Part shown: positions 1 through 36,297 of the stretch, one piece after another | Layout of the letters: each line of letters begins with the position of its first letter | Numbering within the stretch: position 1 is the first letter of the stretch | Assembly (NCBI GenBank): GCA_024276955.1 | Contig: JAJRWE010000184.1 | Coordinates: 1-36,297 of the forward strand | Length of the DNA stretch: 36,297 nt | Direction: 5' to 3' | Source: Gammaproteobacteria bacterium | GTDB taxonomy: Bacteria > Pseudomonadota > Gammaproteobacteria > SZUA-152 | Program-made: the position numbers and the translations under genes | Notes under the pieces: generated by a model | Databases searched by the model: none | What the model saw: only the letters and a program-made list of their open reading frames with translations | What the model was told of the DNA's origin: nothing

Positions 1-106
1 GAACTTTGTCATTTCTAACAGATAATGGCGTGTTTGTACGATAATAATAATTCCCGACTTGCTTAATAAGCTATTGACGGGTCGGGGGATTTGCTGCCAA
101 CTATAA

Positions 107-136
107 GAAACCCCTGATGAATTCATCAGAGGTTTC
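107..136. repeat. Near-perfect 30-bp palindrome (GAAACCcCTGATGAATTCATCAGaGGTTTC)
   Basis: Arms are reverse complements except for one mismatched pair; centre is GAATTC. Lies just upstream of the first CDS. Confidence 0.6.
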
Positions 137-176
137 ATGACAGCCAATGGAACTGTGAAAGTTTCAGGGAGTGTGA

Positions 177-1022
177 ATGGAGTCATTCTTTGCCCAACCT
201 CCGGTGCAGTCAGGCCTGGCGCCCTTTGTGGCGAGCCTTGTGCTGGCTGTGGCCTTGTTGCGCTTACCTGCCCGCTGGCAGGGCCTGGCCATCGTCGCTG
301 GATTGCTGCTGGCGGTATTGCTGATTATCGGCCCGGCGCTGACGCCGCTGACCTCCACCCGCAAGATGGTTGTTGCCAGCCTGGGCCTGCCGATACTGGC
401 GCTGGCGCTGGACTTTGCACCGCTGCGCCGACAGGTGAAGGTGGGGATTGTTATCCTTTCGGCTGTCCTTGCCTTGCTGTGGGTACTGTGGCCGGTGCTG
501 CTGCGCCGGGAGCTGGGTGATGCCGTGTTGCTGGGCGGCGGGCTGGCGCTGTATGTGGCGGTGGTGCTGGTGATCTTTGCCCGTCTGGGCCAGTACTGCG
601 CGCGCCTTGCCGGCGCGGCGCTGGGCTTTGCCGCAGCCACGGGTGTAGCGGTGATCATGGCGGCATCGGCGCTGTATGGTCAGCTGGCCTTTGCCCTGGC
701 GGCAGCCGTCGGCGGCCTGACGGCGGTACGCCTGTGGCGTCCCGGACTGGATGAGGGTGAAGCCTGTTTTGGCCTTGCCGGTGTCATGGCGGTGGCCGTG
801 CCACTGGCCCTGCTGGGGGCAGCGGCGAGTGTTTATGCCCGCCTACCGGTCATGGCACTGCCGTTGCTGGCCCTGTCGCCGTTACTGGCACTGGTGCCTA
901 TCGCGGCACAGCGCTCCGCCTGGCTGCGTGTTGTCATCGCCGGGCTGTTGACCCTGCCACTATCGGCCGCTGCGATTTATCTGACCTGGCAGGCGGCGGG
1001 CGCTGGCAGCGCTGGTTATTGA
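177..1022 (+). CDS. Hypothetical polytopic membrane protein
   Basis: 281-aa ORF made almost entirely of hydrophobic segments; no recognised family motif. Confidence 0.6.
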   Translation: MESFFAQPPVQSGLAPFVASLVLAVALLRLPARWQGLAIVAGLLLAVLLIIGPALTPLTSTRKMVVASLGLPILALALDFAPLRRQVKVGIVILSAVLALLWVLWPVLLRRELGDAVLLGGGLALYVAVVLVIFARLGQYCARLAGAALGFAAATGVAVIMAASALYGQLAFALAAAVGGLTAVRLWRPGLDEGEACFGLAGVMAVAVPLALLGAAASVYARLPVMALPLLALSPLLALVPIAAQRSAWLRVVIAGLLTLPLSAAAIYLTWQAAGAGSAGY

Positions 1023-1082
1023 TTTAAGTAGTTTAAAAGGTTCAAAAGCAGTCCATCAACGATCTCCAAGGAGGAGCGCACA

Positions 1083-1664
1083 ATACATACTTTTTTTTCA
1101 ACAACCCTGAAGACCACGGCCATCGTGCTGGCCCTGTCAGTACTACCGGTAGCGGCCGCCGCCGACAGTTACACCATCGATCCCTCACACACCTACCCGA
1201 ATTTCAAGGTCGACCATCTCGGTTTTTCCACCCTGCATGGGCGCTTTGGCAAGACCAGCGGGCGCATGACCATGGATCGCGCCAAGGGCAGTGGGTCGGT
1301 GGATATCGTTATTGATGCGGCCTCCATCGATACCGGTCACGCTAAACGTGATGATCATCTGCGTTCGCCGGATTTTTTCAATGTCATGGAGTTTCCTCAG
1401 ATCACCTTCAAGTCGAGCACGGTGAAATATGTGGGTGATGGCGCCACGGTGACGGGTGATCTGACCATCATGGGCGTGACGCGCAGCGTGACCCTGGAGG
1501 TACCTCGCATCAACTGCGGGACGCACCCGTTCAACAAGAAACAGGTGTGTGGCTTCAATGCCACGACCCGCTTCAAGCGTTCCGATTTCGGCATGAGCTA
1601 TGGCCTGCCGGGTATCGGTGACGAGATCAGTCTGGATATTGAGGTGGAGGCCTTCAAGGATTAG
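1083..1664 (+). CDS. YceI family periplasmic protein, probably starting at a non-canonical ATA codon
   Basis: YceI-like sequence (YTIDPSHTYPNFKVDHLGFSTLHGRF...). AAGGAGG at 1068-1074 is correctly spaced to in-frame ATA at 1083, which gives a full signal peptide. The ORF track uses GTG at 1125. Confidence 0.85.
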   Translation: MHTFFSTTLKTTAIVLALSVLPVAAAADSYTIDPSHTYPNFKVDHLGFSTLHGRFGKTSGRMTMDRAKGSGSVDIVIDAASIDTGHAKRDDHLRSPDFFNVMEFPQITFKSSTVKYVGDGATVTGDLTIMGVTRSVTLEVPRINCGTHPFNKKQVCGFNATTRFKRSDFGMSYGLPGIGDEISLDIEVEAFKD

Positions 1665-1746
1665 ATGTTACAGGGCATACTACTCCCAAACTCCTTGTCC
1701 CCTCGCGGGGCAAGGTCGACCAACGGATTATGGGAGACTCAGACAT

Positions 1747-2055
1747 ATGCCTGTCACCTCGACAGTTTCCGCAGACGGCAAAGATATCACTATTATTATC
1801 AGTGGACGCTTCGACTTTGCCGTGCAAAATGAATTTCGTGATTGCTATCACAGCACTGGCCCGGAAGATGGCGTCAGCTTTACCATCGATATGAACAAGG
1901 CGAGCTACATGGACAGCTCCGCCTTGGGCATGCTGTTGATGATGCGCGAGCACCTGGGCGGCAACAGCGCAGACATCACGATTAACAGCAGCTCGGCCGA
2001 TATCAGCAATATTCTGACCGTCGCCAACTTCCAGAGCCTGTTCAAGATCGCCTGA
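1747..2055 (+). CDS. STAS-domain anti-sigma-factor antagonist (HsbA/SpoIIAA/RsbV-like)
   Basis: 102 aa from ATG 1747; contains the conserved YMDSSALGMLLMM phosphorylatable-Ser motif; followed by a REC-PP2C-kinase gene. Confidence 0.85.
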   Translation: MPVTSTVSADGKDITIIISGRFDFAVQNEFRDCYHSTGPEDGVSFTIDMNKASYMDSSALGMLLMMREHLGGNSADITINSSSADISNILTVANFQSLFKIA

Positions 2056-2102
2056 TTTTATTCCACGGCCGAGGGGGTGTTATTGCCTCCTAAAGTATAC
2101 GA

Positions 2103-3818
2103 ATGAACGAAAATACCCTGACTGTGCTGGTGGCCGATGACGATGTGACCAATCGGTTGCTGCTCGAAGCCATCCTGCGCAAGGAGGGCTATGACGTTAT
2201 TCACGCCGAAGATGGCCGCGAAGCCGTGGAGGTTTTCGAACGCGAACGCCCGGATCTGGTGCTGATGGATATCCGCATGCCGGAGCTGGACGGCTATCAG
2301 GCCACAGAACTGATCAAGGCCATGAGTGGCGATGTTTTCGTGCCGATAATCTTCCTCACCGCCAACTCGGACGTCGACAGCATGGTCAAGAGCGTCGAGG
2401 CCGGCGGCGATGATTTTCTCGCCAAGCCCTACAACCGTATTCAGCTACAGACGCGTATCAATGCCTTGATGCGCATTCGTGAGCTGTACAGCACTGTACG
2501 CCAGCAGCGCAATGAGCTGATTCAGCATCAGAAGCGCCTCGAACGTGAGCGGCAGATGGCGAAGCGCCTGTTTGCCAACATTATTCATACGGGCTCGCTG
2601 GATCAGCCTAACATTAAGTATCTTCTGTCTCCGATGTCGCTGTTCTCCGGCGATATTCTGCTGGCTGCGCCCAAGCCTTCCGGCGGTCTGCATGTCATTC
2701 TCGGTGACTTTACCGGCCATGGCCTTGCCGCCGCCACGGGGGCGTTGCCGGTTTCCAGCATCTTTTACGGTATGACCTCCAAGGGCTATTCGATCGCCGA
2801 AATCGTTACCGAGATAAACACCCGGCTGAAAACCATTCTGCCCGTGGACATGTTTCTGGCTGCCTGCCTGATCGATATCGACACCACCACACACACGCTT
2901 ACCGTGTGGAATGGCGGCTTGCCACCACTGGTGGTTTATGCGGCAAGGCAGCTGGCAATTAGCCAGCGCATACCCTCTCAGCATTTACCGCTGGGCATTA
3001 TTGATGGCGAAAGCTTTAGCCGTCGTGTGGAGGTGGTGGGAATCCAGCAAGGGGATCGAATCTATATCTGCTCGGACGGCGTGCTGGAGACGCAGAACCG
3101 GCAGGGGGAAATGTTTGGCCGGGATCGTTTCAATGCCCTGTTCGAGGCCGGGCTGGTGCCGCAAGCGCTGTTTGACACCATTCTCGGCCGCCTGTCTGAT
3201 TTCCAGGCTGGCGGTCTCCAGCAAGATGATGTCACGCTGCTGGAAATCTGTTACGACCAGTCATTGCTGGATCAGCGCACGGGTACGATAGAAGAGGAGG
3301 AGGGTGGTCGGGGACGCTTTTCTGCCGCCCCTTCGTCTTGGGGACTGACGCTTACCCTGACTGCTGACCTGCTGAAAGTCCTGGATCCGCTGCCATTACT
3401 GATTCAGACGCTGATGGATTTGCAGGGCTTCCGTGGCCAACGCCAGCAGCTCTACACGGTGTTCTCCGAGCTGTATTCCAACGCGCTCGAACATGGTCTG
3501 CTGAAACTGGATTCTTCGCTCAAGGCAAATGCCAGTGGTTTTGTCGAATATTATCAGGCTCGGGAACAAAGGCTGGCTGTCTTGAGTGAGGGTGAGATCC
3601 GTATTGATATTCGCCACCAGCCCGATGCGGGGGGCGGTCGGCTGACGATTACCGTTGAAGATACCGGGGATGGATTTGATATTGATTCGGCGCTGCTACC
3701 GTTGACGGAAAACCTCGGACACGCCGGCCGTGGTATTCAGTTGTTGCGATCCATCTGTGATGAAGTGACTTTCCAGGGCAGCGGCAACAGGGTTCAGGCT
3801 GTCTATCGCTGGCGGTGA
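2103..3818 (+). CDS. Response regulator / SpoIIE-type PP2C phosphatase / HATPase (RsbW-like) fusion, HsbR-like
   Basis: N-terminal REC (VLVADDDVTNRLLLEAILRKEGYDV, LMDIRMPELDGYQ); central PP2C (GDFTGHGLAAATGALP, ICSDGVLETQN); C-terminal HATPase (FSELYSNALEHG, VEDTGDGFD, GRGIQLLR). Confidence 0.9.
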   Translation: MNENTLTVLVADDDVTNRLLLEAILRKEGYDVIHAEDGREAVEVFERERPDLVLMDIRMPELDGYQATELIKAMSGDVFVPIIFLTANSDVDSMVKSVEAGGDDFLAKPYNRIQLQTRINALMRIRELYSTVRQQRNELIQHQKRLERERQMAKRLFANIIHTGSLDQPNIKYLLSPMSLFSGDILLAAPKPSGGLHVILGDFTGHGLAAATGALPVSSIFYGMTSKGYSIAEIVTEINTRLKTILPVDMFLAACLIDIDTTTHTLTVWNGGLPPLVVYAARQLAISQRIPSQHLPLGIIDGESFSRRVEVVGIQQGDRIYICSDGVLETQNRQGEMFGRDRFNALFEAGLVPQALFDTILGRLSDFQAGGLQQDDVTLLEICYDQSLLDQRTGTIEEEEGGRGRFSAAPSSWGLTLTLTADLLKVLDPLPLLIQTLMDLQGFRGQRQQLYTVFSELYSNALEHGLLKLDSSLKANASGFVEYYQAREQRLAVLSEGEIRIDIRHQPDAGGGRLTITVEDTGDGFDIDSALLPLTENLGHAGRGIQLLRSICDEVTFQGSGNRVQAVYRWR

Positions 3819-3972
3819 TCAATGGAGACAGTAAAGTGGAGCCGGAATCCAAACCACTCATGCATCCAGCGAGAGACTGCTTCTGCCTCCGGCACACAGT
3901 CAGCGGACACGCACTTTACGGCATTAGCATTCGCTAATACAATGATCGGCTTATCAACACTGTGGAGTGGCT

Positions 3973-4305
3973 ATGCTTGTTGGCAATGTGAAAGAAATTA
4001 ACGCCCCGGAACTCGACCAATGGCTGCAAGATGAGGCGGTTACCTTCCACATTATCGATGTCCGCGAAATGGTTGAAATTGCCCAGGGAACGATTCCCAG
4101 CGCAAAGCCCATCCCGCTGGCGACGCTGCCGGCACGTATAAATGAGCTCGATCGGGAACAGAGGCTGGTCATCATCTGCCGCAGCGGCGCACGCTCTGCG
4201 CAGGCCTGCCAGTTTCTGCAGCAGCAGGGCTATGACGACGTCTACAATCTGCGCGGTGGCATGATCGGCTGGTCGCATGAGTCGCTGCCCATCGAGCGTC
4301 TGTAG
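3973..4305 (+). CDS. Rhodanese-like domain protein
   Basis: Single rhodanese domain with active-site loop CRSGARSAQACQFLQQQGY; ATG at 3973 follows GGAG. Confidence 0.9.
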   Translation: MLVGNVKEINAPELDQWLQDEAVTFHIIDVREMVEIAQGTIPSAKPIPLATLPARINELDREQRLVIICRSGARSAQACQFLQQQGYDDVYNLRGGMIGWSHESLPIERL

Positions 4306-4356
4306 CGCCCGCATTGGGCTAGGTGGGGGCTGGTAATAGAAACTCCCCCTCAATGC

Positions 4357-4495
4357 ATGCCATTAAGCTAACAAAATCACGACTGTTTGTAGGTTGGCGG
4401 TGACGCAGGAACCCCAACATGGTTGGTTTCGTTGGGGTTCGCAGGCTCACCGCCAACCTACAACAAGCAGGACGTCAGGCTTAACTTAATGGCAT
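4357..4495. repeat. Nested palindromic intergenic element (MITE/REP-like)
   Basis: Three concentric inverted repeats: ATGCCATTAAGcTAA/TTAaCTTAATGGCAT (14/15), TGTAGGTTGGCGGTGA/TCACCGCCAACCTACA (16/16), GAACCCCAAC/GTTGGGGTTC (10/10). Confidence 0.8.
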
Positions 4496-4654
4496 TGGAA
4501 GTCCTTGATTCCTGTGTAGGGTTTTGACTTACCGCCATTGGCTCTATAAGGTTGCGCATCCGTTGTGGAGCCGCGCCTGTAGGCGTCCCATCAAACATCC
4601 ATTTCCTTTTTACCATGTGGTCTCTCGTAGTGATCACCACTGGAGAACGATTTT

Positions 4655-6580
4655 ATGCCTATCATTACGCTTCCCGACGGTTCCAAACGCGAATTTGACC
4701 ATCCCGTCACGGTGCATGACGTTGCCGCCGACATCGGTCCCGGGCTGGCCAAGGCCGCTTTGGCCGGCAAGCTCAACGGCACACTGGTCGACACCTCTTA
4801 TCTGATCGAAGACAACGCAGAACTGTCATTGATCACCGAGCGCGACGACGCGGGCCTGGAGATCATCCGCCGCTCCACCGCGCATCTGCTGGCGCAGGCC
4901 GTCAAGGAACTGTTTCCCGAGGCACAGGTGACCATCGGCCCGGTCATCGACGATGGTTTCTATTACGACTTCGCCTATGAGCCGGGTTTCAGCCCCGAGG
5001 ACATGGCCGCCATCGAGAAGCGCATGAAGGAACTGGTGAAACAGGATATTCCGATAGAACGCAGCGAGATGCCGCGTGAGGAGGCCATCCAGTTTTTTGC
5101 CGACATGGGTGAGGCCTACAAGGCGGAACTCATCGAGGCCATCCCGGTCGGTGAAACCCTCTCTCTCTATAAGCAGGGCGACTTCATTGACCTCTGCCGC
5201 GGGCCGCATGTGCCGTCCACCGGCAAGCTCAAGTCCTTCAAACTGATGAAGCTGGCCGGCGCCTATTGGCGCGGCAATTCCGACAACGAGATGTTGCAGC
5301 GAATCTACGGTACCGCCTGGGCCAACAAGAAGGATCTCAAGGCCTATCTGCACCGCCTCGAAGAGGCCGAGAAGCGCGATCACCGCCGTCTGGGCCGCCA
5401 TCTTGACTTGTTTCACACCCAGGAAGAGGCGCCGGGCATGGTGTTCTGGCACAGCCACGGCTGGACTCTCTATCAGCAGGTGGAGCAGTACATCCGTCGG
5501 GTGCTGTGGGAGAACGGTTATCAGGAGGTCAATACGCCCAAATTGGTGGATCGTTCCCTGTGGGAGAAGTCCGGTCACTGGGAGAAATTTCGTGACGACA
5601 TGTTTACCACGGAGTCGGAAAACCGGGTATACGCCGTCAAGCCCATGAACTGCCCCTGCCACGTGCAGATTTATAACCAGGGCCTGAAGAGCTACCGTGA
5701 CCTGCCGCTGCGCATGGCTGAGTTCGGCTCTTGTCACCGCAATGAGCCCTCCGGCACCCTGCACGGCTTGATGCGCGTGCGTAGCTTTACCCAGGATGAC
5801 GCGCACATCTTCTGTACCGAATCGCAGGTTCAGGGCGAAGTGTCCGATTTTATCGACCTGCTGTTTAGCGTCTACAAGGACTTCGGTTTCGACGACGTCA
5901 TCATCAAGCTGTCGACCCGCCCCGAGCAGCGTGTCGGCTCCAACGAGGTGTGGGACAAGGCCGAGCACGCGCTGGAAAAGGCCCTCAACGACAAGAACCT
6001 CGACTGGGATCTGCAGCCGGGCGAGGGCGCCTTCTACGGGCCGAAGATCGAATTTTCCCTCAAGGACTGCCTCGGCCGCATCTGGCAGTGCGGCACCATT
6101 CAGGTCGATTTCTCCATGCCCGGCCGGCTGGACGCACACTATATCGCCGAGGATGGCAGCAAGCAGGTGCCGGTGATGTTGCACCGCGCGATCCTCGGTT
6201 CGCTGGAGCGATTCATCGGTATTCTCATCGAAGAATACGCCGGTGCCTTCCCGCTCTGGCTGGCGCCAGTGCAGACCGTAGTGATGCCGATTACCGATAA
6301 ACATGCCAAATATACGCAAGAAATCGAAAAAGGCTTGCGGAATCAGGGTTTCAGGGCCATTTCGGACTTGAGAAATGAGAAGATCGGCTTTAAAATCCGC
6401 GAGCACACTTTACAGAAGATTCCGTATCAGCTGATTGTCGGCGATAAGGAAGTGGAAAATCATACCGTGGCCGTGCGCACGCGTAGCGGGAAAGACCTCG
6501 GCAGTATGAGCCTAGACCGGTTCATCGAGGGACTCTCCGGCGAGATCGCGAGTCGCGGCCAACGTGTTTTGGAGGATTAA
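4655..6580 (+). CDS. thrS: Threonyl-tRNA synthetase
   Basis: 641 aa with TGS domain ([38 protein letters not shown]), class II aaRS motifs ([18 protein letters not shown]); upstream of infC. Confidence 0.98.
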
Positions 6581-6583
6581 AGC

Positions 6584-7102
6584 ATCGCTCAAGAAAAGAA
6601 AGTGCGCCTGAACGAGAGTATCACGGCGCCTCAAGTCCGCCTCATTGGCGCGGACGGTGAACAGGTCGGCGTCGTGCCGCTTGAAGAAGCACAACAGGCC
6701 GCCGGCGAGGCGGATCTGGATCTCGTTGAGATTGTACCGAATGCAGCACCTCCTGTTTGCCGCATTATGGATTACGGCAAATTCCTGTTTGAAGAGAACA
6801 AGAAGCGCCATGCGGCAAAGAAGAAGCAGAAGCAGGTTCAAGTTAAGGAAATCAAATTTCGTCCAGGAACGGACATCGGAGACTATCAGGTCAAACTACG
6901 CAACCTGACACGTTTCCTCAATAACGGAGACCGGGTAAAGGTTACCTTGCGTTTTCGTGGGCGCGAAATGGCCCATCAGGAGCTCGGCCTCAAGCTGTTG
7001 CAGCGGGTCGAGGAAGATCTGAAAGAAATCGGTAACGTTGAACAACGCCCGAGGATGGAAGGTCGTCTGATGGTCATGGTTGTGGCGCCCAAAAAGAACT
7101 AG
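6584..7102 (+). CDS. infC: Translation initiation factor IF-3 with AUC start codon
   Basis: IF3 signature ([51 protein letters not shown]). GGAGG at 6571-6575, 8 nt before ATC at 6584; no in-frame ATG near the expected N-terminus. Confidence 0.95.
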
Positions 7103-7125
7103 TACTCCATTGTTTAATGGAGTAC
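7102..7125 (+). other. Perfect 10-bp stem hairpin immediately after infC stop
   Basis: GTACTCCATT-GTTT-AATGGAGTAC, with no trailing T-run. Confidence 0.6.
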
Positions 7126-7247
7126 CCATCACGCTGCTGTCGGTTGGGCATTAGGCCGCCTTGATCGCCGGTCGAAAATGCGTGTTTTGAAATCCGGGAG
7201 TGCAGGGTAGTAGTCGCATATCCCAACTATAAATGCGGAGTTATACC

Positions 7248-7445
7248 ATGCCTAAGATGAAAACCAACCGTGGCGCTGCCAAGCGTTTTAAGCGCACAGC
7301 GTCCGGCGGACTCAAGCGTAACCAGTCGCACCGCCGCCATATTCTTACCAAGAAGAGCACCAAGCGTAAGCGTCAGCTGCGTTCGCCGAATAGGGTTCAT
7401 GATTCGGACGTTCGTATGATCAACCGTCTGCTTCCGTACATTTAA
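7248..7445 (+). CDS. rpmI: 50S ribosomal protein L35
   Basis: 65 aa [45 protein letters not shown]. Confidence 0.97.
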
Positions 7446-7476
7446 CCGACTGCTCACTCTACAAAGGTAAAGAATC

Positions 7477-7836
7477 ATGGCAAGAGTCAAACGTGGTGTG
7501 CAGGCGCGCGCCAAACATAAAAAGGTTATTGCAAAGGCCAAGGGTTACAGCGGTCGTCGCAAAAATGTCTATCGCGTAGCCGTACAGGCCGTTACCAAGG
7601 CGGGTCAGTACGCCTATCGCGACCGCCGTCAGCGCAAGCGTCAGTTCCGCGCGCTGTGGATCGCCCGCATCAACGCCGCTGCGCGTGAGTGTGGCCTGTC
7701 CTACAGCCGCATGATCGACGGCCTGAAGAAAGCGACCATCGAAATCGATCGTAAGGTGCTGGCCGATCTGGCCGTGCACGACAAGGCGGCCTTCGCCCAG
7801 CTGGCCGAGAAAGCCAAAGCCAGCCTCGCAGCTTAA
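7477..7836 (+). CDS. rplT: 50S ribosomal protein L20
   Basis: 119 aa [39 protein letters not shown]. Confidence 0.98.
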
Positions 7837-7899
7837 GTTTAAGACCGGATCAACAAGCCTGTCTCGTACGTGGGCTGCGACGTTGAGTTGAAGTTTTAG

Positions 7900-9012
<1,113 letters not shown>

Positions 9013-9022
9013 GGCTTGATTA

Positions 9023-9102
9023 TCCGCAAATGAACGCAAATGAAAAAGCGTGTTCTGTTCATCTATTTTGAATATTTGCGTTGATTCGCGTGTATTTGCG
9101 GA
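9023..9102. repeat. Inverted cluster of CGCAAAT-type motifs between pheS and pheT
   Basis: TATCCGCAAATGAACGCAAAT on the left; ATTTGCGTTGATTCGCGTGTATTTGCGGA on the right, in inverted orientation. Confidence 0.55.
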
Positions 9103-9149
9103 CTGAAACATGAACTGTTCCGGCCTCGCCGGACTTGGAAAACAACGAT

Positions 9150-11528
9150 ATGAAGTTCAGTGAACATTGGCTCCGTGAATGGGCGAACCCGGACATCAGC
9201 ACCGACGAGCTGGCCCAGCTGCTGACCCTGGCCGGACTCGAGGTGGAGGCCGTCGAGCCCGTTGCCGGCGAATTCACCGATACCGTGGTGGGGCAGGTGA
9301 CGGCCATCGAGCCGCACCCCGATGCCGACAAGCTCAAGGTCTGCGTTGTCGACGTCGGCCAGGATGAGCCACTGCAGATCGTCTGCGGCGCCAGCAACGT
9401 CGCCGTGGGCATGCGGGTGCCGGTGGCCCTGGTCGGCGCCCGTCTGCCGGGTGGCATGAAGATCAAAAAGGCCAAGCTGCGTGGCGTGCCGTCCTTCGGC
9501 ATGTTGTGTTCCGAGGCCGAGCTGGGCCTGGCCGAGAACGCCGATGGCCTGATGGCCCTGCCGGCCGATGCCCCCGTGGGCACCGATATTCGTAAATACC
9601 TGCACCTCAATGACAACACCCTCGAATTGGGCCTGACACCCAACCGTGGTGATTGCCTGAGCATCGCCGGCGTAGCACGCGAGGTCGGCGTGGTTGCCCG
9701 AACCGAGGTCACAGCTAAAATTGTGCCCGAGATAGAGGCGGCCGTGGACACGAGCTTCCCCTTGCAGGTCGAGGCCGGTGAGGATTGTCCTCGCTATGCA
9801 GGGCGCGTTATCGAAGGCATCGACCCGGCGGCGGTGACGCCCCTGTGGATGCAGGAGGCCCTGCGCCGCAGCGGCCTGCGCAGCCTGGGGCCGGTGGTCG
9901 ATGTCACCAACTTTGTGCTGCTCGAACTGGGTCAGCCGATGCACGCCTTCGACCTCGACCGCCTCGACGGTGGGCTGAGCGTGCGTCATGTCACGGCCGG
10001 GGAGAAGATCACCCTGCTGGACGGGCAGGAGATCAGCCCCGAGGTCGGCACCCTGGTCATCGCTGATGGTCGTGGCCCGCAGGCCTTGGCCGGCATCATG
10101 GGCGGACAGGACTCCGCCGTCGGAGATGAGACGCGCAACATCTTTCTCGAAAGCGCCTTCTTCAATCCGCTGTGTGTGGCCGGACGTGCCCGTAGCCATG
10201 GCCTGCATACGGACTCCTCGCACCGTTTTGAGCGTGGTGTCGACCCGCAGCTGCAACGCAAGGCGCTGGAGCGGGCGACGGAACTGCTGCTGAAGATCGT
10301 CGGTGGTCAGGCCGGCCCGGTGGTCGAAGTCGTGCATGCAGAGCATCTGCCGCAGCGGCCCGTGATCCTGCTGCGCCGCCAGCGCATCCGTCGCATCCTT
10401 GGCACGCAAGTCGAGGACACGGAAGTCGAGGATATCCTCCGCCGCCTGGGTATGACCCTGACGGCCGCGGAGGCGGGCTGGGACGTGCTACCACCCAGCT
10501 TCCGGTTTGACATGGAAATCGAGGTGGACCTGATCGAGGAGATCGCCCGCATCCACGGTTACGAATCGCTGCCCAGCAGCCGTCCGCAGGCCAGCGCCAT
10601 CATGCAGCCGCAACCTGAGGGTCGGGTACCGGTGATGCGTCTGCAGCAGATCCTGGTCGACCGTGGCTATCAGGAAGCCATCACCTATAGCTTCGTCGAA
10701 CCGGGCCTGCTTAAGGCACTGGATCCCCAGGCAAACCCGGTGCGCCTTTCCAATCCCATCTCCGAAGACATGTCGGTGATGCGGACCAGTCTCTGGCCGG
10801 GCCTGATCAAGACCCTGGCCTACAATCTCAATCGTCAGCAGAGCCGCGTCAGATTATTCGAGACTGGCTTGAGATTTGTGCGCCAAGATAATGAATTATC
10901 ACAGGAAAGATGCATCGCTGGGCTCATCTCCGGGCCGCTGTATCCGGAGCAATGGGGCGAGCCCACGCGCAGCGTTGATTTCTACGACCTCAAGGGTGAC
11001 CTGGAGGCCTTGCTGGCCACCACGGGCGAGCTTGACGACTTCCGCTTCGAGTCGGAATCGCACTCGGCACTGCACCCGGGGCAGTCGGCGAGACTCTTGC
11101 GCGATGGACAGGACGTCGGCTGGATCGGTGCAATCCATCCCGCCATTGAGAAGGAAGTCGGTATCAATCAGCGCGCCTTCGTGTTTGAATTGCGCCTATC
11201 GTGCTTCGATCAGGCGGCGGTTCCGCACTTCGCTCCGGTCTCCCGTTATCCTGCCATCCGGCGTGACCTGGCCCTGCTTATTGACCGCGAGATCACGGCC
11301 GCAGAGTTGGAGGAGGTGGTTCGAGAGAATGCCGATCCGACCCTCAAGAACTTCCACCTGTTTGACGTATATAAAGGCGAAGGTATTGATTCAGGAAGAA
11401 AAAGTATCGCATTCGGCTTGACGTTCCAAGATCAGTCGCGCACACTCGAGGACGGTGATATTGACCGTGCCTTGTCACGGATATTGTCGGCGCTGACCGG
11501 CAAGTTGGGCGCAACGCTGAGAGAATAA
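9150..11528 (+). CDS. pheT: Phenylalanyl-tRNA synthetase beta subunit
   Basis: [33 protein letters not shown]..., tRNA-binding EMAP-like domain and B3/B5 domains; adjacent to pheS; ATG at 9150. Confidence 0.97.
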
Positions 11529-11544
11529 TGAGAGATTAAGGTGT

Positions 11545-11847
11545 ATGGCGTTAACCAAAGCAGACATGGCCGAAAGGCTCTATGAAGAACTGGGCCTCAA
11601 TAAACGTGAGGCCAAGGAAATCGTCGAACTATTCTTCGCGGAAATCAGGGATGCCCTGGAAACCGGGCAGCAAGTCAAGCTGTCCGGGTTCGGCAATTTC
11701 GATCTCCGTAGCAAAAATGAACGCCCTGGGCGCAATCCCAAGACGGGCGAGGAAATCCCGATCTCTGCCCGTCGTGTCGTGACGTTCAGACCTGGCCAGA
11801 AGCTCAAGGCCAGAGTAGAGGCCTATGCTGGAAGCAGCCAACAATAG
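11545..11847 (+). CDS. ihfA: Integration host factor alpha subunit
   Basis: [39 protein letters not shown]...[41 protein letters not shown]; directly downstream of pheT. Confidence 0.97.
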
Positions 11848-12181
11848 CGAATTACCCACGATCCCCGGCAAACGCTACTTTACCATTGGCGCAGTTAGTG
11901 AGCTGTGTGGGGTCAAGCCACACGTGTTGCGATATTGGGAGCAAGAGTTTCCTCAACTGAAGCCTGTCAAGCGTCGCGGCAACCGTCGTTACTACCAGCG
12001 TCATGACGTGCTCATGATTCGTCAGATTCGCAGCCTGCTCTATGAACACGGCTTTACCATTGGTGGCGCGCGCCAGAAACTGGATGGTGGCGAGGCGAAA
12101 GAAGACGTCAATCACAGCCGGCAGATCATCCGCCAGATGGCCAGCGAACTGGAAGATCTTCTCGAACTTCTCAAGCGTTAA
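11825..12181 (+). CDS. MerR family transcriptional regulator
   Basis: [42 protein letters not shown]; overlaps the ihfA 3' end. Confidence 0.93.
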
Positions 12182-12292
12182 TTCCGCAGAAAAAACAGTT
12201 TCCTATCTGAGTCCGGCTGAAGTAGAATACGCCGCTCTGATTCGCTGCAATGGCGGTTCAGACTGCTGGTTCTACTAATAAGATTACTGTTT

Positions 12293-12370
<78 letters not shown>

Positions 12371-12377
12371 TTAAATC

Positions 12378-12417
12378 TATTGGAAAAAACAACATTCCAA
12401 TAGGGTGCAAACACCCT
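12378..12417. terminator. Two hairpins in the convergent tRNA-Pro/hipA gap
   Basis: TATTGGAA...TTCCAATA and AGGGTG-CAAA-CACCCT. Confidence 0.4.
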
Positions 12418-12439
12418 GAGTCGAAACAGGAACAGTGGT

Positions 12440-13669
12440 TTAACTCCAGCCTTGCAGGCAATACGGGTTGAGTAGGGCGCGCTGCCATAACTGCTTACGT
12501 TCTACGGCCGTCATTCCTGCCTCATCACAGACCACAAGCCAGTTGTCTTCAACAACAGCCCGCAACGTATTAATCATCGCCCGGGAACGCTCTGTATCGA
12601 GCTGAAATGATGTGCAAATGGATAGCACATTGCTCAGTGTGGCATGATTCCCTTCATCTCCCACCAGTTGCATCGCCTGCGTGGCCTCCAGCCCTGTGCG
12701 CACCTGGGGGCAAAGATCATAGGCAGGCGTCAGCCTCAGCATTTTTCCATCCCAGAGTGCGGCGTGGTTGCGGGCGTGGTCATCGGTATTGCCGATCAAT
12801 ACATTGAAAATCAGTCTGCGATAGAGTTCGTGTAGTGTTTTTTGGGGGGTAGCAAAATAGCGACGAATCAAATCTGCTAAATCCCGATAACGGGCATAAC
12901 GTGCTTCCATCTCGTTCAGGCCTAACAGACTCAGAGCACTGAGCATGGCATGTCGGCACATGCCTTTTTTAGTGGGAGAACGATCAAAGCGTTCAACCAG
13001 TAATACATCCTTGCCCAGGATGCTTTGCAGCGAAACGCTGGCCACATCAATACCCGCCAGGCTGGCCAGGCGCATGGCAACAAATTCACCTTTAACGACA
13101 TTGTATGTATCGGATGTCGAACTGAACTTGGCGATGTACTGCTCATCATTTACATTGATGAGCGCTTTGGGGCGGGCACCGCCTACACTTGTTCCATGCA
13201 GTAATGCATAGTCGAGTTCGGGCGGTAGGGGTAGCTGGCGTTCTATGAGGGAGGCCGCCTCCAGCAGTTCATCCAGACTGGGATGATCTAACCCCCTGGA
13301 TCGGTACTCGGTGCTACTCGCCTGAAAATCGAGTGCCCCAATGCGGTCACTTCCCGAGAGTAGTAGATAATCCAGCTCATCAGCGGCCAGGGCAGGGTAT
13401 TTATAGCTCACGACCCGTCGCCCCCAGGCATCCGGTGCCGCATCGCGTAAACAGGGATGGATGGTATTCATGCCCAGGGGCTCGAAGGTGCCTTCCTGTA
13501 AGGGCAATTCTACGGGCGATAACGGTATGGCATTGTCACGCTCACGGTAAGAGCGGCCATAGGTAAAGAGAAGGTGATTTCCCTGTTTTTGCAGGCGTCC
13601 AGCAACGACCGGTTCGACCGCACCCGGTAGCCATATCCACACAAAACCGGCTTCTACATTAGAAATCAT
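12440..13669 (-). CDS. hipA: HipA-family serine/threonine kinase toxin (type II TA)
   Basis: 409 aa with [13 protein letters not shown] and catalytic [19 protein letters not shown]...LTPAYDLCP; preceded by a HipB-like gene. Confidence 0.93.
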
Positions 13670-13991
13670 CGTTGAGCTGTGTTTTGCGCTTGCTGCGTGC
13701 CGGTAGCAGTGTGGTGAGACTGGCCACAGTATTTACGAGCTTATTGAGTCCGGCGGTATCTTCTGCTAAAAGCGGTACCCCCAGCACTGCGGCCGTTTCC
13801 AGCACTGCCCCGATAGCCACTCTGGGATCGGCCTTTTCGATGGCTATAATGGTATGCCGACTGACACCGACACGTTCAGCGAGCTCAACCTGGCTCAGTC
13901 TGCGCTCAAGTCGTGCGACTTTGATTAACTGGCCGAGAACGCCCAGGGCTGTTTGGGAGATGACAGATAGGGAAAGCGTATTCTTTTTCAT
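13659..13991 (-). CDS. hipB: HipB-like HTH antitoxin
   Basis: HTH_3 region LIKVARLERRLSQVELAERVGVSRHTIIAIEKADPRVAIGAVLETAAVLGVPLL; overlaps the hipA start by about 11 nt. Confidence 0.85.
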   Translation of the reverse strand: MKKNTLSLSVISQTALGVLGQLIKVARLERRLSQVELAERVGVSRHTIIAIEKADPRVAIGAVLETAAVLGVPLLAEDTAGLNKLVNTVASLTTLLPARSKRKTQLNDDF

Positions 13992-13994
13992 GAT

Positions 13995-14046
13995 GTCTAA
14001 AATATTAGACTATAAGCATGATAATGTCCATTATAGGCGACATTAT
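13995..14046. promoter_or_regulatory. Candidate hipBA operator palindromes
   Basis: GTCTAA-AATA-TTAGAC (13995-14010) and ATAATGTC...GACATTAT (14021-14046), directly upstream of the hipB start. Confidence 0.5.
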
Positions 14047-14465
14047 GTGCCATTGAGAGCTTGCCGTACGCACCGAGGGTGTCCATTAACGTTCGTCACC
14101 AACTGTTGCGCAGAGCAAGAGTTTCGGGGCAGTGAGAGGTGGCGCAATACGCGCCTATATCGGAGTAGGGCAGGTTCATCAAATGACCACAATGCGATGG
14201 CTGACTTAGAGGGGATTGTCGAGGCAAGAGCGGAGTGAAGACCGTGATTGGCCCCAGCTTGCAGATGCAGCGCAGACGCTTGATCTTGCCCAGCACTTCC
14301 AGGCTCTTCTGCAGCACATGGTGCGGTGTGAGGCCGTCGGGTTTTTCCACCGCGGGTCACGGCTCGCAGATGCCGGTCTCTTCCTACAACAGGCTGACCT
14401 GCTGCGACGTGCTGGTAGACATTGCTCGGTGTCTTACGGGGAGGGGGCGTGGCGTCAGCCTGCCG

Positions 14466-15041
14466 TCATTCTTTGGGTGGATTTCTGTCCCGGCAGCAGG
14501 CCGCTAACAGTGCCTGCATTTCCGCCGTGCCCTTATCGCGGGCCAGGGCCATGTTGTGCTCGGGGATTTGTTCCGGCTGTGGATAGTTGGCCACGGCGCG
14601 CTCGATGCTCGACTCACGGATCAGGTGCAGTAGGGGGACAGGCGAACGGTTGGTGTAATTGGCGGCGTCGTCGGCCGGCACATTGGCGAAGCAGTAGTCG
14701 GGGTGAAAGCTGGCGAGCTGATAAATACCGATGTAACCCTGTTCGACCAGCAGGGCATTGGCCATTTCCAGCAGGTCGAGGAAGGTATCGAAGGCGGCGA
14801 AGTCCTGCGGCAGGATCAGCAGGCTGGTTTCGATCTCCGGGTCCTGGTCGAGCAAGACGCATTCGTCGATGAGGGCGAGCAGATACTGTTCCAGCGAGTC
14901 TTCCCGGATCACCCTGAAACGGACACTGTCGCGATCCAGCTCACGTTTGGCAAAGGGGCAGAAGTTCAGCGCCACGATGACGGCGTCGATCCATGCCCGG
15001 GTCTGGGTGATGGCCTGATCGTCTGTTGTCCGCTGTGTCAT
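14466..15041 (-). CDS. DUF1415 family protein
   Basis: 191 aa; WIDAVIVALNFCPFAKRELDRDSVRFRV...PVPLLHLIRESSIERAVANYPQPEQIPEHN is typical of DUF1415. Confidence 0.85.
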   Translation of the reverse strand: MTQRTTDDQAITQTRAWIDAVIVALNFCPFAKRELDRDSVRFRVIREDSLEQYLLALIDECVLLDQDPEIETSLLILPQDFAAFDTFLDLLEMANALLVEQGYIGIYQLASFHPDYCFANVPADDAANYTNRSPVPLLHLIRESSIERAVANYPQPEQIPEHNMALARDKGTAEMQALLAACCRDRNPPKE

Positions 15042-15043
15042 AT

Positions 15044-15589
15044 TCAGGTCCTGGTGGGCTTTTTCTGCAGTTTACGCTGCAATGTGCGGCGATGCATGCC
15101 GAGGGCGCGCGCGGCGGCGGAGATGTTGCCGTGGTTCTCCATCAGTACCTTCTGCAGATGCTCCCATTCCAGACGTTTGACCGACAGGGGGTTCTCCGCC
15201 ACGGGCACGGCGGGATCGCCGGCATGGCGTTCCAGGGCATGGATGATTTCATCGGCGCTGGCGGGTTTAGTGAGGTAGTGGGTGGCGCCGAGCTTGATGG
15301 CCTCCACGGCGGTGGCGATGCTGGCGTAGCCGGTGAGCATGACCATGCGCAGGTCGGTGTTCATGGCCTTGAGCCCCTTCACCAGTTCCAGCCCGGACTC
15401 GTGGCCGATGCGCAGGTCGATGATGGCGTATTCCGGGTTGTGGTCGCCAGCCAGTTCCAGCCCCCCAGCCAGATCGGTGGCGGTATAGACCTCGAAATCA
15501 CGCTTCTCCAGCGCCCGGCTGAGCACGCGGCAGAAGGTAGGGTCGTCGTCCACCAGCAGGAGTGTCGGTTTATCGTGGGTACTGCTCAT
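15044..15589 (-). CDS. regA: RegA/PrrA/ActR/RoxR-type response regulator
   Basis: REC domain (LLLVDDDPTFCRVLSRALEKR) plus Fis-type HTH (HGNISAAARALGMHRRTLQRKLQKKP); overlaps the cognate kinase gene. Confidence 0.92.
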   Translation of the reverse strand: MSSTHDKPTLLLVDDDPTFCRVLSRALEKRDFEVYTATDLAGGLELAGDHNPEYAIIDLRIGHESGLELVKGLKAMNTDLRMVMLTGYASIATAVEAIKLGATHYLTKPASADEIIHALERHAGDPAVPVAENPLSVKRLEWEHLQKVLMENHGNISAAARALGMHRRTLQRKLQKKPTRT

Positions 15590-16881
15590 GGGCGGATTCC
15601 GATCAGGGGCAGGTTGATACAGGTGCAGGTGCCGCCGCTCTCGCGGCGGCGATGGCTGACGTGGCCGCTGAGGCGCTCGATGACGGCGTGGGCGAGGAAC
15701 AGGCCGACGCCCAGGCCCTGTTCCTTGCTGCTGAACTGGGTCTTGCCGGCGGCCGAGACGGCGGCCTCGCTGAGGCCGGGGCCGCGGTCGAGGATATGGA
15801 TGTCCAGGGTCTGTGCATTCCAGCTGGCTTGCAGTTCAACGCTGTTGGGAGAGGCGTCGGCGGCATTGTTGAGAATGTTGGTCAGTGCCTGATTGAGGGC
15901 GCGGTCGGCCAGCATGGCGGGGGCGGGCTGTGGCCCCTTCAGTTGCTGACTGAAGGTGATGCCGGGCCGTTCCACCTGCCACTGTTTGGTGAGCTGGCGC
16001 AGATAGCGGTCCACCGGCAGCGACTGCCCCTCGTCGGCACGCTGCTTGCCGGCGGAGGCAGAGATCACCGAGAGTGCGTCCTTGCAGCGGTCGATCTGCT
16101 CACGAACCAACTGTAGCTGCTCACCCAGTCCAGCGTCCCTTTCTGTCGGCTTTTTATGGGCAAGATCCAGTAGCAGGTCATCGACCACCAGGGCAATGGT
16201 GCCCAGCGGTGTACCCAGTTCGTGCGCGGCGCCGGCGGCGAGGGTGCCGAGGGCCACCAGACGCTCGTCGCGCAGGGCCTGTTCGCGGGCCTCTGCCAAC
16301 ACACGGTCGCGTTCGCGCAGGCTGCGGGCCATGTTGGTGACGAAATAGGATACCAGCACGGCGCTGAGTACGAAACCGAACCACATGCCGAAGACGTGCT
16401 GGGAAAAGCCGTCGTCGGGCTGCATGTGCGACATGGCATCAGCTGGCTGCAGGGGAAGGTAAAAAAACATCAGTAGTGAATAACAGGCCACGGTCAGTCC
16501 CGCCATGGCCCAGACATGAGCGGTTGGCAGTACGGTGGCGGCAATCATCAGTGGTAGCAGATAGAACCAGGCAAAGGGATTGGTGGCGCCGCCAGTACAG
16601 TAGAGAAGGGCGCTGAAGGCGAGGGCGTCGGTGACTAATTGGAAGAAAAATTCGCCATCGGACACCGGCTGCGGCTGGCGTGCGCGCCACCAGGTGAACA
16701 GGTTCCAGGCGCTGTGAGCGAGCAGGATGAGGGCCAGCGGCAGTATCGGCAGGGGCAGGTCGAGCCATAGCAGGCCGATGCCGATGAGCAATATCTGCAT
16801 GCTGATACTGATCGTGCGCAGCCCGGCGATACGGCGCAGGTTGTGTTGCGTGGAGGCGTAGCGGTTATTGGCGGTCAGCAT
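15586..16881 (-). CDS. regB: RegB/PrrB/RoxS-type redox sensor histidine kinase
   Basis: Six-TM N-terminus starting NLRRIAGLRTISI; H-box LAAGAAHELGTPLGTIALVVDDL; G-box GLGVGLFLAHAVIERLSG. Likely start 16881; the ORF track extends to 16989. Confidence 0.9.
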   Translation of the reverse strand: MLTANNRYASTQHNLRRIAGLRTISISMQILLIGIGLLWLDLPLPILPLALILLAHSAWNLFTWWRARQPQPVSDGEFFFQLVTDALAFSALLYCTGGATNPFAWFYLLPLMIAATVLPTAHVWAMAGLTVACYSLLMFFYLPLQPADAMSHMQPDDGFSQHVFGMWFGFVLSAVLVSYFVTNMARSLRERDRVLAEAREQALRDERLVALGTLAAGAAHELGTPLGTIALVVDDLLLDLAHKKPTERDAGLGEQLQLVREQIDRCKDALSVISASAGKQRADEGQSLPVDRYLRQLTKQWQVERPGITFSQQLKGPQPAPAMLADRALNQALTNILNNAADASPNSVELQASWNAQTLDIHILDRGPGLSEAAVSAAGKTQFSSKEQGLGVGLFLAHAVIERLSGHVSHRRRESGGTCTCINLPLIGIRP

Positions 16882-16982
16882 GGTATGGGCGGGTATCGGT
16901 TGCAGTCGGTACCCCTGACGTTTCCAGCCAGTCAGAGGTTTCCGAACATTATCCGGTAATGCCTGGCCACTGTCAGCGGCCT

Positions 16983-16997
16983 GCGACACTTTGTCAC
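16983..16997. promoter_or_regulatory. Candidate RegA-type binding site
   Basis: GTGACAAAGTGTCGC on the minus strand resembles the published GNGRC-N5-GNCGC-type RegA/RegR pattern; lies between divergent regB and the Met-rich operon. Confidence 0.35.
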
Positions 16998-17078
16998 ATT
17001 CTCAGTGCAGAAGGTGCGGATTACGATGGGGGGCATCGGAGGGGTGTTGCCCCGTGACCCGCATGTAAGGAGTCGAGA

Positions 17079-18743
17079 ATGAAACGTGTATCCACTCTGT
17101 CGACCTGGCTGAAACTGGCCGTCATCCCACTGGCAGGACTTTTGACAGCCTGCGGCAGCTCTTCCAATGACGAGGGTACGGATACCACGGCCGTGACGGG
17201 CTCGGTGACAGCGGCGCCAGTGGATGGCGCCAGCGTGATGGCCCGGGACACGGCTGGAAATGCCCTGGCGGGCCCGGTCAGCACGGCGGCCGATGGGACT
17301 TATACGCTGCACATCGCCAATGCATTACTGGCCTCGGATCTGCTGTTGGAATCTTCGGGCGGTACCTACATCGATGAGGCTACGGGGCTGAGCGCCACCG
17401 CGGGCACCCTTGCCGCCCACATCGCGGGCGGCAGCCTGTCGGCCGCTGCGCAAGTGCATATGACACCGGCAACGACCATTGTTCGTGATCTGGTGCAGAC
17501 CCATGGCATGAGCCTGAGCGCCGCGCAATCGGCCTTTGAAACGGCCTTCGGTTTTGGCGCGGAGACCTCGGTGGCGCCGGTCGATGCCACCGATCCAACG
17601 GCGGGGGCGAGTGATGCCCCATTGCTGGCTGGCCTGCACGCCGCGGCCTTCAGTCAGCTGACCATGGATCTGGGACTGGCTACCGGCGAGCAATTCAACC
17701 TACTGACGGCACTGGCCGAGGACCTGGCCGACGGCAGTCTCGACGGTGTCGGTACCCATGGTGCGGTGACCGTGGTTGGTTCGACACTGCTGCCGGCCGA
17801 TATCCAGAACCGCTTTGGCCAGGCAATGTTGGGTTTTCATGCGGGTGCCCACAACAATACCGGCCTGTCCAATGACAAGATCGGCGCTGTGCCCTTCGCC
17901 AAGCTGGCGTTGAGCAATAGCTACAAGGTGGAATACCTGCCTGGCATGATGGAGGCGATGGCCGGTAAAACTGCCTTTAAACTGCGTGTATCGAATCTCA
18001 CCGATGATACGGCGGCAGCAGGCCTGAGTATTTCACTGATGCCGATGATGTACATGGCCTCGGGCATGATGCACAGCTCACCCATTGGTGGGTGCAGCGA
18101 GAGCACAACGGCGGGTGAATATGACTGCACCGTCTATTATCTGATGGCCTCTGCCATGAGCAACGGCATGTCCATGGGTTACTGGCAGCTGAAGGTGATG
18201 ATCGGCGGCATGATGGGTGAGTCCGTCACCTTTTCGCCGGCAGTAATGATGGCCATGGGCGATACCGCCAAGGTGACCCTGAGAGGCCATACGACGGGCA
18301 GCGACATGATTGCCGGCATGGCGATGGATGGTGGCATGGCCATGCCGGAGAACCGTAGCTATTACCTGTTCAAGGACGGCCTGAGCGGCATGACCGGCAA
18401 CCATACGCTCACGCTGTTTGTCGCCGCCAAGGAAAGCATGATGAGCTATAAGGCGGTCTCTGTCGGCACGGTGCTGAGCAGTGGCGATGCCTCGTATGAA
18501 CTGACGGTGGCTTCGATGGCTGTTGAGATATCCACCGATGGCTCGACCTGGATCGACGCCAGCAATAGTGGCACTGGCCTCTGGACGGTCGCCGGCATCA
18601 CGGGGTTGACGGATGGCAGCGCCGGTAACGTCTATGTTCGCCTAACCGTCAATGGTGAGCAGAAGACCACTAATGGTGCGATTCCCGCCGGCGATGGCAG
18701 CAATGATTACGGTACTTTTATACTGACCCCGAGCGGGATGTAA
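17079..18743 (+). CDS. Methionine-rich secreted lipoprotein with CarboxypepD_reg-like N-terminal domain
   Basis: Lipobox LAGLLTACGSSSN; strongly Met-rich block (MMEAM, MPMMYMASGMM, GMSM, GGMM, VMMAM, GMAMDGGMAM, SMM) in residues ~290-455. Confidence 0.8.
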   Translation: MKRVSTLSTWLKLAVIPLAGLLTACGSSSNDEGTDTTAVTGSVTAAPVDGASVMARDTAGNALAGPVSTAADGTYTLHIANALLASDLLLESSGGTYIDEATGLSATAGTLAAHIAGGSLSAAAQVHMTPATTIVRDLVQTHGMSLSAAQSAFETAFGFGAETSVAPVDATDPTAGASDAPLLAGLHAAAFSQLTMDLGLATGEQFNLLTALAEDLADGSLDGVGTHGAVTVVGSTLLPADIQNRFGQAMLGFHAGAHNNTGLSNDKIGAVPFAKLALSNSYKVEYLPGMMEAMAGKTAFKLRVSNLTDDTAAAGLSISLMPMMYMASGMMHSSPIGGCSESTTAGEYDCTVYYLMASAMSNGMSMGYWQLKVMIGGMMGESVTFSPAVMMAMGDTAKVTLRGHTTGSDMIAGMAMDGGMAMPENRSYYLFKDGLSGMTGNHTLTLFVAAKESMMSYKAVSVGTVLSSGDASYELTVASMAVEISTDGSTWIDASNSGTGLWTVAGITGLTDGSAGNVYVRLTVNGEQKTTNGAIPAGDGSNDYGTFILTPSGM

Positions 18744-18750
18744 GCACGTC

Positions 18751-19731
18751 ATGGCATCTAATGCTATAAAGGCGATCCTGCTGGCTGGGATCGCCTGTGG
18801 TTTCTCATTCACGTCCCCGGCGACCTGGGCCGCCTCCTGTTGTGGCGGCGGCTCGTCTTCATCACTGATCATGCCCAAGTTTTCGCGCGCCATGGTGAAT
18901 CTGTCCGTGGATATGGAAAACTACAACGGTTTCTGGGATTCGCAGGGTGACTACCGCCCGGATCCCCAGGACTCGGATCTCAACCAGTACCGTATCAATC
19001 TGGGCTATGCCCACCGCTTTGCTTCACGTTGGCAGGGCAGCGTGATCCTGCCTTATGTGTGGAACAATAATGACTACACCGGCCTGACATCGAACACCCA
19101 GGGCCTGGGGGATACCACCCTCAATCTCTGGTACGAAAGCTTCGACAAAATCACCTGTGTGTGGAAGGTTCGCAAGTGGGCCGACCTGAAACCAGCGGTC
19201 TATCTGGGCGGCTCGCTCACCGTGCCTACCGGCGTCTCCCGGTTCGACAGCGTGGCCAACAGCTTTGATATCACCGGCCGGGGTTTCTATCGCCTGGACG
19301 CCAACCTGCTGGTGGAAAAGACCATCTACCCGTGGAATGCCTTGTTGTTGTTGTCCTACGGAAAATACCTCGAACGCAATGTCAATCGCGACTACGGCAA
19401 CTACGTCGAGCCGACCCGCCGCAAGCTGGGCGACCGCAAGCTGGCCACCCTCTCGGGCGGCTATACCTATTTCCTCGAATCCATGGATACGCTGACCTTT
19501 ACCCTGGCCTATTCGCATTTGCAGGAAGACGATGGCCGCATTGATGGCCGCCCCGATCCCAGTACCCGCATGGAAAAGAATTCCCTCGCCGGCACCGTCG
19601 CCTGGTCCACCATGGACCGTGACTGGATCTTCAAGGGCACCCTCAGCCACGCCGTGCCCAGAAATGACTGGGGCGAGAACTTCCCCGTCACCAACACCCT
19701 GAGTTTCGAGGTGAGCCATGTCCTTCGCTAG
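18751..19731 (+). CDS. Outer-membrane beta-barrel-like protein with N-terminal CCGGGSSSS motif
   Basis: Signal peptide ending WAASCCGGGSSSS; alternating aromatic/polar strands ending in ...SFEVSHVLR. Confidence 0.75.
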   Translation: MASNAIKAILLAGIACGFSFTSPATWAASCCGGGSSSSLIMPKFSRAMVNLSVDMENYNGFWDSQGDYRPDPQDSDLNQYRINLGYAHRFASRWQGSVILPYVWNNNDYTGLTSNTQGLGDTTLNLWYESFDKITCVWKVRKWADLKPAVYLGGSLTVPTGVSRFDSVANSFDITGRGFYRLDANLLVEKTIYPWNALLLLSYGKYLERNVNRDYGNYVEPTRRKLGDRKLATLSGGYTYFLESMDTLTFTLAYSHLQEDDGRIDGRPDPSTRMEKNSLAGTVAWSTMDRDWIFKGTLSHAVPRNDWGENFPVTNTLSFEVSHVLR

Positions 19732-20266
19732 ACGGCTATTGATGATGCTTGTGCTGATGCTGTTGGCCGGCTGTGACAATATGCGGGATGACCTTATTCC
19801 CTCCGGCAAGGACAAACGCCCCGACATAGTGCTCGGCAGCGTTGGCCCGCAGGTGGGCCAGATCGCCCCTGACTTCACCCTCGATGACACCTTGTATACG
19901 CCGCACACTCTGTCCACCGAACTGGGCAGCGTTCGCGCTGTGGTGTTGTACTTCAACATGTGGTGCCCCATCTGCGACACCCACGCCAACCACATGCGCC
20001 AACACATCGTACCGGACTTCCCCGATGTGCGTTTCTTCCTCATCGACTACGTCAGTGGCTCGGTGCCCCTCAGCCGCAGCAACCAGATCGCCAGTGGTTA
20101 CAGTGATTTCACCGTGCTGGTACCCACCATCGACGGCTTCATCAAGCGCTATCAGGCCACCATGGGCACCACCGTGGTGATCGATGCCAGTGGACAGGTC
20201 GTGCGCATGAACGAAGACTATCTCGACGGCAATAAGCTGCGTGCTACCCTGGACGCTCTGCCATGA
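19718..20266 (+). CDS. Thioredoxin-fold (TlpA/redoxin-like) lipoprotein
   Basis: Lipobox LMLLAGCDN; redoxin start GQIAPDFTLDD; CxxC as MWCPICDTH; overlaps the preceding ORF by 14 nt. Confidence 0.85.
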   Translation: MSFARRLLMMLVLMLLAGCDNMRDDLIPSGKDKRPDIVLGSVGPQVGQIAPDFTLDDTLYTPHTLSTELGSVRAVVLYFNMWCPICDTHANHMRQHIVPDFPDVRFFLIDYVSGSVPLSRSNQIASGYSDFTVLVPTIDGFIKRYQATMGTTVVIDASGQVVRMNEDYLDGNKLRATLDALP

Positions 20267-20544
20267 GGCGCGTGTTGCTGGGGATTTTGTGGATGGCGGG
20301 AGCTGCCGGTACACTACTGGCGGCCGACGGCGAACTCAGTGAACAGCAGGCGCAGGGCAAGGCGCTGTTTGAGGTACGTTGTGTAGCCTGTCACCAGTTG
20401 CCCGAGTCCGACATGCTGACAGAAAATCAATGGAAGCGCCTGCTGCAGCTGATGCAGAAACGCATGCAACAGGCCGATATGCCACCGCTGGACGAGGAAG
20501 AGTTTGCACAGGTGCATGCCTATCTTGCTTCGCAGTCGAAGTAG
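20263..20544 (+). CDS. Small periplasmic monohaem cytochrome c
   Basis: 93 aa with signal peptide, CVACH haem motif and downstream Met ligand candidates (ADMPPLDEEEF); ATGA overlap with upstream gene. Confidence 0.85.
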   Translation: MRRVLLGILWMAGAAGTLLAADGELSEQQAQGKALFEVRCVACHQLPESDMLTENQWKRLLQLMQKRMQQADMPPLDEEEFAQVHAYLASQSK

Positions 20545-20582
20545 GGCAGGGAGAGTGAAACGAAGAATAGAAGGTACACAAA

Positions 20583-21086
20583 GTGAGATGCTTTTTGTTA
20601 TATCTGCTGCTGGTTCTGGTGGCGGTATTGCCGGTTCAGGCCGATAGCCTGGATCCTGCCGAAAAGCCGTCCGCGCCCGGGTTCACCCTGAAAAATCTGC
20701 GGGGTGAAAACGCCAGTCTGTCCGACTACCATGGCAAGGTTGTGCTACTCAATTTTTGGGCCACCTGGTGCGCACCCTGCCGAAAGGAGATGCCGAGCAT
20801 GGAAAAACTCTGGCAGACCTACCGCGAGCAGGGGCTGGTGATCCTCGCCGTATCCACCGACAACGGTGGCGAGTCGCGCATCAAAAGCTTCGCACGCCGT
20901 CTCAAACTGACCTTCCCCATCCTGCTCGATCCAGACAGCCAGGCCAGCGATCTATATCAGGTCTCCGGCATCCCCGTGAGTTTTCTCATCGACCGCCAGG
21001 GGCGTATTGTCGCTCATGTGCTGGGCAGCAAAGACTGGGCCAGTGAGTCGGCCTTCCAGCAGGTGGAAAATTTGCTTCTGCAGTGA
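20583..21086 (+). CDS. TlpA-family thiol:disulfide oxidoreductase
   Basis: LNFWATWCAPCRKEMPSMEKLW active site; signal peptide. Confidence 0.93.
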   Translation: MRCFLLYLLLVLVAVLPVQADSLDPAEKPSAPGFTLKNLRGENASLSDYHGKVVLLNFWATWCAPCRKEMPSMEKLWQTYREQGLVILAVSTDNGGESRIKSFARRLKLTFPILLDPDSQASDLYQVSGIPVSFLIDRQGRIVAHVLGSKDWASESAFQQVENLLLQ

Positions 21087-21521
21087 CGTATCCTCGGATA
21101 AGAATGATACTCACTTTAAGTGATGCTCTGATTTATTGATTGTCTTGGCGGTGGGTGGTACGTGCAGTTATCTGCGAAATGGCACCCAGAAAATATTCAC
21201 TATAAGTAGAATATGACAGAGAAGTCTCTTATATTCGGCATATTTAGGATTTAGGATGTGCCGCCAGTAGTCTACTAAAATTGAGAGGTATTTTTGTTGT
21301 TTAGGTGGCTTGCTAATAAAAGTTAATAGGGGGTTATTAGGGGTCAGTGCCATGAAAAACATTAGGCATAGCGGGTAAAATTACCCTCAGCGACAAATCT
21401 CTCAGATACATGCATCTAAACAATTCTCAGTTATCATTTTTGATTAATTATTGCTAATTCGCCACTCACAGATACTTAACAAATTCTTGTGGGATTTGTG
21501 GGATGTGTCAAATTATAATTA

Positions 21522-21535
21522 TTGATTTGGATCAA
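21522..21535. promoter_or_regulatory. Perfect FNR/Anr box upstream of nap operon
   Basis: TTGATTTGGATCAA matches TTGAT-N4-ATCAA exactly, ~163 nt upstream of napF. Confidence 0.8.
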
Positions 21536-21697
21536 TGCTAATAGAAGTTATAAAGAACACGCTTACGCGGAATTATCCAGAGTTACAGTAAGTAACAAGC
21601 AATTACAGTAATCGGTATATTGCAGCGGAATGGGTGGTTATAGATCCCAATAAAGCCCCCACATTGATGAGCAGACGACTCCCTGCTAGGAGCTTAA

Positions 21698-22192
21698 ATG
21701 TCTACATCAACGGTGATGACGCGCCGACATTTTATGAGTATGGGTAAGCTGGAGCCTTATGCTCCAATCCGCCCACCTTGGTCTTTTTCTGAAGATCAGT
21801 TCATGATGCACTGTACACAGTGTGGTGATTGTATTTCTGCATGTCCCGAAAATATTCTTTTACGTGGCAATCTGGTTCGATATCCAAGAGTCGATTTTTC
21901 ACTGGGAGAGTGCACGTTTTGTCATGCCTGTGTTGATGCTTGCCCAACACAGGCTCTGGATAAGCGCCTCGCTCAGCCATGGCAGATGATGGTCGCTGTA
22001 GGTGAGACATGCCTGGCTAGAAAGCAGGTTGTTTGTGTCATCTGTAGTGAACAGTGTGAAGCACAGGCCATTCGTTTTATTGCTATTGCTGGTCGCGTTT
22101 CTTTGCCCGAAATTAATAGGGATTCTTGTACAGGATGTGGGGCCTGTGTTGCGCCTTGCCCGACACAGGCCCTTGAGGTGATGTATGAATAA
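21698..22192 (+). CDS. napF: Ferredoxin-type protein NapF
   Basis: Three 4Fe-4S motifs: CTQCGDCISACPENIL, CTFCHACVDACPTQAL, CTGCGACVAPCPTQAL; first gene of nap cluster. Confidence 0.93.
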   Translation: MSTSTVMTRRHFMSMGKLEPYAPIRPPWSFSEDQFMMHCTQCGDCISACPENILLRGNLVRYPRVDFSLGECTFCHACVDACPTQALDKRLAQPWQMMVAVGETCLARKQVVCVICSEQCEAQAIRFIAIAGRVSLPEINRDSCTGCGACVAPCPTQALEVMYE

Positions 22193-22472
22193 TGAACAGG
22201 AACCTGTTGGTTGCATTGTTGGCGCAGTCATTCAACTCAGGCCGAATTGTACCAAAAAACAGTATGAGAGATTGGTTCGAAAGAAGGGGCTTGAAATCCA
22301 CGCGCGGGATGATCAACAGCGTTTGGTGGTTACTCTGGAGGCCGATACGGACGGAGAAGTGATAGAAATCATAGAAAAAATTCAGAACATGAACAGTGTT
22401 TTGAATATATATACGGTGTATCACCACTTGGATGAGTTCCAAAATGAAACGGAGGGATGGACATGGCGGTAA
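22185..22472 (+). CDS. napD: NapA signal-peptide-binding chaperone NapD
   Basis: 95 aa located between napF and nap[12 protein letters not shown]...[18 protein letters not shown] resembles NapD. Confidence 0.9.
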
Positions 22473-24973
22473 CACGTAGAACATTCATTAAGACAACTGC
22501 GGCGGCAGCGGCAGCGGCAACAGTCAATATGAGCCTGCCAGGATCAGTCAATGCGACCCTTAATGCGGAAGATAATCGTATTCGTTGGGATAAGGCCGCA
22601 TGTCGATTCTGTGGGACAGGCTGCGGTGTGCTCATTGGCACACAAAAGGGACGTATTGTAGCCACTCAGGCAGATCCTGATAATGAGGTCAACAGAGGAA
22701 CTAACTGCATCAAGGGCTATTTTCTATCCAAGATCATGAGTGGGAAAGATCGCCTGACCACGCCATTGCTGCGTAAGAAAAATGGAAAATTTGATAAAAA
22801 TGGTGAGTTTACGCCGGTATCGTGGGATGAAGCCTTCGATATCATGGCCGACAAGTGGAAACAGACACTGAAGAAAAAAGGCCCGGAATCTATTGGCATG
22901 TTTGGCTCTGGTCAATGGACCATTATGGAAGGTTATACGGCTGTCAAGTTGATGAAGGCAGGTTTCCGCTCCAATAACATCGACCCCAATGCACGTCATT
23001 GTATGGCATCCGCGGTGGGTGCATTCATGCGTGGTTTTGGTTCCGACGAGCCAATGGGCTGCTACGATGACCTTGAACATGCGGATGCATTTGTACTGTG
23101 GGGTTCGAATATGGCGGAGATGCATCCGGTTTTGTGGATGCGTATCACGGATACACGTTTAAGCAAGCCGGACTCTGAAGTACATGTGTTGTCCACCTAT
23201 GAGCATCGCTGTTTTGATCTGGCTGATAACGGTATGGTGTTCACACCGCAGACGGATATGGTTATTCTGAATTATATTGCCAACTACATCATCACTAATA
23301 AGGCTTACGATAAGGGCTTTGTCGATAAACATGTTAATTTCAAAATAACACCGACGGACATTGGTTACGGGCTTCGTCCTGAGCATCCACTACAGAAGAA
23401 GGCGAAGAACCCCAATAAAGGTAAGCTGTCAGTTATCGACATCGATGAATATGCCCGCCTGGTGAAGCCTTACACACTGGAGTATGCCGCCAAACACAGT
23501 GGTGTGCCCAAGGAGAAGTTGCTGCGATTGGCGAAGCTGTATGCCGATCCTAACAAAAAAGTGACTTCGTTATGGACCATGGGCTTCAACCAACATACCC
23601 GTGGGGTTTGGACCAATGGACTGATGTATAACGTCCACCTGCTGATGGGTAAGATATCCAAGCCTGGCGATAGCCCCTTTTCGCTGACCGGGCAACCATC
23701 TGCCTGTGGTACGGCGCGTGAGGTGGGTACATTCTCCCATCGGCTACCTGCTGATCTTGTGGTGAAGAAAAAAGAGCACCGGGACTTTTCTGAAAAAGTT
23801 TGGAAATTACCGGAAGGAACAATTCCGCCCAAACCAGGATTTCACGCCGTACTGCAAAACCGTAAGTTGAAAGATGGTGTGCTCAATGCCTATTGGGTAA
23901 TGTGTAATAATAATGTTCAGGCAGCGGCTAATATGAATGAAGAGACGCTGCCGGGTTATCGCAATCCGGATAATTTCATCGTTGTTTCCGACCCCTATCC
24001 AACCGTATCCGCCATGGCCGCTGACCTGGTGTTGCCTACGGCGATGTGGGTGGAAAAAGAGGGCGCCTATGGCAATGCCGAACGCCGTACCCAGGTATGG
24101 CGTCAGCAAGTGAGCGCACCCGGAGACGCCAAGTCTGATATGTGGCAGTTGATGGAGGTTTCCAAGCGTTTCAAGACTGAAGAGGTGTGGCCTGAGGAGT
24201 TGCTGGCCAAGCGTCCTGAGTATCGGGGTAAAACATTGTATGAAGTGCTTTACCGCAACGGCAGTGTCGATAAATACCCAGCACAGAAGGTGACGGATGA
24301 TGCAGGTAATGTCTATGCCAATGATGAAATGGATCATTTTGGCTTCTACGTCCATAAAGGCCTGTTTGAAGAGTACCGCACGTTTGGTACACAAGGGCCA
24401 AAAATAGGGCATAACCTGGCGGCATATGATCAACTGCATCGTGAGCGGGGAATGCGGTGGCCTGTAGTCAACGGCAAAGAGACAAAATGGCGCTATCGCG
24501 AAGGTTCAGATCCATTTGTTCCGGCGGGTAAAGAATTTTATTTCTACGGCAATAAAGATGGCCGGGCAAATATTATTTTTGCGCCGTACGAGCCACCGGC
24601 AGAAAGTCCGGATGCAGAATATACGATGTGGCTCTGTACGGGCCGCGTATTGGAGCATTGGCATTCAGGCACCATGACGCAGCGGGTGCCGGAGCTGTAC
24701 AGGGCGGTACCCGATGCGCAGGTATTTATACATCCTGATGATGCAAAGAAACTTGGTCTTAAACGGGGTGATCTGGCGGAGATTGAGAGTCGGCGTGGCG
24801 AGATTGTCGCGCTTGTCGAAACCCGGGGGCGGAACAGACCACCCGTAGGTCTGGTCTTTGTGCCATGGTTCGATGCACGCCGCCTGATCAATAAGGTCAC
24901 CTTGGATGCAACCGATCCGCTTTCAAAGCAGACGGATTATAAAAAATGTGCCGTTAATGTAAGAAAAGCATAG
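22463..24973 (+). CDS. napA: Periplasmic nitrate reductase catalytic subunit NapA
   Basis: Tat signal [16 protein letters not shown]; 4Fe-4S motif [41 protein letters not shown]; NapA-type MPT-binding sequence. Confidence 0.97.
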
Positions 24974-24985
24974 GAGGCGTATGTC

Positions 24986-25396
24986 ATGAGAAAAATATTG
25001 ATAGTAGTGTTAATGCTGATCGCTACTTCTGTCGCATGGGCAGCTTCTGATGCTGTGTTTTCGCTTCGCGGTGATTCACCATTGAATGCGGGTTCCGTCG
25101 GTGTTATGGATAAAAAATGGCGCGATGGTGAAGGCACCGTGGTGCGCAGTTATCCACAACAGCCACCACTGATACCACATACCATTGTGGATTATACGAT
25201 CACCAAGGGTAACAATGATTGTCTGATGTGCCATGACTGGAAGTCTGAATTGCCGGGAGCGACCAAGATTGGTGTCTCGCATTTTGTGAACAGAGATGGT
25301 CAGGCTTTATCCAGTATTTCTCCACGTCGTTATTTCTGTACCCAGTGCCATGTGCCCCAAAGAGATGTAAATCCGTTGGTATCGAATGTTAATTGA
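24986..25396 (+). CDS. napB: Periplasmic nitrate reductase dihaem cytochrome subunit NapB
   Basis: PPLIPHTIVDYTI...CLMCH...PRRYFCTQCHVPQRDVNPLVSN. Confidence 0.96.
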   Translation: MRKILIVVLMLIATSVAWAASDAVFSLRGDSPLNAGSVGVMDKKWRDGEGTVVRSYPQQPPLIPHTIVDYTITKGNNDCLMCHDWKSELPGATKIGVSHFVNRDGQALSSISPRRYFCTQCHVPQRDVNPLVSNVN

Positions 25397-25460
25397 TCCA
25401 GTTGTTTTGGCTGGATAAATATATTCATTGATAAAATACTTGTTGTTAGCCGGTCCAATT

Positions 25461-25487
25461 CCCCCTCTCTTCTAAAAGGAGAGGGGG
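25461..25487 (+). other. Hairpin in the napB-napG gap
   Basis: CCCCCTCTC-TTCTAAAAG-GAGAGGGGG, no T-run. Confidence 0.6.
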
Positions 25488-25559
25488 TATCATGATGCTT
25501 TCTGCAAAGACCACAGTGAAGAATCCCTGAACGTGATGTGTGTCAGGCTGTGAGCGCCC

Positions 25560-26321
25560 ATGGCAATCAATAAAAGTATAACCCGCCGTAACTTCCTCTC
25601 CAATGTGCTTGGGTCGGCGTGTGGGGCGGCGCTGTTAGGGGCGGGCTTAAGCGTTTATTCCCGGCAGACGGCTTCGATGCCTGCCTTGAAGATTCGTCCA
25701 CCCGGTGCCTTGGATGAAGAGGCATTTTTGGGGGCGTGTGTGCGTTGTGGTCAATGTGTGCGTGATTGTCCCTATGACATCCTTCATCTTGCCGGCCTGG
25801 GTGAGCCTGTGCCTTTAGGGAGTCCTTACTTTGTTGCCCGAGAACAGCCTTGCAGGATGTGTGTGGATATTCCTTGTGTGAAGGCGTGCCCGACAGGGGC
25901 TCTTGATCACAGCTTGGAGAATATCGATGATGCCCGCATGGGATTGGCCGTGGTAGTGGATGAGGAGAATTGCCTGGCATGTCGTGGTATGCGCTGTGAG
26001 GTTTGTTTTTATATTTGTCCACTTCTTGGCGAGGCCATCACGATAGATCTTTTGCCCAAGACAGGTTCAGGCAAGCTTCCACGGTTTATACCCGTGGTGC
26101 ATTCTGATACTTGTACGGGTTGCGGAATGTGTGAGGGGGCATGCGTGTTGCAAAAGTCGGCGATTAAGGTTTTTCCGAGATATTTGGCGCTTGGTCAGGA
26201 GGCTGAGAAATATCGGTATGATGATAAAGGTGAGAAGGTGATGGATGAAGGAGAGGCGGATGATACGCCATTTTCATCCAATCCTTTAGAGACGATTAAT
26301 CGTGGTCGAGGGAGTTTGTAA
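25560..26321 (+). CDS. napG: Quinol dehydrogenase Fe-S subunit NapG
   Basis: Tat motif TRRNFLSNVLG; multiple 4Fe-4S motifs (CVRCGQCVRDCPYDIL, CRMCVDIPCVKACPTGAL, CTGCGMCEGACV). Confidence 0.95.
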   Translation: MAINKSITRRNFLSNVLGSACGAALLGAGLSVYSRQTASMPALKIRPPGALDEEAFLGACVRCGQCVRDCPYDILHLAGLGEPVPLGSPYFVAREQPCRMCVDIPCVKACPTGALDHSLENIDDARMGLAVVVDEENCLACRGMRCEVCFYICPLLGEAITIDLLPKTGSGKLPRFIPVVHSDTCTGCGMCEGACVLQKSAIKVFPRYLALGQEAEKYRYDDKGEKVMDEGEADDTPFSSNPLETINRGRGSL

Positions 26322-27170
26322 GTGGCTAGGCGGAGGGATATTGGCGCAGCGGCCGTGCAAAGCAAGGGCTGGTATAAAAGTCACCAGTGGTTGTTGTTGC
26401 GCCGTCTGTGCCAGTTGAGCATTCTGAGCCTATTTTTGTTAGGCCCGATTGCCGGAATTTGGTTGATTAAGGGAAATCTTGCATCGAGTATGATTTTAGG
26501 TACGGTGCCGTTAAGTGATCCTTATTTGCTGTTGCAAGTATTTCTTACAGGTCATATCCCTGAGGTGACAGGCTTGTTGGGCGCCGCTATTGTGTTGGTA
26601 TTTTATCTATTGGTCAGTGGGCGTGTTTATTGTTCATGGGTTTGTCCCGTCAATGTTGTGACCGATACCGCCAGTTGGCTGCAGCATCGGTTGGGCATTA
26701 AGGCACGTACACATTATTCACGACAAACGCGTTATTGGTTGTTGGGGATGACATTGATTTTGGCGTTTGCGACCGGCTCTTTGGTGTGGGAACTCGTGAA
26801 CCCTGTTTCCATTGTTTTTCGAGGCCTGGTGTTTGGTTTGGGTTTAGGCTGGGGGGTGATTGTTGCCCTGTTTTTATTTGATCTGTTGGTGAGTCACCGG
26901 GGTTGGTGTGGACACCTGTGTCCGGTCGGGGCTTTTTATGGGTTGATTGGCCGGGTGAGTTTGTTGCGCGTGGTTGCGGCGAAGCGTGAGCAATGTAATG
27001 ATTGTATGGATTGTTTTGATGTTTGCCCGGAGCCGCAAGTCATTCGGCCTGCGCGTAAAGGGGCAAGAGGGCAACGGAGTCCGGTGATTAAAAATGCTAT
27101 GTGTACAAATTGTGGGCGTTGTATTGATGTCTGTTCAAAAGATGTCTTTCGCTTTGGATTACGAAAATGA
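26322..27170 (+). CDS. napH: Quinol dehydrogenase membrane subunit NapH
   Basis: TM segments; CSWVCPVNVVTD and CGHLCPVGAFY motifs; C-terminal CNDCMDCFDVCPEPQV and CTNCGRCIDVC clusters. GTG start. Confidence 0.95.
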   Translation: MARRRDIGAAAVQSKGWYKSHQWLLLRRLCQLSILSLFLLGPIAGIWLIKGNLASSMILGTVPLSDPYLLLQVFLTGHIPEVTGLLGAAIVLVFYLLVSGRVYCSWVCPVNVVTDTASWLQHRLGIKARTHYSRQTRYWLLGMTLILAFATGSLVWELVNPVSIVFRGLVFGLGLGWGVIVALFLFDLLVSHRGWCGHLCPVGAFYGLIGRVSLLRVVAAKREQCNDCMDCFDVCPEPQVIRPARKGARGQRSPVIKNAMCTNCGRCIDVCSKDVFRFGLRK

Positions 27171-27397
27171 TCAGCGAAGCGAAGGGCGTCTGGAACGGGC
27201 GGGAGATGCCGCATTTGGTCATCGTGCGCATGGCACACATTATGGATAGACCCTCCTGGTGAATTTCATGGCCCTGTAGCGAGCTGAATCGTTACAGTTT
27301 TCAAATTATCGAAACCCACTGGCAGGCCGGCAAGATGGATGCGATGTCGACGCGGCATGATCAGCATGGGTAACATCTTATTTCGAGCCCGTCTCCT

Positions 27398-28204
27398 TTG
27401 CCATTAACAGCATTTCAGGCTATGAGCATAAGACCAAGATGGCTCCTGATGTGGTTTATTTGCGCGTCCTGCAGCGCATGCGCCGGGTCTGGAGAAAAGA
27501 CGGCTTGCCTGACCGGGCCGAATGCATCGGCCAAAACCGTGTACCTGGTCAGCCATGGCTGGCACGCCGGGATCGTCGTCAAGCGCGCTGATATCCCTGA
27601 TGCCGTTTGGTCTGAGCACATGGATTTTCCCACGAGCAAATTCCTGGAAGTGGGGTGGGGTGACAGGGATTATTATCAGACGCCGGATCCCCATTGGGGA
27701 ATCACCCTCAAGGCGGCTTTGTGGCCGACAGAGAGCGTCTTGCACGTTGTTGCTTTCGACGATTCCGTCTTGGCCTACTTTCCCCGTAGTAAGATCATTG
27801 AGATCAAACTGAGCGAGTCCGGTCTTGAACAGCTGAGCCGCCATATCTCGGCCAGCTATGCCAAGGATGCGGCAGGTAAAAGCGTTCCTTTGGGGCCTGG
27901 TCTCTACGGCGTTAGCCAAATGTATCTTTCCACGGAAACCTACCATCTGTTTAATACCTGCAATGTCTGGACTGCTCGGGCGATAAAGGAGGCCGGCTGC
28001 CCAATCAGCCCTGCGTCAACCATCAGTGTGGAGAGCCTCATGTCACGGGCGCGTAGCTTTGGCAGGCTGATTCAGTCGATGTCAACGATCGAGAGGCGGG
28101 ATAATCCCACTGAATTGCTTGGGTTTGAGGCAAAGGTAGGCAGGCGCAATGGCCATGAATGCACCATACTCAAGGAACCCCTGAATAACTCAGGGATCTC
28201 TTGA
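27398..28204 (+). CDS. DUF2459 family (TIGR02117-like) lipoprotein
   Basis: VYLVSHGWHAGIVVKRADIP...FLEVGWGDRDYYQTPDPHWGITLKAALWPTESVLHVV; lipoprotein-like N-terminus (ICASCSACAGSGE). Confidence 0.85.
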   Translation: MPLTAFQAMSIRPRWLLMWFICASCSACAGSGEKTACLTGPNASAKTVYLVSHGWHAGIVVKRADIPDAVWSEHMDFPTSKFLEVGWGDRDYYQTPDPHWGITLKAALWPTESVLHVVAFDDSVLAYFPRSKIIEIKLSESGLEQLSRHISASYAKDAAGKSVPLGPGLYGVSQMYLSTETYHLFNTCNVWTARAIKEAGCPISPASTISVESLMSRARSFGRLIQSMSTIERRDNPTELLGFEAKVGRRNGHECTILKEPLNNSGIS

Positions 28205-28288
28205 CCAGGGATCTTTTGACATAGAATTCTATCAATCTTCTGTGTTGCCAAGACCTGGCCAATCATGCAATAACACCGGGAGAAAAGC

Positions 28289-31162
28289 ATGAACACTGTG
28301 CAAGGCCCTGGTCCAGAAACTGACAGGTTGGCAACGGATTATTGGCCGCCATTGCTCGAGGAGATGGAATCCCTGTTGGCAGAAATACGGTCGGGGGCCG
28401 TCTCACAAACTATCCACTTAGATAGCTCTCTGGAACGGGATATTGGTCTCGACAGTTTGGCTCGCGTTGAATTGCTGGCCCGTATCGAGCGCCGCTTTGG
28501 CCTGGCCCTGCCCGAGCACGTCTTCAGTGAGGTGGAAACCCCCAGGGATCTCATTCGCGAAATTTCCAGAGCGGCGAGCAGAAGCAGTGGCCAAGCCGCC
28601 ACTCTTCCAATGACAGAGGTCTCCCCCCTCGAGCGCCTGGAGACGGCCACTAACCCTGGCCAGGCACAAACACTGGTGGAATTGTTGGAGTGGCACGTCC
28701 ACGCTCATCCGCAACGTCCCCATATCCAGCTTTATACCGATGAAGGTGATGGAGAGGTGTTCGATTTCCAACGTCTCTATGACGGGGCCCGAGCCCTGGC
28801 GGGTAGTCTCCAACGGCAGGGGCTGCAACCGGGTGAGGCCGTAGCCATTTTACTGCCTACCGGCGGCGAATATTTTGACGCCTTTTTTGGCATCCTGCTG
28901 GCCGGTTGTATTCCCGTTCCCATCTATCCTCCAACCCGCCCCAGCCAATTGGAAGACCATTTGCGTCGCCACACCGGCATTTTGAGCAACTGCCGGGCGG
29001 TCACTCTGATCACCGTTAGCAGGGCCAAGCAGGTGGCACGGCTACTGAAAGCACAGTTGGAAACATTGCACCACATTGTCACTGTGGATGAGCTGTTGGC
29101 CGTGGGCGGAGACTACCAGCGACCGGCCATATCACCGCACGATACGGCCTTCTTACAATACACCTCGGGCAGTACCGGAAACCCCAAAGGTGTGGTGCTG
29201 ACGCACGCCAATCTATTGGCCAACATCCGTGCCATGGGAGAAAGAGTGCGTGCCAACTCCAGCGACGTGTTTGTCAGCTGGTTACCCCTCTATCATGACA
29301 TGGGGCTTATCGGTGCCTGGCTGGGCAGCCTGTACTATGCCGCCCTCCTGGTCATCATGTCGCCGCTTGCCTTTCTTGCCCGACCCCAGCGTTGGTTTCA
29401 GGCCATACATCGTTACCGCGGTACTCTTTCCGCTGCCCCTAATTTTGGTTATGAGCTGTGCCTGAGCCGTTTGCAAGATAGCGACCTGGAAGGGCTCGAT
29501 CTCAGTTCCTGGCGCGCTGCATTCAACGGTGCCGAGGCCGTGAGCCCAACGACGGTGATTCAATTTCCTCGACGCTTTTCTCAATTTGGGTTTTCGGCCA
29601 ATGCCATGATGCCTGTTTATGGGCTCGCCGAATGCAGCGTCGGGCTCGCCTTTCCGCCCCTTGGGAAAGCTGTACGGATCGATCTAATTCAACGCCAGGC
29701 CTTTGCGCAAATGGGTGAAGCCATTCCAGCCGCAGACGATGAAGCAAACGCCCTGTGTTTTGTTGCCTGTGGACAAGTGCTGGCCGGGCATGAAATGCGC
29801 ATCGTCGATTCCCAGGGCAATGAACTGCCCGACCGCCAGGAAGGGCGTCTCCAATTTCACGGCCCTTCCGCTACCAGCGGTTATTTACACAACCGGGAGG
29901 CTACGCAAAAACTGTTTGACGGTGATTGGCTCAACTCAGGGGATCTTGCCTATATCAGTGAAGGGGATCTGTATGTCACGGGTCGAAGCAAGGACATTAT
30001 CATTCGCGCCGGACGCAATCTCTATCCCCATGAATTGGAAGAAGCCGTCGGCGATATCCCGAATATTCGTAAAGGCCGTGTCGCCGTGTTCGGCGCCACC
30101 GATCCCAACAGCGGCACCGAGCGTCTGGTGGTGTTGGCGGAAACACGCAAGAAAGGTGCCGCCGAACTCGATCAGCTGCGTCAACAAATCAACCATATCG
30201 CCAGTGAACTCATCGGTGGGCCTGCAGACGATATTGTCTTGGCCCGGCCCAATACCGTGCTCAAAACCTCCAGCGGCAAAGTGCGGCGATCCGCCTGTCG
30301 TGAGCTTTACGAAAGTGGTCTTCTTGGCAAAACACAAGCGCCACTCTGGCAGCAAATCAGCCGCCTTCTGATGACCAGTATTACTCCGCAATTGCGACGT
30401 TTTTGGCGTACCTCAAGGACAAGGCTATGGGCGATTTATGCCAAGACCGTCTTCTGGGCCCTGGCGCCACTGACCTGGCTTGGCGTGGTTTGCTCTCCCT
30501 CACCGGCTCTGCGTTGGCGGTTGATGCGCGTGGCGACACGATTATTGGCCAATCTCACCCGCACCCCATTCAGGGTCGAGGGCCTTGAGAAACTACCCGA
30601 GAGAAAGCAGCCCTGCATCTTCGTGGCCAACCATGCCAGCTACCTGGATGGACCATTGCTTATTGCCGCCCTGGATCGTCCCTTTTCCTTCATTGCTAAA
30701 GTAGAGCTGGCCAAACAGGCTATTGCAGGAATATTTTTACGGCGTATCGATACGGAATTTGTCGAACGCTTTGATGTAAAGAAAGGCGCCGAGGATGCTT
30801 CGCATCTCTTTAGTTCGGCAAAAACCGGACGATCTTTGTTGTTTTTTCCTGAGGGCACCTTTACCCGTAATCCCGGTTTATTGCCCTTCCGCCACGGCGC
30901 CTTCTTGACTGCCGCGGAGGCAGGGCTGCCCATCGTGCCCGTGGCCATTCGTGGTACACGTTCCATTTTACGCGGCGATGCCAAACTTCCTCACCGCGGT
31001 GCCATTACTATCACGGTAGGGAATCCCATCTGGCCTCAAGCTATCGGGTCTCAAGAAAGCCGTGCAGAAAAACAGCGGGACAACTGGACAACCGCCCTCA
31101 TTTTACGCGATGAAGCACGTGCATTTATCTTGCGTCACTCGGGTGAACCGCATTTTTCTTGA
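28289..31162 (+). CDS. Trifunctional ACP / fatty acyl-AMP ligase / PlsC-type acyltransferase fusion
   Basis: ACP phosphopantetheine motif DIGLDSLARVEL; FAAL-like adenylation (QYTSGSTGNPKGVVLTH, GRSKDIIIRAGRNLYPHELE); PlsC motifs NHASYLD and FPEGTF. Confidence 0.93.
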   Translation: MNTVQGPGPETDRLATDYWPPLLEEMESLLAEIRSGAVSQTIHLDSSLERDIGLDSLARVELLARIERRFGLALPEHVFSEVETPRDLIREISRAASRSSGQAATLPMTEVSPLERLETATNPGQAQTLVELLEWHVHAHPQRPHIQLYTDEGDGEVFDFQRLYDGARALAGSLQRQGLQPGEAVAILLPTGGEYFDAFFGILLAGCIPVPIYPPTRPSQLEDHLRRHTGILSNCRAVTLITVSRAKQVARLLKAQLETLHHIVTVDELLAVGGDYQRPAISPHDTAFLQYTSGSTGNPKGVVLTHANLLANIRAMGERVRANSSDVFVSWLPLYHDMGLIGAWLGSLYYAALLVIMSPLAFLARPQRWFQAIHRYRGTLSAAPNFGYELCLSRLQDSDLEGLDLSSWRAAFNGAEAVSPTTVIQFPRRFSQFGFSANAMMPVYGLAECSVGLAFPPLGKAVRIDLIQRQAFAQMGEAIPAADDEANALCFVACGQVLAGHEMRIVDSQGNELPDRQEGRLQFHGPSATSGYLHNREATQKLFDGDWLNSGDLAYISEGDLYVTGRSKDIIIRAGRNLYPHELEEAVGDIPNIRKGRVAVFGATDPNSGTERLVVLAETRKKGAAELDQLRQQINHIASELIGGPADDIVLARPNTVLKTSSGKVRRSACRELYESGLLGKTQAPLWQQISRLLMTSITPQLRRFWRTSRTRLWAIYAKTVFWALAPLTWLGVVCSPSPALRWRLMRVATRLLANLTRTPFRVEGLEKLPERKQPCIFVANHASYLDGPLLIAALDRPFSFIAKVELAKQAIAGIFLRRIDTEFVERFDVKKGAEDASHLFSSAKTGRSLLFFPEGTFTRNPGLLPFRHGAFLTAAEAGLPIVPVAIRGTRSILRGDAKLPHRGAITITVGNPIWPQAIGSQESRAEKQRDNWTTALILRDEARAFILRHSGEPHFS

Positions 31163-31215
31163 ACCTAATCTAGGTTTAAGTAAGGGCTCTTCTCTGACCC
31201 TACTTTCCCCTCAGG

Positions 31216-32163
31216 TTAGTAGGGAGGCCGACTGTTGCTGAGGCACAGGTCTACCAGGTCGTCGAGGCGCGCGGTTCCGGCGCACATCACTGTGTCCGCA
31301 CCACCCCAGTAAATCTTTACGCCGCCGTCGTCATCCGCAATCGCACCGCAGGTAAAAACGACGTTGTGTACATAACCCGTGATCTCCCAGGGGTCCTCCG
31401 GGGCCAGCACCCATTCATCCGAGACGCCGATAATCTTCGCCGGGTTAGCGAGATCGTGCAGCGCCACGCCGAGGCGATAGACTGCCCCGTCCATGGTCTC
31501 GAATACTCCGTGGTAGATGCTGAGCCAGCCACGCTCGGTGCGGATCGGTGTCGCGCCGGGGCCAATTTTCGACGCATCCCAGTGATATTGCACCGGTTTC
31601 ATCACCACCTCGGAATCACCCCAGTGCACCAGATCCGGCGACCATGACAGCCACACGGACCAGGGACTTATCTCCGAATGGGGGCGATCCAGACGAGCGT
31701 AGCGGCCGTTGAACCGCTCCGGGAAGATGACGACATTACGCATGTCTGCCTGTGTGATCAGCGCAACCCGTTCGACGGAGCGAAAGTCCCGGGTCCTGGC
31801 CAGCCCGATACGCACACCGTGGCGTGAATAGGCGCTGTAGGTAATCAGGTATTCCCCGTCAATACACGAGATTCTGGGGTCCTCTACCCCGAAGGCCTCG
31901 TACTCTCCAAAGGCGCCTTCTGTCGACGGCACCAGGAATGGCTCCGGGCCGACGGTGAATTTGAAGCCGTCCTCACTCTCGGCGATGCCGATGATCGACC
32001 GGCCGCTGCGCAAGTGGGACCGAAACAGCATGATGGTGCGACCCTCATGCCGTGTCATGCCGGCGTTGTGCACGGTCTCCACCGGATAAGGGATGTCGTC
32101 CCGGGTGAGAATCGGGTTGTCCGGGCAGCGTTCGATGATTGGTGGTGGTTTAGCTGCGGTCAT
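31216..32163 (-). CDS. GH130-type glycosidase/phosphorylase
   Basis: Beta-propeller GH130-like motifs (NPILTRDDIPYPVETVHNAGM, GVEDPRISCIDGEYLITYSAYS). Likely ATG at 32163 after GGAGG; the ORF track extends to 32244. Confidence 0.85.
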   Translation of the reverse strand: MTAAKPPPIIERCPDNPILTRDDIPYPVETVHNAGMTRHEGRTIMLFRSHLRSGRSIIGIAESEDGFKFTVGPEPFLVPSTEGAFGEYEAFGVEDPRISCIDGEYLITYSAYSRHGVRIGLARTRDFRSVERVALITQADMRNVVIFPERFNGRYARLDRPHSEISPWSVWLSWSPDLVHWGDSEVVMKPVQYHWDASKIGPGATPIRTERGWLSIYHGVFETMDGAVYRLGVALHDLANPAKIIGVSDEWVLAPEDPWEITGYVHNVVFTCGAIADDDGGVKIYWGGADTVMCAGTARLDDLVDLCLSNSRPPY

Positions 32164-33496
32164 AGTCATCCTCCAGCCGGATAATGTCGTCTTCGCCGAA
32201 GTAATCCCCCATCTGCACCTCAACCAGGACCAGCGGGATGTCACCGGGGTTCATAATTCTGTGCACCGCCCCCCTTGGGACATCCACGGAGTGCCCCGGC
32301 TTGAGTGGGATTTCCTGATCCCCCACGGTGACCAGCGCCTCACCTTTGACCACAGTCCAGTGTTCTGCGCGGCGCCGGTGTTTCTGCAGGCTCAGCCGCT
32401 CGCCCGGTTTGACGATGATCTCCTTGATTTTGTGATCATCTCGTTCGAGCAGGTCTTCATAGTGTCCCCACGGTCGGTAGTTCTCCCGGTCGTCGAGGAT
32501 CTTCCGGTAGACGTCCAGGTATCGACGCGCCATGTGCTGGCAGGTGAAGCGTTCCTCCACCTCGTCCCGGCAGGCGCGCCGGTCGAGAGAGTCAATCCTG
32601 TCCACCGCCTGCACGGCGGCGTTCACATCGGTCACGATGAATCCCGTGTGGCCGTCGCGAATGAGTTCCGGCATTGAGCCCCGCCCAAAGGCGATCACCG
32701 GTGTGCCACAGGCCATGGACTCGATCACGCTCAGCCCGAACGGTTCGTCGAAGTGAATCAGGTGCAACAACGCCAGCGCACCGCCCAGAAGTTCTTGTCT
32801 CTTCTCCGGCCCGACGGAGCCAACATATTCCACCATGGATCCATCGATGTGCGGCTCGACCTGTTCCTGGAAATACGCCTCGTCCTGCACGATCCCGGCG
32901 ATCACCAGCCGAATGCCGGTCCTGCGCGCTACCTCGATGGCATCAACGACACCCTTGTGGGGGTGGATACGCCCGAAGAACAGCAGGTAGTCTCCTGCGT
33001 CTTCGCGATAGGGAAATTGTGCGAGATCGATACCATGATGGATGGTTGCGATGTAATCGAGTTCACAGCTCTTATCGGCCTCACTGATCGCCACGTAGTG
33101 GGTCCGCTCATTGTACTTTTTATAAACGGGCAAAATCGACGGCGAAGAGAATCCATGGATCGTTGTGACGAGCGGCGTATGGGTAAAACCGCTGTAACTG
33201 AGCGGCAGAAAATCGAACTGGTTGTGAATCAGGTCGAACTCACCCGCCCGCCTGAATACCTCTGCGATATGCAGGCATTCCCAGACCTTTGGATCGATCG
33301 AGGGGTCTTCCGACCAGGGTCGTTCGCAGACCCAGGCGAGCTTGCCACGGGTGAGGGAGTCCCCGGTCGCAAACAGCGTCACATCCACACCCATCGCCAC
33401 CAGCTGTTCGGTCAGCAGGCTGACCACGTTTTCCCACGGCCCGTAATGCCGCGGTGGTGTGCGCCAGGAGAGGGGGCTCAACATCGCGATCTTCAT
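32150..33496 (-). CDS. GT4 glycosyltransferase fused to C-terminal type II mannose-6-phosphate-isomerase-like cupin
   Basis: GT4 N-domain and donor-site motif (FDEPFGLSVIESMACGTPVIAF); C-terminal RPWGHYEDLLERDDHKIKEIIVKPGERLSLQKHRRRAEHWTVVKGEALV as in ManC/AlgA isomerase domains. Confidence 0.9.
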   Translation of the reverse strand: MKIAMLSPLSWRTPPRHYGPWENVVSLLTEQLVAMGVDVTLFATGDSLTRGKLAWVCERPWSEDPSIDPKVWECLHIAEVFRRAGEFDLIHNQFDFLPLSYSGFTHTPLVTTIHGFSSPSILPVYKKYNERTHYVAISEADKSCELDYIATIHHGIDLAQFPYREDAGDYLLFFGRIHPHKGVVDAIEVARRTGIRLVIAGIVQDEAYFQEQVEPHIDGSMVEYVGSVGPEKRQELLGGALALLHLIHFDEPFGLSVIESMACGTPVIAFGRGSMPELIRDGHTGFIVTDVNAAVQAVDRIDSLDRRACRDEVEERFTCQHMARRYLDVYRKILDDRENYRPWGHYEDLLERDDHKIKEIIVKPGERLSLQKHRRRAEHWTVVKGEALVTVGDQEIPLKPGHSVDVPRGAVHRIMNPGDIPLVLVEVQMGDYFGEDDIIRLEDDYDRS

Positions 33497-33765
33497 GAAT
33501 AACCTGCCTGTACATTTAGGAAGTAGGAAGCGATTTCTTATGGCATCAGCTATGGCATCAATAAAGTCAATGCCACTCTACGGTAACACAATAAGCCGGA
33601 CGGGCTGGCGAAATAAAACAGACAACGGAGCAACTGCCCGTTCAGACCATTCAGGCCAAGGCGGGGTAAAAATATTACGTCTGCTGTCGCTAAAGATATA
33701 TAGTGCCATGCAGAAAAAATGGTGTAAATTATGTGCAATTCAAATCTTGTACCGAGCGGGTTGCA

Positions 33766-35304
33766 ATGCAGTCTGCAGCAGATAATGAGGACTTGCGCCT
33801 CGTGGATACAGTTATGATGGAAATCAGCTCTACCGCCCCTATGCTTAAAGCGCGACGCAAGTCGATTGCGATCAATCCAAATATCGGTCGTGTCATTACC
33901 CGGCCGTATTTGCCGTCCAGTGAAGAACGCATCCGAAAAGTTATCAAGCGGGTATTGAGCCTGGACGAGAACGAGGCGTGTACGATACTGGAAACTGTCT
34001 TGCACGAATTCTCTCATCGTCACCGCTACTTCAGAGAGACGCTGCAACACAATTTCGAAAGAGTGGCCGACTATGTCCCGGCTGCCAATTCGTTGTCAGA
34101 GGAACGGCGACTTCTGATCGGCACTTATTTCACCGCAGAATATTCTGTGGAAGCGGCAGCGTTGTTCAATCCTTCCATCATTCAAGTACCCAACCAGGAG
34201 GCGGATCCTGAAGGCTGCTGCCGGTTCGTTATGAGCTTCCGCGCCACTGGTGAAGGCCACATCTCCTCCATTGAGTTTCGCAGTGGAATTATTGACAAGA
34301 ACAATGACATTTATTTCGACCCACTGAGTGACTACGTGCGCACGCCCCGAATCCATACTGATTCAAGCTACGACCTGCAGCTGTTTCGGTTAAAACTTCA
34401 GGAAATGGGCGCAAATTACAAAGTCGCGCAATGGCTCCTCAGCGGACTGCCGGATGGATTCACTTTCAATGATCTGCAAAGGAAAATTGACAATCCCGGC
34501 AACGGGGATAGATTCCGGAAACAAGACAAAGCCGAGACCATCGAAATGGCGCGGTGGTTGGCACAATCCAATTATGAGATTCTGTTTCGGCCGGATCACC
34601 AGATTTCCGAGCGGGTGATCTTCCCCGTATCGGAGTCCGAGAGCAAGGGCATCGAGGATGCCCGTTTCGTGCGTTTTGTCGACAATGACGGCAGCGTGAT
34701 CTACTACGCGACCTATACCGCATACAACGGGGAAAGAATTCTGCCACAACTCATCGAGACCCGCGACTTCCTCTCCTTCAAGATCAGTACGCTGAACGGC
34801 AAACAGGCGCAGGGTAAGGGCATGGCGCTGTTCCCGCGCAGGATCCGGGGTCAATACGTCATGCTGTCACGCCAGGATGGCGAGAACAACACGATCATGT
34901 TTTCGGACAATCTGCACTTCTGGCAAGAGGCCACAATGCTGCAGGAGCCTGAGTTTCCTTACGAATTCATGCAGATGGGGAACAGCGGCTCACCCATCGA
35001 GACACCTGAAGGCTGGCTGGTCGTGACCCACGGGGTCGGCCCGATGCGAACCTACAGCCGGGGAATCGAGTTGCTGGACCTGGACGATCCGAGCCGAATC
35101 ATCAGCCGAATTGACGAGCCGATCCTGGTGCCGAACGCACAGGACCGTGAAGGCTACGTGCCGAACGTGGTTTACAGCTGCGGGGCGATGATCTTCCAGG
35201 GCGAATTGATCATCCCGTATGCCTCGGCCGATCAGCGTTGTGGCATTGCCACCCTGCGGGTATCGGACGTGATGGCCCGGCTGACACAGAATTCCCAGCC
35301 ATGA
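33766..35304 (+). CDS. Second, longer GH130-like glycosidase/phosphorylase
   Basis: 512 aa from ATG 33766; C-terminal half with GIEDARFVRF, YYATYTAYNG, GNSGSPIETPEGWLVVTHGVGPMRTYSRGIELLDLDDPSRII; ~170-aa N-terminal extension. Confidence 0.82.
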   Translation: MQSAADNEDLRLVDTVMMEISSTAPMLKARRKSIAINPNIGRVITRPYLPSSEERIRKVIKRVLSLDENEACTILETVLHEFSHRHRYFRETLQHNFERVADYVPAANSLSEERRLLIGTYFTAEYSVEAAALFNPSIIQVPNQEADPEGCCRFVMSFRATGEGHISSIEFRSGIIDKNNDIYFDPLSDYVRTPRIHTDSSYDLQLFRLKLQEMGANYKVAQWLLSGLPDGFTFNDLQRKIDNPGNGDRFRKQDKAETIEMARWLAQSNYEILFRPDHQISERVIFPVSESESKGIEDARFVRFVDNDGSVIYYATYTAYNGERILPQLIETRDFLSFKISTLNGKQAQGKGMALFPRRIRGQYVMLSRQDGENNTIMFSDNLHFWQEATMLQEPEFPYEFMQMGNSGSPIETPEGWLVVTHGVGPMRTYSRGIELLDLDDPSRIISRIDEPILVPNAQDREGYVPNVVYSCGAMIFQGELIIPYASADQRCGIATLRVSDVMARLTQNSQP

Positions 35305-35320
35305 ATCATTGTAGCCGCCG

Positions 35321-36297
35321 CTATTCCCGCAACGCTTTCTGAACATCAAGCCGGGCAGGCTTTTCCTCCGGGGTAACCCGGTCCCAGCCGCGGTGGTTGT
35401 AAACGGCGAGCAGCGCCATGAGCCAGCTAAGCGTAGACTCTGCCCCCTGATTTTCATTCGCACCCTGCGCTTCCAGTCCGTCCCGGCAGCCCCCGGTAGC
35501 GTAATCGCAGAGCGGAACCCGCAGGTCGTTCTCGCCCTGGTACCAGTTGAGACACCGGTAGGCATAAGCGATCCATTTTTCGTCCTGCGTGCAGTTGAAT
35601 GCCTCGATGCAGGCGTCCACCATCGCGGCCGCCTCGAGGGGTTGTTGATCGAATCGCGCCTTTTTGCCGCCCCGGGTTAACCAGCCTTGGTTGCCGATAG
35701 CAGTGAAGTGGTGGCCCGTCTTATCGGTCTGAATCTGCTTCAACCAGTCGAGGGCGCGCAGGCCTGTCTCCAGCATCTCGCGGTCGGGAAGCCACTGTCC
35801 GGACAGCAGCAAAGCCTGTGGCAGCCGGGCGTTGTCGTAGGTCAGGATCCCTTCACACCAGGGCCAGTCTTCGGTGGCGAAATCTCTGAACTGCTGCATG
35901 AGCCGCTCCGAGAGTATCTTGCGCATCCTTTTCGCGCGGCTGTCCCCGCTGTAGCGGCTCAGATACGCATGAATACCGATGATAGCGAAGGCGATCGCCC
36001 GTGGGTGGGTGAAATGTTCGGTGGCGCCCAGTGCACGATGGAACAGGTCGACTGCAAAACTCACCTGGCCCTTATCCCGACCCAATGCCACCGCTACGCC
36101 CAGTCCCCACACTGCGCGACCGTGGGAATCATCCGAGCCTGTTTCCTCGAGCCAGTGGCGATCATAGGACATGAAGTTGCGGAAGCGGCCGGTCTGACCA
36201 TTGAAGGCATGACCCAGAAAACTCAGATAAATGGCGGCAGGGCCGCTCAGTGCTGAATCCAGAGGCTGGAGATCCTGTAGCGTGACGACGACGATCA
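35321..36297 (-). CDS. Alpha/alpha-toroid-like carbohydrate-associated protein, truncated by window edge
   Basis: Sequence such as DDSHGRAVWGLGVAVALG, WCEGILTYDNARLPQALLLSG, WLTRGGKKARFDQQPLEAAAMVDAC. The frame remains open upstream of the ATG at 36172 to the window end. Confidence 0.75.
   Translation of the reverse strand, partial: IVVVTLQDLQPLDSALSGPAAIYLSFLGHAFNGQTGRFRNFMSYDRHWLEETGSDDSHGRAVWGLGVAVALGRDKGQVSFAVDLFHRALGATEHFTHPRAIAFAIIGIHAYLSRYSGDSRAKRMRKILSERLMQQFRDFATEDWPWCEGILTYDNARLPQALLLSGQWLPDREMLETGLRALDWLKQIQTDKTGHHFTAIGNQGWLTRGGKKARFDQQPLEAAAMVDACIEAFNCTQDEKWIAYAYRCLNWYQGENDLRVPLCDYATGGCRDGLEAQGANENQGAESTLSWLMALLAVYNHRGWDRVTPEEKPARLDVQKALRE

Follow-up and report, generated by a model that had tools for sequence, protein, structure and literature searches.

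Copper passage across the outer membrane is poorly known, and the routes listed for it are porins, TonB receptors (e.g. OprC/NosA) and methanobactin uptake (PMC7558416). The CrdA protein of the H. pylori CrdAB system binds copper, is devoid of His and Cys, and is needed to hold free copper under toxic levels (PMC9182242). The COG4313 channels are described as serving the uptake of hydrophobic molecules (PMC4493636). Regarding regulation, RegA binds copper, and in group 1 systems the regBA genes share a transcript with senC, which encodes a copper chaperone (PMC9147068). The locus described here lies in a window of 36,297 nucleotides, which is the whole stretch of DNA that was analyzed. At a probability of roughly 55% we read three of its genes as a RegBA-controlled outer-membrane module for acquisition and delivery of Cu(I), with copper binding and the direction of transport both presumed.

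A conserved three-gene unit

The operon consists of five same-strand ORFs of 554, 326, 182, 93 and 167 aa with two overlaps of 14 nt and 4 nt (Table 1). A preliminary description had presented these as a five-gene unit. All five ORFs are confirmed on the + strand with both overlaps, dozens of genomes carry homologues with intact frames in the same order, and the motifs named earlier are all present (lipobox C25 followed by G, SCCGGG, WCPIC, CVACH and WCAPC). The position given as the start of the locus, 16983, is not a gene start but the site of a RegA-type inverted repeat.

When a sample of 369 gammaproteobacterial genomes was profiled phylogenetically, the barrel and the redoxin were found in the same 14 genomes and the Met domain in those 14 plus one. 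Wherever the contig is long enough, the three genes lie side by side in one orientation, and this holds in gammaproteobacteria, in a second proteobacterial class and in Nitrospirae. The conserved unit is the Met-rich lipoprotein, the SCCGGG barrel and the CPIC redoxin lipoprotein, referred to below as the trio. Cytochrome c is present in 19 of 47 trio loci and a TlpA-like gene in 24 of 47, and both were rejected as core parts on these counts. Thus, co-occurrence is perfect for three of the five genes and fails for the other two as obligate members, and the thiol-redox relay proposed earlier with cytochrome and TlpA at its core is unsupported. The statement that no named pathway has this composition still stands, as Pfam and NCBIfam give no significant match for either the lipoprotein or the barrel, and literature searches turned up no description. 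A search for the barrel on plasmids found none.

Table 1. Positions of the operon genes, their conserved sites and the divergent regulators in the window
Feature	Position	Strand	Details
RegA/PrrA/ActR-type response regulator	15044..15589	-	NCBIfam NF033791 E 5e-56, 189 of 250 bits needed
RegB/PrrB/ActS-type redox sensor kinase	15586..16989	-	NCBIfam NF033792 E 4e-72, 243 of 350 bits needed
RegA/RegR-type box GCGACACTTTGTCAC	16983..16997	+	96 nt before lipoprotein ATG
Met-rich lipoprotein, 554 aa, lipobox C25	17079..18743	+	Ig/adhesin-like in the N-terminal part; Met-rich and probably Ig-like in the C-terminal part
Met-rich CrdA/YtkA-like domain(s), residues 276-460	17904..18458	+	44-sequence alignment, Foldseek, hhalign
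12-stranded outer-membrane barrel, 326 aa	18751..19731	+	N-terminal SCCGGG (residues 29-34)
Barrel Cys30-Cys31 codons	18838..18843	+	Kept in 46/46 sequences
Barrel Cys136 codon, third conserved Cys	19156-19158	+	Kept in 42/43
Thioredoxin-fold lipoprotein, CPIC, 182 aa	19718..20266	+	Pfam PF00578 E 1e-7
Barrel/redoxin gene overlap, 14 nt	19718..19731	+	Same length in 41/45 loci
Small exported mono-haem cytochrome c, 93 aa, CVACH	20263..20544	+	Pfam PF00034; conserved M64, M68; accessory
TlpA/ResA-like thiol-disulfide oxidoreductase, 167 aa, CAPC	20583..21086	+	PF00578 E 5e-32; cis-Pro kept; accessory

The cytochrome gene in the window, together with multihaem cytochrome and NHL genes upstream of the trio in four other loci (L008 and L074-L076), would fit a trans-outer-membrane conduit in which barrel and cytochromes carry out extracellular electron transfer. 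We consider this very improbable given that over half of the loci with the trio have no operon cytochrome, that the window cytochrome binds one haem, that the barrel lacks a haem motif, and that no multihaem cytochrome is encoded with the barrel in the window. Known porin-cytochrome barrels are also wider than a 12-stranded barrel.

Lipoprotein, barrel and redoxin

Residues 276-460 of the lipoprotein are 14.6% Met (27/185), whereas the figure is 2.2% for the N-terminal half of the same protein and 3.1% for the other proteins in the comparison. Within an alignment of 44 sequences M324, M326, H332 and M356 are invariant, W369 is near-invariant and M360 is conserved too, whereas the cysteines are not conserved (C339 in 21/43, C350 in 27/44). 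A Foldseek comparison of the lipoprotein model with CrdA (9ll2) gave a probability of 1.00 and a TM of 0.62 on the target, at E 0.023 and 37th in rank, and hhalign of the Met domain against a YtkA set gave a weak signal (probability 76%, E 2e-5). The Pfam YtkA profile (PF13115) has no match in the window lipoprotein, but it matches 5 of 37 homologues at E<=1, the best at E 7e-4 with 20.6 of 25.9 bits and thus under the cut-off; PDB sequences searched with the Met-domain profile returned nothing. As with CrdA/YtkA, this is an exported Met-rich domain, probably Ig-like, encoded beside an outer-membrane component, and it has a G-x-Y and G-x-W pattern in common with YtkA. It differs from CrdA in lying within a 554-aa lipoprotein with an adhesin-like N-terminal part, and the partner system of CrdA is an RND pump, none of which was seen by the trio.

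The AlphaFold model of the barrel (pTM 0.73) has 12 long strands and an N-terminus of low confidence, so the Cys site is not placeable from the model. Its best fold matches are FapF and the COG4313 channel 4rl8 (TM 0.63/0.75, E 1e-12 for the latter). The likeness to COG4313/FapF extends from the fold (TM 0.6-0.78) to length and to an N-terminal segment before strand 1, while the conserved SCCGGG, Cys136 and the operon context set this family apart. Neither Phenol_MetA_deg (PF13557) nor the Pfam CopB profile matches the barrel at E<=1, and it is a member of neither the TolC nor the CopB family. Barrel Met residues are not conserved, whereas CopB/PcoB are characterized by a Met-rich N-terminus. 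The barrel has no conserved Met/His lining either. The job we propose for it resembles that of OprC/NosA, namely outer-membrane copper acquisition via Cys, Met and His (PMC7558416). However, OprC is a TonB-dependent receptor, and the barrel here is small with no TonB gene seen nearby.

Since its closest folds include a COG4313 channel, and such channels have been linked to the uptake of hydrophobic compounds (PMC4493636), the barrel could instead admit a hydrophobic or a sulfur or selenium compound that the Met-rich lipoprotein binds. This seems improbable, as no catabolic genes recur in the trio neighborhoods and such a ligand would not readily account for the invariant Met/His/Cys set.

The redoxin scores above the PF00578 cut-off and has ResA among its PDB matches. 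C83 and C86 are present in 46/46 sequences and H89 in 45/46, and the position of the cis-Pro is occupied by Met149-Gly150 (45/46 and 44/46, respectively). Thus, it has the AhpC-TSA/ResA-like fold and CPxC motif of TlpA/ResA, but with Met-Gly in place of cis-Pro in nearly all members and a DDL-PSG N-terminal stretch of its own. It has no PF02630 (Sco/SenC) match, and its motif is CxxC rather than CxxxC. Like SenC (PMC9147068), it is an envelope protein with a thioredoxin fold and a genetic link to RegB/RegA; unlike SenC/Sco, it is a lipoprotein with CxxC, an invariant Met and no cis-Pro.

The window operon encodes two thioredoxin folds and RegBA is a redox regulator, which could also indicate a metal-free defense in which the redoxins reduce thiols of the barrel and lipoprotein or oxidized Met. 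We regard this as improbable. The lipoprotein invariants are a specific M-x-M/H/M/W set and not Met generally, its cysteines vary, no Msr gene was recognized near the trio, half of the loci have no TlpA, and the occurrence of Csp1 and NosL (see below) would go unexplained.

RegB/RegA and the upstream box

The preliminary description missed RegB and RegA, which are divergent from the operon. NF033792 and NF033791 are the best family models for the two proteins, both under their equivalog cut-offs. The window RegB has the quinone motif GGATNPF and a Cys in RCKDAL, and the window RegA has HTH_8, a Fis-type HTH. Judged by these features, the pair is of the RegB/RegA redox two-component type. Of 47 loci, 14 have RegB/RegA next to the trio. 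The window RegA is without an equivalent of R. capsulatus RegA Cys156, where copper acts in Rhodobacter. The window RegB contains a Met/His loop (AMSHMQ) that is usual in trio-adjacent RegBs, although some of these have no Met in it and one RegB of a trio-less genome has the loop; a role as copper sensor is suggestive only.

When searched for GCGACA-N3-TGTCGC at <=1 mismatch, the window gives the box in Table 1 as its single site. A RegA-type box lies upstream of the trio at a conserved position in about 25 loci, and 622 kb of sequence contains 28 near-perfect matches, about 25 of them in a trio promoter. The window box differs at two positions from GNGRCRTTNNGNCGC, which we take to be the RegA/RegR consensus, and several other loci differ at 0 or 1. 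FNR/ANR boxes were rejected as a candidate, being found upstream of the trio in 1 of 37 loci, which is chance level.

Neighboring genes and a candidate copper route

In other genomes the trio is directly followed by a Csp1 copper storage protein in five loci (5FJD, E 3e-18) and by NosL, above the Pfam cut-off, in four Nitrospirae loci; both of these copper proteins are missing from the window operon. Neither a classical copper pump nor a copper regulator was noticed next to the trio.

Detoxification, with the trio sequestering and exporting periplasmic Cu(I) as do CrdA/CrdB or PcoB/CopB, would be in keeping with the CrdA-like fold of the lipoprotein, with the role of CrdA in limiting free copper (PMC9182242), and with MacAB/TolC-like genes that we judged by eye to be near several Nitrospirae loci. 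It is nonetheless unlikely. No CzcA, CopA, CueO or CopC/D was recognized in the recurring trio neighborhoods, the barrel is outside the TolC and CopB families, the recurring neighbors Csp1 and NosL are storage or delivery proteins, and the control element is of the RegA (redox) type.

A role in copper handling is favored by M324/M326/H332/M356 and W369 in the CrdA/YtkA-like domain, as well as by the invariant barrel Cys pair and the invariant Met and lost cis-Pro of the redoxin. It is favored independently by the downstream Csp1 and NosL genes. Points against it are the low rank of the CrdA match, YtkA scores under the Pfam cut-off, the empty PDB search with the Met domain, a barrel with no conserved Met/His lining, the hydrophobic substrates described for COG4313 channels, neighborhoods with neither a classical copper pump nor a copper regulator seen in them, the absence of NosZ from most carriers in the order, and a window RegA that has no Cys156 equivalent. 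The copper guess made earlier gains independent support from the residues, fold match and neighbors, with metal binding itself still presumptive, and the earlier interpretation as a whole is partly supported.

Under this acquisition reading, RegB would sense the quinone/redox state, and RegA would bind the upstream box and set expression. Copper may dock at or cross the predicted COG4313-like barrel. If this barrel is arranged like COG4313 channels, its N-terminal CCGGG segment would lie inside the lumen or at its periplasmic opening, and Cys136 would probably be on the periplasmic side as well. The lipoprotein would bind Cu(I) through its conserved M-x-M, His, Met and Trp. The redoxin might keep thiols reduced or exchange Cu(I), a job like that of Sco/SenC/TlpA. 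Copper could then pass to lineage-specific partners, either Csp1 storage, NosL or other acceptors, with the small cytochrome c and TlpA of the window as optional electron or reductant suppliers. Copper for envelope cuproproteins would most likely be supplied when the oxygen/redox state changes. A more specific version, in which the barrel is a Cys-gated channel that takes Cu(I) across the outer membrane without TonB and works with a lipoprotein copper receptor and a copper-carrying redoxin under RegBA control, is put forward tentatively, as less likely than not. If true, it would be a new copper route across the outer membrane, common to uncultured gammaproteobacteria, another proteobacterial class and Nitrospirae. 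The trio would add a candidate to the listed routes, connect RegBA, a global redox regulator, with copper handling, and give testable roles to three protein families now termed hypothetical.

NosZ was rejected as the customer. Of 24 genomes in the order only 3 have it, two of them with the trio, and its absence from most carriers in the order indicates that the trio does not generally serve nitrous oxide reductase. As a separate observation, a Nap cluster adjoins in the window.

Conservation of a three-gene unit

We confirmed in the window sequence all five open reading frames, the overlaps and the motifs that the preliminary description had assigned to an exported redox/metal operon. Methionine makes up 14.6% (27/185) of residues 276-460 of the lipoprotein; the figure is 2.2% for its N-terminal half and 3.1% for the other proteins in the comparison. 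Of the five operon proteins, the redoxin-type proteins and the cytochrome alone have a named family in Pfam or NCBIfam, with the 554-aa lipoprotein and the 326-aa barrel having no significant family in either database. A DUF1415 gene and the RegA/RegB pair lie upstream and divergent, and a periplasmic nitrate reductase cluster lies downstream; no NapC was seen among the proteins scanned. The window also holds a HipA-like kinase gene (HipA_C and Couple_hipA); a 110-aa ORF upstream overlaps it by 11 nt and may encode the antitoxin partner.

Barrel relatives, mostly from metagenome-assembled genomes, were gathered by a contig scan and whole-genome profile searches. The profile search found the barrel in 12 of 24 genomes of the window's own order; there were 14 strong matches among 369 genomes at the class level, further relatives in another class of the same phylum (families f207 and f204), and barrels in 7/296 genomes of Nitrospirae, the phylum of locus L014. 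The 47 loci compared, the window included, were chosen by barrel presence, so the barrel is in all 47; 46 of them have the redoxin lipoprotein and 44 have the Met-rich lipoprotein, counts that are not independent events because the loci are phylogenetically clustered. Missing members fall, as far as could be seen, at contig ends. The order Met-rich lipoprotein, barrel, redoxin is invariable, as is the strand, and the barrel 3' end overlaps the redoxin start codon by exactly 14 nt in 41/45 loci. When the same 369 genomes were searched with the redoxin profile, the 14 with a barrel were matched and no others; the Met domain matches these 14 and also G227, where the lipoprotein stands alone, without barrel or redoxin. 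The five-gene operon proposed earlier thus stands for three genes that are conserved together, and not for the cytochrome c (19/47) and TlpA-type genes (24/47), which are variable. The comparison shows a conserved outer-membrane/periplasmic unit of three genes with its invariant residues and, in part of the loci, a promoter element and copper-protein neighbours.

Coordinates of features in the window and in related loci
Locus	Position	Feature	Detail
Window	12440-13991	HipA-like kinase gene	
Window	16983-16997	RegA-type box	GCGACACTTTGTCAC
Window	21698-27170	Nap cluster	order NapF-like, NapD, NapA, NapB, then two 4Fe-4S proteins that would fit NapG and NapH
L107, L111, L113, L114, L115		Csp1	best PDB matches 8r4l and 5fjd, E about 1e-18
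L086	2765-3673	tandem NosL-like genes	downstream of trio
L087	10552-11445	C_GCAxxG_C_C-like redox protein	Tat-type-exported
L089	4951-5940	C_GCAxxG_C_C-like redox protein	Tat-type-exported
L090	10254-11156	C_GCAxxG_C_C-like redox protein	Tat-type-exported
L008	2-5005	multihaem cytochromes, NHL-repeat/CXXCH protein	upstream of trio
L111	9506-10894	RegB homologue	Met/His-rich loops
L112	4025-5308	RegB homologue	Met/His-rich loops
L161 (G227)	7231-9054	lone Met-rich lipoprotein	607 aa

Conserved residues and predicted structures

Alignment of 44 lipoproteins showed M324, M326, H332 and M356 to be invariant, followed by M360 (35/36), W369 (43/44), M391 and M393 (41/44) and M366 (40/44); the two Cys in the Met domain of the window protein are not conserved. 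This M-x-M, His and Trp set recalls the CusF Cu(I) site. The Met2His part of that site is documented (PMC9182242). In the predicted lipoprotein structure (mean pLDDT 80, pTM 0.61) the N-terminal part resembles adhesin Ig repeats (6xi3); most of this part is absent from the short forms, of about 260-340 aa, in L005, L006, L007, L013, L061, L086, L087, L089 and L090. The one compact high-probability match among the matches listed is apo CrdA of H. pylori at 19% identity (9ll2; probability 1.00, TM 0.62 on target), although it ranks 37th with E 0.023; length and sequence pattern would place this match on the Met-rich part. YtkA (PF13115), which we take to be the wider family of CrdA, matches 5/37 lipoprotein members below cut-off, and the L085 match coincides with the Met motif. 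A comparison of profiles against 20 YtkA domains from the order gave 76% probability (E 2e-5). The Met-rich domain is likely related to CrdA/YtkA.

The barrel retains C30-C31 in 46/46 and C136 in 42/43 sequences. Its model (pTM 0.73) has 12 long strands and a poorly determined N-terminal 39 residues, and its fold resembles FapF and the COG4313 channel 4rl8. Because an N-terminal segment occludes the lumen of COG4313 channels (PMC4493636), the barrel lumen could hold the CCGGG segment; strand counting would make the loop with Cys136 periplasmic. The redoxin keeps C83, P84 and C86 in 46/46 and H89 and M149 in 45/46, with Gly150, just after Met149, aligning with the cis-Pro of the window TlpA.

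A RegA-type promoter element

The box before the trio, which resembles the RegR/RegA box GNG(A/G)C(A/G)TTNNGNCGC, is the sole window site that departs from the inverted repeat GCGACA-N3-TGTCGC at no more than one position. It was seen first in the window, and the other loci then served as the test. Among loci with enough upstream sequence, 23/38 carry such a box no more than 250 nt ahead of the lipoprotein gene, relative to 1% for 250-nt stretches drawn at random from these loci. The 622 kb searched hold 28 sites: 24 precede the lipoprotein gene, a 25th (L007) joins them when the start of an over-long ORF is corrected, and two others precede the gene that comes before the trio. L074 and L076 have a second box, before a c27 gene. 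The box is present even where regBA is not adjacent; it occurs in 0/5 Nitrospirae loci. FNR boxes upstream of the trio were no commoner than chance predicts (1 of 37 loci).

In window RegB the quinone motif GGATNPF is retained, as is the Cys region. By-eye comparison indicates that window RegA has no counterpart of the Cys by which copper causes R. capsulatus RegA to dimerise (PMC9147068). In group 1 systems regBA is always cotranscribed with senC, which codes for a periplasmic copper chaperone similar to thiol-disulfide oxidoreductases (PMC9147068), whereas in the window the place of senC is taken by a different thioredoxin-fold lipoprotein. The RegB homologues of L111 and L112 have strikingly Met/His-rich loops between transmembrane helices (e.g. 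MHMGNMNHAAMNHSTMNTH) and are possible metal sensors.

Copper-protein neighbours and proposed role

Directly downstream of the trio and on the same strand, five f207 loci encode Tat-type-exported Csp1 copper storage proteins, and Nitrospirae L086, L087, L088 and L090 encode NosL above the Pfam cut-off. Csp1 and NosL are copper-binding families with no relation to each other, and two lineages have recruited them to the same position; since genomes hold few of either, no other single argument for copper is as strong. We infer that Cu(I) is the ligand of the module, with the barrel as its probable path and the redoxin as a putative reductant or copper carrier, and that transport would run toward uptake, not export. 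The weakest step is the preference for supply over detoxification: we favour supply since the partners that recur serve storage and delivery, and since control appears linked to redox and not to copper stress.

Small exported Cys/Met/His-rich proteins (groups c13 and c9) and FtrD-like proteins (c4) also recur near the trio. The C_GCAxxG_C_C-like redox protein of the Nitrospirae loci L087, L089 and L090 is encoded just upstream of the operon, and the multihaem cytochromes and NHL-repeat/CXXCH protein of L008 are likewise found upstream of the trio in L074-L076.
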